A DNA stretch of 64,000 nt from Sphingobacteriia bacterium (GTDB taxonomy: Bacteria > Bacteroidota > Bacteroidia > Bacteroidales > UBA7960): the NCBI GenBank assembly GCA_011390785.1, contig JAABRR010000012.1, positions 62,001 through 126,000 on the forward strand, read 5' to 3'. Shown here in pieces: positions 1-64,000 of this stretch. Under the pieces are notes generated by a model, which had not been told where the DNA came from, did not search any database, and was given only the letters and a program-made list of their open reading frames with translations. Each line of letters opens with the position of its first letter. Within the stretch, counting starts at the first letter, position 1. Position numbers and translations under genes: made by a program.

Positions 1-391
1 CTGCTCTTATGGTAAATTCCTTGTGCATGCTGTTTGGAAGCACAACATAGATAATGTCAATATCAGGATTAGATACTATTTCATCAAAGTTTTGATAGTT
101 GTAAATATTTTTTTGAGGGATGGTATATTTCTCTGCCCAAATTTTTTCTTTTTCGGGCGTGCCGGTAACAATGCCTGCAAGGTATGCTGTTTCGCACTGT
201 TGCAGGGCAGGAGCAAGAATGTCGGTGCTATACCAACCCAGACCTACCAGGGCAATACCCATCTTTTTCTGTGTGTGGGAGCGTATTGATGGAAAACCTT
301 GTAAAGAACTACCAAGAATTAACCCAGTGGTGCCCAGGGCAGAAGTTTTTAGAAAAGATCTACGTGTTTGTTCGTTAGAAAGATTATTCAT
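1..391 (-). CDS. Gfo/Idh/MocA family oxidoreductase, N-terminal part
   Basis: The gene runs off the left edge, so only the first 130 codons are visible. It starts at the ATG whose complement lies at 389-391. The protein opens with a twin-arginine-type leader (TRRSFLK, then a hydrophobic stretch rich in Gly, Leu and Ser), so export by the Tat system is likely. A Rossmann nucleotide-binding start follows around residue 45 (GIALVGLGWYS), then an alternating beta/alpha pattern ending near IDIIYVVLPNSMH, which fits the NAD(P)-binding half of Gfo/Idh/MocA dehydrogenases. Family members oxidise or epimerise sugars and cyclitols. The substrate cannot be read here. The divergent neighbour at 1051 is a sugar-isomerase-like protein, so a joint sugar-catabolic role is plausible. 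Confidence 0.85.
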   Translation of the reverse strand, partial: MNNLSNEQTRRSFLKTSALGTTGLILGSSLQGFPSIRSHTQKKMGIALVGLGWYSTDILAPALQQCETAYLAGIVTGTPEKEKIWAEKYTIPQKNIYNYQNFDEIVSNPDIDIIYVVLPNSMHKEFTIRA

Positions 392-1050
392 ATCGTCAGA
401 TTTTAGGATTTTTCACTGATAAAGATAGGAATATCTGGTGGTAAAAAGGTATAATATCAAACGGTTAACGGAATTTTCTAAGAAATATTAGCCAAAAAAG
501 CATTGTGGGCTTTTTGATTTCAGCAGGATATTTTTAGCTCTGGAAATAAAACTGGGAGTAACATTTAAAATCGGAAGTCGCTGTAAATTATTCATATCAT
601 ATTAGAATTGAAATATAATACTGTTGTTACGAAAGAAAAATATTCTATTAATACTTAGTATGTGTAAAACCAGGCTTTAATTTTTATGCTTATTCACAAT
701 CTATCCAGTAAGTTTACTTTTGTCAAATCGGGCATCTTCTCAATTGCCGTCAGTTTTAACTGACGGATTAAATGTACACAAACCCACGACGGGACTTTAG
801 TCCCATTAACAATTAACCTAAGGTAGCAATTGTGCTGCCATCAAATATTTTTCTTTTCTCATAATGTTTGTACAGCGCTGTCTTTTTCTTTTAATTCTTC
901 CAACCGCCATGTCCCAAAGACGGGACTGCAGTAGAATAAGTTGAGTCAAAAAGCGTAAATATAATTTTTAATGGCAAGATTGCGGATAATCATATTAATT
1001 TTTTACATTCGTAATATTAATAACTATTTTCAATTTTACTTAAATTCAAA
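392..1050. other. 659-bp intergenic region with palindromes
   Basis: No coding region is supported between the two divergent genes. The first 350 bases are plain AT-rich sequence. The second half carries several short palindromes (listed separately) separated by 20-90 bases. I see no convincing terminator, tRNA or riboswitch. The promoters of both flanking genes should lie here, but no clear TAnnTTTG box could be assigned. Confidence 0.6.
747..926. repeat. Cluster of short REP-like palindromes
   Basis: Four or more inverted repeats are packed together. At 747-766, arms of 9 bases (CCGTCAGTT/AACTGACGG) flank TT. At 791-804, GGGACT and AGTCCC flank TT. At 822-839, GGTAGCA faces TGCTGCC with one mismatch. 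At 872-881 there is ACAGCGCTGT. At 911-926, GTCCC faces GGGAC. The GTCAGTT...AACTGAC and GACGGGACT motifs resemble the extragenic palindromes that REP-associated (IS200-like) transposases mobilise in many bacteria. No such transposase is in the window, so the assignment as a degenerate REP cluster is inference. Confidence 0.5.
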
Positions 1051-1971
1051 ATGAACCGCAGAGAAACCCTACAAACCCTTGGTATTGCATCAGCAGCTCT
1101 TGTAATGGCTCCTTTAGCCTGCACCCCAACTGATAATAAGAAAAAAACAGATTTTCGCTATTGTTTAAATACCAGTACCATTCGTGGTCAGCAGCAAGGC
1201 CTCGAAAAGGATATTGAAACTGCTGCACGTGCCGGATACGGTGCGGTTGAACTATGGATACGCGATATTGAAATTTATCAAAATGATGGGAAAACCCTTT
1301 CTCAACTTAACAGTTTTATTAAGGATAATGGCCTTGAAGTGGCTAGTGCTATTGGTTTTGCTCCCTGGATGGTTGATGATTCTGCTGTAAGCAAGCAGGG
1401 ATTTGCGCAAATGGAACGAGAAATGGAAATAATGGCTGCTTTGGATTGCAAGCGCATTGCTGCTCCTGCTGCCGGGCAGTTTGTCAATCCAAAACTCGAT
1501 TTATTTGATGCCGGCGAAAAATACGGGCAACTGATCGAATTGGGTCGTAAAACCGGTGTAATGCCGCAACTGGAGTTTTGGGGTGCATCAACAGTGCTTT
1601 CTCATATTGGGCAGATACTAATGATCGGGGCTATTGCCAATAAACCGGATGTAAGATTTCTTCCTGATGTGTATCATATGTTTAGAGGGGGGTCTGGTTA
1701 TGATACATTAAAAATCTTGAATGGTGATATGATCGAGGTATTTCATATGAATGATTTTCCCACCCATATTCAACGAACCGAACAAAAGGATTCCGACCGT
1801 GTATATCCCGGTGATGGAGGAGCACCTATGCAACAGATAATAACAGATTTAAAAAATATGGGTGGAGTAAAATATCTATCCCTGGAGCTTTTTAATCCTG
1901 TCTATTGGGAAGAGGATGCTTTAGAAGTAGCAAGTAAAGGTTTAGAGAAAATGAAAAAATTTTCAGGTTGA
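1051..1971 (+). CDS. Exported sugar phosphate isomerase/epimerase-like TIM-barrel protein
   Basis: This 306-residue protein belongs by appearance to the xylose-isomerase-like TIM-barrel (AP endonuclease 2) superfamily, which includes hydroxypyruvate isomerases and sugar phosphate epimerases. The leader MNRRETLQTLG has twin arginines followed by a hydrophobic segment and Cys24, so Tat export is likely. PLAC is a poor lipobox because Pro sits at -3. Candidate metal ligands occur in the expected order: Glu in QLEFWG, Asp and His in LPDVYHMF, His in FHMNDFP, and Glu in LSLELF near the end. It lies divergent to a Tat-type Gfo/Idh/MocA oxidoreductase, a common pairing in Bacteroidota sugar metabolism. 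The substrate is unknown. Confidence 0.8.
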   Translation: MNRRETLQTLGIASAALVMAPLACTPTDNKKKTDFRYCLNTSTIRGQQQGLEKDIETAARAGYGAVELWIRDIEIYQNDGKTLSQLNSFIKDNGLEVASAIGFAPWMVDDSAVSKQGFAQMEREMEIMAALDCKRIAAPAAGQFVNPKLDLFDAGEKYGQLIELGRKTGVMPQLEFWGASTVLSHIGQILMIGAIANKPDVRFLPDVYHMFRGGSGYDTLKILNGDMIEVFHMNDFPTHIQRTEQKDSDRVYPGDGGAPMQQIITDLKNMGGVKYLSLELFNPVYWEEDALEVASKGLEKMKKFSG

Positions 1972-2063
1972 TTTAAAATGAGATAAAAATACAGAACTTG
2001 TTTTGGTGCTTTCAACTACATCTTTTATGTTTGAATTATTTTATTTTATCAGGCACGAAATAG

Positions 2064-3095
2064 TTAACTATGGTTCAAAAGCTGGCGAATAGTTAACACA
2101 AAATCATCAATGTCTTGTTCTGTTGTATTAAAATGTGTCATCCATCGAACTTCATTATTTTGATGATTCCATACATAAAAAAAGTATTTCTCCTGTAAGG
2201 GTTTTATTATTTCCCGGGGTACACATGCAAAAACTGCATTGATATGAACAGGCATGGTAATTTTAATTTCGGGGATATCTTTTATTTTATCAGCTAACAG
2301 TCGGGCCATTTTATTGGCATGCGAAGCAGTTTGTAGCCATAGGTTATCTTTAAAATGGGCAATAAATTGTGCAGAAATGTAGCGCATCTTAGAAGCCAAC
2401 TGCATAGTTTGTTTCCTAACGTAAGGAAAATCTTTTGCTAAATCGGGGTTTAGAAAGACAACGGATTCCCCCATCATAAGTCCGTTTTTTGTTCCTCCAA
2501 AAGAAATTACGTCAACACCTGTTAGGGTAATTATTTCAGATAATGATAACCCCAAATGGGCAACTGCATTGGCAATTCTTGCTCCGTCAACGTGCAGATA
2601 CAACTCGTTTTCGTGTGCAAACCTTGCAATAGCTTCAATTTCGTGGGGTTGATATACGATGCCCATTTCGGTAGCCTGGGTAATAGATATAACTCCCGGT
2701 TGGGAATGATGCTCAAAACCTACCGAATGCAAAAGAGGCTTCAATTGATCGGGGGTAATTTTCCCATCAACAGAAGGAAGAGTGATAAGCTTGCTGCCAC
2801 TGAATTTTTCAGGTGCACCACATTCATCGTTATGAATATGCGATAGTGAAGAACTCATAATGCATTGCCAGGGTTTGATAATATGGCTAATGGCTGCCAC
2901 ATTAGCACCGGTACCATTAAAAACAAAGTAAACATCTGTGTCAGTATCAAATATTTCGTTGAATAATTGCTTTGCTTTTTCGGTGTAAGGGTCGTCTCCG
3001 TAAGAAACATAGTCTTCTGTATTAGCATTAACAATTGCTTCCATTATATTCGGATGTACAGCAGCATTATTATCGCTGGCGAAACTTCTCTTCAT
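2064..3095 (-). CDS. ltaE: Low-specificity L-threonine aldolase
   Basis: This 343-residue PLP enzyme of fold type I cleaves L-threonine or L-allo-threonine to glycine and acetaldehyde. The PLP-binding lysine is probably Lys203 in SFGGTKNG. The preceding HVDGARIANA holds the Asp that contacts the pyridine nitrogen. The N-terminus (KRSFASDNNAAVHP) matches the family start, and the length is normal. It lies 29 bases downstream of the NSS transporter gene on the same strand and is the last gene of the minus-strand run. Co-transcription with an amino-acid-type transporter suits a role in amino acid catabolism. Its 3' end faces the gene ending at 1971. Confidence 0.92.
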   Translation of the reverse strand: MKRSFASDNNAAVHPNIMEAIVNANTEDYVSYGDDPYTEKAKQLFNEIFDTDTDVYFVFNGTGANVAAISHIIKPWQCIMSSSLSHIHNDECGAPEKFSGSKLITLPSVDGKITPDQLKPLLHSVGFEHHSQPGVISITQATEMGIVYQPHEIEAIARFAHENELYLHVDGARIANAVAHLGLSLSEIITLTGVDVISFGGTKNGLMMGESVVFLNPDLAKDFPYVRKQTMQLASKMRYISAQFIAHFKDNLWLQTASHANKMARLLADKIKDIPEIKITMPVHINAVFACVPREIIKPLQEKYFFYVWNHQNNEVRWMTHFNTTEQDIDDFVLTIRQLLNHS

Positions 3096-3124
3096 TGGTT
3101 TCTAGTTTATTGGTTGTTAGACTT

Positions 3125-4618
3125 TTATTTTTCCAATTTTGCTAATTTCCTGTTCATAAAACCCAGAATTATCAAAACAGAACCCCACTGCAGGATAACA
3201 GTCATTGGGCTGTAACCTGCAAAAGGATTATACCACTGTTTGGGTTCAAATTGGGTGAAGGATAACCATATCCACCAACCAAGCAGGACAGTGCCTGCCA
3301 AAGGTACAAAATATGTTATCAGGTAGGTCCACCATTTGCCTAATGGCCAGTCTCCGGAAAGTTCTCTTTTAGAATCATTTAGCTGCTCTTTGCCATATTT
3401 TATTATAAACAGGGCAATAAAAATTCCGGAAACCATCAACCCTAAACCCCATACAAAATCCTGGTTACTCAAAAAATTCAGACTGAAGGCTGAAGGCACA
3501 CCAAGAAAATAAACTGCAGCTCCAATTATAAAAACAGCATAACTTCTTTTTATGCCCCGGTCAACAAGGCTGCGGGCGGTGAGTTCCAGCATCGACATTA
3601 ATGATGAAAATCCGGCGAATGCCAGTCCCAGAAAAAAGAAAATAGCGATAATTCTGCCACCTGGCATCAGGGCAAAAAGCTGGGGCATCCAGATAAAGGT
3701 TAGTCCGGTCGAAGCAGGCCCTGCAGTTTGCATAACTCCAAGAATTTCTGCATCAGTAAAATTTTGGCCTGTTTGAAGAACGGAGAATACGGTTCCGAAG
3801 ATCATTATAGCCATTATAATAGAAATAAAATTATTGCCAAATCCGGTAATAAACGCATTCTTAACCACACCGTGTTTTTTTTGCATATACGCGGCATAAC
3901 AAAGAAATAGACCCCAACCGGCGCCGGTATCCCAGGCATTTTGGGTAAGTGCCTGCAGCCAAATTTCAGGGGTTTTGAGTTGCGCCCATTCTACAGTGAA
4001 TAGATATTTAATGCCGTCAAGGGCTCCGGGTAAAAATACAGAACGCACTACAGATCCAAGTATGATCAGTATTAAAACAGGAATAAGAATTTTGTTGATG
4101 CGTTCGATGGAAGTAACCCCCCGCCAAATGGCAAACATACCTGCCACAACAGCAAAAAGATGGGTAATAAAGGGCAGGAGGGAAGACTGGAAATTATCCC
4201 AAATCAATAAGGAAGCTTCGTTGCTGATTGGTAGAGGGTATAATAGCATCCTGAAAAAGTAAAATAAAGCCCAGCCAACAATTACGGCATAAAAGAAGCC
4301 AATAGCAGTGGCAACAAAGGCAACAAAGCCTCCCATCCAGGCAAATTTTTTCCCCATACCATTAACAAATGAGCCTATTACTCCGTAGCGAAATTTCCTG
4401 CCTATAAGGTATTCTGCAATGATAAGTGGGATACTCCATAAAAGGAGAAAAAGTAACCATGCCAGTATCAGTGCGCCAGCCCCATCATCGCCACCATTTT
4501 GAGCAGCAATACGAGGAAAACGCCAGATGTTTCCTGTTCCTACGGCAATTCCAAGGGCACTGAGTAGCATACCCAGCCTGCTTCCAAATCTTTGCTGTGT
4601 AGATTTATCAAGTGACAT
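3125..4618 (-). CDS. Sodium-dependent transporter, NSS/SNF family
   Basis: This 497-residue integral membrane protein has about 12 hydrophobic segments. The first segment carries the family signature GTGNIWRFPRIAAQNGG, which forms part of the sodium and substrate site in LeuT-fold neurotransmitter:sodium symporters. Bacterial members usually import amino acids such as leucine, tryptophan or tyrosine. The true substrate is not visible. The start follows a short leader (MSLDKSTQQRFGSRLG) typical of the family. It sits between alr (58 bases upstream) and ltaE (29 bases downstream) on the same strand, which suggests an amino-acid import and metabolism group. Confidence 0.92.
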   Translation of the reverse strand: MSLDKSTQQRFGSRLGMLLSALGIAVGTGNIWRFPRIAAQNGGDDGAGALILAWLLFLLLWSIPLIIAEYLIGRKFRYGVIGSFVNGMGKKFAWMGGFVAFVATAIGFFYAVIVGWALFYFFRMLLYPLPISNEASLLIWDNFQSSLLPFITHLFAVVAGMFAIWRGVTSIERINKILIPVLILIILGSVVRSVFLPGALDGIKYLFTVEWAQLKTPEIWLQALTQNAWDTGAGWGLFLCYAAYMQKKHGVVKNAFITGFGNNFISIIMAIMIFGTVFSVLQTGQNFTDAEILGVMQTAGPASTGLTFIWMPQLFALMPGGRIIAIFFFLGLAFAGFSSLMSMLELTARSLVDRGIKRSYAVFIIGAAVYFLGVPSAFSLNFLSNQDFVWGLGLMVSGIFIALFIIKYGKEQLNDSKRELSGDWPLGKWWTYLITYFVPLAGTVLLGWWIWLSFTQFEPKQWYNPFAGYSPMTVILQWGSVLIILGFMNRKLAKLEK

Positions 4619-4676
4619 AATTTTTTAAATTGATGAACCATTCACTTTTGTATGATGCAGAGTGTTGCAATGAAGA

Positions 4677-5828
4677 TTATTTAACAATATACCGTGGTAT
4701 ATCTGCCGGTAATCGTGTAAGGGCCTGATAATTTAGGTCATTACTCATTTCAGAGAAGGAAGCAACGCTAATGCTAAGTCGTTTTTGTTTGCCGATAATA
4801 ACCACCTCATCGCCTCTTTCTACAGATGGTACGTCGGTAACGTTCAATGTTATTGTATTCATTGTTACCGTGCCGATAACAGGTACTCTTTTGCCACGGA
4901 TCAATACCCTTCCTTTATTTGATAATGATCTTCCAAATCCATTACTATAGCCAACGGGTACAATGGCAATTTTCAACTTGGTATTGGCAAGAAACGATGA
5001 GCCATAGCCGACAAATTCACCAGCTTCAACATTTTTCACAACCATTACACGCGATTTCCAGGTAATAAGCCGGTGAAGATGATTTATGTCTCCAACTTCT
5101 TTTCTGAATCGAAACATTTGTGTTTCGGGGCTGGGCCAGAAGCCATATTGGGCAATACCTAAACGAACCATATCCATAATTGTGGTTGGGTACATAAGCA
5201 AACCAGCTGAGCAGGCAGTATGTTTTATTATGGGAATAAGTTTATGATGTGTAAAATACCTTGCAAATTTGCGATATAATCCTATCTGATCCCTAACTCT
5301 GACATAATTGGAGATACTTTCGGCCCCGGCATAATGGGTGCACAATCCCTCCAGAAAGTAATATTGCTGATTATCTTTAAGTTTTTTCACCAGTTGGGGC
5401 AGTTGATCATAAGAAAATCCAGTTCTGTTGAATCCTGTCTCAGCTTCTATGTGTATACGAGCCCGTTTTTTTATCTTTTCTGCTATTTCAAGGGCTTTAT
5501 CTAACCTATCGTTATCAAATACATAAAACTCTATATCATTTTCAATGGCCCATTCAATCTCGTTATCGTCAACAGAGCCCATGATCATCACTTCTGATTT
5601 AGGTTTTTTTGCATCATAAACCTGTAATGCCTCTGCTGCGGAAAAAACGCTGAAGTGATTGATGCCATTGGCTTCTGCCAGGGGTACAATATTATTGATT
5701 CCATGCCCGTAAGCATTTCCCTTTACTACAGAAGATATCTTGGTTTTACTGCCAACCAACCCTTTCAGATATTGGATATTTTTTTTGTAAGCCGATTTAC
5801 TGATTTCAATATGCGATGTATGAAACAT
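4677..5828 (-). CDS. alr: Alanine racemase
   Basis: This 383-residue protein is a PLP-dependent racemase that converts L- to D-alanine for peptidoglycan. The PLP lysine is Lys36 in SSVVKGNAYGHG, the classical family motif. The catalytic tyrosine of the second subunit's active site is expected in VGYGSSF. The N-terminal TIM-barrel half and the C-terminal beta domain (GRVLIRGKRVPVIGTVTMN) are both present at normal length. In some Bacteroidota alr is fused to a MurF-like ligase. Here it stands alone. It lies 39 bases after the M20 amidohydrolase and 58 bases before the NSS transporter, on the same strand. Confidence 0.93.
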   Translation of the reverse strand: MFHTSHIEISKSAYKKNIQYLKGLVGSKTKISSVVKGNAYGHGINNIVPLAEANGINHFSVFSAAEALQVYDAKKPKSEVMIMGSVDDNEIEWAIENDIEFYVFDNDRLDKALEIAEKIKKRARIHIEAETGFNRTGFSYDQLPQLVKKLKDNQQYYFLEGLCTHYAGAESISNYVRVRDQIGLYRKFARYFTHHKLIPIIKHTACSAGLLMYPTTIMDMVRLGIAQYGFWPSPETQMFRFRKEVGDINHLHRLITWKSRVMVVKNVEAGEFVGYGSSFLANTKLKIAIVPVGYSNGFGRSLSNKGRVLIRGKRVPVIGTVTMNTITLNVTDVPSVERGDEVVIIGKQKRLSISVASFSEMSNDLNYQALTRLPADIPRYIVK

Positions 5829-5867
5829 TAATGCTTTATTTTTATTTTAGTGATTTAAAAAATGTGT

Positions 5868-7025
5868 TTATGATGCTATAAGTCTTTTTAAGGACTCATG
5901 GAATATTTCTACAGCAGTGGTAACAATTTCATCAGGGAAATCATAATCATGGTTGTGTAAACCCGGGCTTTCCTCTCCGCTGCCTATTCCAAAGAGTGCT
6001 CCGGCATATTTACTGGTAAAATGGCCAAAGTCCTCACTCCATCTAAAGGGTTCATCAATCTGAATTACGGGAACATCTTTGCTATTTGCTGCAGAAGTAA
6101 TTATTTCAACAACATCTTTATTATTTACTGTAGCCGGGAACTCCTCAGTATACGAAATATCAACAATGAGACTATGCTCTTCAGCCAATGTTCTTAAAAC
6201 CATCTCTGAAAGCTTTTTTAATAGCTTCATATCGTCATTGGTAAAGGTTCTTAAGGTTGCCATAAGCAGTGCATTTCCTGGATTGGTACCAAAAGCAACT
6301 TCTCCCAGTTTTGCATGGATAATGGTTAACAGCGTAAAATCATTGAATTTATTCTTCTTTTTTTCAAGAAGTTCCTGAAGTTCAATGATGGTTTTTGCCA
6401 GCATGGTTGCAGGGCTGTTTCCCTGCTCGGGATGGGCAGCATGGGATGAAACACCTTTTATTCTTACGATCATACCCACAGAAGCAGCAGCAAATGGTCC
6501 TTCTTTAATAACTAAAGAACCCTGCGAAAACCCCGGAAGATTATGAAGCGCAATTACAAAATCGGGTTTAATCATTTTAAATGCTTCGTCAGCAATTACT
6601 TTGGCAGCACCTTTACCGGTTTCTTCTTCGGGTTGGAACAAAAGAACCACTCTGCCAGCTGGAAGGGGAGAGTGCTTTAGCGCAATAGCTAATCCTGAGA
6701 GAATAGTGCTGTGGCCGTCATGGCCACATTTGTGTGCAACACCATCTACCTGTGATTTATGCGTGAAGGTGTTTACTTCCTGAATGGGCAATGCATCCAT
6801 ATCGGCTCTTACCAAAACGGTTGGGCCTTTATCATCAAACATATAAACAGCTGCCAGCCCGTAGCCACCGATTCCGGGGATCAATTTATCGGGTTGGGTT
6901 TTGCGTAAAAATTCTTCCAGTTTTTGAGATGTCTGAATTTCCTTGCCCGAGAGTTCCGGGTTCTTGTGGAGCCATTTTCGCAATGCCAGAAGATCCTGTA
7001 TATCACTATTGTTGAGCATTTCCAT
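5868..7025 (-). CDS. M20 family amidohydrolase
   Basis: This 385-residue metal-dependent amidohydrolase belongs to the M20D group (hippurate hydrolase, N-acyl amino acid amidohydrolase, IAA-amino acid hydrolase). The visible metal-site motifs are RADMDALP (residues 73-80), HKCGHDGH (98-105, with the metal-binding Cys100 of this subgroup) and PEEETGKGA (from 133, catalytic Glu). A dimerisation insert around SSHAAHPEQGNSPA follows. There is no signal peptide, so it should be cytosolic. It probably releases free amino acids from N-acyl or small amide substrates. It lies between ychF and alr, all on the minus strand. Confidence 0.88.
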   Translation of the reverse strand: MEMLNNSDIQDLLALRKWLHKNPELSGKEIQTSQKLEEFLRKTQPDKLIPGIGGYGLAAVYMFDDKGPTVLVRADMDALPIQEVNTFTHKSQVDGVAHKCGHDGHSTILSGLAIALKHSPLPAGRVVLLFQPEEETGKGAAKVIADEAFKMIKPDFVIALHNLPGFSQGSLVIKEGPFAAASVGMIVRIKGVSSHAAHPEQGNSPATMLAKTIIELQELLEKKKNKFNDFTLLTIIHAKLGEVAFGTNPGNALLMATLRTFTNDDMKLLKKLSEMVLRTLAEEHSLIVDISYTEEFPATVNNKDVVEIITSAANSKDVPVIQIDEPFRWSEDFGHFTSKYAGALFGIGSGEESPGLHNHDYDFPDEIVTTAVEIFHESLKRLIAS

Positions 7026-7100
7026 AAAAATATCTTTATGGGGTGCAAAATAGTAAAAATGATGGGGAAAAGAAAAGAAACGGTAAATTATTTTACACCA

Positions 7101-8183
7101 TTACACATTAAACCGGATATTGAGTATGTCACCATCCTGAACAATGTAGTTTTTTCCTTCAATAAAGAATTTCCCAGCCGTTTTGCAGCCGTGTTCAGAA
7201 CCATATTTGGCAAAGTCGTCATACTTCATAACCTCGGCACGGATAAACCCCCGTTCAAGATCGCTGTGGATAACACCGGCAGACTGGGGAGCTGTCATTC
7301 CTTCCCGTATGGTCCAGGCATGAGCCTCTTTTGGCCCCACTGTAAAGAATGTTTTTAAGTTGAGCAAATCGTAGGCAGCTCTGATTAATTTATTTACACC
7401 GGGTTCATCCAATCCAAGATCTTTAAGGAATTCTACCCGATCTTCTTCATCTTCCAATTCAGCAATATCGGCTTCTGCCTGTGCGGCAATGATCATCAAT
7501 CTGGCGTTTTCGTCTTTTACCGCCTCCTTAACTTGCTCAACGTAATTGTTGCCTGAAGCAGCTGAACCTTCATCAACATTGCAAACATACAATACGGGTT
7601 TAACGGTTAGAAGAAAACAGTCGTCAATATATTTCTGGTCTTTTTCTTCCATTTGAAGAGATCTGGCCGGCAGCCCATCTTCCATATAGTCTTTTAATTT
7701 CTTAATAACATCAATCCCTGCTTTGGCATCTTTATCGCCACTTTTGGCAATTTTTTCCAGTCGCTGAATTTTCTTTTCCAGGGTTTCAATATCGCGGCTT
7801 ATAAGTTCAAGGTCAACAATTTCCTTATCGCGCAATGGATTTACATTGCCCTCGATATGGGGCACAGTTTCGTCGTCAAAACACCTAAGAACGTGGATTA
7901 CTGCATCGGTTTGTCTTATATCGGCAAGAAACTGGTTCCCCCCTTTAATCTGGCTGCTACCTTTCATCAGGCCAGGTATGTCAACAATTTCTACCGTGGT
8001 GGGTATAATTTTGGCAGAACTGGCCAGTTCGTATAAATGCACCAAACGGGGGTCGGGGACTTCTATCTGGCCCAGGTTGGTTGTTTTGGGAGCGCCGGCA
8101 CTCACCTTGCTTTTCGATAAACAGTTGAAAACAGTTGTTTTACCTGTGCCGGAAAGCCCGACAATTCCGCATCTTAATGCCAT
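7101..8183 (-). CDS. ychF: Redox-regulated ATPase YchF
   Basis: This 360-residue Obg-family P-loop protein unusually prefers ATP and binds ribosomes. The P-loop GLSGTGKT is at residues 9-16, followed by TNLGQIEVPDPRL and the switch motif VDIPGLMKG. The base-recognition motif is of the YchF type (CNVDE instead of NKxD), which explains the ATP preference. A helical coiled-coil insert lies around residues 130-200 and the C-terminal TGS domain starts near FFTVGPKEAHAW. Length and ends are standard. A TAnnTTTG promoter box lies 24-31 bases upstream of the start. Confidence 0.96.
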   Translation of the reverse strand: MALRCGIVGLSGTGKTTVFNCLSKSKVSAGAPKTTNLGQIEVPDPRLVHLYELASSAKIIPTTVEIVDIPGLMKGSSQIKGGNQFLADIRQTDAVIHVLRCFDDETVPHIEGNVNPLRDKEIVDLELISRDIETLEKKIQRLEKIAKSGDKDAKAGIDVIKKLKDYMEDGLPARSLQMEEKDQKYIDDCFLLTVKPVLYVCNVDEGSAASGNNYVEQVKEAVKDENARLMIIAAQAEADIAELEDEEDRVEFLKDLGLDEPGVNKLIRAAYDLLNLKTFFTVGPKEAHAWTIREGMTAPQSAGVIHSDLERGFIRAEVMKYDDFAKYGSEHGCKTAGKFFIEGKNYIVQDGDILNIRFNV

Positions 8184-8206
8184 AGTTGGAGTATTTTTTT
8201 CGGCTG

Positions 8207-8214
8207 CAAAAATA
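8207..8214 (-). promoter_or_regulatory. Putative -7 box for ychF
   Basis: On the minus strand the sequence reads TATTTTTG, matching the Bacteroidota -7 consensus TAnnTTTG, 24 bases upstream of the ychF ATG. No good -33 TTG was found at the usual distance, so support rests on the -7 box and its position. Confidence 0.45.
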
Positions 8215-8324
8215 CAAATTATTTCCTTCAGAAAATAATGTATTTGGTACTTATAATCAGTACCAATCCATACGAAAATTAGTTCGTAAGCTTAGCATCT
8301 ATATTTTTTACGATGATTCATCTG

Positions 8325-9815
8325 TTACTCTACCCTAAAAATAGAATATGATTCATTTTCTTTTAAAAGATAATGAAAACCTTCGCGTTGGCCCAGGCCC
8401 AGCATTGATTCGGGTTCCAGCAAACTTACAAGAAAATTACTGTGGAGTTGGGCTGTTGGAACAAAGTAATAATCGGAAAGAGAAATATCGTTGTTATTTA
8501 TTTCTGTTTTTTCTACAATGGGCATTAGGGATGGCGATTCTTCACCGTTTCTGTTTTCAATTTCACCAATCTGAAGCAAATAGATACTGAATCCGGCCAG
8601 ATCAAAATCATCCTTTAATTTTACGGAATGTAGTTTTAGCAAATCTACGACCTTGTTATCTTGTTTGGGAACAAGGTATCCGGCTGGCCTCATGGTTTGA
8701 AATGTAGGCTTTACTATAGGATGGAAATTCTCAACAACTACAAGGGTATCCATTTCAGTTTCAGATGATTTAAGTGTTAGTAGCAAGGGGTTGTTGCCAG
8801 GATAATGGTCCATGCGAAGAGCTACAGTTTCTCCTGGAATAGAATTTACAAGCCGGTTGCGCGCTTCATTTACAAGGGTTTTTGTTTCTGATGCGTTTTC
8901 GGAAAGCAGGTTAAGAAGAGCAATAATAGCTTCGTGCTGCCCATAGGTGCGTTTTTCAAGATTTTCGGTATAGCCATCTTTACCATTAATACCTTCATAA
9001 ATAAAAGAAAGAGTGTTGAGAATAGCAAAGCTTTGACGGCCATCATTAAAATCGACTGTTGAATGACGAATTATACCCTGAGATGGAGCAGGGCCTACAA
9101 GATAATTATGGAAGCTGAAACCTTTTTGGTTGAGATGGTTTTCTATGGCAGGAAGAGCAACATTCAGTGCAAAATTACGAAGGGTTTCATCCACATTAAG
9201 ATTTGTTGGTGCCCCCACCTGAACGTCAAAGTTTTTATAACCACCAAATTCTTTCCACGATTCGGTAAGAGGTTGGTATTCATGGATATCTACGGTAATA
9301 TGGGGTAATTCTCTGTTAAATAGTTTGTGCAGTGCCCGGGTTTCTGAAGCCTGCAATAAAATATGATCACGGTTAAGATCCAGATCTATACTGTTTCTTC
9401 TTTGGTTTACATCAGAACCATCAGGATTTACATGGGGAACAATCCATATTTCAAGAAAATTAAGCCAGTTACTGTGATTATTTTTAGCAAGATCGCTGAT
9501 TAGAAGCAATAATGCTTCTTTGCTGCTTTGTTCATTACCATGCTGTTGAGCAAAAATAAGTACCTTCAGTTTGTCATCATCATTATTATTGTCAGTAGCT
9601 TTTAAGGCAACAATTGGTTTCCCAGATTCACTGTTTCCTATGGTTTCAATGGTAATGAATTTTGATTTTTTAGCTACTCTATGGCTGAATGTCACAACTT
9701 CTTCCGATGATGCCGGAGTTATAAAATTTCTCAGATAGGAAGGTGATTCGAGTGATAAATTGCAACCGAATAATAAAGTGATCATACTTACCAAAATCGT
9801 GATTTTTCCTTTCAT
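8325..9815 (-). CDS. M14 family zinc carboxypeptidase-like lipoprotein
   Basis: This 496-residue protein has a lipoprotein signal (hydrophobic stretch, LLFGC, Cys18). The peptidase domain follows with the M14 zinc motif HGNE (His92, Glu95), then substrate-binding residues in VPHVNPDGSDVNQRRNS and LDLNRDH, and a later DIHEYQP that supplies the third zinc ligand. Such enzymes trim peptides or peptidoglycan-derived peptides outside the inner membrane. The second half (from about residue 330) is beta-rich and not recognised. Its ATG overlaps the miaA stop (ATGA), so translation is probably coupled. The 141 bases after its 3' end, up to ychF, carry only the ychF promoter region. Confidence 0.85.
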   Translation of the reverse strand: MKGKITILVSMITLLFGCNLSLESPSYLRNFITPASSEEVVTFSHRVAKKSKFITIETIGNSESGKPIVALKATDNNNDDDKLKVLIFAQQHGNEQSSKEALLLLISDLAKNNHSNWLNFLEIWIVPHVNPDGSDVNQRRNSIDLDLNRDHILLQASETRALHKLFNRELPHITVDIHEYQPLTESWKEFGGYKNFDVQVGAPTNLNVDETLRNFALNVALPAIENHLNQKGFSFHNYLVGPAPSQGIIRHSTVDFNDGRQSFAILNTLSFIYEGINGKDGYTENLEKRTYGQHEAIIALLNLLSENASETKTLVNEARNRLVNSIPGETVALRMDHYPGNNPLLLTLKSSETEMDTLVVVENFHPIVKPTFQTMRPAGYLVPKQDNKVVDLLKLHSVKLKDDFDLAGFSIYLLQIGEIENRNGEESPSLMPIVEKTEINNNDISLSDYYFVPTAQLHSNFLVSLLEPESMLGLGQREGFHYLLKENESYSIFRVE

Positions 9816-10738
9816 AAATAGTCAATTATATTATTTATAATTTCTTCGTTTGACAAAGTTCCATCAATCCAGTGTATTTTGAATCCGTTTTTCTCCATTC
9901 TCCTGAACCAAGTCATTTGCCTTTTGGCAAACTGGTGAATAGATGTATTGAGTTTGCCAACCATTTGGTCGTAAGAAATTTCTCCGGTCACATATAAAGT
10001 TATGTATTTGTATTCCAATCCGTAAAAGATAAGTTTCTCGGGCTTTAATCCAGATTTAAGAAGACGTTGTATTTCATCTACCATCCCTGCTTCCAGACGG
10101 TTTTGAAGCCTTTCGGTTATCCGTTGTCTTATTGTTTCGCGTGGAAAATCAAGCCCGAAGATTATATAGCTAAAGTCGGGTGACATGGCTTTGGGGGTTT
10201 CAAGATTCTGTTGGAAGGTATCAATCTCGATAGCCCTGATTAATCTGTCTCTTGAAGTAGTATCAGTTGTATTGTGCAAAGGGCGAAGTTCTGAGAGCTT
10301 TTCCACCAATTCTTCATGAGTAAACTCATTAAGATGTTTCCTTAAAGCTTTATCCTCAGGTACTTTGAATAGTTTATAACCAGCCAGTGCTGATTCAATA
10401 TACAAACCAGATCCTCCACACATTATGGCTTTTTTTTGCCGTTTTCTTATGTCATCAAATGCTTTGAGAAACTCCTGCCTGAATTCAAAAACGTTAAATT
10501 CATAACCGGGCTCTACTTTATCAACCAGGTGTACGGGTATTTGCTGGCCATCAACAAGGTAGTCAACCATGTCTTTACCGGTGCCAATATCCATATTTTT
10601 ATATACCTGGCGAGAATCGGCTCCGATAATCTCGCCATTGAGTTTGTGAGCCAGTTCAGCTGCTAACCTGGTTTTGCCTGTTGCCGTGGGGCCGGTAATA
10701 ACAATCAGATCGTAGGAATTTTTATCGTTTTGTTGCAT
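9812..10738 (-). CDS. miaA: tRNA dimethylallyltransferase
   Basis: This 308-residue enzyme transfers a dimethylallyl group to N6 of adenosine-37 in tRNAs reading UNN codons. The P-loop GPTATGKT is at residues 16-23, followed by the family motif GADSRQVYKNMDIGTGK, a catalytic Asp in that segment and the tRNA-contact region FAKRQMTWFRRM near the C-terminus. The length is normal. The start overlaps the 3' end of the glycosyltransferase gene by 17 bases, and its stop overlaps the M14 peptidase start, so the three genes form a tight operon. Confidence 0.96.
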   Translation of the reverse strand: MQQNDKNSYDLIVITGPTATGKTRLAAELAHKLNGEIIGADSRQVYKNMDIGTGKDMVDYLVDGQQIPVHLVDKVEPGYEFNVFEFRQEFLKAFDDIRKRQKKAIMCGGSGLYIESALAGYKLFKVPEDKALRKHLNEFTHEELVEKLSELRPLHNTTDTTSRDRLIRAIEIDTFQQNLETPKAMSPDFSYIIFGLDFPRETIRQRITERLQNRLEAGMVDEIQRLLKSGLKPEKLIFYGLEYKYITLYVTGEISYDQMVGKLNTSIHQFAKRQMTWFRRMEKNGFKIHWIDGTLSNEEIINNIIDYL

Positions 10739-11939
10739 TTTCTTTCTGGATTTTCAGTTCCGTTTCGAACAGAAAATTACGGATTTTATTCAAACTATCA
10801 ACCTCCAAAGTTGAGAAATCTAACCTTTTAAGTTCCTTTGTGATATGATTTTCAGGAAAATAGTTGTTAATAAAGGTTTGTAAGTTGACTTCATCCGACC
10901 AGGAAACTTTATTTTGTTGTATCTTCAGAAATTGCAAAATCCTAAGTCCATCAATTTTTTCATGACATGCCTTTATGAAGCGATCAATATTTTTGTGGTT
11001 TTTTCGCAAGGGGCCAAAAGTATCACTATCACAAAATTGGGTTTCTAAAAACTCATCCATTGGAGTTTTAGCAGAATGATTAAAAAGCACAGGAAACAAG
11101 GAAATTGTTTCTTTTACCTGATTAAAGAATTCCGGGTTGAAAAGGGGATAGGCTTCCCAACCATCGTTGATTCCTTTTATCATGGCAGGCCCGGTGCCGA
11201 AAAATACCCTGTCGGATAGTCGTGTTCCGGGATAAACTATCTCACTGTTATACATGAGAACTTTGCCTGCTTTTACCATCTTTTGAAGAAAATAAAAATC
11301 TTCGCCACTTTTTTTAGGGGTAAGCCCATTGATCTTTTTATAGGCACTTATCCTGGCGGACATGGCTGAGCCCAGCGGACTAAAACAAAAGGGTGTGCCG
11401 GAAAACCGCATATTCAGGGCATAGTATCGCATGTAAATCTCATACCGTAGCATTGCCCGATCAATTTCTTCATTACAGGTGAGTGGGTGATAATAGGGAT
11501 TAGCCAGAGCCAAAGCATCAGGATGTTCATTAAATTGCTGAATAATAGCTGACAGGTAGTTTTTGTTGAAAACTGTATCAGCATCAATAGATACAATTAT
11601 ATCATTCGGTTTTGCGATCTGTGAAATAAGATCCATAATGGTTTTTCGTGCCATTCCAACCCCGATTTTTCCTTTTTCCCACCCTTTACCGGGACTTGAT
11701 TTGTCAATAATTTGAAGGTTATCCAGCGGATAATTTTCTAAAAGAGACAAGGTTTTTTGATTGTTTTCGCAGATATGAATTTTTTCAGGATTTTTATAAT
11801 ACTCTTCAGGTTGGTTAACGCATACCCATGTGTGAAAACCCCCGATGGTTTGCTTTTGAATACAACCCAGGGTTTTCGTTATAAAATCCGCTTCATTCAT
11901 TGCGGGCAGGGCAATATGAATGTTTGTGCCTGCTAGCAT
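10722..11939 (-). CDS. Glycosyltransferase family 2 protein
   Basis: This 405-residue protein has a GT-A fold start (NIHIALPAMNEADFI) and the metal-binding DxD motif in VSIDADTVF near residue 120, typical of family 2 glycosyltransferases. Downstream, GEDFYFLQKMVKAGK resembles the ED acid/base motif. No transmembrane segment is obvious, so it is probably cytosolic or peripheral and builds a surface polysaccharide or glycolipid. The acceptor and sugar cannot be inferred. It lies 9 bases after typA and overlaps miaA by 17 bases. This link to translation genes looks positional rather than functional. Confidence 0.82.
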   Translation of the reverse strand: MLAGTNIHIALPAMNEADFITKTLGCIQKQTIGGFHTWVCVNQPEEYYKNPEKIHICENNQKTLSLLENYPLDNLQIIDKSSPGKGWEKGKIGVGMARKTIMDLISQIAKPNDIIVSIDADTVFNKNYLSAIIQQFNEHPDALALANPYYHPLTCNEEIDRAMLRYEIYMRYYALNMRFSGTPFCFSPLGSAMSARISAYKKINGLTPKKSGEDFYFLQKMVKAGKVLMYNSEIVYPGTRLSDRVFFGTGPAMIKGINDGWEAYPLFNPEFFNQVKETISLFPVLFNHSAKTPMDEFLETQFCDSDTFGPLRKNHKNIDRFIKACHEKIDGLRILQFLKIQQNKVSWSDEVNLQTFINNYFPENHITKELKRLDFSTLEVDSLNKIRNFLFETELKIQKENATKR

Positions 11940-11948
11940 ATAATAAAT

Positions 11949-13748
11949 TTATTTTTTCGTTCTTTTTCTTTCATGCTCATCCAGAATAACCTTACGCATC
12001 CGCATTTTACCGGGGGTAAACTCAACGTATTCGTCTTCTGCGATATACTCCAGAGCTTCTTCCATTGAAAATTTAACGGCCGGAGCAATGGTGGCTTTAT
12101 CGTCGGAACCTGAAGCTCTAACGTTGCTGAGTTTTTTAGTCTTGGTAAGGTTTATAATCATGTCTTCCTGTTTGCTGTTTTCGCCAATTACCTGTCCGGC
12201 GTAAATTTCTTCACCAGGATCAACAAAAAATTTCCCTCTATCCTGAAGTTTGTCAATAGAATAGGCGATAGCCATGCCTGTTTCCATAGCAATAAGAGCA
12301 CCGTTACGTTTGCGGGCAAAATCCCCTTTCCAGGGTTCAAATCCCTTTAAACGGTGAGACATTACCGCTTCACCTTCAGTAGCTGTAAGCATATTGCTTC
12401 GCATGCCAATAAGACCACGCGATGGAATTTCAAACTCAAGATGTACTCTCTCATTAACATGACTCATATTGGTCATCTCTCCCTTTCTTTGAGAAACCAT
12501 CTCAATCACCTTGCCTGAAAATTGCTCAGGTACATGTACTGTCAGATACTCTACAGGTTCATGTTTTTTACCGTCAATTTCTTTTACAATAACTCGGGGC
12601 TGGCCCACCTGAAGCTCATATCCTTCTCTTCGCATGGTTTCGATCAGGATAGAAAGATGAAGCACTCCTCTGCCGTAAACCATATATGAGTCAGCTGAAT
12701 CAGTGGGTTCAACTTTCATTGCCAGATTCTTTTCTGTTTCATGATAAAGCCTGTCGCGCAAATGCCTTGAAGTTACAAATTTACCATCCTTGCCAAAAAA
12801 CGGAGAATTATTAATGGTAAACAGCATGCTCATGGTGGGTTCATCTATAGAAATAGGCTTCATTCCTTCCGGTACTTCAAAATCGGCTATGGTATCTCCA
12901 ATTTCAAAATCGTCTATTCCTAATACCGCACAAATTTCGCCGGATTGAATTTCGGTTTTTATTTTTTCTTTCCCCAGGCCTTCGAAAACATATAGTTCTT
13001 TGATACGCGATTTTTTTATGGTGCCATCGCGTTTTACCAAAGAAACCTGTTGATTGGCAATTAATTTGCCGCGTGTAAGTCTGCCAACTGCTATCCGCCC
13101 CAGGTAAGAGCTATAATCCAAAGATGTGATTTGCATTTGTAAGCTCCCTTCAACAACCGGCGCCGGTGGAATATGCTCAATAATCATATCAAGCAAATAA
13201 GATACATCCTCGGTGGGTTCTGACCAGTCGGGTCCCATCCATCCCCCTTTTGCCGAACCATAAACGGTAGGAAAGTTAAGTTGATCTTCTGTAGCATCGA
13301 GAGAAAACATAAGATCGAATACTTTCTCCTGGGTTAACTCTGGGTCGCAATTTGGCTTATCAACTTTATTAACTACAACAATTGGTTTTTTGTGCAACTG
13401 AATTGCTTTTTCCAGAACAAAGCGTGTTTGTGGCATGGGGCCTTCAAAAGCATCTACAATAAGTAAAACACCGTCAGCCATATTCAATACTCTTTCTACC
13501 TCACCCCCAAAATCTGAGTGACCAGGTGTGTCGATGATATTAATTTTGATATCCTTATAGCGAACTGAGCAGTTTTTTGATAAGATGGTAATACCCCTTT
13601 CTCTCTCCAGGTCATTGCTATCCATAATCAGATCGCCGGTTTCCTGGTTGTCTCGAAAGAGTTTCACCTGATGTAAAAGCCTGTCAACCAAGGTAGTTTT
13701 TCCGTGATCAACGTGAGCGATAATGGCAATATTTCGAATTTCGTACAT
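11949..13748 (-). CDS. typA: Translational GTPase TypA/BipA
   Basis: This 599-residue ribosome-binding GTPase has the EF-G-like G1 motif AHVDHGKTT (residues 11-19), [16 protein letters not shown] (G3), [11 protein letters not shown] (G4) and GSAKGGW (G5). Domain II, two alpha/beta domains and the BipA-specific C-terminal domain follow at standard length. It assists ribosome assembly and stress adaptation, especially at low temperature. It is the first gene of the minus-strand run to ltaE, with a TAnnTTTG box 29 bases upstream of its ATG. Confidence 0.97.
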
Positions 13749-13776
13749 TAGTTTTCTGAATTAATTTTTAAGGCTG

Positions 13777-13784
13777 CAAAGGTA
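13777..13784 (-). promoter_or_regulatory. Putative -7 box for typA
   Basis: The minus strand reads TACCTTTG, a perfect TAnnTTTG box, 29 bases before the typA start. No clear -33 TTG is present. A tandem 15-base repeat lies just upstream of it. Confidence 0.5.
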
Positions 13785-13805
13785 CTTCTTTTCCATTGAT
13801 TTTTT

Positions 13806-13835
13806 TATAGTTAACTGCTTTATAGTTAACTGCTT
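13806..13835. repeat. Perfect tandem duplication of 15 bases
   Basis: TATAGTTAACTGCTT occurs twice back to back (13806-13820, 13821-13835). Each copy holds the 8-base palindrome AGTTAACT, so two dyad sites sit 15 bases apart just upstream of the typA promoter box. This could be a simple slippage duplication or a paired binding site for a dimeric regulator of typA or of the gene at 14124. Confidence 0.7.
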
Positions 13836-14123
13836 CATGAATAATAATATGGATATTAAAATCATTAGCAAGTTAAAAATGTTTAAAGTATATGCTGATG
13901 CGTTATGATAGTTGGATAAATTATTAATTTTAAACATATTAATGATATTATTATTTCTATAAAATAATTTTATGATTATTTTTTCCCTTTATCTTCGATT
14001 TGTTTTCCCTGAATGGAAATTTAAATTTAAAACATTTAAGTCATAAGTATTTGTTTTTTCACAATTAATAATTTGAAAATTTTCGGGAGATCATTATTAT
14101 TCAAGTTTTGTGAGATCTATATT

Positions 14124-14528
14124 ATGAGAGATAAACCCGCAAATATTCTTATAGCAGACAACAACTCTTTGTATACAAAGGGTTTAAAAGCTATGCTTAT
14201 GACTCGGAAACATTTAGGTAATCCCGATATAGCTAACTCGGTGAGTGATGTTTTCTCTTTATTGAAAAATAAAAACTATGATCTTTTTTTAACTACAATT
14301 TCTGAAATTACCAGCTCAGGTAAAGATTACATATTAAAAGTTAAGAGATACTTTCCCAGTTTAAAGCTATTAGTTATTCTGCCTGAAGATGATAAGAAAA
14401 TCATAAATGATTCTATTTTATCGAAAATAAATGGGCAGATTTTAAAAAATTCTACACCCGACGAATTTTTTATGCTAATTGAAAAAACTTTGCAAAAGGG
14501 AGTAATTTATAACGGAGATAATTTCTGA
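14124..14528 (+). CDS. Stand-alone receiver-like protein lacking the phosphoacceptor Asp
   Basis: This 134-residue protein resembles the receiver domain of NarL/LuxR-type response regulators: it starts with NILIADNNSLYTKGLKAML and ends with GQILKNSTPDEFFMLIEK, where the conserved Lys (in KNSTPDE) is kept. At the place of the phosphorylated Asp (normally DLxLxD) the sequence is YDLFLTTISEI, with Thr/Ser instead, so phosphorylation in the usual way is unlikely. There is no DNA-binding domain. I chose ATG 14124 because the upstream TTG at 14073 adds residues outside the domain. It may act as a pseudo-receiver adaptor. It lies 157 bases upstream of recA. Confidence 0.75.
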   Translation: MRDKPANILIADNNSLYTKGLKAMLMTRKHLGNPDIANSVSDVFSLLKNKNYDLFLTTISEITSSGKDYILKVKRYFPSLKLLVILPEDDKKIINDSILSKINGQILKNSTPDEFFMLIEKTLQKGVIYNGDNF

Positions 14529-14606
14529 TCTCATATCAATTCTTGTTTATTTTAATTAAAGTAAAAAAAGTCTTTTTTGCTGCTTAGGGGTTATTAATTT
14601 AAGTGG

Positions 14607-14614
14607 TAATTTTG
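14607..14614 (+). promoter_or_regulatory. Putative -7 box for recA
   Basis: TAATTTTG matches TAnnTTTG, 71 bases upstream of the recA ATG. The nearest TTG upstream is 27 bases away, longer than the usual 17-23. No SOS-type operator is evident. Confidence 0.4.
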
Positions 14615-14685
14615 CCCACTATGAATTAATATTTAAATTTATACCGAATAAAACTTTAATATTCACATATAACAATCTAATAAGT

Positions 14686-15711
14686 ATGAGTAAAGAAAGA
14701 GATAAAGAAGCGGATAAGGGTATCAATATTGAGAAAATGAAAGCCCTTCAGCTTACACTTGATAAAATTGAAAAGTCCTATGGTAAGGGTACTGTAATGA
14801 AGTTGGGTGATTCGCCGGTAGTTGCTATAGGCAGCATATCTTCGGGAAGTATTTCTCTTGACCATGCTTTAGGTATTGGCGGTTTTCCACGTGGACGTAT
14901 TGTTGAGATTTATGGTCCTGAGTCTTCAGGTAAAACAACACTTGCCATTCATGCCATAGCTCAGGCACAAAAAGCCGGAGGCATTGCTGCGTTTGTGGAT
15001 GCCGAGCATGCTTTCGACAGTACTTATGCCAAAAAGCTTGGGGTCGATATTGACAATCTTTTTGTTTCGCAACCCGACAATGGGGAGCAGGCGCTTGAAA
15101 TTACCGAAAATCTTATCCGTTCTGGTGCTATTGATATTATTGTAATCGACTCAGTTGCTGCCCTTACTCCAAAGAGTGAAATTGAAGGAGAAATGGGCGA
15201 CAGCAAAATGGGTCTTCAGGCACGTTTGATGTCGCAAGCTCTCAGAAAACTGGCCGGAACCATTAATAAAACGCAGACAACCTGCATATTTATCAATCAA
15301 CTGCGCGAGAAAATTGGTGTAATGTTTGGCAATCCGGAAACTACTACAGGTGGTAATGCCCTCAAATTTTATTCTTCTGTGAGGCTCGATATTCGACGCA
15401 TTTCACAAATCAAGGAAGGTGATAGTGTTACCGGAAACCGGGCAAGGGTGAAAGTAGTGAAAAATAAACTGGCTCCTCCATTCCGGCAGGCTGAATTTGA
15501 TATTGTTTACGGACAAGGAATTTCCAAAACTGGTGAAATTGTCGATCTGGCTGTGGATTACAATATTGTTAAAAAAGCCGGTTCATGGTTCAGTTATGGT
15601 GAAACCAAACTGGGACAAGGCCGGGATGCTGTAAAAAATCTTCTTCTCGACAATATAGAACTTGCAGAAGAAATAGAAGCCAAAATAATTGAAGCATTGG
15701 CAGCGAAATAG
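14686..15711 (+). CDS. recA: Recombinase RecA
   Basis: This 341-residue ATP-dependent recombinase catalyses strand exchange and repair. The Walker A motif GPESSGKTT, the Walker B region [12 protein letters not shown] and the DNA-binding L2 loop ([13 protein letters not shown]) are all present. The C-terminal tail is short and acidic/alanine-rich as in Bacteroidota homologs. It is monocistronic by context: it has its own upstream box and is followed 63 bases downstream by a strong terminator. The convergent neighbour is rlmD. Confidence 0.98.
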
Positions 15712-15774
15712 GTTGATGCATGATGCGTATTGATTGATGAGTTGTTTAATCGTTTAAAAGCTTATTAGTTGATG

Positions 15775-15814
15775 GTGACGGGGCCACTTATTCTGACCCC
15801 GTCACTGTTTTTTT
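15775..15814 (+). terminator. Rho-independent terminator of recA
   Basis: A 9-base GC-rich stem (GTGACGGGG / CCCCGTCAC) with a 13-base loop is followed by TGTTTTTTT. A second, bulged hairpin (AAAGTG..GTTAC / GTAAC..CACTTT, 15866-15892) just past the end of rlmD lacks a U-run and is less certain. Confidence 0.9.
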
Positions 15815-15898
15815 GGTGTGCCTAATCGCCCTGTAACTAATTCCTATTATCCACCAACCGCCAACAAAGTGCCAGTTACCAGTAACCACTTTAAATTT

Positions 15899-17329
15899 TT
15901 AGTTTTTCACTTCCAACAAAACCACACTTTCCACATGTTGGGTATGTGGAAACATATCTACAGCCTGTGCTTTAGTAACTTTATATTTTGTTGATAAGAG
16001 TTCAATGTCGCGGGCTTGTGTTGCGGGGTTACAGCTTACATAAACTATTTTTTTGGAGCCACTGTGTAAAATTTGTTGTGTAACATCCGGGTGCATCCCG
16101 GCACGGGGTGGATCGGTAATAATTACATCAGGTTGGCCATGTTTAGAAAGGAAATCAAGGGTGAATACTCTGGCCATGTCGCCAGCAAAAAAAGTAACGT
16201 TCTCCAGTTTATTGAATTTAGCATTTAGTATTGCATCCTCTATGGCTTCTTCAACATATTCAATACCAATAACATGCAAGCACTGATGTGCCACAAACTG
16301 CGCAATGGTTCCAGTCCCGGTATATAAATCATAGACCATTTCCGTGCCGGTAAGTCCGGCAAAATCGCGTGCGATCTTGTATAATTCGTAAGCCTGTTGG
16401 CTGTTGGTCTGATAAAATGATTTCGGACCCACCCTAAACTTTAATCCTTCCATTTCTTCTAAAATGAAGGGATCTCCATGAACTAAAATTGCATCCAGAT
16501 CGCTAACACTGGAGTTTTTTTTATCATTGATCATATAATACAATGATACCACCTGCGGGAAACTATCACGGATATGGTTAAGAAGTTTATCCCGCTTCTT
16601 ATCTAGACCTGATGCGCAAACCAGAATTACCATAAACTCGCCTCTGCCATTATTTCTAATAATGCTGTTTTTCAACATTCCGGTTTGTTCTCTGAAATTG
16701 TAAAAAGAAATTTCATTTTCAATAGCAAATTTCTTGATAGCTTTTCTGATCTGGTTGGTGGGTTCGGGTTGCAACCAGCAGGTATCTATATCTAACACTT
16801 TATCGAAGAAACCTGGTACATGAAATCCAGCAGCTTCTGTTTCTGTAATGATTTCTTGAAGAGCTAATTCATCGGCCGTAAGCCATCTTTTATCAGCATA
16901 AGTATATTCTAGTTTGTTACGGTAAAATTGCGTTTGTTCTGATCCGGCAATGGGTATTAAATCATAGTCGTAATCTATCTTCCCGATCCGTTTTAAATTA
17001 TCGGATACTTGTTGTTGTTTGTAGGTAAGCTGCCTGACGTAGGAGATGTGTTGCCATTTGCAACCTCCGCAAATGCCAAAATGGTTGCAAAATGGTTGTT
17101 GGCGCAGCTCAGATTTCTGGTGGAAATGTATTATTTCTGCTTCCAGATGTCGTCTCTGCACCTTTTTTACCTGCACGTCAACTACATCGCCCGGGGCTCC
17201 ATAACTAACAAATATTACAAGTTCGTTATGCCTGGCAATGGCTTTGCCCTCGGCGGCAACACCCGTTATAACTAAATTTTCAATAATCTGATTATAGAAT
17301 TTCTTTCTGTTTTTCTTGCTGATGGCCAT
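15899..17329 (-). CDS. rlmD: 23S rRNA (uracil-5-)-methyltransferase RlmD family
   Basis: This SAM-dependent enzyme methylates U1939-type uridines of 23S rRNA. A TRAM domain lies in the first ~70 residues, then an iron-sulfur cluster motif (C..CNHFGICGGC) with a fourth Cys in DTCWLQP, then a Rossmann methyltransferase with YDLYTGTGTIAQF, DPPRAGMHPD and the catalytic Cys in YVSCNPATQARD. An upstream ATG at 17347 would add six residues, but it lies inside the likely -7 promoter box (17345-17352). I therefore prefer the ATG at 17329, giving 476 residues starting MAISKKNRKK. The family also includes RlmCD, so the exact target uridine is inferred. Confidence 0.92.
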   Translation of the reverse strand: MAISKKNRKKFYNQIIENLVITGVAAEGKAIARHNELVIFVSYGAPGDVVDVQVKKVQRRHLEAEIIHFHQKSELRQQPFCNHFGICGGCKWQHISYVRQLTYKQQQVSDNLKRIGKIDYDYDLIPIAGSEQTQFYRNKLEYTYADKRWLTADELALQEIITETEAAGFHVPGFFDKVLDIDTCWLQPEPTNQIRKAIKKFAIENEISFYNFREQTGMLKNSIIRNNGRGEFMVILVCASGLDKKRDKLLNHIRDSFPQVVSLYYMINDKKNSSVSDLDAILVHGDPFILEEMEGLKFRVGPKSFYQTNSQQAYELYKIARDFAGLTGTEMVYDLYTGTGTIAQFVAHQCLHVIGIEYVEEAIEDAILNAKFNKLENVTFFAGDMARVFTLDFLSKHGQPDVIITDPPRAGMHPDVTQQILHSGSKKIVYVSCNPATQARDIELLSTKYKVTKAQAVDMFPHTQHVESVVLLEVKN

Positions 17330-17671
17330 TGGGGTATTTTTGCGCAAAGATAATAAGAGTTTTTACCCAACTTTATTAATAAAATTTGAAAATAGTAAGC
17401 AACCCTGAAAAACCCTTGTTACTTTTGCAGGTATAAATTATTATTTGACTTTAATGTTGAATTCGCTCCGAAAAGTATTTTTTGTGCCATCTGGGATTAA
17501 TTCGAATTTTGCAATACGCTATAATTTAATTAGTTGCGGTCTGCTGCTTCCAGGGGGTGGAGAGTAAGTGGTTTTCGGAGTTGACTCAATTTTTGTCAAT
17601 CAATATCGTTTAGATAAGGTTATATAATTATATGATTTTTTCCCTTTTAAAGGCCAAACAGATAATCCAAA
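17330..17671. other. 342-bp divergent intergenic region with long-range stem
   Basis: The region separates rlmD from the hybrid kinase. It holds the rlmD -7 box, a plus-strand TACTTTTG box at 17420-17427, and a long-range inverted repeat. TTGA plus CTCCGAAAA (17457-17474) can pair with TTTTCGGAG plus TCAA (17572-17589) around a ~97-base interior. The interior contains smaller possible hairpins and a G-rich patch (CAGGGGGTGGAG). This may be a structured 5' leader or a small RNA. No known riboswitch or RNA family was recognised. Confidence 0.4.
17345..17352 (-). promoter_or_regulatory. Putative -7 box for rlmD
   Basis: The minus strand reads TATCTTTG, a perfect TAnnTTTG, ending 15 bases before the ATG at 17329. 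It overlaps the alternative ATG at 17347, so it helps decide the start codon. The implied leader is very short. Confidence 0.5.
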
Positions 17672-20272
17672 ATGAAAAGCGAAAAAGGAATCAAAATAAC
17701 CGTTTTTCTTAGTTACAGCATCATACTGGTGCTTGTGGGTCTTATCTCTTATTATACTTTTACCAGTTTCAACCTCCTAACCAAATCGTCTGATAAACTT
17801 GCGCAACCTAATGAAAGAATTGAATTGCTCCATGATATTATTTTTGCTATTCACACTGCAGAAAGCAGCATAAGATCGTATAGTTTAACTGATCGTGAAT
17901 CTCATCTTAATGCCTATTTTATGGGGTTGTCACAGATTAACGATATGGTGGACACTCTTTACAAACTGGCCAGAGACGATAATTTTATCAAGGAAACCAT
18001 CGATTCAATTAATGTTGAATTGTTGAATAAAACCCAGATACTGGAGCAATTTATCTTAATCAGACGGCTCGATAAAAACTCGGTTTTTTATTACCAAGCT
18101 GTTGATGAAATTGTTAGGGTATCTACAAAACAGAGTACCTTGCCGGGCATTGCTGAAAATGAAATCATTGATACGCTTGCTTTGATTGATGAGCCTGTTT
18201 CTGAGCAACAGTCTGTCGATCGGGAAGAAATTACCCGCGAAAAGGAGAATGTTTTTCAACGAATCAGGAGTTTTTTCTCGGGTAGCAAAAGCGAAATAGC
18301 AGATATTCCTGCTTCAGAAAATGATTCTTTAATTCAGGAGCAGGTATTACAGCAAATCAGGACTGATTCAATAATTACTTATAATCGGGATACCCTTAAT
18401 CTTAAAAGGGAAATTGAAAATGCCATGTCTGTTCTTTTTCAGCAGCTTTACCAGCGGCAGCAAGCCATTAGAGAGACCGAAAATCGCATACTTCTTAATG
18501 ATAAAAAAGTGATGGACCGGATTTGGCTACTCGTAACGCGCCTGGAAGAATATGAAAAAAAGAATGCCCTTAGTGAAGCATCTTTCTCACACGCAACAGT
18601 TGAAGAAACGTCAGACAAAATATTTTTGCTTATTCTGGCATCATTTGTAGTAATGTTGATTTTTTTCTGGCTTTTTGTAAGCGATATCAATAAAAGCCGT
18701 TTTTATAAAAAGCAGTTGATAGCTGAGAAAGCCCGTGCTGAAGAGCTGTTACTAGTAAAACAACGCTTTATGGCCAATATCAGCCACGAAATCCGTACAC
18801 CCTTAAACAGTATTGTTGGATTTTCTGAACAGTTGCAAAAGCTTAAAATCAGAAATGACGCTTCTCTTTATACCATTGCCATAAGTCAGTCGTCCAGGCA
18901 TCTGCTCGAAATCGTGAACGATATTCTTGATTTTTCCAAAATGGAAGCCGGGAAAATTCAACTGGATCCGGTGCCTGCAGATGTAGCAGAATTGACCCGT
19001 CAGGTTTATATTTCTCTGGAAGAGATGGCAAGCTCCAAAGGCATTAAGCTTATTATACAAACAGATAAACTCAGTCATCAATTTTTTATTTGTGATCCGT
19101 TGAGAGTTAAACAGATACTGATCAATCTGGTAAATAATGCCATAAAGTTTACCCACAAAGGATCGGTCGTTGTGACTATTAATCAGACGGAAACAGATGA
19201 TACCCAGGAGCATCTGGTTTGCTTTACCATTGCTGATACAGGTATTGGGATGAGCGAAGCAGATCAGAAAAGAATTTTTGACGAGTTTGCACAGGCCGAC
19301 AGTAACCCGACCCGGAATTATGGTGGCACCGGGCTTGGGTTATCAATAACCCAAAAACTGGTTGATTTGATGCATGGTACTATCGATATGGAAAGTAAGC
19401 CGGGTAAAGGATCTATCTTTAAAGTTTTACTGCCTCTTAAAATATGTGAGGATGTTTCGCAGACTGAAATTAACGAAATTCCTATATTACCAAAAGACTA
19501 CAAGGCACATATTCTTGTTGTGGATGACGACCCGTTGAATCGCCTTCTTATAAGTTCTTTGCTTGTTCCTTATGAAAATATCAGACTAACTGAAGCCTCC
19601 AATGGATTGGAAGCAATTGATCAACTTAAGAAACAAGCATATGATCTTCTAATTACCGATATTCAAATGCCTGGTATGAGTGGCATTGAGTTGATTGAAC
19701 AACTTCGTTCGGATAAAACTTTGCCAAATTTTGCAATTCCTGCAATTGCTTGTACTGCTGATATTACCGAGGCGACTAAAAAGAACCTGAAAAAAGCTGA
19801 GATTGAACACTACTTGCTTAAACCTTTAAATGAGAAGATATTTTTTCAAATGCTCAACGCCTTGATCAACAATGATAAGATATTTAATGAAGATATTTCT
19901 CCGGTAGCATTAAATCTAAATATTGTTGAGGAAAAGATTCAAACAGGGAAACTTTTCGATATTTCTGGTCTGGATAGATTTACGGGGGGAAATTCAGAAA
20001 CCAACAAAAAAATACTTGCCGCTTTTAAGGTTGATACACAGAACAATATTCTTTCACTTATTAATGATCTGAAAACCGATAACCGCAAATCTATTCATGC
20101 CACAGTGCATAAAATGAGTCATATGTTTGAATTATTGAGAATTCATTCTGCATCGAAGAGTATAACTAATTTAAATAAGAGTAATATATCTCTCTTGCCA
20201 TTCGATGAGCTCGAACGAAATGTTTTTAAACTCGTAGGAATTGCCGAAAATGTAATTGCTGAACTCGGTTAA
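17672..20272 (+). CDS. Hybrid sensor histidine kinase (HisKA-HATPase-REC-Hpt)
   Basis: This 866-residue inner-membrane kinase has a transmembrane helix at about 9-31, a long extracytoplasmic sensor region to about 320 with charged, coiled-coil-like stretches, and a second helix at about 318-338. HisKA follows with phospho-His372 (NISHEIRTP), then HATPase_c (NLVNNAIKF, DTGIGMS, GGTGLGL), a receiver with Asp663 (LLITDIQMPGMSG) and a C-terminal Hpt-like domain with His813 (VHKMSHMFELL). All parts of a His-Asp-His phosphorelay are therefore in one chain. It faces the NtrC-type regulator gene at 20353, which could be the final phosphate acceptor. The sensed signal is unknown. Confidence 0.92.
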   Translation: MKSEKGIKITVFLSYSIILVLVGLISYYTFTSFNLLTKSSDKLAQPNERIELLHDIIFAIHTAESSIRSYSLTDRESHLNAYFMGLSQINDMVDTLYKLARDDNFIKETIDSINVELLNKTQILEQFILIRRLDKNSVFYYQAVDEIVRVSTKQSTLPGIAENEIIDTLALIDEPVSEQQSVDREEITREKENVFQRIRSFFSGSKSEIADIPASENDSLIQEQVLQQIRTDSIITYNRDTLNLKREIENAMSVLFQQLYQRQQAIRETENRILLNDKKVMDRIWLLVTRLEEYEKKNALSEASFSHATVEETSDKIFLLILASFVVMLIFFWLFVSDINKSRFYKKQLIAEKARAEELLLVKQRFMANISHEIRTPLNSIVGFSEQLQKLKIRNDASLYTIAISQSSRHLLEIVNDILDFSKMEAGKIQLDPVPADVAELTRQVYISLEEMASSKGIKLIIQTDKLSHQFFICDPLRVKQILINLVNNAIKFTHKGSVVVTINQTETDDTQEHLVCFTIADTGIGMSEADQKRIFDEFAQADSNPTRNYGGTGLGLSITQKLVDLMHGTIDMESKPGKGSIFKVLLPLKICEDVSQTEINEIPILPKDYKAHILVVDDDPLNRLLISSLLVPYENIRLTEASNGLEAIDQLKKQAYDLLITDIQMPGMSGIELIEQLRSDKTLPNFAIPAIACTADITEATKKNLKKAEIEHYLLKPLNEKIFFQMLNALINNDKIFNEDISPVALNLNIVEEKIQTGKLFDISGLDRFTGGNSETNKKILAAFKVDTQNNILSLINDLKTDNRKSIHATVHKMSHMFELLRIHSASKSITNLNKSNISLLPFDELERNVFKLVGIAENVIAELG

Positions 20273-20352
20273 AAAACAAGATAGAGGCTGGTAAATTGAG
20301 AATTTTATTAAGTATTAAGATTGCTCGAATGGTTTACATGGTACTACCATTT

Positions 20353-21729
20353 TTACAGCGGAATATTATACAATTTGAGTTTGTTGTAAAGCGTACGTCG
20401 ATCAATGTTAAGAAGCTTTGCGGTTTTTGACTTATTGTATTTTGTTTTTTGCAGTGTGGCCAAAATTGTTTCTTTCTCGGTCTTTTCAGTTTTATCCTTT
20501 AAAGTAATTTCTCCATCTACATTATTTTCAGCTGTTTGGCCACTTCTCATAACTGTTTGATGGATAATTTCCCAGGGCAGACTGGATTTTTCCAATTGAT
20601 TTCCTCTTGCCAATAAAACCGAACGTTTGATTATATTTTTCACTTCTCTTATATTACCCGGCCATGAGTAGTTTACAAAAATTTCCATTAAATCGCCGGT
20701 AATTTCACTAACGTTTTTATTGAGCTCATAGTTGGCTTTTTGCAAAAAGTGTTGGATAAATAGGGGTATATCCTCTTTTCTTTCGCGCAGGGGTGGAGCC
20801 GTAATACAAAATTCGTTTAGCCTGTGGAATAGGTCTTCCCTGAAATTTCCTTTTCTGGCTTCTTCTTTAAGATTATCATTGGTAGCCACAAGGATACGAA
20901 CATCAACAGGTATATCTCGGTTACTCCCAATTTTTCGTATCACCCGTTCTTGAATGGCTCTTAAAAGCTTAATTTGGGTATCATAAGAAAGATTTCCAAT
21001 CTCATCAAGGAAAATTGTACCCTTATGGGCTGCCTCAAACTGACCGGTTTTATCCTGAATAGCGCCCGTAAAGGAACCTTTCAGATGCCCAAAAAATTCG
21101 CTCCCGGCAAGTTCTTTGGAAAGAGCTCCGCAATCTACTGCTGTAAAGGGCATTTTGCTTCGTTTGCTTAAATCGTGTATTCGACGTGCAATGTATTCTT
21201 TGCCTGTTCCGCTCTCTCCCTGTATAATAACTGAAAGATCGGTATTGGCCACTAGTTGGATATGTTCGTGAATGGTTTTTGATGCCGGGCTTTTGTTGTC
21301 TAAAAAATCAACAAATTCTTCAGGGTTGAAGGTGTTTTTTTTCTCCAGGATATCATTATTGGAATCTGAAATCTTTTTCAAGCCCATATTAATGTGGGCA
21401 AGCATTTCGTCGGGATTTACTGGTTTGGCAACATATTCGTAAGCTCCGAATTTAATTGCACTAACAGCCATTCTTATATCGGCGTATGCCGTCATAATAA
21501 TAACCAGAGAAGAAGGAGATTGCCGCCTAATCAGTTTCAGTAATTCAATACCATCTTTATCGGGTAGGCGAAAATCGGTTAGAATAACATCAAATTGCAT
21601 GTTTTTAATTTTCTCCAGAGCTTTTGATACGCTATAGACTTCTATTGTTTCAAAACCGTTTCTTTCGAGAAAAGCCTTAAGGGTTAGGGTAAAGCTTATG
21701 TCGTCATCCACAATTAAGATTTTCTTCAT
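20353..21729 (-). CDS. Sigma-54-dependent response regulator, NtrC family
   Basis: This 458-residue protein has an N-terminal receiver (acidic pair at 8-10, phospho-Asp52 in ILTDFRLP), an AAA+ domain with Walker A GESGTGKE (171-178), the sigma-54 contact loop GSFTGA (218-223) and Walker B LDEIG, and a C-terminal Fis-type helix-turn-helix (NKSKTAKLLNIDRRTLYNKL). It should activate RpoN promoters by ATP-driven remodelling. It is convergent with the hybrid kinase ending at 20272, whose Hpt domain is a reasonable phosphate donor. That link is inferred from proximity only. Confidence 0.94.
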   Translation of the reverse strand: MKKILIVDDDISFTLTLKAFLERNGFETIEVYSVSKALEKIKNMQFDVILTDFRLPDKDGIELLKLIRRQSPSSLVIIMTAYADIRMAVSAIKFGAYEYVAKPVNPDEMLAHINMGLKKISDSNNDILEKKNTFNPEEFVDFLDNKSPASKTIHEHIQLVANTDLSVIIQGESGTGKEYIARRIHDLSKRSKMPFTAVDCGALSKELAGSEFFGHLKGSFTGAIQDKTGQFEAAHKGTIFLDEIGNLSYDTQIKLLRAIQERVIRKIGSNRDIPVDVRILVATNDNLKEEARKGNFREDLFHRLNEFCITAPPLRERKEDIPLFIQHFLQKANYELNKNVSEITGDLMEIFVNYSWPGNIREVKNIIKRSVLLARGNQLEKSSLPWEIIHQTVMRSGQTAENNVDGEITLKDKTEKTEKETILATLQKTKYNKSKTAKLLNIDRRTLYNKLKLYNIPL

Positions 21730-21844
21730 AAGATTTTTTTTTGAAGCAGCTCTGAGTTAAATTGGGTGGAAATCAAATGCAAATATAACTTTATTCTTAC
21801 GGTTGTTTTACCATTATTTCAAAATAATCGGGTAGATATTAGAC

Positions 21845-21875
21845 GAAAAAAGGCTACCCGAATCAACGGGTAGCC
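21845..21875 (-). terminator. Terminator downstream of the coiled-coil lipoprotein gene
   Basis: On the minus strand GGCTACCCG pairs with CGGGTAGCC across a 6-base loop and is followed by TTTTTT, a classical rho-independent terminator 40 bases after the gene that ends at 21916. Confidence 0.88.
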
Positions 21876-21915
21876 AGAGGTAATATATTGAGAGAAAACA
21901 AAAGGGGCTGAGAGC

Positions 21916-22800
21916 CTATTCTATGCTTACAATCAGGTACCGGGTATTGCTCCAGAACTTTGCCGGGTTTTCGATAAATATCATCGACGCTTCTTCTTCG
22001 TTTGTTTCAATTACATAGCTGTCTTGTGGGTGAAGACTTAGCAAACTAGCATTTTTACCTGGAATAAACACTTTTTCTATGCTGGTAATATCAACTCTGG
22101 TAAAATAGTCTTTGCTCGCATCGGAATTAACAACAGTTGTTTTTCCCAAACCCAGAAAACCACCCTTCTTTTCAATGATTGATTGTTCGCGCAATTCTGA
22201 TTCGGTTCCAAATACATACCAGGCTGAATTGAGTTCTTCGGTTTTTTGATCTACAAGTTGATTAATTTCCCGGTTTTGTATTTCCAAACTGTCAAGAGCA
22301 GCTGATAACTGGGAGTTGGAAATATTCAGATTGTGCATATTATCGCGCATCAGAGATATTTCAATGTTCTTTTCCTCAATATCTGCTTGTAAACTGGCAA
22401 CCAAAGTTTCAAACTGATCAATTTTAATGTTTGAATCGCGTAATTGCCTGTTTAGATTGTTTATCATGCGTCTGTTGTCTTCCATTAGTTCACCAATAAC
22501 AGCCAGATCAGATTCAATCTGGTCTCTTGTATTTTGCTGTATATTGTCTTTGTCGCGTGTTTCTTCAGAAATAATGTCTTGCTTAAGTTTTATCTGGGTA
22601 AGATTGTCCCTGATTTGGTTCATCGATTCAAAAAACTCATTGATATTGTTTTCTTTTTCAACGGCTTCGCTCTTCAGGGCTTCGTTTTCCTGCTCGAGCA
22701 TGGTAATTTTTTCCTTTTGTTGTTCCAATTCTTTTTGGTTACATGAGGCGAGTGTAACAAAAATTAAGGCAATAGCAATTAATAACGTGTATCTCTTCAT
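21916..22800 (-). CDS. Coiled-coil lipoprotein, Cbp1-like
   Basis: This 294-residue protein has a lipoprotein signal (hydrophobic stretch, LASC, Cys20). Residues about 22-195 are an almost unbroken heptad-rich coiled coil (many Glu, Gln, Lys, Asn, Ile, Leu). A globular C-terminal domain follows (SAWYVFGTESELREQ, KKGGFLGLGKT, DYFTRVDI). This layout matches lipoproteins of Bacteroidota that databases often label Cbp1-family collagen-binding adhesin. That label is from memory and the adhesin role should not be assumed. It is probably anchored in a membrane facing the periplasm or surface. It has its own terminator and is probably monocistronic. Confidence 0.65.
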   Translation of the reverse strand: MKRYTLLIAIALIFVTLASCNQKELEQQKEKITMLEQENEALKSEAVEKENNINEFFESMNQIRDNLTQIKLKQDIISEETRDKDNIQQNTRDQIESDLAVIGELMEDNRRMINNLNRQLRDSNIKIDQFETLVASLQADIEEKNIEISLMRDNMHNLNISNSQLSAALDSLEIQNREINQLVDQKTEELNSAWYVFGTESELREQSIIEKKGGFLGLGKTTVVNSDASKDYFTRVDITSIEKVFIPGKNASLLSLHPQDSYVIETNEEEASMIFIENPAKFWSNTRYLIVSIE

Positions 22801-23066
22801 AGTTTTAAATTTTAAAATTCAGTATTACAGCAAGAAAATTGTGCCAAAGAAAAGCAGTTTCAATGTCAAATCATATATTAATCTGTAAGCTAATTAATTA
22901 GCTTGTGTGTTGATAAGTTTGTTATATTAAAATGAAAATAAGATTGTGAAGAATAATACACACATTGTAAACCAATAAGATTTACAATTTGTAAAGCATG
23001 GTCAAAATAATTTTTATTGCCCCAAACCCAACAGAAAATTGTTAATTTAGATGTTTAACGAATTAA

Positions 23067-23507
23067 GTGACCAAAACTCAACAACTGAATTTTGAATTGA
23101 AACCAAAACCTACTCATATTATTTTCTTTGATGGTGTTTGCAATCTTTGCAACAATTCGGTCAATTTTATAATTGAGCGAGATAAGAAAGATATTTTCTA
23201 TTTTGCATCTTTACAATCTGATGAAGCAAAAAATATGCTGGGTGAAAAATACCCTGCTTCCGGCACTTTCGATACTATATTATATCTTGAAAAGGGGATA
23301 CTATACACTTACTCCACTGCAATACTGCGTATTTGCAAAAAGCTTCCGTTACCCTATCCTTTGTTTTATGCTTTTGTAGTTATACCTCCCTTTATTCGGA
23401 ATTATGCTTATGGCATCATAAGCCGTAACCGTTACAAATGGTTCGGGAAAAAGGACCAATGTATGATTCCCACCCCTGAGCTAAAAGCAAAATTCCTTGA
23501 TTCGTAG
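23067..23507 (+). CDS. DCC family thiol-disulfide oxidoreductase-like protein
   Basis: This 146-residue protein (DUF393/YuxK family) has the defining motif DGVCNLC near residue 22, a DxxCxxC that gives the family its name, and conserved later segments (ASLQS, WFGKKDQC). A thioredoxin-like redox role is assumed for the family but poorly tested. The start is a GTG at 23067: an in-frame TAA directly precedes it and the next Met lies inside the domain. An ATG at 23051 is out of frame. Confidence 0.85.
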   Translation: MTKTQQLNFELKPKPTHIIFFDGVCNLCNNSVNFIIERDKKDIFYFASLQSDEAKNMLGEKYPASGTFDTILYLEKGILYTYSTAILRICKKLPLPYPLFYAFVVIPPFIRNYAYGIISRNRYKWFGKKDQCMIPTPELKAKFLDS

Positions 23508-23610
23508 AGCCAAATTTCGGTTTAGCTCCTTAAATCAAGTGTTGATCTAATGTTACTGTCTTCTTAAAAATAACGATTGGGATAAACTTATTAAATCAAA
23601 TCCTTTTTCC

Positions 23611-23618
23611 TATATTTG
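23611..23618 (+). promoter_or_regulatory. Putative -7 box for rocD
   Basis: TATATTTG matches TAnnTTTG, 72 bases upstream of the rocD ATG. The nearest TTG (23577-23579) is 31 bases upstream, too far for a standard -33 element. Confidence 0.45.
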
Positions 23619-23690
23619 CCCCAAAATTCACCCCCAAAGGTTACCAATCAAAACCTAAAACAATTTACATAATTTTAAAAAATACTGAAT

Positions 23691-24926
23691 ATGAGTACAG
23701 TAATGACTGAAAAAATGAATGCCCAGCAAATAATGGAAATGGAAGATAAATATGGTGCACATAATTACCATCCACTACCCGTAGTTTTATCAAAAGGCGA
23801 AGGAGTTTTTGTATGGGATGTTGATGGCAAGCGCTATTACGATTTCCTTTCTGCTTATTCTGCGGTTAACCAGGGGCATTGCCATCCTAAAATTTTAGAT
23901 GCACTAGTAGAACAATCCAAAACCCTGGCACTTACATCAAGAGCTTTTCACAATGATGTTTTGGGTCGCTACGAAAAATATGTAACAGAATATTTTGGTT
24001 TCGATAAGGTTTTGCCCATGAATACAGGTGCCGAAGCCGTTGAAACCGCCATCAAGCTAACTCGTAAATGGGCTTATAATAAGAAGGGTATTCCGGAGAA
24101 CATGGCTAAAATTGTGGTTTGCGAAAATAACTTCCACGGACGCACAACTACCATTGTATCTTTTTCCAATGATCCTGACGGATATGGCGATTATGGCCCC
24201 TTTACACCGGGTTTTATCCGTATTCCTTATGATGATGCCGATGCTTTGGCCGAAGCGCTTAAAGATCCGCATGTAGCTGGTTTTCTGGTAGAACCTATAC
24301 AGGGCGAAGCCGGAGTTTATGTGCCTTGCGATAGCTACCTGCCCAAATGCAAGAAATTGTGCGAAGAAAACAACGTATTGTTTATTGCCGATGAAGTGCA
24401 AACAGGAATTGCCCGCACCGGACGTATGCTGGCCTGCGATCACGTAAATGTGAAACCCGATATTCTGATTCTCGGAAAAGCCATAAGTGGTGGTATGTAT
24501 CCCGTATCTGCTGTTTTGGCCAACGATGAAATCATGATGGTGATAAAACCCGGACAGCATGGTTCTACCTTTGGTGGAAACCCCGTAGCTGCCCGCGTTG
24601 CTGTTGCTGCACTCGATGTAATCAAAGACGAAAAACTGGCCGAAAGAGCCGAAAAGCTGGGCAACATTCTTCGCGAAGAATTAAGAGCTATTAAATCGGA
24701 TATGATTACCAAAGTACGTGGTAAAGGCTTGTTAAATGCCATTGTTATAAAACCTAAAAATAGTAAAGAAGCGTGGGATGTTTGTCTTAAAATGGCAGAA
24801 AATGGTCTGCTTGCCAAGCCCACTCACGGCGATATCATCCGGTTTGCACCACCCTTGGTTATCACCGAAGAACAACTGCACGAATGTGTTGATATCATTC
24901 GCCGCTCTATTGAAGAGTTTGCTTAA
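23691..24926 (+). CDS. rocD: Ornithine--oxo-acid transaminase
   Basis: This 411-residue class III PLP aminotransferase converts ornithine and 2-oxoglutarate to glutamate semialdehyde and glutamate, linking arginine and proline metabolism. It shows [21 protein letters not shown], the PLP-Asp in [12 protein letters not shown] and the PLP-Lys in LGKAISGG. The N-terminal segment ([21 protein letters not shown]) is characteristic of ornithine rather than acetylornithine aminotransferase. The gene has its own promoter box and a strong terminator and is probably transcribed alone. Confidence 0.95.
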
Positions 24927-24950
24927 TATCACTAAATTTGAAATGAACTG

Positions 24951-24983
24951 CCGGCTTTGCATTTTTCCAGAGCCGGTTTTTTT
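24951..24983 (+). terminator. Terminator of rocD
   Basis: CCGGCT pairs with AGCCGG across a 14-base loop and is followed by seven T, 24 bases after the rocD stop. Confidence 0.85.
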
Positions 24984-25044
24984 ATTTCCTTAATTTTGTT
25001 GTCTTCATAATGTATCGTGTTTTACCTTTAAAATCTTTTTTCTG

Positions 25045-26049
25045 TTGCGCCACTTTAATATCCCTGTTTTTATTCCTGAGATGGCATGCCCTTTTCGTTG
25101 TATATATTGTAATCAGTATAATATAACTGCCAGGGAAAAACCTCCAGCTGCTGAAGATGTTAGAGAAATTATTGAAAGTTATCTTTTGACCCTGCCACAA
25201 ACCGATGCCAGTATTGAAACAGCATTTTTTGGTGGAAGTTTTACAGGATTATCCATACCGGAGCAAAATAAATATCTTGATATCCTTCAACCCTTTATTA
25301 AGTCAGAACGTATTTCTGGTATTAGAATCTCTACGCGGCCTGATTATATCAATTCAGAAATTCTTGCCAATTTGAAACAAAGATGTGTAAAATCAATTGA
25401 ATTGGGTGCACAATCTATGGATGATAAGGTGTTGAAAAAAGCAGGGCGTGGCCACTCTGCCAAGGATGTTTCAAGAGCGGCGGAACTTATTAAAAAAATG
25501 GGTTTTGAACTGGGGTTACAAATGATGACAGGTTTGCCCGGAGATACCGAAGAAAAAGCAATGAAAACAGCGCAAGAAATCATTTCGTTAGGTGCAGATA
25601 CTACACGTATTTACCCAACGCTGGTGATCAAAGATACGCCCCTCGCAAGTTTATACCAAAAAAAGGAATATCAACCCCAGCATTTATCCGAAGCTGTAAG
25701 TTTAACTGCAAAACTTTATTATTTATTCAATAGGGCAGGGGTAAGGGTTTTAAGAATGGGACTGCATCCATCAGAAGGATTTCTTACCGGCGAAAGGTTG
25801 GTGGCAGGACCTTTTCATGTTGCTTTTGGCGAGTTGGTTCTTACTCGGCTATGGGAAGAAAAACTTCGATCCATTACAAAAGAAACAGAACATCAATCTG
25901 TTACTCTATTTGTTCATCCTTCAGATCTTAATGCTTCCATCGGACATAAAGCCACGAATAAGAAACGATTAAAATATTTTTACAGTAAAGTACGTTTTGT
26001 TGCAGATAATAATGTGGCTAAAGGAACTTTTCATGCTGATTTTACTTGA
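25045..26049 (+). CDS. Elp3-like radical SAM protein
   Basis: This 334-residue radical SAM enzyme has the [4Fe-4S] motif CPFRCIYC near residues 14-21, then FFGGSFTGL, RISTRPDYI and QMMTGLPGDTE, which match the Elp3/HemN-like side of the superfamily. There is no acetyltransferase domain, so it is not a full Elp3. The start is a TTG: no in-frame ATG or GTG lies between the upstream region and the conserved PVFIP segment. It overlaps the next gene by 17 bases, so the two are very likely translated together. The substrate is unknown. Confidence 0.82.
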   Translation: MRHFNIPVFIPEMACPFRCIYCNQYNITAREKPPAAEDVREIIESYLLTLPQTDASIETAFFGGSFTGLSIPEQNKYLDILQPFIKSERISGIRISTRPDYINSEILANLKQRCVKSIELGAQSMDDKVLKKAGRGHSAKDVSRAAELIKKMGFELGLQMMTGLPGDTEEKAMKTAQEIISLGADTTRIYPTLVIKDTPLASLYQKKEYQPQHLSEAVSLTAKLYYLFNRAGVRVLRMGLHPSEGFLTGERLVAGPFHVAFGELVLTRLWEEKLRSITKETEHQSVTLFVHPSDLNASIGHKATNKKRLKYFYSKVRFVADNNVAKGTFHADFT

Positions 26050-26716
26050 TTACAGAGCGCCTGAAAAAGCAAGGAAAAAACTGCAGGATATTGGTGAAGT
26101 TGTCAGTTTTAAGACAGAGGGGATTTGCTATGATGCTGTTTCAGGACATCCTGATATCTTTTTGTTTCAGCATCCTTGTGGATGTATCATGGCTCCCAAT
26201 ATACCGGAATTTTACAAGAAAACTTTGTTAAGGCATTCACCATCTTTAACTGAAGGTTCCTTGCCTGTTGGCATTTCTTACCCACAAACTGCACATTACA
26301 ATGCACTTTATACCGAAAATGGTGTTTTGCACAATAAGAAATTCAGCGATCCTGAATTGTTGAAATTTTCTTCTTCTGGATTTATTAATTGCCAACAAGG
26401 ATATGTTCGTTGCACAACAATACAAATAGGCTCAACATTTTTTACTTCCGACAAAGGAATAGAACGTACTTTATTGGCTAAAGCTATGACAGTTTTTTAC
26501 ATTGATCCACAAAATATTGTATTACAGGGTGTTAATAATGGGTTTTTTGGAGGGTGTTGTGGCGTCTGGGAAAAAAATATTTATTTTTGTGGTGCATTGA
26601 AATACTTTCAAAATCATCACTATCTGGTAACCGCTATAGAAAACCAGGGCTTTAATATTATTGAATTATATAACGGCCCCATAATAGATGTGGGTAGTAT
26701 TCTCTTTTTTCCATAA
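26033..26716 (+). CDS. DUF6873-like protein (possible guanidino-modifying-enzyme fold)
   Basis: This 227-residue protein has no signal peptide. Short motifs such as FINCQQGYVRCTT, GVNNGFFGGCCG and YFCGALKYF repeat a pattern of Cys- and Gly-rich turns that resembles the pseudo-symmetric pentein (guanidine-modifying enzyme) fold assigned to DUF6873. This is recalled from family naming and was not tested. The ATG at 26033 overlaps the end of the radical SAM gene. An earlier ATG at 25997 would add 12 unrelated residues. The overlap implies that the two proteins work together. The hybrid kinase gene starts 18 bases after its stop. Confidence 0.6.
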   Translation: MLILLDYRAPEKARKKLQDIGEVVSFKTEGICYDAVSGHPDIFLFQHPCGCIMAPNIPEFYKKTLLRHSPSLTEGSLPVGISYPQTAHYNALYTENGVLHNKKFSDPELLKFSSSGFINCQQGYVRCTTIQIGSTFFTSDKGIERTLLAKAMTVFYIDPQNIVLQGVNNGFFGGCCGVWEKNIYFCGALKYFQNHHYLVTAIENQGFNIIELYNGPIIDVGSILFFP

Positions 26717-26734
26717 AAATTAAATGATAATATA

Positions 26735-29700
26735 ATGTTCTTTTCTAAAACTTCAGTTTTCTTTTTTTTAAGTGTTTTAATTTTTTTGTTACTTATTTTG
26801 GGTTGCGATCGCTTACCCTCAGAAGAAGCTAATTTTTTAAGTATACAACAATCTCCCGTAAATATAAAGGGTAAAGAGGTTGCTCTTTCCGAAAAAACTG
26901 CCCCTTTATCATTCCCTCTGCCACCTTTTGTAAAGCATAGGAATGTAATACCGGATACAATATTACTTAATAGCAGAAATGTTTTTACCTTAAAAGCAGA
27001 TGAGAGGAAATTACAAAATTTTCCTGAACCCGTTTATCAAAATGCAGATCAGATAAATCAACCTTCAAACCTTGCCTTCACCAAAGAAAAGCTTTCTGTT
27101 ACAATCCCACAAAAAGTAATGGCGAAAGATGGTATTATGAAACAAGACAATCCATTTAGTTTTAGTTTTTTTACACAAAACCAGGGGTTGGCTCAAGATG
27201 ATATCAGCTCCATTACATTTGATGACAATGGTGCTATTTGGCTTGGAACCTATGGCGCCGGATTAGTGGGTTATGATGGAAAATATTTTTTGAACTTCGC
27301 TGTTGAAAATGGGCTTTCTGATAATTTTATTCTTGATGTTCTTTTTGATTCAAGAGGAAGACTTTTAATGGGTACCCGATCAGCTGGTCTAATGTTTTAT
27401 GATGGTAATGATTTTGAGAAACTACAAATAGATTCTATTATACCTGATCTTCGTATTGAAAAGATTTTTGAAGATTCCAGGGGGAATATATGGTTAGGAA
27501 CATTTGGGAATGGGGCCTATAAATTAACTGATTCAACACTGGTTAATTACCTTTGGGGGCAAGGTCTTGAAGCTAAGACTGTATATGATATTACAGAAGA
27601 TCAAAATGGTACACTATGGTTTGCAACACGTGAAAATGGTATTTATGCTTTTGATGGTGAAGCCTTTAGACAATATACAGTTGAACAAGGATTGCCTGAG
27701 AATTTTATCACAGCAATAGATTTTGATCTCGAGGGAAACTTATGGATGGGAACAAGAAGTAGCGGAATAGTAGTTTTTGATGGTGCTGTTTTTCACTATT
27801 TTAATGAAAAAAACGGGTTTCCCGAAGATGAAATTACTACCATTTATGCAGGGAAATCGGGTGATATATTCATAGGTACACGTTATTCCGGCTACATACG
27901 TTATAGTGCACCTGGCTTTATGCAATATTCTTATAATGAAGGATTAATTAATAGTTTTATCACCGATATAAGAGAAGATTTATCAGGAAAACTTTGGCTG
28001 GGAACTTATGGTGGTGGATTAGCGGCTTATTTTGGTGATGTTTTTAAACATTTTAATGAATCCACAGGAATTCCTGATGTTAATATTCGTGCTATCTTTC
28101 AGGATTCTGATGGTAATAAATGGTTTGGAACGAATGCTTCAGGAGCTTTTATTTTGAAAAATGATTACCTGTTGCACTTTCATAGAAAAACCGGACTGGC
28201 AGAAAATAGTATTCGTGAAATATATGAAGATTTGGACAAGAATATATGGTTCGGGTTGGTAAATGGCGGGGTTTCAGTTTATAACGGTTCAAATATGATG
28301 TCTTTTCCTAAAGAAAGCATTCTGTCTGAAATAACTGTATTAACCATTTTACAACAGCAGGATAAAGTTTTGTGGTTGGGTAGCTATGGAGACGGTCTTT
28401 TTAAAATTGATGGTGATAGCATTACTCAATTTACGACAGAAAATGGACTGTCAGATAATTATATACGGAAATTAGTAGAAGATAAGTTGGGCAACTTATG
28501 GATTGCCACTCAAAACGGTGGTGTAATCAAGTTTGACGGTAATTCCTTCACACAATTTACCATTGAACAGGGGCTTCCCGTAAACGATATTTTTGATATA
28601 CTTGTTGATAAAAAAAATAATATATGGTTAAGTACCAACGGTTCGGGTGTTATTGTTTTTCCTGCTGACACGATGTTCTTTAATTTAACAGAGAGGCAGG
28701 GACTAAAAAGTAATTATGTATATTCAATTCTTAAAGATGATAAGGATAACATTTGGTTTGGCACACGCTGGGGCCTGAGTAAATTAATTAATAAAAATAT
28801 GGTTTTCAACAATTCCGATTTCCGTAATGAGAATCCTTCTCAGGCTTACCAAATGGGAATTTTTTTTAAGAACTACCAATATAGTGATGGTTTTATGGGT
28901 ATTGGGGTAAATACCAGAGCTATGTATCAAGATATTGATGGAATTATTTGGATTGGATCAAATGAAATTCTCACTTCATTAAATACTGCCAATATTTATT
29001 CTGCTACTGTTAAGCCCAAGGCTTATCTGAACTGGGTTGGTTTGTTTAATGAATATATTAACTGGGCAGATATTATTGATAAACAGGACACGATTATACG
29101 GCTGTCCAGTGGGGTTCTTATGAAAAATTTCACTCTGGAGAGCTTAAACCCGTGGACAAACACTCCCACAAACTTATCACTGGCATATAATAATAATTAC
29201 CTGGGTTTTAATTTTTCAGCAATCAATTCTGATTTATCTCCCAACCTTCAATATGTGTATTATCTTGAAGGTCATGATAATACGTGGAGTTCATTAACCC
29301 CACAATCCGAAGTTCATTATGGAAATTTATCTTCCGGAAAATATCGGTTTGTGCTTAAAGCCATGAACAATGAAGGTATATTTAGTGATGAAATATCATT
29401 TCCTTTCAAAATTACTTACCCCTGGTGGCAAAGATGGTGGGCCTTTACGTTTTATTTGATTGTTTTAGCCGGTATGTGGTATATGTATAAACGTTATATT
29501 GAAAACCAACAAAAGAAAAAAGAAGAAAAAAAACAGGAAGAATTACAATTACATCAGGAGATAGAAATTGCCAGAAAATCTGCGGAATTTAAACAAAAAT
29601 TTCTGGCAAATATGAGCCATGAGATAAGGACTCCACTAACAGGAATTTTGGGAATGGCTGAACTAATGCAAAAAACCCGGCTAGATATTGTTCAGGAAGA

Positions 29701-30703
29701 TTATTTGAAAACACTTATACTGTCAGGAGAAAATTTAAGGGAAACCATAAACCTTGTGTTGGATTATTCAAAGATTGAAGCCGGAAAGATTGTATTAAAT
29801 CAATCTATTTTCCCCTTCCAGTTACTTTTTTTAAATGCTGAAAAACTGTTCTTTTCTCTTAATAATAAAAAACTGCTACTCGAAAAATATATTGCTCCTG
29901 ATATACCGCTTTATGTAAAGACCGACTATAATCGAATATTCCAAATCCTTAGCAATTTGATTTCTAATGCTGTAAAATTTACTGATACCGGAAAAATAAG
30001 CTTAAACGCATCACTAGACCAAAGTGTTAATGTTGAAAATAGTTTACTTATTAAAATTTCTGTTAAGGACACTGGGCAAGGAATTCCAGAAGATAAAAAG
30101 CAAAAGTTATTTAAACCCTTTTATCAGGTTGATCAATCTTTTGATAGTTCTTACGATGGTACTGGTCTGGGACTTGCAATCTGTAAGGAGCTTTCATCAA
30201 TATTGGGCGGCAGTGTTGGTGTGGAAAGTAAAAAAGGTAAAGGAAGTACATTCTGGTTTACCTTTAAAGTTGAAGAAGCTGAAAATGATCAAACTACAGA
30301 AAATAGAGTAGCAGAATCAGATCGTTATTCCCAAAAGCAACTCAGGATTTTACTTGTTGAAGATCAGCAGATTAATCAAAAGGTTATAAGCTTAATGCTT
30401 AGTGCTCTTAAACACAGGGTTGTAATAGCCGAAAATGGTGAAAAAGCTCTGGAACTATTTAAACCGGAGTTGTTTGATCTTATTCTTATGGACATTCAAA
30501 TGCCTGTAATGGATGGAGTTACTGCTACGAATATTTTAAAAAATACCTACAAAAATCTACCTCCTCTGGTTGGGCTTAGTGCAAATGCTATTGAAGGCGA
30601 CCGTGAGAAGTACATGTCTTTGGGGCTGGACGATTACATTACTAAACCTGTTAAGCAGAATGATTTTATAAATATAATAAACAAACTGAAGTTGAATTCC
30701 TGA
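26735..30703 (+). CDS. Propeller-type hybrid histidine kinase without DNA-binding output
   Basis: This 1322-residue sensor has an N-terminal hydrophobic leader ending in LILGC (lipobox-like), then about 14 propeller repeats of the type IWLGTxGxGL (residues ~155-755), a Y_Y_Y domain (~800-890) and a transmembrane helix near 900-920. A HisKA with phospho-His962 (NMSHEIRTP), HATPase_c (NLISNAVKF, DTGQGIP, DGTGLGL) and a C-terminal receiver with Asp1253 (LILMDIQMPVMDG) follow. Classical Bacteroides hybrid two-component systems end in an AraC domain. This one stops after the receiver, so it needs a separate output partner. It lies 18 bases after the DUF6873-like gene, probably in the same transcript. 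Confidence 0.9.
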   Translation: MFFSKTSVFFFLSVLIFLLLILGCDRLPSEEANFLSIQQSPVNIKGKEVALSEKTAPLSFPLPPFVKHRNVIPDTILLNSRNVFTLKADERKLQNFPEPVYQNADQINQPSNLAFTKEKLSVTIPQKVMAKDGIMKQDNPFSFSFFTQNQGLAQDDISSITFDDNGAIWLGTYGAGLVGYDGKYFLNFAVENGLSDNFILDVLFDSRGRLLMGTRSAGLMFYDGNDFEKLQIDSIIPDLRIEKIFEDSRGNIWLGTFGNGAYKLTDSTLVNYLWGQGLEAKTVYDITEDQNGTLWFATRENGIYAFDGEAFRQYTVEQGLPENFITAIDFDLEGNLWMGTRSSGIVVFDGAVFHYFNEKNGFPEDEITTIYAGKSGDIFIGTRYSGYIRYSAPGFMQYSYNEGLINSFITDIREDLSGKLWLGTYGGGLAAYFGDVFKHFNESTGIPDVNIRAIFQDSDGNKWFGTNASGAFILKNDYLLHFHRKTGLAENSIREIYEDLDKNIWFGLVNGGVSVYNGSNMMSFPKESILSEITVLTILQQQDKVLWLGSYGDGLFKIDGDSITQFTTENGLSDNYIRKLVEDKLGNLWIATQNGGVIKFDGNSFTQFTIEQGLPVNDIFDILVDKKNNIWLSTNGSGVIVFPADTMFFNLTERQGLKSNYVYSILKDDKDNIWFGTRWGLSKLINKNMVFNNSDFRNENPSQAYQMGIFFKNYQYSDGFMGIGVNTRAMYQDIDGIIWIGSNEILTSLNTANIYSATVKPKAYLNWVGLFNEYINWADIIDKQDTIIRLSSGVLMKNFTLESLNPWTNTPTNLSLAYNNNYLGFNFSAINSDLSPNLQYVYYLEGHDNTWSSLTPQSEVHYGNLSSGKYRFVLKAMNNEGIFSDEISFPFKITYPWWQRWWAFTFYLIVLAGMWYMYKRYIENQQKKKEEKKQEELQLHQEIEIARKSAEFKQKFLANMSHEIRTPLTGILGMAELMQKTRLDIVQEDYLKTLILSGENLRETINLVLDYSKIEAGKIVLNQSIFPFQLLFLNAEKLFFSLNNKKLLLEKYIAPDIPLYVKTDYNRIFQILSNLISNAVKFTDTGKISLNASLDQSVNVENSLLIKISVKDTGQGIPEDKKQKLFKPFYQVDQSFDSSYDGTGLGLAICKELSSILGGSVGVESKKGKGSTFWFTFKVEEAENDQTTENRVAESDRYSQKQLRILLVEDQQINQKVISLMLSALKHRVVIAENGEKALELFKPELFDLILMDIQMPVMDGVTATNILKNTYKNLPPLVGLSANAIEGDREKYMSLGLDDYITKPVKQNDFINIINKLKLNS

Positions 30704-30752
30704 TCATATATTTAGGACTTACCTTTGTAATAAAAAACTATTTAAATCGTAG

Positions 30753-31532
30753 CTATTTAAGCGTAATTACAATGTCTTTAACAATTTCCAGAGCTGTGGT
30801 AAGGGTGTTCAAATCGTCATATAATTCACCATTTTCTCCTGACCAGTGGCTGTGTCCTATAGGCATCATTGTCCAGGTTGTTTGATCAGAACGGGTATCA
30901 ATCGTGGCCATAAAAACTACTGCTGGTTGGCTGGATGTTTTGTAGTAGGGATCATCCGGATATTTATTATTGTGCCAGTGTTGATTCCAATCCCAGGATT
31001 GATTGATTTCCATCAAAATATTAAATACTTCCGGTTGCTTTCCACTGGTCCTTGTGGTAAGAATAAAGTCAGCAGAAGGAGTGGGGCCGGTAACAGCATC
31101 AGGCATAGGCGAACTTTGCTCAGGGATGTAATAGCCATCTGATGCTTTAATTCCTCTTTTATGGCCCCAATAGGGTAAAGCAGCGGGTCTTCTGAGTGGA
31201 CCTGGCTGCCAGTAGCCTTCGGATGCGTCCCCATGGCCAAAATATCCGGTAGCAATAGATTGAGCAACATATAAACTTTGAATATACGTCCCTGATGTAT
31301 CTTCAATCCAAAATGCCATAAGTGGATGATTATGCCTTTTTCCGGCCTTAAAATTTATTTCCAGCAAATAACCCGTATCGTTTTCCAGAGTAGATATTTC
31401 GGTGGGTGGTTCAGGAGTCTTTTTTCGTTGCCACCATCGCTGTTGGAAATTTTCTGCGTAAATGAATGCAGAAATGAAGGGTAAGGTTAAGAGTAAGCTT
31501 AGTAACAGGACTGTGTTTTTTTTGATTTTCAT
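30753..31532 (-). CDS. Exported protein, possibly DUF2271-like
   Basis: This 259-residue protein has a cleavable signal peptide (MKIKKN, hydrophobic core, probable cut after IYA). The mature part has HPLMAFWIEDTSGTYIQSLYVA and LPYWGHKRG, resembling DUF2271-type periplasmic proteins, but the match is by eye. Further on, FNILMEINQSWDWNQHWHNNKYPDDP is rich in Trp and His. Its start is 12 bases after the TonB-dependent receptor stop, so it is probably co-expressed and may process or bind the receptor's ligand (metal or cofactor uptake is one guess). Confidence 0.55.
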   Translation of the reverse strand: MKIKKNTVLLLSLLLTLPFISAFIYAENFQQRWWQRKKTPEPPTEISTLENDTGYLLEINFKAGKRHNHPLMAFWIEDTSGTYIQSLYVAQSIATGYFGHGDASEGYWQPGPLRRPAALPYWGHKRGIKASDGYYIPEQSSPMPDAVTGPTPSADFILTTRTSGKQPEVFNILMEINQSWDWNQHWHNNKYPDDPYYKTSSQPAVVFMATIDTRSDQTTWTMMPIGHSHWSGENGELYDDLNTLTTALEIVKDIVITLK

Positions 31533-31544
31533 GGGTAGAATATT

Positions 31545-33935
31545 TTAAAATTCGAACATTATTCCAATACTGGGTAGAACGGTTCCGCTGGCATTGGTTA
31601 CTTCGTTAAGCTGGTAACGATTTACCCCGTTATCATCAACAAAAGGTTCATCACTTACCCTGATAAGGTTTGGCGCCAGGGCCGACTGAAAATTATAAGC
31701 ATTCTGTATATCAAGATAAAACATTAACGAGAAACTGGGGAAAAAGTATTGTTTGTCAATTCTTAAATCAAGCTGGTGAAAGCTTTTGAGTCTTTCCGAA
31801 TTAAACCTGTTGTAGTCAAGGTAACCTCTGGGCTCTAACCTCCATGCATCTATTCGGCTGGATGTTTCCAAATCGTAGGGTGTAAATGGTGCACCGCCAG
31901 AGAATCGCCATTTGGCACCTATATCCCAGTTTCGTGGCAATTTGTAGGTTCCGGTAAGATTAATAATGTGCCGGCTGTCCCAGGATGATGGAATATAACT
32001 ACCATCTGTTCCTTCAAATTCACTTCTTACAAAGGTATAGGAAAGAATAATATTCAGATTCTTAATGTTTTGTTCTCTGAAAAGTAATTCACCCCCGTAG
32101 GATCTACCCCTTGAAGTAGAGGTAACTTCCTCATCTCCAAAAATCCCAAAATCGACTGATTTACTGCTCAATGGAACTCCATCTACAATAGAGAAGGGAT
32201 ATTTGTCGTATTGCTTGTAAAACCCTTCAAGGGTAACTTTTGTACGTGGAGTTGGCAAAAGCTCAAAACCTGCAACATAATGATTAACAGCAATATAGGA
32301 AAGGTTGTTTTCGCGGTTTTTGAATGCACCAGTATTATCTTTATACCCCAGGGTAGTGTAGGCCGGGAGTTGATAGAATCGGCCGGTACTGGCATTTACC
32401 GTTAAATTATCCCGAAGTTTGTATGATGCTGACAGCCTGGGTGATAGCTGATTGATCATGTTTCGCATGTTGGCCGAATAGTTATTGGCATCGGTTCTTA
32501 AACCAAAGGAAAGTGAAAGGTCATTATCCAGAAAGCTTCGGGTAGCTTGTCCGAAAATACTCCATTTAAAAATGTCGAATGCTGAATTGTAATCGATATC
32601 CAGGGCTACATCATTTTGGAATACCTGCTGAAAGGTGCTGTTGAGGTAGCGGGCATATTCGCCTCCAGCTCCGTAAATAAATCTCCATGCACCTGTTTCG
32701 GTAGTTCTTTCATAGCGGAGTTTGTTTTCAATTTCATCCGATTCATAGTCAAAAATACGCCGTTCGTTTTCATCATTGCCCGGATACTTGTAAGAGAAGT
32801 TCCTTAACATATTACGGCTAAGCACCAGTCGGTCAAAGCCATTGTCGCGAAACCGGCGGTAAACAGCACCCATGGTATAGTTCCACTGCTCGTTTACCGG
32901 CAGGTAATCGAGAATATACCTTTGTTCTTCGGTTTCGTTGGCTTCCAGATTGAGCCGGAACTGATCAAGTGCTCCAATACCAATAAGGGTTAATTCAGAT
33001 TTGTCGCTGAGTTTGGTGTCGGTTTTAAACTGGTAGGAATTGTATGTTGGAAGAAAGGGCAGACCAATAACACTGAATAAAAATTGCAGGTATGATCTGC
33101 GAATTGAGAAGATCATTGTGGTGTTATCAGAAAGCGGGCCGTCAAGGGTTAAGGCCAAATCACTGGCACCAACGGTTCCTTTGTAATTCATCCTTTCGCT
33201 ATCGCCACGCACCTGTCTGAATTCAAAAACGGAACTCAAAGCATTGCCCCGGTTGGCCGGAAAAGCGGAAGAGTACATTTCAACTTCTCTGATGAAATCT
33301 ACATTGATAATACCTACGGGTCCTCCACTGGCACCCTGGGTAGCAAAGTGATTCAGGTTGGGTATTTCCACTCCATCCAGATAAAACCGGTTTTCGTTGG
33401 GGCCTCCACCGCGGATAATAACGTCGTTTCTAAAAGCAGGGGTAAAGCCTACACCCGGTAAAGATTGTATTACGCGTGATATGTCGCGGTTGCTACCCGG
33501 ACTGCGTTCGATTTCTGAAATCCCTAACCGGCGCAAAGATACAGGGCTTTCTTCTCTTCGCTGAAAAACCTGGGCTTCCACCACTACTTCTTCCAGCTGA
33601 AGATCGATCTCTCGCATAGGTATATCAACGTTGGCACTGCGGGCATTGGTAACCTGAAACTCTTCAGTTACTTTTCTTTCAAATCCAACTGCTGATACCT
33701 GTAACCTTACAAAGCCAGGCTCAACTCCGGTAAAGAGAAAGTTACCATCGAGGTCGGTTGTACTACCAATGGTGGTGCCAAAAATTATTATGTTGGTAAA
33801 GGGGAGTGGTTCGTTGTTTTTTTCGTTATAAACACGTCCCCTGATAGTTCCTGTTTGCGCTGAAGCAATTTCAGAAATTGAAAGTAATAAGCCCAAAAAC
33901 AGGAAAATGTAGATTAATTTCAAATGTTTCTTCAT
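31545..33935 (-). CDS. TonB-dependent receptor with carboxypeptidase-regulatory-like domain
   Basis: This outer-membrane receptor has 796 residues from the ATG at 33935, where a normal signal peptide begins (MKKHLKLIYIFLFLG...ASAQ). An earlier start at 33968 would put charged residues in front of it. A CarboxypepD_reg-like domain comes first (GTIRGRVYNEKNNEPLPFTN), then the plug (SLPGVGFTPAFRNDVIIRGGGPNENRFYLDGVEIP) and a 22-strand-type barrel ending in Phe (IGIMFEF). It is not SusC-like: no SusD partner follows and the plug lacks the SusC signature. The ligand is unknown. It is followed closely by a small exported protein gene. Confidence 0.92.
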   Translation of the reverse strand: MKKHLKLIYIFLFLGLLLSISEIASAQTGTIRGRVYNEKNNEPLPFTNIIIFGTTIGSTTDLDGNFLFTGVEPGFVRLQVSAVGFERKVTEEFQVTNARSANVDIPMREIDLQLEEVVVEAQVFQRREESPVSLRRLGISEIERSPGSNRDISRVIQSLPGVGFTPAFRNDVIIRGGGPNENRFYLDGVEIPNLNHFATQGASGGPVGIINVDFIREVEMYSSAFPANRGNALSSVFEFRQVRGDSERMNYKGTVGASDLALTLDGPLSDNTTMIFSIRRSYLQFLFSVIGLPFLPTYNSYQFKTDTKLSDKSELTLIGIGALDQFRLNLEANETEEQRYILDYLPVNEQWNYTMGAVYRRFRDNGFDRLVLSRNMLRNFSYKYPGNDENERRIFDYESDEIENKLRYERTTETGAWRFIYGAGGEYARYLNSTFQQVFQNDVALDIDYNSAFDIFKWSIFGQATRSFLDNDLSLSFGLRTDANNYSANMRNMINQLSPRLSASYKLRDNLTVNASTGRFYQLPAYTTLGYKDNTGAFKNRENNLSYIAVNHYVAGFELLPTPRTKVTLEGFYKQYDKYPFSIVDGVPLSSKSVDFGIFGDEEVTSTSRGRSYGGELLFREQNIKNLNIILSYTFVRSEFEGTDGSYIPSSWDSRHIINLTGTYKLPRNWDIGAKWRFSGGAPFTPYDLETSSRIDAWRLEPRGYLDYNRFNSERLKSFHQLDLRIDKQYFFPSFSLMFYLDIQNAYNFQSALAPNLIRVSDEPFVDDNGVNRYQLNEVTNASGTVLPSIGIMFEF

Positions 33936-34184
33936 ATATATTAACTTTACTGCGTTTCTTTTCCACATAGTAACAATAGTTTATATGATATGTTTAACAA
34001 TTTGAGTAAAAAAAATGAACAAAAAAACCAGAAAAGAATTTTTGAAAAATTGTAATTATTCAAACGGAAAGAATACCTATTGGCAGTAAATGCTTAAATA
34101 TTCTCAATGTCATTGAAGTTTTTTGATGGCAATAACTCTGCCACATCAGGGCATTGATGTATTATTTTAGTTGCGTACTTAATT

Positions 34185-34583
34185 ATGGAAGCATTAACCT
34201 TAACTACACCAGCACTTTTATTTTCTGCCATTTCACTTATTTTGCTGGCTTATACTAACCGTTTCTTAACTCTCGCCCAGTTGGTAAGAAACCTTCATGC
34301 ACTTTACAAAAGCGATCCATCCAAAGTTCTTTACGGACAAATTGATAATTTGCGAAGAAGGATATATCTTATTAAAAGCATGCAGGTTTATGGGGTAGCC
34401 AGTTTGTTGTTTTGTGTTGTTAGCATGTTTTTGATTTATGTAAAAAAAAACCTTGCTGCTGAAATTATTTTTGGCCTCGGTTTAATTGCGCTGATTATTT
34501 CATTGGCAATAAGTATTTGGGAAATAGTAATAAGTGTTAAAGCCCTGAATTTACATTTAAGCGATCTTGAATCTAAACAGTAA
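34185..34583 (+). CDS. DUF2721 family membrane protein
   Basis: This 132-residue protein has three predicted transmembrane helices (about 8-30, 67-88 and 94-118), with a basic cytoplasmic stretch between the first and second (NLRRRIYLIKSMQVYG) that is typical of DUF2721. The family function is unknown. It lies 25 bases upstream of the LiaF-like gene and is probably co-transcribed with it. Confidence 0.8.
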   Translation: MEALTLTTPALLFSAISLILLAYTNRFLTLAQLVRNLHALYKSDPSKVLYGQIDNLRRRIYLIKSMQVYGVASLLFCVVSMFLIYVKKNLAAEIIFGLGLIALIISLAISIWEIVISVKALNLHLSDLESKQ

Positions 34584-34608
34584 TAGTTAACAATTAATCC
34601 TTCTAATT

Positions 34609-35313
34609 ATGAGTTCACATACAGAAAAGCGCGTATTAGCCGGCATTATTTTACTCGCCGCCGGCATCGTATTGATGTTGAAGTATTTTGATATTTTACC
34701 TATTGTATTTCCACATTATTTAATATCCTGGAAATCCTTGCTTGTATTGCTTGGATTGGTTTTTCTTATTACAGAAAGAAACAAAACGGCTGGGATTGTT
34801 TTACTTCTTGTCGGATCAATATTTTTATCATCAGATATTTTTAATATTTCAATTGGAGAAGTTTTTCGGTTTACCATTCCTTTGGTGTTGATTATTGCCG
34901 GAGTTTTTCTGGTATTTAGAAGGCAAACTTACTCATCAAAAGATTTAAATATTCCTGATGATGCTGATAGCAATGACTTTTTAAATGATGTAAGCATATT
35001 TGGAGGAGGTCAAAAAAGAATTCAAACCAGTAATTTTAAGGGAGGGCGGTTAACTGCCATTTTTGGGGGTTCTGAAATAGACCTGAGATCATGCAAGCTC
35101 GCTCCTGGTGTAAATGCTGTTGATATGCTATGTCTTTTTGGTGGTGTGGAAATCAGAGTACCTGATAATTGGGAAGTAAAAAATGAAGTTACAGCTGTAT
35201 TTGGTGGTTTTTCTGATAAAAGACTAATATCTAAAAAGCCCGAGCAAACAGATGAAACCAAAGTTCTTTACCTGAAAGGGATCGTGATTTTTGGTGGTGG
35301 TGAAATAAAATAA
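34609..35313 (+). CDS. LiaF-like membrane protein
   Basis: This 234-residue protein has four transmembrane helices in its first ~105 residues (LiaI/LiaF N-terminal type), then a soluble beta-helix-like C-terminal domain with repeated FGG turns (SIFGGGQKR, AIFGGSEID, CLFGGVEIR, AVFGGFSDK, VIFGGGEIK). This layout matches LiaF-like proteins, which in Firmicutes modulate a cell-envelope-stress kinase. In Bacteroidota the role is not established, and no partner kinase is adjacent. It ends just before a clear terminator. Confidence 0.82.
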   Translation: MSSHTEKRVLAGIILLAAGIVLMLKYFDILPIVFPHYLISWKSLLVLLGLVFLITERNKTAGIVLLLVGSIFLSSDIFNISIGEVFRFTIPLVLIIAGVFLVFRRQTYSSKDLNIPDDADSNDFLNDVSIFGGGQKRIQTSNFKGGRLTAIFGGSEIDLRSCKLAPGVNAVDMLCLFGGVEIRVPDNWEVKNEVTAVFGGFSDKRLISKKPEQTDETKVLYLKGIVIFGGGEIK

Positions 35314-35364
35314 ATACTTCTAAGCCGGGTGAATTTCGAATACCTGTTGCTGTCAAATAATAAG

Positions 35365-35400
35365 ACCTTCCAATGATTAAATATCTTTGGAAGGTTTTTT
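35365..35400 (+). terminator. Terminator after the LiaF-like gene
   Basis: ACCTTCCAA pairs with TTGGAAGGT across a 13-base loop and runs into TTTTTT. It closes the DUF2721/LiaF-like transcript 51 bases after the stop. Confidence 0.88.
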
Positions 35401-35474
35401 GTATGTAAGAACCGCATTACACGTAAATTGTATTTAAAAAGTATTACTATTTTTACCACCAAATATAAAATACT

Positions 35475-37100
35475 ATGCAAATCAGACTTACTATTTCGTT
35501 TATAGTTTTTTTTATCTTTCTTATCACAGGTTGTGCTACCAAGAAAATGGTAAAGCAGGCCGGTGATCTTGAAAATGCAGGAATGTTCAGAGCGGCAGCA
35601 GAGCTTTACTACCAGGCAGTAAAAAATAAACCAGGTAAAACTGAATATATTTCAGGCTTGAGAAGAGCTGGGTTTATGTATGTTGAAGATGCTTCCCAGG
35701 AGATCAAATCAGCTTTTAGTCGCAATGATTACCAGAAGGTTGTATATGATTATTTAACCATCGAAAAATTTATTGATAGAACCAGAGCTATAGGGGTAAA
35801 TTTTGAGCTCGATCAGGAAGTGAGAAATATCTACCGTAATGCGCAAAGTAATTATTTGGAAGATCAATATCAGGAAGGATTAAAGTTTTTAAGCGAAGAG
35901 CAATATAGCGAGGCTAAAAAGATATTTTCTGAAATTTCAGGAATAAATCCTGATTATAAAGACACACGTACCTATTTGATTACGTCAACCGTAGAACCTT
36001 TTTATCAAAGTGGTACACAGTATTTCAATCAGAAAAGCTATATGGCAGCCTGGAACGAATGGCACAAAGTAGTTGAAACCGATAACAATTATAAAGATAC
36101 CCGACAACGTATGGATCAGGCTCTGAGTGAAAGGTATAAAGAAGGTACTTTATTATTGATGGGGGAAAATTTTCCTGCCGCTGCTCAGGCTCTTGGAGAT
36201 GTTTATTCGGTTAATCCAAACTATCTGGATGTAAATAGTCTTTTTATTGAAGCCCGCAACGAACCACATTATAGAAGTGCTATTGAAAGTCTGAAAAGCA
36301 GCAGATGCAGAGATGCCTATTATACTTTTTCAGATATATTGGCTGATGCCGGAGGAAATTATAAAAAAGCAGCCGATTTACAGAGTGAAGCGCTCAAATG
36401 TGGTGAATATCCGGTAGTGATCGTATCTAATGAAATGCCCAACTACGAAGCTGATGGAACTGAATTTGAAAATGCCCTAATGCAGCAAATTCTTAATTCC
36501 AACGATCCGTTCATAAAAATATTTACGCTTCCAGGACTGAATCCCCGATTAGGACGTTCTATGAGAGTAGTGTCAGGAAACTTAAACAGATTGCAAATGA
36601 AGGAATTACATGATAAACATGGAATAAAAGCTGTGGTCTTTATAAATTTTTCTCAATATAGTAAATCAACTGGTCGGGTGCAAAAAGCTGAAAAGACAGG
36701 GTTCGAAAGAGAAAATTATACCAACGAAGAAGGAATTATGGCTTATCGCGACAAGTTGGCAACTTACCATGTTCTGAGTGCCAGAAATCAGGTTACACTC
36801 AATCTAAGTTATCAGCTTATTGCAACCCAAAGTGGTCAGATACTTTTAACCAATAGGTTAAGTCTTTCTGAAACAGATGATTTGAATTATGCTCATTATG
36901 AAGGCGATACTCGCAAGTTGTATCCTGCTGATTACATAAATAGTAACTGGGTACTTAATGAAAGAAACTATTCTTCACTACAAAGGTTATTGGCTGCTGA
37001 AAAAACAATTATTCCAACAGAAAAGCTTAAGGAAGGATTATTTAAAAGTCTTTCTTCGCAAATGGCAAAATCAATAATTGAATTTAACCCGGAAAAATAA
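35475..37100 (+). CDS. TPR-repeat lipoprotein with CsgG/LpoB-like C-terminal region
   Basis: This 541-residue protein has a lipoprotein signal ending in LITGC (Cys20). Residues ~25-300 are helical with TPR-like repeats (AAAELYYQAVKNKPG, YSEAKKIFSEISGINPDY, FPAAAQALGDVYSVNPNY). The last ~240 residues are alpha/beta (PVVIVSNEMPNYEADGTEFENALMQQIL..., later LNLSYQLIATQSGQIL) and remind me of CsgG/LpoB-type envelope domains, though without a signature strong enough to name. It is followed 65 bases later by an LPP20-type lipoprotein, and the two probably work in the same envelope process. Confidence 0.65.
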   Translation: MQIRLTISFIVFFIFLITGCATKKMVKQAGDLENAGMFRAAAELYYQAVKNKPGKTEYISGLRRAGFMYVEDASQEIKSAFSRNDYQKVVYDYLTIEKFIDRTRAIGVNFELDQEVRNIYRNAQSNYLEDQYQEGLKFLSEEQYSEAKKIFSEISGINPDYKDTRTYLITSTVEPFYQSGTQYFNQKSYMAAWNEWHKVVETDNNYKDTRQRMDQALSERYKEGTLLLMGENFPAAAQALGDVYSVNPNYLDVNSLFIEARNEPHYRSAIESLKSSRCRDAYYTFSDILADAGGNYKKAADLQSEALKCGEYPVVIVSNEMPNYEADGTEFENALMQQILNSNDPFIKIFTLPGLNPRLGRSMRVVSGNLNRLQMKELHDKHGIKAVVFINFSQYSKSTGRVQKAEKTGFERENYTNEEGIMAYRDKLATYHVLSARNQVTLNLSYQLIATQSGQILLTNRLSLSETDDLNYAHYEGDTRKLYPADYINSNWVLNERNYSSLQRLLAAEKTIIPTEKLKEGLFKSLSSQMAKSIIEFNPEK

Positions 37101-37165
37101 TATTTCAGGAAAATTTTATAATCAAAATTTTTTTCAATCAAATTGTTGCTAAACTGAAAATATCG

Positions 37166-38536
37166 ATGAAAAATATTGTTCTCATAGTTTTTATTGCTGG
37201 AATATTTTGGGGTTGTGGTTCCTCAAAAAAAAATACTCATGCCGAACTGATGCAGACTGCTCCAGGTTGGGTAAGGCAAACACCCAATCAACCTTCTTAT
37301 TATCATGGCGTGGGACGGGCATTAAAAACCACTCAACCCGATTTCAGAGAGCGCGCCCGGCAGAGTGCTTTATCTGAATTGGCCTCTGGTATTTCTGTAA
37401 ATATTTCGTCGTCGTCTGTTCTTAATCAGTTTGAGTTAGATAATTCTTATAATGAATTTTTTCGTGATAATATAAAGGTTTCAGTGCAACAAAATCTTGA
37501 AGGTTTTGAGATGGTTGAAGAATGGGAAACTGATGATCAATATTATGTTTATTATCGTTTGTCAAAAACTCTCTTCGAAGAAATTAAGCAAGAGCGCATT
37601 CGTTCATCACTAAATGTATCTGTTTCAAAATTTGAGCAGGCACGCACCATGATCGAACAGGGCAAAACATATGATGCGATGGGGTTTTATATCAAAGCCG
37701 TACAAGATATCAGAAATTTTTTAGGAGATGATCTTTCTGCTGAAATTGATGGTACTTCAAGAACATATTCTACTTTTCTTATTGGTGAAATTATGAATCA
37801 ATTAAGAAATTTACAAATTGTTTATCCGATGGATAAGTTTATCGTTAAACCTGGTGAGGATAAGGCTGATAAAGCGTTTGATGTTATGGTGAAAGATTCG
37901 CAGGGAAGGCCAGTATCCAATTTACCGGTAAAAACTACTTTTTCGTGGTTGCCAGGCAAAACTTACGAGTCAATTACCAATACAAAAGGGATTTTTCAAA
38001 TTATTCCTGAAAGAATACTTCCAGGTTTAATAAATGAAACAATTACTACTGTAATTGATATGAAAAAAATATCTGAAAATCACACGCAGGACTTTCTTAT
38101 TCAGCGGCTTTTTACTGATGTTTCTGACAGCCGGTATGAACTTCCTGTTAAGGTGATACCCCCTGTTTTTTTAATATCTATTGATAATCGACATGGCAGG
38201 GCCTTATCTTCTTCTGTATATAATGAGTTTTCAGAATTATTAGTTCAGGATGGCATTTGCATAACTCCTCACGATGGAGTGCAAGATTATAACCTTTTGG
38301 TAAACCTTGATATTTTTGAAGAAAACCAGGTAGGAAGTCGTTATACCAATAAACTAAAAGCTACTCTGGTGGTTGAAGATGGAAATGGTAATACTTTGCA
38401 TAGCTCAATGGTTAATGATGTTTCCGGAGTTGGAATTACAGCTTCAGGAGCCATTGATGATGCCTTTAAATCGTTCATGGGAGCAGTAAAAATACTATTG
38501 TATCCGGCAATGAAAAAACAGGTTTTTAACCCGTAA
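37166..38536 (+). CDS. LPP20-type lipoprotein
   Basis: This 456-residue protein has a lipoprotein signal (FWGC, Cys17) followed by PGWVRQTPNQPSYYHGVGRA and ARQSALSELASGISVNISS, the hallmark of LPP20-family lipoproteins. A TPR-like helical stretch (ARTMIEQGKTYDAMGFYIKAVQ) and a beta-rich second half with an Ig-like part (DSQGRPVSNLPVKTTFSW) come next. It is probably outer-membrane anchored. The family is widespread in Bacteroidota and Campylobacterota and has no agreed function. It pairs with the upstream TPR lipoprotein. Confidence 0.75.
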   Translation: MKNIVLIVFIAGIFWGCGSSKKNTHAELMQTAPGWVRQTPNQPSYYHGVGRALKTTQPDFRERARQSALSELASGISVNISSSSVLNQFELDNSYNEFFRDNIKVSVQQNLEGFEMVEEWETDDQYYVYYRLSKTLFEEIKQERIRSSLNVSVSKFEQARTMIEQGKTYDAMGFYIKAVQDIRNFLGDDLSAEIDGTSRTYSTFLIGEIMNQLRNLQIVYPMDKFIVKPGEDKADKAFDVMVKDSQGRPVSNLPVKTTFSWLPGKTYESITNTKGIFQIIPERILPGLINETITTVIDMKKISENHTQDFLIQRLFTDVSDSRYELPVKVIPPVFLISIDNRHGRALSSSVYNEFSELLVQDGICITPHDGVQDYNLLVNLDIFEENQVGSRYTNKLKATLVVEDGNGNTLHSSMVNDVSGVGITASGAIDDAFKSFMGAVKILLYPAMKKQVFNP

Positions 38537-38692
38537 TTTCGAATCAGCCATTAATCATCTTTGCAAATTATTCATAATTCTTACTTTAATAGATAATTAT
38601 CTTACTATTATCTCGTTAAGTGCTTCAAAATAATATTGATAAAAAGTAAGAAACAAAGCAAAAGATCGCTTCGGAGGCATTAAGAAAAATAC

Positions 38693-38700
38693 TACCTTTG
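38693..38700 (+). promoter_or_regulatory. Putative -7 box for bamD-rpoZ-coaBC
   Basis: TACCTTTG matches TAnnTTTG, 45 bases before the bamD ATG at 38746. It overlaps an alternative TTG start at 38698, which is one reason to reject that start. Confidence 0.5.
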
Positions 38701-38745
38701 CAAATTGTTTCAAAATCGCTTAAAAAATCATCTAAGCTGAAATTC

Positions 38746-39591
38746 ATGTTCAAGCAACCATTACGGGCTATTGTGGCCATTTTTTCTGTCCTAATCTTTC
38801 TTTCATCCTGCAGTAGCTATCAAAAACTACTGAAAAGTGACGATATTCAATTAAAGAAAGAAAAGGCCATAGAGTATTACGAGAAGGGAGACTACCAGAA
38901 ATCATTAACCTTGATCACGGATATAATCCCGGCATTCAGGGGATCATCAGAGGCTGAAATGCTCAATTACTATTATGCCATGGCTAACTACAAATTAAAA
39001 GACTACATCATGGCTTCTCATTATTTCAAAACCTTTACTCAGGGGTTTCCTCGTAGTGAACATGTTGAAGAATTTTTATTTCTCAGCGCCTATTGCAAAT
39101 ACTTACTTTCGCCCAGGCCTACGCTTGATCAAACCGAAACCCGAGATGCAATCAATGAATTACAGGCATTTATTAATCGTTTTCCTCAAAGTGAGAAGGT
39201 TCTGGAGGCTAATGATCTGATTGATGAGCTTAGAGATAAACTGGAAACCAAAGCATTTAATACCGCTATGTTGTATTTTAATCTCATGGATTATGAAGCA
39301 GCGGTTACTACTTTTAATAATGTAATAAGAGATTTTCCTGATACTGAATACCGTGAGAAATCTTTATTTTTTATCATGCGATCTCATTTTCTATTTGCCG
39401 AAAACAGTATTGTATTTCGTCAGTTGGAGAGATATAATAATGTTGTAGATGCCTACGGTAAATTGGTAAAGAGATTTCCTGAAACTAGTTTTCTTTCTGA
39501 TGCAGATTCAATGCTTTCAAAATCACAGCAAAGAATTGAAGCATTAGAAGCCAGTGCTGCCAACAGTGTTACTAATGAACAGGTTGATTAA
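38746..39591 (+). CDS. bamD: Outer membrane protein assembly factor BamD
   Basis: This 281-residue lipoprotein of the BAM complex helps BamA insert beta-barrel proteins into the outer membrane. It starts at ATG 38746 with a signal peptide ending in LSSC (Cys23), then SSYQKLLKSDD and five TPR-like repeats (KAIEYYEKGDYQKSL, YYYAMANYKLKDYIMASHYFKTF, AMLYFNLMDYEAAVTTFNNVI). An in-frame TTG 48 bases upstream would place a non-signal segment in front and lies in the promoter box. The gene heads the bamD-rpoZ-coaBC-PorD-recN block common in Bacteroidota. Confidence 0.93.
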   Translation: MFKQPLRAIVAIFSVLIFLSSCSSYQKLLKSDDIQLKKEKAIEYYEKGDYQKSLTLITDIIPAFRGSSEAEMLNYYYAMANYKLKDYIMASHYFKTFTQGFPRSEHVEEFLFLSAYCKYLLSPRPTLDQTETRDAINELQAFINRFPQSEKVLEANDLIDELRDKLETKAFNTAMLYFNLMDYEAAVTTFNNVIRDFPDTEYREKSLFFIMRSHFLFAENSIVFRQLERYNNVVDAYGKLVKRFPETSFLSDADSMLSKSQQRIEALEASAANSVTNEQVD

Positions 39592-39627
39592 TTAAAACTT
39601 AAATAATTAATTTTATAATTTGAAAAG

Positions 39628-39948
39628 ATGGAAATCAAAAAATCTAAAACCCCTACCAATACAGTCACCAGAGATCTGAGACAATTTGATTTAGAAACTG
39701 CGAATGTATATCAGTCTGTGGTAATTCTCTCTAAAAGGGCAAATCAGATTGGTTTAGAGACCAAAGAAGAGCTTAATAATAAACTTTCAGAATTTGTTAC
39801 TTCTACTGATAATCTTGAAGAGGTATTTGAAAATCGCGAACAAATAGAAATAGCCCGTCATTACGAACAATTACCCAAACCTTCTCTTGTTTCTATTTCC
39901 GAATTTCTTAACGGAAAGGTCTATTACAGGATCCCTGATAACGACTAA
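39628..39948 (+). CDS. rpoZ: RNA polymerase omega subunit, Bacteroidota type
   Basis: This 106-residue protein (TVTRDLRQFDLETANVYQS, ILSKRANQIGLETKEELNNKL) is the divergent Rpb6/omega-like subunit of Bacteroidota, hard to match to the Proteobacterial form but recognised by its fixed place between bamD and coaBC. It stabilises the beta' subunit during RNA polymerase assembly. It lies 36 bases after bamD and 36 before coaBC. Confidence 0.85.
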   Translation: MEIKKSKTPTNTVTRDLRQFDLETANVYQSVVILSKRANQIGLETKEELNNKLSEFVTSTDNLEEVFENREQIEIARHYEQLPKPSLVSISEFLNGKVYYRIPDND

Positions 39949-39984
39949 AACTGCTGATCTTATCAGTGGTTAAATCACTTATTT

Positions 39985-41193
39985 ATGCTTAAAGGAAAAA
40001 GAATAATTTTAGGAATTAGTGGTGGTATTGCTGCTTACAAAAGTCTTATTCTTATTCGTCTTTTCATTAAAGCAGGAGCACAGTTGCGGGTTGTGACCAC
40101 AGAAAATGCCCTGTGGTTTGTTACACGGGTAAGCCTCGAATCTCTTTCACAAAATAAAATCTACGATAAGGTTTTTGGCCCTGAAAACGATTATACAACA
40201 GAGCATATTAGTTTAACCGATTGGGGCGATTGTTTTATAGTAGCTCCTGCCACTGCTAATATAATTGGGAAACTTGCCAACGGAATAGCCGACGATGCCT
40301 TATCAACATCCTTAATTGCCTTCAATAAAAAAATATTCATGGCCCCGGCTATGAACGTGAAAATGTTTGATCATTTTTCGGTTCAAAGAAATATTCAATG
40401 GCTGAAAGATAATAATATTCAAATTATTGAACCTAATGAAGGATATCTTGCCTGCGGCTATGAAGCCAAAGGACGAATGGAAGAACCCGAATCCATTTTT
40501 AATGCTATAGAAAACTATTTTTCTTCAGAAAATAAAGTTCTGGCAGAAAAAAAAATACTTATTACTGCAGGTCCTACCCATGAAGCCATTGATCCTGTGA
40601 GGTATATCGGCAATCAATCATCCGGGAAAATGGGATTTGCCATTGCCGCAGAATTAGCAAAACGGGGTGCAGAAGTTATTTTGATAGCAGGTCCGGTTCA
40701 GCAACAAACACCGCAAGGACACATAAAAAGGATCGATGTAACTTCAGCTTTGGAAATGTATAATGCAGCTATGGATGTCTTTCCCACTGCTGATGCTGCC
40801 ATCCTTAATGCTGCGGTTGCCGATTTCAGGCCTGAAACTGCAAGCAACCGAAAAATAAAGAAAAGCGACAACAATTTGCAGTTAAGTCTTGTAAAAAATC
40901 CTGACATACTTGCCACTTTAGGTAATATGAAAAAGAAAAATCAAATCCTGGTGGGTTTTGCCCTTGAAACAGATAATGAACTGGAAAATGCAAGGGTAAA
41001 ATTGAGTCAGAAAAATCTTGACTTTATTGTGCTAAACTCTCTCAATGACAGGGGAGCAGGATTTGGAGGAGATTCCAATAAAATTACCATTTTAGACAAT
41101 AACAATGCTGTTTTAAAGTTTGAATTAAAGAGCAAAACAGAAGTTGCTGCTGATATTACCGACAAACTCGTCGCTTGCTTTTCTAATGATTAA
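39985..41193 (+). CDS. coaBC: Bifunctional phosphopantothenoylcysteine decarboxylase/synthase
   Basis: This 402-residue fusion carries out two coenzyme A steps. The N-terminal CoaC half is a flavoprotein with GISGGIAAYKSL and the PAMNVKMFDH motif, whose Asn and Met belong to the decarboxylase site. The CoaB half begins near ILITAGPTHEAIDPVRYIGNQSSGKMG and has the AAVADF and KIKKS segments of the CTP-dependent ligase. The length is standard. It is part of the bamD block, 14 bases before the PorD-like gene. Confidence 0.96.
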   Translation: MLKGKRIILGISGGIAAYKSLILIRLFIKAGAQLRVVTTENALWFVTRVSLESLSQNKIYDKVFGPENDYTTEHISLTDWGDCFIVAPATANIIGKLANGIADDALSTSLIAFNKKIFMAPAMNVKMFDHFSVQRNIQWLKDNNIQIIEPNEGYLACGYEAKGRMEEPESIFNAIENYFSSENKVLAEKKILITAGPTHEAIDPVRYIGNQSSGKMGFAIAAELAKRGAEVILIAGPVQQQTPQGHIKRIDVTSALEMYNAAMDVFPTADAAILNAAVADFRPETASNRKIKKSDNNLQLSLVKNPDILATLGNMKKKNQILVGFALETDNELENARVKLSQKNLDFIVLNSLNDRGAGFGGDSNKITILDNNNAVLKFELKSKTEVAADITDKLVACFSND

Positions 41194-41207
41194 AAAAGAG
41201 CATTCCT

Positions 41208-42116
41208 ATGCAAAAAATACTTACCACTTTAATTCTTTCCTTACTTTTTTTGATCAACGTCCGTGGACAGGAACTGCAATGTATGGTGCAGATAAGTTCT
41301 CCCGGTATGTCCGAAACAGACCGCCAAATACTACAAACATTGCAATCATCTATTTATGAGTTTATCAACCAACGCAACTGGTCGGAATATCAGTATAAGC
41401 CCGAAGAGAGAATTGAAGCCAGCATTCTCATTACTGTAAATGAAAAAGTGGGCGGTGACGAATACCGCGGTTCTATACAGGTACAAACACGGCGACCCAT
41501 TTTTAAAACATCCTATTCAAGCCCTGTTATAAACCATAACGACCGTGATTTCTCTTTCAGATATGTTGAAAATCAAACTCTTGAATATGCTGATAACACA
41601 TTTACAAGTAATCTTACATCTGTTTTGGCCTTTTATGCATATGTAATAATTGGTTTCGATTTTGATACCTTCACACCCATGGGTGGGAATCCATATTTTG
41701 AAAAAGCACAGGCCATTGTTAATCTGGCCCAAAATGCCACTGAAAAGGGTTGGAAGTCTTTTGAAGGCCAGAGAAATCGTTACTGGCTTATGGAAAACAT
41801 CTTTAATTCTCAATACGCCAATGCACGTCAGGCTTTATATACCTATCACAGGCTTGGATTTGATGCCATGAGTGATAATATGGATATGGCCAGAAGCCAG
41901 GTAGTGGCAGCGCTCGAAATGCTGCAACGCACCCACAGGCAAAGACCTGGCAGCTATCTTATGTCTATAATCATGATTACCAAAGGTGATGAACTGGTAA
42001 ATCTTTTTACACCAGCTCCCGACATGGAAAAGAACCAGGTAGTGCAAATCCTTTCAGAAATAGATCCGGCAAATAGCGCCAAATACCGTCGTATTTCCCA
42101 ACCCCAGAGACAATAA
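41208..42116 (+). CDS. PorD/DUF4835 family protein
   Basis: This 302-residue exported protein has a signal peptide (MQKILTTLILSLLFLINVRG) and starts its mature part with QELQCMVQISSP, then shows NQRNWSEYQY, NDRDFSFRYVENQ, AFYAYVIIGFDFDTF and RQALYTYHRLGFD, all features of DUF4835. That family is now often named PorD, a protein linked to type IX secretion and gliding. Its molecular job is not clear. T9SS sorting domains elsewhere in this window (53426, 60615) show that the organism uses that system. The gene sits between coaBC and recN as in other Bacteroidota. Confidence 0.78.
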   Translation: MQKILTTLILSLLFLINVRGQELQCMVQISSPGMSETDRQILQTLQSSIYEFINQRNWSEYQYKPEERIEASILITVNEKVGGDEYRGSIQVQTRRPIFKTSYSSPVINHNDRDFSFRYVENQTLEYADNTFTSNLTSVLAFYAYVIIGFDFDTFTPMGGNPYFEKAQAIVNLAQNATEKGWKSFEGQRNRYWLMENIFNSQYANARQALYTYHRLGFDAMSDNMDMARSQVVAALEMLQRTHRQRPGSYLMSIIMITKGDELVNLFTPAPDMEKNQVVQILSEIDPANSAKYRRISQPQRQ

Positions 42117-42202
42117 ATTCAATACTTTTATATTGTTCTATTTTTGTTTTAAACATCTCTTTAGTTTAGCAATTTTGAACAGCAAAACTCGGTAAAGTTT
42201 GT

Positions 42203-42210
42203 TAACTTTG
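42203..42210 (+). promoter_or_regulatory. Putative -7 box for recN-fabI
   Basis: TAACTTTG matches TAnnTTTG, 29 bases upstream of the recN ATG. A TTTG at 42174-42177 lies 25 bases further upstream, slightly beyond the usual spacing. Confidence 0.45.
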
Positions 42211-42239
42211 CTTCTTTTGAAAAATAGCCCTGGTTCAAC

Positions 42240-43913
42240 ATGCTAAAGAGTCTTTTGATTGAAAACTATGCCCTGATAGAAAAACTGGACATCAGCTTCG
42301 ATGATGGGCTTACTATTATTACAGGTGAAACAGGTGCAGGTAAATCAATTCTTTTAGGCGCGTTAGGTCTTATTTTGGGCCAACGGGCTGATACTCGTAC
42401 TTTGAATAATAAAAACAGTAAGTGTATTATTGAAGGGACTTTCAACGTAAAAGATATTCAAATCTTGAATCTTTTCAATGAAAATGATCTTGATTATGAT
42501 GATATTACCATCTTAAGACGTGAAATCAATACACAGGGAAAATCCAGAGCATTTATCAATGATACTCCTGTAAATCTTACTTTAATGAAGCTTTTTGCTG
42601 AGAAACTCATTGATATTCATTCTCAGCATCAAAGCCTTTTATTCGCTGACTCATCCTTTAAATACGACCTATTAGATTCCTGGGCCAATATTTTGCCGGT
42701 AGTAATCTCGTATAAAAATCAATATCAGCAATGGCTAAACGAAATTAAGTCTCTCGATCAGTTAAAGGAAACAGAAAAGCAAACCCGGGCTGAACTTGAT
42801 TATCTTCAGTTTCAATTTGACGAATTGCATAAGGTAGCTCTTATCCCCGGGGAATTGGATGAGCTTACTTCAGAATTGGAAATACTCAATAATGCCGGCG
42901 AAATAAAATTCAGCTTCGAAAAGGCCGATTTTATATTACAGAGCAACCAGGAAAATATCATCACTTCTCTTAACGAAATTATTGGACTGTTCAGGTCATT
43001 GGAAAAATATGATCCGGCCTATTCAGAACTCTACACTCGTTTGCAATCGGCTTCAATTGAATTAAAAGATATTGCTGATACCATTGCAGGGTTTAAAGAT
43101 GATATTGAAGATGACCCTAAAAAAGCATTTATTTTACAGGAAAGATTCGATTTAATTCAAAAGTTACTGCATAAACATAATGTAGCTGATATTGATGACC
43201 TGATAAGGCTGCGAGATGAATTTGAAGAAAAGATTCAAAGTTTTGAATCTCTTGAAGAGCAAATTATAAAATTGAGCAAAAGCATTCAGGAAAAGGAAAA
43301 GGAACTATCTGTTGTAGCTCTGGATATTTCACAAAAGAGAAAAAAATCTTTAGAAACCCTTGAAAAGGAAATCAATAGTATTTTACAAGAATTGGGCATG
43401 CCCAATGGAAGATTTCAGGTTGGATTGAAGAATTCCTCTCAACTACATTCTCGCGGAATAGATGATCTTGAGTTTTTGTTTTCTGCCAATCTTGGGTTGC
43501 AACCACAGGAATTATCAAAAATTGCTTCTGGTGGCGAATTATCAAGACTAATGCTTGCTGTTAAATCAGTTATATCGTTAAAAAATCTTTTACCTACTAT
43601 CATTTTTGACGAAATTGATACAGGCGTTTCTGGCGAAATAGGCATCAAGGTGGGAAGAATTCTTCATCAGATAGCTAAAAATATGCAGGTTATTTCTGTA
43701 ACACATCTTCCGCAGGTTGCAGCGAAAGGAAAAAAACATTTTGTTGTTTTCAAAAAAACTGAGAACCAAACAACCAAAACTTTCGTAAAAGAATTGAACC
43801 CATCTCAGCGAATAGAAGAAATTGCCAAAATGATGGGTGGTGAAAACCCTGGCAAAGCCGTTATTCAGGCTGCCGAAGAATTATTTGATAAACAGAATAT
43901 TAATCAAAATTAG
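42240..43913 (+). CDS. recN: DNA repair protein RecN
   Basis: This 557-residue SMC-like ATPase acts in double-strand break repair. The N-terminal Walker A motif is GETGAGKS after LDISFDDGLTIIT. A long coiled-coil middle (about 150-400) follows, then the C-terminal ABC signature SGGELSRLMLAVK, Walker B TIIFDEIDTGVSG and the H-loop SVTHLPQVAA. All key residues are intact and the length is normal. fabI starts 6 bases after its stop, so the two are co-transcribed. Confidence 0.96.
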   Translation: MLKSLLIENYALIEKLDISFDDGLTIITGETGAGKSILLGALGLILGQRADTRTLNNKNSKCIIEGTFNVKDIQILNLFNENDLDYDDITILRREINTQGKSRAFINDTPVNLTLMKLFAEKLIDIHSQHQSLLFADSSFKYDLLDSWANILPVVISYKNQYQQWLNEIKSLDQLKETEKQTRAELDYLQFQFDELHKVALIPGELDELTSELEILNNAGEIKFSFEKADFILQSNQENIITSLNEIIGLFRSLEKYDPAYSELYTRLQSASIELKDIADTIAGFKDDIEDDPKKAFILQERFDLIQKLLHKHNVADIDDLIRLRDEFEEKIQSFESLEEQIIKLSKSIQEKEKELSVVALDISQKRKKSLETLEKEINSILQELGMPNGRFQVGLKNSSQLHSRGIDDLEFLFSANLGLQPQELSKIASGGELSRLMLAVKSVISLKNLLPTIIFDEIDTGVSGEIGIKVGRILHQIAKNMQVISVTHLPQVAAKGKKHFVVFKKTENQTTKTFVKELNPSQRIEEIAKMMGGENPGKAVIQAAEELFDKQNINQN

Positions 43914-43919
43914 ATACTA

Positions 43920-44783
43920 ATGAGCAATAATTTGTTAAAAGGAAAGCGTGGAATTATTTTTGGCGCGTTAGATGAAAATTCAATAGCATGGAAAGTGGCT
44001 GAAAAAGCCAAAGAAGAGGGAGCAATTTTCACTTTAACCAATGCACCTGTAGCTTTACGCAAAGGTGATATATTCAGATTAGGCGAAAAAACCGGAGCTG
44101 AGGTGATTTCTGCCGATGTTACTCAGGTTGACGATCTGGAAAACCTATTTCAGGAAAGTATGAAAATATTGGGTGGAAAGATTGATTTTATTTTACACTC
44201 AGTAGGAATGTCACCCAACGTTAGAAAGGGATTGCACTATACCGAACTCGACTATAATTATATGATGAAAACCCTTGATGTTTCGGCTATTTCATTGCAT
44301 AAAGTTTTACAAACAGCCTGGAATCTTGATGCAATTAACCAATGGGGTAGTGTAGTTGCACTTAGCTATATTGCCGCTCAACGTACGTACTCGTCTTACA
44401 GCGATATGGCCCAGGCCAAAGCCATGCTAGAGTCTATTGCACGCAGCTTTGGTTATCATTATGGAAACCGGCGCAGGGTGCGTGTAAATACTATTTCACA
44501 ATCTCCTACTGTTACTACTGCAGGGCAAGGTGTTAAGGGATTTGGTGCTTTTTATAGCTATGCCAATTGTATGTCGCCATTGGGTAATGCCACATCCGAT
44601 GATTGTGCAGCTTACTGTATATCAATGTTTTCGGATTATACCAAAATGGTTACCATGCAAAATCTTTTCCACGATGGTGGGTACTCTTCTATGGGTATCA
44701 GTGATAAACTTATTGATGATTGCTTTGTATGCACAGGAGACTGTGATGACAAGAACCCACAAAACATTGAAATTAAAAAATAA
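43920..44783 (+). CDS. fabI: Enoyl-[acyl-carrier-protein] reductase FabI
   Basis: This 287-residue SDR-type NADH-dependent enzyme does the last reduction of fatty acid elongation. It begins LLKGKRGIIFGALDENSIAW, with the FabI-type cofactor loop, and carries HSVGMSPN and the catalytic Tyr/Lys in YSSYSDMAQAKAML. It is longer at the C-terminus than E. coli FabI (FHDGGYSSMGISDKLIDDCF and a Cys-containing tail), as in other Bacteroidota. It follows recN by 6 bases. The role fits with the fatty-acid beta-oxidation genes downstream, although these run in the opposite metabolic direction. Confidence 0.94.
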   Translation: MSNNLLKGKRGIIFGALDENSIAWKVAEKAKEEGAIFTLTNAPVALRKGDIFRLGEKTGAEVISADVTQVDDLENLFQESMKILGGKIDFILHSVGMSPNVRKGLHYTELDYNYMMKTLDVSAISLHKVLQTAWNLDAINQWGSVVALSYIAAQRTYSSYSDMAQAKAMLESIARSFGYHYGNRRRVRVNTISQSPTVTTAGQGVKGFGAFYSYANCMSPLGNATSDDCAAYCISMFSDYTKMVTMQNLFHDGGYSSMGISDKLIDDCFVCTGDCDDKNPQNIEIKK

Positions 44784-44867
44784 CCCTTTGTGGGAAGTTT
44801 TTAAATAAAAATGTAAACTAGTTAAAAGCTTTTTATCCATTAATTATTATTTAGAAAATCTATTTTC

Positions 44868-45737
44868 ATGAGTTTTAGAATTGTTGTATTAGCCAAACAA
44901 GTACCCGACACACGCAATGTGGGTAAGGATGCCATGAAGGCCGATGGTACTGTAAATCGTAGTGCTTTGCCGGCGATTTTCAACCCTGAAGATCTCCACG
45001 CTTTAGAGCAGGCTCTTCGTGTTAAAGACAGAATTGAAGACACCGAAATAATTATTATTACCATGGGCCCTCCAAGGGCTGCAGAGGTAATAAGAGAAGC
45101 CCTATATAGGGGTGCAACATCCGGCTATCTGTTAACCGACCGCAGGTTTGCCGGTTCAGATACCCTTGCCACTTCTTACGCCTTAAGTTTGGCAGTAAGG
45201 AAATTGGAGCCACACCTGGTTATTGCCGGTCGACAAGCAATAGACGGCGATACTGCTCAGGTTGGACCCCAGGTGGCTGAAAAACTTAGTATTCCGCAGG
45301 TTACTTATTGCGAAGATATTCTCGAAGTAAACGAAGATCAGCTCATCATAAAAAGACGATTGGAAAGAGGTGTAGAAGTTGTAAAAGCAACTACCCCTTT
45401 ATTAATTACTGTGCATAGTTCTGCCCCTTCTTGTCGCCCAAGACATGCAAAATTGATTATGCAGTATAAACACGCCCGTACTGTTTCTGAACTTGTTGAA
45501 GAAACCAAAGACTACACCGAAATGATGACCAATAAACCTTATCTGCGGATTGAAGAATGGAGCGTTGCCGATCTTGATGCTGACACAGAAATGCTCGGAT
45601 TATCTGGTTCACCCACCAAAGTAAAGAAAATTGAAAATGTTGTGCTGGCCAAAAAAGATTCAGTTCATCTTTCAGCAGAAGATAAAGACATTGATTTTCT
45701 TATGAAGGAACTTTTAGAAAGTCACGTTATTGGTTAA
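44868..45737 (+). CDS. etfB: Electron transfer flavoprotein beta subunit
   Basis: This 289-residue protein is the beta (AMP-binding) half of an electron transfer flavoprotein. It has FRIVVLAKQVPDTRNVG at the start, DRRFAGSDTLATSYAL and the family signature AGRQAIDGDTAQVGPQVAE. The ETF passes electrons from acyl-CoA dehydrogenases to the quinone pool. It is followed by etfA (129 bases) and an acyl-CoA dehydrogenase gene, forming a fatty-acid beta-oxidation electron-transfer operon. Confidence 0.95.
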   Translation: MSFRIVVLAKQVPDTRNVGKDAMKADGTVNRSALPAIFNPEDLHALEQALRVKDRIEDTEIIIITMGPPRAAEVIREALYRGATSGYLLTDRRFAGSDTLATSYALSLAVRKLEPHLVIAGRQAIDGDTAQVGPQVAEKLSIPQVTYCEDILEVNEDQLIIKRRLERGVEVVKATTPLLITVHSSAPSCRPRHAKLIMQYKHARTVSELVEETKDYTEMMTNKPYLRIEEWSVADLDADTEMLGLSGSPTKVKKIENVVLAKKDSVHLSAEDKDIDFLMKELLESHVIG

Positions 45738-45866
45738 AAAAAAATGTATCCGTAACAATTATTTTGGCTGCAATTATTACGGAGTAAATAAAATTATTTC
45801 AAAATCTTCATTTAATTTAATCTGAGCAATACTCATTGAGTAAATCTGAAATATAAATTTGATAAC

Positions 45867-46886
45867 ATGAATAATATATTTGTTTATTGTGAAATTGAAG
45901 ACGGTCAGGTCGCTGAAGTAAGTCTTGAACTACTTACCAAAGGCCGTAAGCTTGCCAACGAAATAGACCGAAAACTTGAGGCCATTCTTATCGGGTATAA
46001 TCTTAATGGTATTGAGAACCAGGTTTTCCCTTACGGTGTAGATGTGGCTCATATTGCCGACAACTCACGTTTAAACCCTTTTCTTACTCTTCCACATGCG
46101 GAGATTGTAGTGAGCCTTTTTAAACAGGAGCAACCCGAAATTGCTATTTTTGGTGCAACATCAGTGGGCCGCGATCTGGCTCCAAGAGTAGCATCAGCTC
46201 TTAAGTGTGGATTAACAGCAGATTGCACAAGTCTTGTTTTTGGAGATCATAAGGAAAATAAAACTGGTAAAGAGTACACCAACTTACTGTATCAAATAAG
46301 GCCTGCTTTTGGTGGTAATATCATTGCTACTATTATCAACCCCGACACACGCCCACAAATGGCAACCGTTAGGGAAGGGGTGATGAAAAAAGAAGTATTT
46401 AACAGCACTTATAAAGGTGAAGTAAAATACGTGAATGTTGACACAATACTCAACGATAGCCATATGGTCGTTGAGATAATTGAAAGACACATAGAGAAAC
46501 AAAAGATCAATATTAAAAATTCTCAGATCATTATTTCTGGTGGATATGGTGTGGGATCGAAAGAAAACTTTGATATGCTTTACGAACTTGCTGACCTGAT
46601 CGGTGGAGAAGTAGGCGCATCGCGTGCAGCGGTTGATGCAGGTTTTGTTGATCATGCCCGTCAGGTGGGACAAACGGGTGTTACCGTTAGACCAAAACTG
46701 TATATTGCTTGTGGTATATCGGGTGCAGTGCAGCATACCGCCGGTATGAACGAATCTGCAAAGATCATTTCTATCAATAATGATCCGAAGGCACCTATTA
46801 ATCAAATTGCTGATTATACAATAATCGGAAGCGTATCTGACATTATTCCCAAAATGATCAAGTTTTACAAGAAAAACTCCCGCTAA
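45867..46886 (+). CDS. etfA: Electron transfer flavoprotein alpha subunit
   Basis: This 339-residue FAD-binding subunit has the ETF alpha signature in its C-terminal domain: GGYGVGSKENF, GEVGASRAAVDAGFV, RQVGQTGVTVRPKLYIACGISG, QHTAGM and INNDPKAPI. The N-terminal domain is the ETF alpha/beta fold. It forms a heterodimer with EtfB encoded upstream. The 129-base gap between them contains no clear terminator, so co-transcription is likely. Confidence 0.96.
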   Translation: MNNIFVYCEIEDGQVAEVSLELLTKGRKLANEIDRKLEAILIGYNLNGIENQVFPYGVDVAHIADNSRLNPFLTLPHAEIVVSLFKQEQPEIAIFGATSVGRDLAPRVASALKCGLTADCTSLVFGDHKENKTGKEYTNLLYQIRPAFGGNIIATIINPDTRPQMATVREGVMKKEVFNSTYKGEVKYVNVDTILNDSHMVVEIIERHIEKQKINIKNSQIIISGGYGVGSKENFDMLYELADLIGGEVGASRAAVDAGFVDHARQVGQTGVTVRPKLYIACGISGAVQHTAGMNESAKIISINNDPKAPINQIADYTIIGSVSDIIPKMIKFYKKNSR

Positions 46887-46942
46887 ATACAGTTGCTAAT
46901 TTACCTCTATTAAGGTATTCAATAAATTAAAAATCAAGAACA

Positions 46943-50417
<3,475 letters not shown>

Positions 50418-50497
50418 TAATTAGAAGAAAGTTTTTACTTTTGGGTTTCTTTGAATAAAGAAATATTTGCATATAACGTATTCGCTAACTTTCTCAA

Positions 50498-51172
50498 ATG
50501 GAACATCAGGTATTCTATGCAGCTGGTTTTTTATTGGCCTACATTGGGGTAATTGCCCTTATGGAATATCTGCATCGATATTATGGTGTGAAAGCTGAAT
50601 ATACCCGTAAAATGGCCCACGCATCAGCAACCATTTCCAGTCTGTTGTTTCTGGTGGCTTTCGATTCTTACTGGTATGTTTTTGTGTTGGGTATAATTTT
50701 CTTCATAATATTTTATTTCGGCCGCAAATACAATATTTTACAATCGCTTGAATCGGTAGGCAGAAAAACTTCCGGAACCTATATTCTGCCAATGTCCGTT
50801 TTTTTGATTTTTCTCATTTCTCAAAAACTGGGCAGTCAGCTGTTTTTTATCCTTCCGGTTTTAATCGTAGGAATTAGCGACCCCCTGGCAGCTTATGTTG
50901 GCAATGCTTACAGCAGCCAATCCAACGGGGTTTTGTTTTTGGGCCGAAGATTTAACAAAACGATCCTGGGTACAACAGCTTTTATGATTTCTGCCCTCAT
51001 GGTTAGTCTTGCGGTGCTTTTTGTTTACGAATATACCGGTTACCCTTTGTTGTTTTTATCTTTTGGAGTGGCTATAGTTGCTGCCTTTGTAGAAATGATC
51101 AGTGAAGGCGGCCTCGATAATATTACTGTGCCATTGGCCGTTATTGCTTTATTGTATTTTGTGGCCTGGTAA
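50498..51172 (+). CDS. Dolichol/phytol kinase-like membrane protein
   Basis: This 224-residue protein has about seven transmembrane helices. The segment AEYTRKMAHASATISS carries the RKxxH motif, and VGISDPLAAYVG plus NKTILGTTAF match the conserved nucleotide-binding parts of CTP-dependent dolichol/phytol kinases and the related phosphatidate cytidylyltransferase group. It probably phosphorylates a lipid or isoprenoid alcohol. The substrate cannot be stated. It is followed after 31 bases by a small lipoprotein gene. Confidence 0.75.
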   Translation: MEHQVFYAAGFLLAYIGVIALMEYLHRYYGVKAEYTRKMAHASATISSLLFLVAFDSYWYVFVLGIIFFIIFYFGRKYNILQSLESVGRKTSGTYILPMSVFLIFLISQKLGSQLFFILPVLIVGISDPLAAYVGNAYSSQSNGVLFLGRRFNKTILGTTAFMISALMVSLAVLFVYEYTGYPLLFLSFGVAIVAAFVEMISEGGLDNITVPLAVIALLYFVAW

Positions 51173-51203
51173 ATAATATGTATTCAGGTAAATCAGAACC
51201 ATT

Positions 51204-51668
51204 ATGAAAAGGATTTTAAATATCTTGCCAGGCATTGCATTCATCTTTTTATTTACGCAATGTGGAAGTTTTATGTTGGGAAAGAAAGAAAGACTACCCG
51301 AACCTGAAAAGGTGGTATTCAGCTGCAAGGGACAGAAATATCACTCAGATATGAATTTTATAAGGGCCATGGGAACCGGATCCAGTAGGAATGAATCCAC
51401 ATCATACAGAATGGCCGATCTGGATGCTACGACAAATCTTGCCCGTGCGGTAGATGCTTACCTGGAAAAAGTTAATGCTTACCGCGACAAAAAGCAGGTT
51501 CAAAATGGCGAAGCAGCCATAGAGTGGGAGGGAGAAACCCTTGTGCGCGAAGAAATCAACATGACCTTAACGGATGTAGCTACTGTTTGTTCAGAGAGCA
51601 GTTTGAATGATGCAATGTATAATACCATGGTCATTGTTGAAATTCCGATGTCCTCTGTATTGCCATAG
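51204..51668 (+). CDS. Small LPP20-like lipoprotein
   Basis: This 154-residue protein has a lipoprotein signal ending in FTQC (Cys20). The segment FIRAMGTGSSRNESTSYRMADLDATTNLARAV resembles the LPP20 core seen in the protein at 37166, though the match is short. The rest (EGETLVREEINMTL, VATVCSESS) is unassigned. It follows the dolichol-kinase-like gene closely and ends 6 bases from the convergent DUF1566 gene. Confidence 0.65.
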   Translation: MKRILNILPGIAFIFLFTQCGSFMLGKKERLPEPEKVVFSCKGQKYHSDMNFIRAMGTGSSRNESTSYRMADLDATTNLARAVDAYLEKVNAYRDKKQVQNGEAAIEWEGETLVREEINMTLTDVATVCSESSLNDAMYNTMVIVEIPMSSVLP

Positions 51669-51674
51669 AAGCAA

Positions 51675-53291
51675 TTAAAATGCCCGTACGGCACGAACCC
51701 TGTTTGAGCTGGACTTGAGGCCGTTGCCGCTCTGATAACCATCGTTGAACCTCTGGATCCAGGCGTTGAGGCTATTGGACTCCGACGAACTCCAATAAAA
51801 GGCACTGGCAAAACCACTGCCACCTCTTGCTATTGCAGAAATATTAATAGCTATTCTATTATCATACATTAAACTTAATTCATGTTTTGAAGGCAAATAC
51901 CAGTCGCCATATGTTTTAGCGCCTTCAGTAATTTGTAGCTCATTGCATATATTTGCTGCATAATTAAAGCCATCATCCCCAATAGCTAACTGAGCTGCAA
52001 TAATAATAGATGTATTTGCTTGCCCTGATAAGGGACCATTTCCGTAAGCTCGTGTAATGCCATTAGTTCCGGCATACCAACGCTCTCCGGGGCTTTGGTC
52101 TGTTTTTGCACATACAAGTCCGTGTTGTCCGGTAGCATCAACCCAAAATACAATGCCACCGTGAGCAAAGTCGCCAATCTGATAGGTTTGTATTCCGGAC
52201 TGCCATGTAGCTGTGCCATTGGCATCGGATGTTAAAACTTTTCCCGTTCCCGGGGTTCCTGCACCGGCAAAACGAACTGAGCCGGTGGTATGCAATTGTG
52301 CTTCAGGTGTGGTTGTACCTATTCCTGCATATGCATTGGCCTGTTTTACAAAAATTGCCGATCTGTATTTGTTATTTCTTATGGAAAGTCCACCGGCAAC
52401 AGACTCATTGAATAGGTGCCATCGTACTGTATCTCCTTCGTAAATGCGAAAGCCACTATCCTGCTCATCGTCAGATTGCAGGTATAAAAAACTACCGGGG
52501 TGAGTGGATCCTTTAATGTGCAACCCGGCATTAGGACTGGCAGTGCCTATGCCCACTCTCCCTGTTCTGGTAATATTTCCCGTTAAATTGGCTGAGCCGC
52601 TCCAGGTGGGATCCGATTCTGAAAAACTGGTTAAATAGCCCGCTAAAGTATGATTGCCCCAACCGAATGCAGTATTCCAGTTGGTAATATTAGTATTGGT
52701 TATTCCAAAAGAAGGACTGGCAGTCCAAAGTGGGTCAGTCTCTGAGAAGCTGCTTAAATAACCTGCCGAGGCATGATTGCCCCAGCTGAAGGCGTTATTC
52801 CAGTTGGTAAGATTTGCAGATGAAATAACAGAAGCAGCTGATGATTCGAATACCGGATCGGTTTCGGGTAATTCGCCCGTAAGGGAACTGGCAGTATTGG
52901 CATGCAAGGCATAGGGCACGCTAAGCAATTGTGTGGTTTGGCTTATGGTATAATTAAAACCCGCTTCTACATCAATTTCTGTTTTTAGGAAATAGATGCT
53001 TTCTGCCCAGCTTATGGTCAAAAAACTCCCTGTAATGATGGTTCCGGTTCCTATTTCAAGTGTTACAAGACCATTATGATTGGTTTGCGGAAAATGTCTT
53101 TCGGTATAAACGGGTGTGCCATCTTCCATCGTTTCAAGAATGCTGATCTGAATTCCTACAGAATTATTAATCATCAGCTCATTGTCTGAATTCCGGATTA
53201 CGGCCTGATAAGATATTTTTTCCGGACTTTGCGCTTTTGTAATTATAATACTTATAGCAATAATTGCGATGAATAGTATTGATTCTTTCAT
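51675..53291 (-). CDS. DUF1566 surface protein, candidate DGR target
   Basis: This 538-residue exported protein has a signal peptide (MKESILFIAIIAISIIITKAQ) and an N-terminal beta-domain (KISYQAVIRNSDNELM, YTERHFPQTNHNGLVTLEIG). Two tail-fibre-like repeats with WGNH.xAGYLxSFSExDPxW follow (about 150-230), then a triple-beta/trimeric-fibre-like linker (GRVGIGTASPNAGLHI) and a C-terminal DUF1566 domain of the C-type-lectin-like kind (GIVFWVDATGQHGLV, WYLPSKHELSLMY, FYWSSSE). The last 35 residues (S505 on) have the codon pattern of a diversity-generating retroelement variable region. It lies downstream of a small T9SS cargo gene on the same strand. No T9SS sorting domain is visible on this protein itself. 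Confidence 0.88.
   Translation of the reverse strand: MKESILFIAIIAISIIITKAQSPEKISYQAVIRNSDNELMINNSVGIQISILETMEDGTPVYTERHFPQTNHNGLVTLEIGTGTIITGSFLTISWAESIYFLKTEIDVEAGFNYTISQTTQLLSVPYALHANTASSLTGELPETDPVFESSAASVISSANLTNWNNAFSWGNHASAGYLSSFSETDPLWTASPSFGITNTNITNWNTAFGWGNHTLAGYLTSFSESDPTWSGSANLTGNITRTGRVGIGTASPNAGLHIKGSTHPGSFLYLQSDDEQDSGFRIYEGDTVRWHLFNESVAGGLSIRNNKYRSAIFVKQANAYAGIGTTTPEAQLHTTGSVRFAGAGTPGTGKVLTSDANGTATWQSGIQTYQIGDFAHGGIVFWVDATGQHGLVCAKTDQSPGERWYAGTNGITRAYGNGPLSGQANTSIIIAAQLAIGDDGFNYAANICNELQITEGAKTYGDWYLPSKHELSLMYDNRIAINISAIARGGSGFASAFYWSSSESNSLNAWIQRFNDGYQSGNGLKSSSNRVRAVRAF
51678..51779 (-). other. Candidate DGR variable region at the end of the DUF1566 gene
   Basis: Within codons 505-530, 17 candidate variable codons (Ser, Asn, Leu, Ile, Asp, Tyr, Gly) all end in C or T (14 C, 3 T) and can all be derived from AAC/AAT by changes in the first two bases. 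Between them lie fixed codons (GCC TGG, CAG, TTC, GGT, CAG, AAG). The segment then ends in an unvaried run, RVRAVRAF, at 51678-51701, as at the initiation site of mutagenic homing. Hand-counted GC over 51678-51794 is about 56%, well above the gene around it. The template repeat and reverse transcriptase are not in the window. Confidence 0.6.
52606..52812 (-). repeat. Two imperfect protein-coding repeats in the DUF1566 gene
   Basis: Two copies of roughly 85 bases (about 52727-52812 and 52606-52692) encode NLTNWNNAFSWGNH.xAGYLSSFSETDPLW and NITNWNTAFGWGNH.xAGYLTSFSESDPTW. Such W...WGNH..AGYL repeats are common in phage tail fibres and in large Bacteroidota surface proteins. The ends are approximate. 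Confidence 0.75.
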
Positions 53292-53425
53292 GTTTTCCTG
53301 GTTTTATAAGTTTTTTGTTTCCCTGAGTTGATGTATTATTTTGAGCCAATGTTGCTTGGTATATGATTTTGCACTGCCTGATTACCCTTTTTAAGAGGGT
53401 TAGGGGGATGTATTAAGTATCTGCA

Positions 53426-53911
53426 CTAATTTTTGATGATTTTAAATCTGGCAATCGGTAAGTTCTTTTCTTTTACAATAAGAATGTAGGTGCCCGGATT
53501 ATATATGGAAAAATCGAAGCGCGTTTCTGTGTCAACAATTTCTACATCTGTAATTTGCTGGCCTTCTGAATTATATAACTGACAGGTAGTTTGTAATTGT
53601 GGCAATTTGGGTGTTTTTAAGGTGATGATGCCTGCTGTAGGATTGGGATAAACTGTTAATTGGTAATTCTTATTAGCAAGTTGGTTGGTTGTAACCACAG
53701 ATATTTCATAGGGTTGCTGCACACCCTGCCATTCGCTTCCGGTAGTTTCGGAGTAAACGCTATATAATACCTGTCCGATTGAGTAGCTCACGCTTCCGCT
53801 TGCGCCAGATATGTCTCCCCCTGCAGTTACTGTAGTTTGCTGAGCCCATACGCCAAATTGAAAAGCGAATGCTAAAATTGGAGTAAAGACAAATTTTTTT
53901 ATCGCCATCAT
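53426..53911 (-). CDS. Small T9SS C-terminal-signal protein
   Basis: This 161-residue exported protein has a signal peptide (MMAIKKFVFTPILAFAFQFGVWAQ), a short mature part with GGDISGASGSVSYSIGQVLYS and a C-terminal type IX secretion type-A sorting domain (LTVYPNPTAGIITLKTP, ...YNPGTYILIVKEKNLPIARFKIIKN). The start may be Met1 or Met2. The 134 bases to the DUF1566 gene downstream contain no strong terminator, only a weak stem at about 53385-53401, so the two may be one operon. It is probably surface-attached or released. No catalytic motif is visible. Confidence 0.8.
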   Translation of the reverse strand: MMAIKKFVFTPILAFAFQFGVWAQQTTVTAGGDISGASGSVSYSIGQVLYSVYSETTGSEWQGVQQPYEISVVTTNQLANKNYQLTVYPNPTAGIITLKTPKLPQLQTTCQLYNSEGQQITDVEIVDTETRFDFSIYNPGTYILIVKEKNLPIARFKIIKN

Positions 53912-54019
53912 AGGAATCTTTTGAAGTGAATTATATCACATCAAAATAAAGAAAAACTTATTCAAATAATTTGGATAAAAACGACAGAAAATAGTTTTGT
54001 AGCGACAAAAGGGTAAGAA

Positions 54020-55426
54020 TTATGCTACTTTATGTTTTGCAATAAAAGTGCGCGGAGATATTCCATAGTGTTTTTTAAAAAGGCGGGAAAAATAGGCCGG
54101 GTCAGAAAATCCATAGTCATAAGCTGCCTGGCTTATATTTCCTTGTTTTGTTTTTAAAAACTGGCATGCCATATTTAGTTTTACGGCACTTGTAAAAACA
54201 GTGGGGGTACAGTTTAGTTCCTCTTTAGTAAGTCTCAGAAGGGAGCGTAAGGAAACATATAACTCATCAGCCAGTTGTATTGGTGAGATATGAATTGAAG
54301 GGTTTTTTATTATAAAATGAGTTGCTTTTTCCAGTAAGATTTTGTGGTTTTCTGCTGAATTTTCCAATTCCCTTGAGTGGTCTTTTACAACCAGGTTTTG
54401 CGAAATAATTTTATTGGATACTGCCTTAAGGTTTTTTGTTCTTAAATAGCTAAAAATGAACAATGTAATAGCAACCATAAATGAAATAAGACCAACAATA
54501 GTAATAAATAGTCCGTACTTCTTTGCCAAAGCTTCAATAACGGGCGGTTTACCGGTAAGCTTAACAGTTTTCCATCGGTTGAGAAAACCAAAATCGCCAA
54601 TTCCGCTCCAATTAAAGGGCCAGGTTAAATAAAGAACTTCGGGTAGAATTCCCAGGTGCTGCAAAAGCCTGTCTGCATCATCATTACAGATATCCATTTT
54701 CATGACCATTCCTTCTTGGGGGGCAATGCCAATAGCTGCAAAAGGTATCTGCAACTCAACAATAAAGAACGTATCAATTGTGTTGGGATCATTGATATTA
54801 CCCTGGTAGGAAACAGCGCTACTATATAAAATATTTTGGCCCTTTTCCTTAGGCACAGCAACACCCTCTTTCTCAGCCCAACGTAAATCTCCCCTAAAAA
54901 CAACACTTTGATTTAAAACATCTACAATAAATTGATAGTCATTAATATCCATTATATTTTTACTGTCGTTGCTGGTATCAATGTATAATTAAATGGCATC
55001 GTTGAGATAAAGATTATTTTCATCTTTTTCTGCATCAAATTCAGCTATCAGGTGCTTGTCGAAAATCTTAAAACCTGCATATAGATTGGATATATCCCAG
55101 CAAAGCATTATATCAACCTGGTTTTTGGATAATGGTTCAGGTATATTCTCTGTATTAAACCCGTCAGGATAGACATCAGACAATAGGTAATTTCCTGCTG
55201 TATGTATGGTTTGACAGGTATCTGAAAAGGAATGACTATAAAAATTTCTCCAGTCGCCTAGTTCACCATCAACAACAATATTTTTATTATTGTAGGGAAT
55301 AAAAAGTGTATCATGATTGCCAAACGCTGAATTTGATGCATAACCCTTTATGGGTATTATTATCGTTACTGCTACACAAGCTGCAGAAATGACTTTTTTG
55401 TAACGAAAAAATTGCATACCAACCAA
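54020..55426 (-). pseudogene. CBM9-like sensor/AraC regulator split by an in-frame stop
   Basis: Two open frames (54989-55426, 145 residues; 54020-54952, 310 residues) lie in the same reading frame and together make one protein of 468 residues plus a stop. A signal peptide or membrane anchor, a periplasmic CBM9-like sugar-binding domain (VVDGELGDWRNFY...YLNDAI | LYIDTSNDSKNIMDINDYQF), a transmembrane helix near LFITIVGLISFMVAITLFIF and an AraC-type DNA-binding domain (SQAAYDYGFSDPAYFSRLFKKHYGISPRTF) are visible. The break is TAA at 54989-54991, where family context suggests GAA (Glu). The second half has no signal peptide of its own, so the restart at 54952 would lose the sensor. Confidence 0.85.
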
Positions 55427-55651
55427 TAGTTTAACAAAAAATCCCTGGTTTTCCTGCCAGAATTGAATACTGATTTTCGTGACCAGTAAAAGCGAATTTA
55501 CTATAAATTCATAAAATCCATTAATAAAAGGCGATAATAATTACCATTTTGCAAAATAATTTTTGTTGATTTCAATATTGTTCATAACTTTAAACCTTTA
55601 TTTTATTGGCAAAACTTATTTTTTAATCTAATATTAATAACCTGAGAAGCA

Positions 55652-56221
55652 ATGAAAAAACTAATCGTTTCGATAATTCTGATTATGGGTATTTCTACCC
55701 TAATGGCGCAGGAACCAACATTTCTTAAAGGAGATAAGGTTGTAAATGCAAGCATTGGGCTTGGGTCCATTTATTATTGGGGGTCTTATTATTCCACTAG
55801 TATTCCACCGCTATCAGTTTCGGTAGAATACGGTTATATTGATAATTTGTTGGATGTTGAAAATCTTACTTTGGGATTAGGAGGTTATGTAGGTTTTTCT
55901 TCATACAGATATCGGGTTTCAAGTTTTGGAACTGAATATGGATGGAATTACACCAATATAATTATTGGAGCCCGTGGAGCGTTGCATTATCCATTGGCTG
56001 ATAAACTGGATACCTATACTGGCTTATTAATTGGCCCACGTATCGTATTATCTTCAACATATGGTGACCAATCTTTTAATACTTCATCGGCGCGCGGAAG
56101 TGGTATTGCTTATTCCTATTTCTTTGGTGCCAGATATTATTTTACTGATAATCTGGCTTTATTGGGCGAATTGGGTTATGGTATTTCTTATTTAAATTTA
56201 GGAATTGCTTTAAAACTTTAA
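55652..56221 (+). CDS. Outer membrane beta-barrel protein
   Basis: This 189-residue protein has a signal peptide (MKKLIVSIILIMGISTLMAQ) and a mature part of alternating hydrophobic strands rich in Tyr, Gly and Ser with short turns (VNASIGLGSIYYWG, LGLGGYVGF, IIIGARGALHY, YSYFFGARYYF), ending in LGIALKL. It fits the small porin-like (outer membrane protein beta-barrel) families. The function is unknown. It is divergent from the split AraC sensor, which could once have regulated it. It has its own terminator. Confidence 0.8.
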   Translation: MKKLIVSIILIMGISTLMAQEPTFLKGDKVVNASIGLGSIYYWGSYYSTSIPPLSVSVEYGYIDNLLDVENLTLGLGGYVGFSSYRYRVSSFGTEYGWNYTNIIIGARGALHYPLADKLDTYTGLLIGPRIVLSSTYGDQSFNTSSARGSGIAYSYFFGARYYFTDNLALLGELGYGISYLNLGIALKL

Positions 56222-56243
56222 AACACCGTTACCTAAAAATAAT

Positions 56244-56276
56244 AAAAGGACCGAAATATTTCTGGTCCTTTTTTTT
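56244..56276 (+). terminator. Terminator of the beta-barrel gene
   Basis: AAAAGGACC pairs with GGTCCTTTT across an 11-base loop and is followed by a run of T. Confidence 0.85.
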
Positions 56277-56411
56277 ATTTGCCCAAAAGGCAATGCAGCT
56301 TAGTTAGCAGCATATTATCACTGTGGAATATATGATATTAATCTTCATTCTTTATTTAATATTATTGAGCTTCTTCTTTTCAAAATTACTATTTCATGGT
56401 ATGTATCCGGT

Positions 56412-57227
56412 TTATTCAGGTATCACATCAAATAAAATAAGGGATATATTATCTCGCCCACCTGCTTTATTGGCTGAAGAAATCAATTCGACTCCACATT
56501 GTTCTGTATCGCTAAAATGTTCTAAAATGGTTTTTAAAGCATGATTCTGCAACATATTGTTAAGTCCATCAGAACATAACAGTATCCGGTCATCGCCCTG
56601 AAGCGTAATTGATTTATATCCTGGTTTTGGAATTCTGGTTCTATCACCTAAACTTTGGGTTATGATATTACTGTGTGGATGAAAAAAAGCCTGTTCATTG
56701 GTGATTTCTCCCTGATCTACCAATCTCTGAACCAATGAGTGATCCTTACTTAATTGGTGCAAACCGGTTTTCGGGTTAAAAATATAGGCCCGACTATCGC
56801 CAATCCATGAAAGGTGTAGCTGACCTCTGGTAACCCACCCTATGATAAGGGTAGTGCCCATTCCATAAGTGTCAGGGAAATTTTCCTGATATTCAATAAC
56901 TTTTTCATTAGTCTCAATAATTACTTTTTCGAGAAACGATGGAATTTGATCAGAATCAGGAGCTTTTTCTAGTTTTGAAAAAATTGACTTAATACTTTCT
57001 ACTGTAAGCTTAGATGCCACATCGCCCGCTTTGTTACCCCCGATACCGTCGGTAAGTAATAATAATGAACCTATAGGTCCTGGCCTGACATGATTAATAC
57101 ATGTTGAAAATGACCATTCCAAAGGTTTTTCTGAAAGATTTGCGCAATATGAATGATAATCTTCATTTTGATTCCGTACTAATCCTTTATCAGTGCCTGA
57201 AAAAATATTGAACCTGACAGTTGTCAT
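56412..57227 (-). CDS. PP2C-type protein phosphatase
   Basis: This 271-residue cytosolic protein has the PP2C metal-site motifs: NQNEDYH, LLLTDGIGGNKAGD, WIGDSRAY, LLCSDGLNNML and the final GGRDNISLIL, with all the conserved Asp residues in place. It would remove phosphate from Ser/Thr residues of proteins. No Ser/Thr kinase gene lies beside it here. The 265 bases upstream (57228-57492), towards the propeller/LuxR gene end, contain no gene. Confidence 0.9.
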   Translation of the reverse strand: MTTVRFNIFSGTDKGLVRNQNEDYHSYCANLSEKPLEWSFSTCINHVRPGPIGSLLLLTDGIGGNKAGDVASKLTVESIKSIFSKLEKAPDSDQIPSFLEKVIIETNEKVIEYQENFPDTYGMGTTLIIGWVTRGQLHLSWIGDSRAYIFNPKTGLHQLSKDHSLVQRLVDQGEITNEQAFFHPHSNIITQSLGDRTRIPKPGYKSITLQGDDRILLCSDGLNNMLQNHALKTILEHFSDTEQCGVELISSANKAGGRDNISLILFDVIPE

Positions 57228-57492
57228 GAAAATAAGAAATGTATATACTCTTATGATTTTTAAATGGTTCTAAGTTCTTATACGTTAAAATCAGCGGTTG
57301 GTTTTCTAGTTAACATTTTATCGGCCAGGTTGTTTGGTAGGATGTGGTCAATTTGCAACCTACCGCTCAATGAACGCTGCTGGAAAGCTGGGTTTGATAA
57401 ACACTCCCTCACTTCAGATGAAGCCTAAAAACTATTATGAAGGCCTGTTTTTTAAGGCTAAGTGCTAAACAATTTCCAGTTTACAATCAAGT

Positions 57493-60348
57493 CTAACTAT
57501 CCAGACCTATTAAATATTCCACCAGGTTTTGATCTCGGCCAAGCTTTAGTTTTTTTCTTAGACGATACCTGGCAAGCTCCACACCGCGATCAGAAATATT
57601 CAAAAGTTTTGATATTTCCTTTGAACTCATATTCATTCGAAGAAAAGAAGCAAGCTTAATTTCCCGGGGACTTAAATTAACGTTGTTTTCCGATAGTTTT
57701 TTAAGGTAACCACTATGAACCTGATCAAAGTGATAGGCAAACTGATCCCATGAGTTATGGTCTGATAAATTTTCATCAATCTCTTTCACAATTTGATTTA
57801 GTTCTTTTCTGTCGCCACCCTGCTGAATGAACCCTTGTATTCTGTTTTTTACATTTTGTAAAAAGTCACTGGCACTTAGTAAATGCATGGTGATGGTAGT
57901 TAATTGGTCATTTTTAAGGTTTATTTCGGTTTTGAATTTTTCGCTCATCAGCCGTTCTATTTCACCTTTCGAATGTCTGGATATCTGATCAATTGTTTCA
58001 TCTTTAATTTTTAATGCCTGTTTACTTTGGTGTGCAAGTTGAGCATTTTCTGCAAGATACTTTCTTTTTTGTAAAACAAGAACCAGGGTTACTACAGTCA
58101 ATCCAAATAATGTATAGAATAATTTAGCCCACATTGTAGAATACCATGGCTCTAATACCTTAAATGAAAATGCTGAGACCTTGCTTTGCAGGTCATAAAT
58201 ATTTTTAGCTTTAACTTCAAAAGTGTAGATTCCCGGAGGCAAATAGGGATATTGCACATCACTTTCCGATGTCCAGTTTGACCAGTTTTCTTCAAGAGGA
58301 ACAATTCTGTATGAGTATTTTAGATCTTCGAAACCATCGAAAAAGGGAGCAGCGTAACTTATTTTTAAAGATTGTTTTACGTTTATCTCCAAATCTTTTC
58401 CGTAGAGAGAATTGTATTTTATTATAGAATCTTCGCTGATCTTAATATCAACTGATCTGATAATTACCTTGAAGTTTTCATTGACTAAAAATCTTTTTCG
58501 AGGGTTGTAAAGAACAAATCCTTCTTTGGCTCCAATGAGCAAATTATTTTCATCAAGAATTGTAATATTAGGCAGATCATCGTTCATAAGTTTATTGATA
58601 TGCCTGAACAGGCCTGTGTTTTTTTGGTAAATGCCGAATTTTTCCTGAAACAAAACTCCCATTTTGTTTTCCTGAATGAAATATATTGAATTATTGCCAT
58701 CAGAAACAATTTCATTCACATGCCCATCTGCCAGCCATTCATCAAAGAACGAGTTAATGATGAATTTTGACTGCGTTTGATCAAAATCATAAATTCCTTT
58801 TTCAGCAGTAAAAACCAAATTTTCATCCAGGGAAAAAACGCTGATGTTGGTATTGGAGGGAAAACCATTATTACTCCCAAAGTGCTCAGGTTTCCCAATC
58901 AGGTTCACATTGCTGTCAAATCGCAACCTGTAGGCGCCCTTTAATCCATGTGTCATCCACAGAATTGTATCGTTTTCCCATTCCATTATTCTCGAAGATT
59001 CATTAAGGTGCGGTACAACTCCGGTTTTCACCCATTTATTACCTTGTTCTTCAAAATAGGATATCCCTTGATAATCGCCTCCCAATAAAAGCCCAGGGAT
59101 TACTGTAGGCAGAAATTTCCAGCTTCCAATATCATGCATCTTTGTTATGCCATCTTTATGAACCTGGAAAGCCCCATTGTGATGATGTATTATTAAATCA
59201 TTATCAATTATTGAAAAGTTATAAGCTTGTCCTTCACTTCCAGGAATCAATCTATATGCTTGGTTTAATTGTTTTCCCCCTTGGTCTTCTTGTATATAAA
59301 TGCCGTTGTTGGTCCCAAGATAAATTCTGTCATTGTATCTGCATGCCGCATATCCTGTGCCTTCAAGGCCAATGTCTTCATTTAATAAAGAAAAAGGTAA
59401 ACTGATTTCCAAATAATCAATTCCATTGTTAAGGGCAACCCATAAATTGTGGTAGCTGTCCTCATAAAGAGCTTTGATTGTCCTGTCTGATAATCCTTCT
59501 CGTTTTGTAAGATGTTGTATGAACGAAAAATCACGATCAAAAAAATATAGTCCTGAGTTCTCGGTTCCAACAGCGTAATTTCCATTATTAAGCTGGATTG
59601 CTGTTGAAATGTTCCCTATCTTAAATGGAACCGGAACCTGAGTAAACATGTTATCCTTTTGCTTGTAAACTTCACCTGAACTACTTAGAAAATAGTTTTC
59701 AATTAAATTTGGCACAATGGCTATGATTTCCGGAATCTTTTCGGATCCATTCATTTGAACGAAAATCTCACCGTTCAGGACAAACAATCCTGCGTTGTAA
59801 ACCTGGGCAATTATTTGGTGATTTGATTTAAAAATATGTTGCACATATCCGGGTGTTTCAAGAGCCCGAAACTGGTTACCATCATACACCAAAAGGCGAC
59901 TTTCGGTAAGGAAATACATTTTGTCGTCATTGTAAAGTATTTCCCAGGTTTCAGCGACTACTTGCTGTTCAGGAGGCAATAGGCTAAGCAAGGAAGTGAA
60001 ATTCAGCCCGTATTCCGTCATTTTAAAGTAACCAATCTGACCCTGTCCGCCAACAAAGATTCTGTTTTGATGATCAACTTTCACTGCTCTAACTCTGGTA
60101 CTATTGGGTACATCGTATTTAGCCCAGGCGTTACCATCAAATTCCAATAAACCCATGTTATTGGCAACGTAAAGAATGCCAGATGTGTCCTGGTCAAAAG
60201 CCCAGCTTTGAATTCCCCCCTGATATTCATCAGAGTTAAAGTGTTTCTTAAGCGGAACACTTCGCAAATTCATAAGGCTTGTATTTTGGCTGGCCCCATT
60301 TTTTATAAGCATAAATGATATAAGCAGAAACAGTGGCAAAATTCTCAT
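57493..60348 (-). CDS. Propeller/Y_Y_Y regulator with LuxR-type DNA-binding domain
   Basis: This 951-residue protein has a signal peptide (ILPLFLLISFMLIKNGASQ), propeller-like repeats (residues ~50-640, e.g. YVANNMGLLEFDGNAW, LWVALNNGIDYLE), a Y_Y_Y domain (~680-735: YSYRIVPLEENWSNW, PPGIYTFEVKAKN) and a transmembrane helix near 745-765. A cytoplasmic coiled coil follows, and a C-terminal LuxR/GerE-type helix-turn-helix (LSPREIKLASFLRMNMSSKEISKLLNIS). Signal sensing in the periplasm and DNA binding are therefore in one chain, without a kinase. It is divergent from the GH5 gene, whose upstream region carries direct repeats. Control of that gene is inferred. Confidence 0.88.
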   Translation of the reverse strand: MRILPLFLLISFMLIKNGASQNTSLMNLRSVPLKKHFNSDEYQGGIQSWAFDQDTSGILYVANNMGLLEFDGNAWAKYDVPNSTRVRAVKVDHQNRIFVGGQGQIGYFKMTEYGLNFTSLLSLLPPEQQVVAETWEILYNDDKMYFLTESRLLVYDGNQFRALETPGYVQHIFKSNHQIIAQVYNAGLFVLNGEIFVQMNGSEKIPEIIAIVPNLIENYFLSSSGEVYKQKDNMFTQVPVPFKIGNISTAIQLNNGNYAVGTENSGLYFFDRDFSFIQHLTKREGLSDRTIKALYEDSYHNLWVALNNGIDYLEISLPFSLLNEDIGLEGTGYAACRYNDRIYLGTNNGIYIQEDQGGKQLNQAYRLIPGSEGQAYNFSIIDNDLIIHHHNGAFQVHKDGITKMHDIGSWKFLPTVIPGLLLGGDYQGISYFEEQGNKWVKTGVVPHLNESSRIMEWENDTILWMTHGLKGAYRLRFDSNVNLIGKPEHFGSNNGFPSNTNISVFSLDENLVFTAEKGIYDFDQTQSKFIINSFFDEWLADGHVNEIVSDGNNSIYFIQENKMGVLFQEKFGIYQKNTGLFRHINKLMNDDLPNITILDENNLLIGAKEGFVLYNPRKRFLVNENFKVIIRSVDIKISEDSIIKYNSLYGKDLEINVKQSLKISYAAPFFDGFEDLKYSYRIVPLEENWSNWTSESDVQYPYLPPGIYTFEVKAKNIYDLQSKVSAFSFKVLEPWYSTMWAKLFYTLFGLTVVTLVLVLQKRKYLAENAQLAHQSKQALKIKDETIDQISRHSKGEIERLMSEKFKTEINLKNDQLTTITMHLLSASDFLQNVKNRIQGFIQQGGDRKELNQIVKEIDENLSDHNSWDQFAYHFDQVHSGYLKKLSENNVNLSPREIKLASFLRMNMSSKEISKLLNISDRGVELARYRLRKKLKLGRDQNLVEYLIGLDS

Positions 60349-60435
60349 AAGAGTACCTGTTTAATCAATCAAGAAAATTTGTTATTTCTGTAAAACCCGG
60401 CAAGATAGTAAATTATATCCTATTATGAGAGTTTT

Positions 60436-60501
60436 TGATGAGTTGAAATTTTAAATGTGATGAGTTTTTGTTGTGATGTGTTTTCTTGTTCTTGATGATA
60501 C
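60436..60501. promoter_or_regulatory. Cluster of TGATGAGTT direct repeats
   Basis: TGATGAGTT occurs at 60436-60444 and 60458-60466 exactly, with a one-mismatch copy TGATGTGTT at 60474-60482 and a more distant TGATGATAC at 60493-60501. The start-to-start spacings are 22, 16 and 19 bases. The cluster lies between the LuxR-type regulator and the GH5 gene, 114-179 bases upstream of the latter, and is a candidate binding region. Confidence 0.4.
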
Positions 60502-60614
60502 ATGACGTAAATTTGATGCCACCTAATGATCAATAATAAATCGATATTCTAAAGATTCAGAAAATATTCTCAATAAACACTTAAATAGTTTTCAAACCAT
60601 TAATTATTTTATCT

Positions 60615-63389
60615 ATGAAGAAATGTAATTGTATGAATATTCAACGATTAATAAGGCAATGTCTGGCGATCGTGTTTATTATTGTTTTTATACCCCACAC
60701 TTTTGGCCAGGGTTTTCTTCAAACAGATGGAAAGAAAATTGTGGACGGCAATGGTGATGAGATAATTTTAAGAGGTATGGGCCTGGCGGGTTGGATGCTT
60801 ATGGAAGGCTATATGATGCAGTCTTCGGATGTTGCAGATACCCAGTGGGAGTTCAGAGAACGGTTGGAAGAATTGATGGGAGTTGAGAAAACAAATCAGT
60901 TTTTTGATACCTGGTTAGATAATCATGTAACAAAAGCTGATATTGACTCGCTGGCAAGCTGGGGCTATAATAGTGCCCGCCTTGCCATGCACTATAATCT
61001 TTTTACTTTGCCGATCGAAGAAGAGCCTTTGCCGGGAGAGCAAACCTGGCTTGATAAGGGGTTTGAAATGGTTGACACTTTGCTGAGTTGGTGTGAGGCT
61101 AATAATATTTACCTGATTCTTGACCTTCATGCTGCTCCGGGCGGACAAGGCTATAATGCAGCCATTTCAGATTACGACCCTTCAAAACCTTCATTATGGG
61201 AAAGTGAGGAGAACCGGACAAAAACCGTTGCTTTATGGGGTAAACTTGCCGAAAGGTACAGTGATGAACCATGGATCGGCGGCTATGATTTAATTAATGA
61301 AGTAAACTGGGACCTGCCCGGCGGTGTCATGCTAAGAGAATTATATGAAGACATTACTGCTGCCATCAGGGCTGTTGACAACAATCATATTATTTTTATT
61401 GAAGGCAACTGGTTTGCCAATGATTTCACAGGCTTAACACCTCCCTGGGATGATAATATGTCCTATAGCTTTCATAAATACTGGGATTATAATGATGATC
61501 CCGGTTCAATACAATATGTATTGGATATGCGCGAAGAGCATAATGTTCCGCTATGGATGGGGGAAAGCGGTGAGAATTCGAATGTTTGGTTTACAGAAGC
61601 CATAACCCTTTTTGAAAACAATGATATAGGTTGGTCGTGGTGGCCAATGAAAAGAATCGAGAATATTGTGGCCCCTTATTCTATCCCTTTTACAGATGGT
61701 TACAAACAAATATTGGAATACTGGCGTGGCCAGGCACCTGAACCAACAGTTGATGAAGCTTTTGATGCAATGATGGAGCTGGCCATGAACACAAACAGCA
61801 TGAATTGCTCTTATAACAAAGGTGTTCATGATGCCAAAATCCGTCAGCCGCATACAGATGAAATAATACCGTTTAACACACCTCATACATTACCAGGATT
61901 ATTGTATTTGTCTGATTATGATCTGGGTAAAATCGGATATGCCTATTGGGATCGTGATTATGCTAATTACGGGGCTTCTACCGGTTCTTTTCAGGCATGG
62001 AATTCTGGCTGGGTATATCGAAATGATGGCGTTGATATCGAAGCAAATCAAGATCCCATAAAAAGCAATGGATTTCATATTGGTTATGTGGCCAAAGGCG
62101 AATGGATAAAATATACCATTCAGGTTGAAGAATCAGGTTCTTATACTACTGTTGCAAGAGTGGCTTCACAACAAAGTGGTGGGAAATTCCATATCAAATT
62201 AAATGATGAAGATATTACAAGTCAACAAAGCGTTAGCGCAACAGGCGGATGGACAAATTTTCAAGATATGGAAATAACCGAAGTACTTTTAAATGAGGGA
62301 GAGCATTTCCTGTCTTTTCATATTGATGATGATACACCATTTAACATAAGCAGCATTGAGTTTATCAAAACCGGTGAAGCAGATGATATAACATTCTATT
62401 GTTTAAACGGTGAAACCGGTAAAGATGAAAGATCTGTAAGGTTGTTCGTTAATCATCCAATTAACCCTGAGTCTATCGACCAGTCCGGAAGCGCATTCCA
62501 GGTTAAGGTAAACGACGAGGTTCAATCAATCATATCGCTTTCTATGATAGAAGCACAAAGCAGGACATTGATTTTGGAACTGGAACATCCGGTTTTATAC
62601 ACCGATGACATTACTGTTAGTTACACAGGTACTGCTATTACATCAGCTACAGGGAAAATTCTTGAACAATTTGCGGATTTACAGATCAGAAATTCGTTAC
62701 CCAGGCGCTTTGTTCTGCCTGCCACCATTCAAGCCGAAGATTGGGATTACCAGGAAGGTTTGGCGCTCGAAGAAACTTCGGATACTGGTGGTGGCTACAA
62801 TTTTGGTTATACCAACACAGGCGATTTTGCCGATTATCGTATTGCTATACTTGAAGCAGACGAATTTAACCTAAGTGTTCGGGTTGCATCCACAAATGCC
62901 AATGGTGTGCTGCGTTTCATTCTTATTGACGACTTTAACGATGAACAAGATGATGTGGTTATTGCAGAACTCAACATCCCAAATACAGGTGGTTGGCAAT
63001 CGTGGACAAGCATTTCCCAGGCAGTTACCCTTCCCAAAGGATTTTACAAACTGCGATTATACATTGATTCGCCCGAATTCAATGTAAATTGGTTTAAGTT
63101 TGAATTGGGAACAGGTATCGAAGGGGATTCTCAGGGGCTGAATACCAGGCCATTAATCTATCCAAACCCGGTCAGTGGTGATGAATTATTTATAAACTTT
63201 GATCATCTGTCAGATGAATATTATCACGCCGAAATATACTCCCTTTCCGGAAAGCTTCTTTACTCAGAAAGAATATCTGGCAGGATTAGCCCGGTAAAAA
63301 TTAATATTGCCAATACTCCAAAGGGCTTGGCCATTTTAAGGTTGCAAAGTAATGACAAAATCTATACCTATAAAATCATCAGAAGGTAA
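60615..63389 (+). CDS. Secreted GH5 glycanase with two CBM6-like domains and T9SS signal
   Basis: This 924-residue exported enzyme has a signal peptide (after MKKCNCMNIQ...; Met1 or Met7 may be used). The GH5 catalytic domain (about 30-380) carries the acid/base Glu229 (LINEVNW) and the nucleophile Glu317 (WMGESGENS). A CBM6/35-like domain (~390-590, IEANQDPIKSNGF, VAKGEWIKYT) follows, then an Ig-like spacer (~600-690), a second CBM6-like domain (~700-825, QAEDWDYQEGLALEETSDTGGGYNFGYTNTGDFADY) and a T9SS type-A sorting domain (PLIYPNPVSGDELFINF). It probably cleaves a beta-glucan at the cell surface. The neighbouring GH16 supports that, but the GH5 subfamily was not determined. Confidence 0.92.
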   Translation: MKKCNCMNIQRLIRQCLAIVFIIVFIPHTFGQGFLQTDGKKIVDGNGDEIILRGMGLAGWMLMEGYMMQSSDVADTQWEFRERLEELMGVEKTNQFFDTWLDNHVTKADIDSLASWGYNSARLAMHYNLFTLPIEEEPLPGEQTWLDKGFEMVDTLLSWCEANNIYLILDLHAAPGGQGYNAAISDYDPSKPSLWESEENRTKTVALWGKLAERYSDEPWIGGYDLINEVNWDLPGGVMLRELYEDITAAIRAVDNNHIIFIEGNWFANDFTGLTPPWDDNMSYSFHKYWDYNDDPGSIQYVLDMREEHNVPLWMGESGENSNVWFTEAITLFENNDIGWSWWPMKRIENIVAPYSIPFTDGYKQILEYWRGQAPEPTVDEAFDAMMELAMNTNSMNCSYNKGVHDAKIRQPHTDEIIPFNTPHTLPGLLYLSDYDLGKIGYAYWDRDYANYGASTGSFQAWNSGWVYRNDGVDIEANQDPIKSNGFHIGYVAKGEWIKYTIQVEESGSYTTVARVASQQSGGKFHIKLNDEDITSQQSVSATGGWTNFQDMEITEVLLNEGEHFLSFHIDDDTPFNISSIEFIKTGEADDITFYCLNGETGKDERSVRLFVNHPINPESIDQSGSAFQVKVNDEVQSIISLSMIEAQSRTLILELEHPVLYTDDITVSYTGTAITSATGKILEQFADLQIRNSLPRRFVLPATIQAEDWDYQEGLALEETSDTGGGYNFGYTNTGDFADYRIAILEADEFNLSVRVASTNANGVLRFILIDDFNDEQDDVVIAELNIPNTGGWQSWTSISQAVTLPKGFYKLRLYIDSPEFNVNWFKFELGTGIEGDSQGLNTRPLIYPNPVSGDELFINFDHLSDEYYHAEIYSLSGKLLYSERISGRISPVKINIANTPKGLAILRLQSNDKIYTYKIIRR

Positions 63390-63512
63390 CCCTGCTTATT
63401 GAGTCCAGTAAAAAAAGTATTTGTCCACAAATTTACACGAACCGTAAGCTCGACGAAGTCAATTTAATTTCTTGAAATTCAGCAATATAAAACAAAACAA
63501 AATTTACACAAT

Positions 63513-63534
63513 GTATAAAAACAAGTTTTTATAC
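63513..63534. repeat. 22-bp palindrome between GH5 and GH16 genes
   Basis: GTATAAAAAC, then AA, then GTTTTTATAC: a perfect 10-base inverted repeat, 74 bases upstream of the GH16 ATG. It could be an operator. As an AT-only stem of RNA it would be weak, and no U-run terminator follows. Confidence 0.7.
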
Positions 63535-63607
63535 TGTACTCATAATTTGAAAAACAATCTAAGCATGGAATCTAATTTTAAAATTCACTAACTTAAAATC
63601 CAAACCA

Positions 63608-64000
63608 ATGAATCGGATAATCACAGTTTTTACAATAATATCAGCCCTGATTATGATGGGATTTACAGAAACCCACAACGAGAAAACAAATTCTCCTTCA
63701 TCTGAAGAAGTATGGGTAGTTGACTTCTTTGATGATTTTGACACCTTTGACACCAACAACTGGCAGGATCAACGGATTTGGGTGAACAACGAAAAACAGT
63801 GCTATGTGCCTGATGGAAAATACGGAACCCGCGAGGTAAGCAACGGAACCCTAAAGCTAAAAATGATCAATATTGGCGAAGAGATTGAGTGTGATAATTT
63901 CGATAAACATGGCAATCAACATCCAAATACACAGTATGTTGCCGGCAGGATTTGTTCGAAAAACCGGCAGGAGTTTGTAAAGCGAAAGTGGACTGCCCGT
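63608..64000 (+). CDS. GH16 family glucanase, N-terminal part
   Basis: This gene runs off the right edge; 131 codons are visible. It starts at ATG 63608 with a membrane-targeting leader (MNRIITVFTIISALIMMGF). The mature part has FDDFDTFDTNNW, VNNEKQCYVPDG, VSNGTLKLKM and YVAGRICSKNRQEFVKRKWTAR, the usual opening of GH16 beta-glucanases (laminarinase and lichenase types). The catalytic ExDxxE motif lies beyond the edge. Next to the GH5-CBM6 enzyme on the same strand it suggests a beta-1,3- or mixed-linkage glucan locus. Confidence 0.85.
   Translation, partial: MNRIITVFTIISALIMMGFTETHNEKTNSPSSEEVWVVDFFDDFDTFDTNNWQDQRIWVNNEKQCYVPDGKYGTREVSNGTLKLKMINIGEEIECDNFDKHGNQHPNTQYVAGRICSKNRQEFVKRKWTAR

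Follow-up and report, generated by a model that had tools for sequence, protein, structure and literature searches.

A DUF1566 (Lcl_C) adhesin-like tip with the codon signature of a diversity-generating retroelement in a draft genome assembly where no such element was found

DUF1566 is the commonest Pfam domain among the annotated targets of diversity-generating retroelements (DGRs) in the human microbiome (PMC4159848), and it is also frequent among DGR targets in PMC6642488. A 538-aa protein with such a domain at its C-terminus is encoded in the 64,000-nucleotide stretch of DNA analysed here (hereafter called the window; part of the 126-kb contig 29), which raises the question of whether its tip was written by a DGR and, if so, whether the genome still holds the machinery to rewrite it. 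A sequence-only reading of the locus had proposed adenine-directed mutagenic homing into a C-type-lectin-like tip, with the reverse transcriptase (RT) and template located outside the window.

The codon pattern on which this proposal was based could be confirmed on the minus strand, where 17 NNY codons, of which 14 end in C and 3 in T, are set between fixed codons and precede an invariant RVRAVRAF-encoding tail (Table 1). Specifically, these are codons 505–509 (TCC AAT AGC CTC AAC), 512 (ATC), 516–517 (AAC GAT), 519 (TAT), 521–525 (AGC GGC AAC GGC CTC), 527–528 (TCC AGC), and 530 (AAC), followed by AGG GTT CGT GCC GTA CGG GCA TTT TAA for the tail and the stop. The GC content of the variable patch, previously estimated at ~56% by hand, was computed as 55.6%, whereas the gene as a whole has 43.6% and the window 37.9%. 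The RVRAVRAF-type tail is kept in the proven DGR targets L063, L064, and L076, and in templates as far as VRAVR, and it may likewise serve homing in the window gene.

Table 1. Features of the target locus (positions within the window).
Feature	Positions	Strand	Description
Target-protein gene	51675–53291	-	538 aa (ORF); signal peptide by eye, N-terminal domain, repeats, C-terminal Lcl_C (DUF1566)
Lcl_C domain	51684–51968	-	Pfam; fold predicted to resemble the C-terminal tip of Legionella Lcl
Variable region, codons 500–538	51678–51794	-	Fixed WSSSE, AW, Q, F, G, Q, K, RVRAVRAF alternating with variable NNY codons
Variable-codon span, codons 505–530	51702–51779	-	Template-Asn columns; 16/17 NNY, 13 ending in C
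Invariant 3′ tail RVRAVRAF	51678–51701	-	Place of the homing-determining sequence in DGR targets
Small secreted protein with type IX sorting domain	53426–53911	-	Por_Secre_tail match and ORF lists; directly upstream of the target
154-aa predicted lipoprotein	51204–51668	+	ORF; convergent, its end a few bases away from the stop of the target

At the protein level, the Pfam Lcl_C domain (PF07603) was assigned to residues 442–536 (39.8 bits vs. a gathering cut-off of 34.9), while the NCBIfam profiles adhesin_Lcl (1.2e-18) and, at the N-terminus, Bdello_MAT_N (7.1e-10) matched below their full-protein cut-offs. An AlphaFold2 model of residues 366–538 (pLDDT 94.9, pTM 0.91) found its best PDB match in the C-terminal domain of Legionella Lcl (8q4e; E 2e-9, probability 1.00), a domain that was also returned by profile search. 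This closest counterpart shares 30% identity with the window protein over the aligned part, and differs from it by the collagen-like repeats that are not visible in the window protein. Matches of the model to classical C-type lectins were weak, as was the match of its tip to Bdellovibrio Bd2740. Judging from its profile match, the N-terminal domain resembles the N-domain of the Bdellovibrio mosaic adhesive trimer (MAT) fibre proteins, although the window tip is an Lcl_C domain and not a proven MAT tip. Legionella Lcl is described as binding sulphated glycosaminoglycans (PMC11162425). We infer that the most likely function of the window protein is that of a secreted fibre-type adhesin with a once-variable Lcl-like tip, which would bind its ligand through the once-randomised residues.

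Because the target's stop codon is separated by only a few bases from the convergent lipoprotein gene's end, no DGR cassette adjoins the target. The convergent gene, whose product yielded no family match in profile searches, in fact occupies the position where a complete DGR has its Avd–template–RT cassette. On the other side, the type IX sorting-tail protein is placed next to the target. A pairing of a target with a type IX sorting-tail protein recurs in genomes G010 (L066) and G015 (L103), which suggests that both proteins work together.

Complete DGRs, consisting of a target, Avd, a template, and an RT, were identified in genomes of the same order, and their targets are homologous to the window protein. 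Their RT carries a reverse transcriptase domain and their Avd matches the DivGenRetAVD/bAvd families. Genome G046 holds all four parts on contigs 23 and 250, and a target, Avd, and template on contig 483, as well as Lcl_C paralogs on contigs where no cassette is visible. When 393 genomes of the order were searched with a template pattern, matches were obtained in 8 genomes, and Avd and a 69–78% identical RT were found beside the template match in G128, G210, G292, G377, and G288. The templates read YWSSxENNNNNAWxQNFNNGNQNNNNKNNTNxVRAVR (the L076 template being YWSSSENNNNNAWKQNFNNGNQNNNNKNNTNYVRAVR), and the mismatches within template/variable pairs were all situated at template A (21/105 positions for L064 and 17/113 for L076). 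The target domain of the window gene is homologous to those of the complete DGRs in these six genomes, and its fixed backbone is that of their templates. The window gene departs from them in having the convergent gene in the place of the cassette and a variable region that is one codon longer.

To avoid dependence on the codons picked by the sequence-only reading, the variable sites for a codon test were defined as the 17 Asn columns of the templates from other same-order genomes. The one such column that is not NNY in the window gene, codon 514, reads AGG (Arg) and was omitted from the earlier set, while codon 529 reads TCA, one adenine change from the ACA of most templates. Given the encoded amino acids, the pyrimidine endings had a P of ~0.003 at the sites of the earlier reading and of ~0.02 at the template-defined sites, and on their own are weak evidence for DGR writing. 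Strong evidence is provided by the excess of C endings at the variable columns, i.e., 13 observed vs. 4.5 expected from the codon usage of the window (P = 4e-5), 3.2 expected from the gene's own codon usage (reached in 0 of 200,000 trials; P < 5e-6), and 3.9 expected in the test applied to all loci (P < 5e-5). The interleaved fixed codons displayed no such excess, with 3 C endings vs. 3.6 expected in the window-gene test and 3.1 in the all-locus test. Positive controls, being targets with a template or cassette at the same locus (L064, L114, L109, L076, L060, and L107), yielded P values from < 5e-5 to 3e-4, whereas six negative controls, being Lcl_C genes with nothing to suggest a DGR (L027, L068, L024, L082, L006, and L091), yielded values of 0.26–0.83. 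The separation is imperfect, however, since the target of a decaying DGR in G038 (see below) only reached P = 0.03, and its fixed codons were also enriched in C.

The window gene could be compared with foreign templates only, as none of its own was recovered, and the alignment was made by codon owing to the extra codon in its variable region. Relative to the G377 template, the window gene differs at 22/47 A sites and 9/61 non-A sites, and the third base of AAY codons is equal to that of the template in 13/16 cases vs. 4–6/16 in controls. As in DGR targets, the differences from these foreign templates are concentrated at template A while third bases are kept. The contrast between A and non-A mismatches is nevertheless non-specific on its own, as P < 0.01 was also reached by two controls that lack the codon signature. 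It was dropped as main evidence, and the third-base test carries the case. In Draconibacterium WOFB07 (L097, 636–746), the AAY third base of the G377 template is kept in 16/16 cases, with only 3/61 non-A differences, although no RT was detected in its own genome.

Over the domain, the closest homolog of the window protein shares 60% identity with it; it comes from G010, another genome of the genus, and the comparison took in one genome per species. Both proteins have the same residue at 17/20 fixed columns but at only 1/17 template-Asn columns, which runs counter to the shared residues that, according to the sequence-only reading, would speak against a DGR. The codon signature of the G010 homolog is weak (7 C endings vs. 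4.5 expected, P = 0.12), as expected from drift after the loss of homing.

The search for DGR machinery covered the whole assembly of the window genome, a draft of 4.82 Mb in 158 contigs with an estimated completeness of 100% and contamination of 2.94%. None of the three parts of a complete DGR (i.e., a DGR-type RT, a template repeat, and Avd) was found in it. No RVT_1 domain was detected at E ≤ 0.001, neither the DGR RTs of the same order nor Avd gave a match, and a second DNA copy of the variable region was absent. Two degenerate variable-region patterns and a generic template pattern matched only the region itself. Within the 64-kb window, no similarity to an RT or Avd remnant was seen at E ≤ 1. 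The whole-genome check for a near-identical copy, a DGR RT, and Avd that the earlier reading had proposed hence came back empty, and its placement of the RT and template beyond the window found no support; the lack of both in this assembly is the other observation it had named as speaking against a DGR. At the DNA level, nothing in phage records matched the variable region. An Lcl_C protein with C-enriched variable columns (8 C endings vs. 1.8 expected) was encountered on a viral-classed IMG/VR contig (L096, 5361–5471). On a 4.5-kb contig of the window genome, a Ser/Thr kinase is fused to Lcl_C (L104, G000:C1, 1730–3169); this second Lcl_C hit, which lacks a VRAVR-type tail, was rejected, and the contig seems dissimilar to the remainder of the assembly and may well be a contaminant.

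The window protein therefore resembles the DUF1566/Lcl_C variable proteins of DGRs in having a C-terminal variable region at the end of an Lcl_C/CLec-type domain, NNY codons at template-Asn columns, and a fixed VRAVR tail, but differs from them in that its assembly contains no RT, Avd, or template. Together, the codon test, the fold, and the same-order DGRs, in an assembly devoid of RT and template, indicate that the variable region is genuine but orphaned. These three lines of evidence uphold the earlier proposal of adenine-directed homing into a C-type-lectin-like tip, and there is good support for a variable region that originated from a DGR, which is very probably correct. The part of the proposal that placed the machinery elsewhere in the genome found no support in the assembly. 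That the region was written by a DGR in the past and is now orphaned and frozen is, as a combined claim, the reading we favour with moderate confidence.

Orphaned or decaying DGRs were also observed in related genomes, all of which are drafts, so that every absence among them is provisional. In G038 (L102, G038:C22, 87–1650), a target and an intact-looking template accompany an Avd with two in-frame stops, and no RT was found in this 98% complete genome; this locus is a decaying DGR. In G008 (L133, G008:C46, 3–3074), which belongs to the window's genus, a CLec-type target (WWSSTE...VRCVR) is followed, ~2 kb downstream, by what remains of a DGR-like RT, a short C-terminal piece with a stop. Signature-bearing targets are present in G015, G029, and Draconibacterium WOFB07, for none of which genome searches detected an RT. 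Among 12 genomes of the window's genus, no intact DGR-type RT of the same-order kind was found, the matches being weak or broken, as in G002 (29% identity, with a stop). Within the family of the window genome, a clearly related intact RT with a nearby Avd was seen only in G018 and G059, where the target is of another subtype. RT matches in G010, G023, and G029 were rejected as not DGR-like.

A variable tip of this kind might also belong to an ordinary Lcl_C adhesin whose loops vary by mutation and selection, with NNY codons that are coincidental or family-wide. The alternation of fixed and variable positions indeed occurs in Lcl_C genes without the signature as well, and the assembly holds no DGR part. 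Yet the C enrichment is restricted to the template-Asn columns and leaves the fixed codons at expectation, the signature is absent from the six DGR-free controls, and the window gene keeps the third base of a foreign template far more often than controls do, so that this explanation is disfavoured and appears improbable. Recent acquisition of the gene or its tip from a G+C-richer donor, whose codon usage would create the C endings, fits the GC-rich patch within a gene of lower GC content, but such usage would shift the fixed codons and the rest of the domain too, where no excess is seen. The fixed codons likewise led to the rejection of regional GC and foreign codon usage as causes, and a donor origin is even more strongly disfavoured, to the point of being very improbable.

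The main rival to a frozen tip is that of an active remote target, in which a complete DGR that escaped assembly, probably with its own adjacent target, still rewrites the window tip in trans. The signature of the window gene is almost intact, Lcl_C paralogs without a visible cassette coexist with the cassettes of G046, and a cassette of ~2–4 kb could be missing from a draft of 158 contigs, which counts against the frozen reading. This rival is nonetheless considered unlikely, given that the assembly lacks RT, Avd, template, and second copy alike at an estimated completeness of 100%, that the 12 genomes of the genus yielded no intact DGR-type RT of this kind (with G002 and G008 holding only the broken matches described above), and that the gene is embedded in a 126-kb contig with no DGR remnant in the window.

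In the favoured reading of a formerly DGR-written and now frozen region, adenine-directed mutagenic homing from a template with AAC/AAT runs would have written the window tip in the past, after which the lineage would have lost its Avd–template–RT cassette or the target gene would have moved away from the machinery, leaving a tip that is fixed and drifting. We infer both that homing took place in this lineage and that it has stopped.

More tentatively, the orphan Lcl_C tips of the window gene, G015, G029, and WOFB07 could constitute a class of frozen ex-DGR adhesins, a possibility we would not yet call probable. For such a class, a DGR would have sampled tip variants, after which a useful one would have been kept and the machinery discarded. 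If true, such domesticated products would be recognisable without a template, by the third-base bias at alternating codons. Since DGRs are usually found by their RT and template, targets that outlive their machinery go unseen, and a limited literature search returned nothing on RT-less orphan DGR targets. The column-specific third-base test told DGR-written from ordinary tips in genomes without a detectable RT, and it provides a means of counting frozen DGR products and of finding out whether bacteria employ a DGR temporarily, retaining a good binder before the element is lost.
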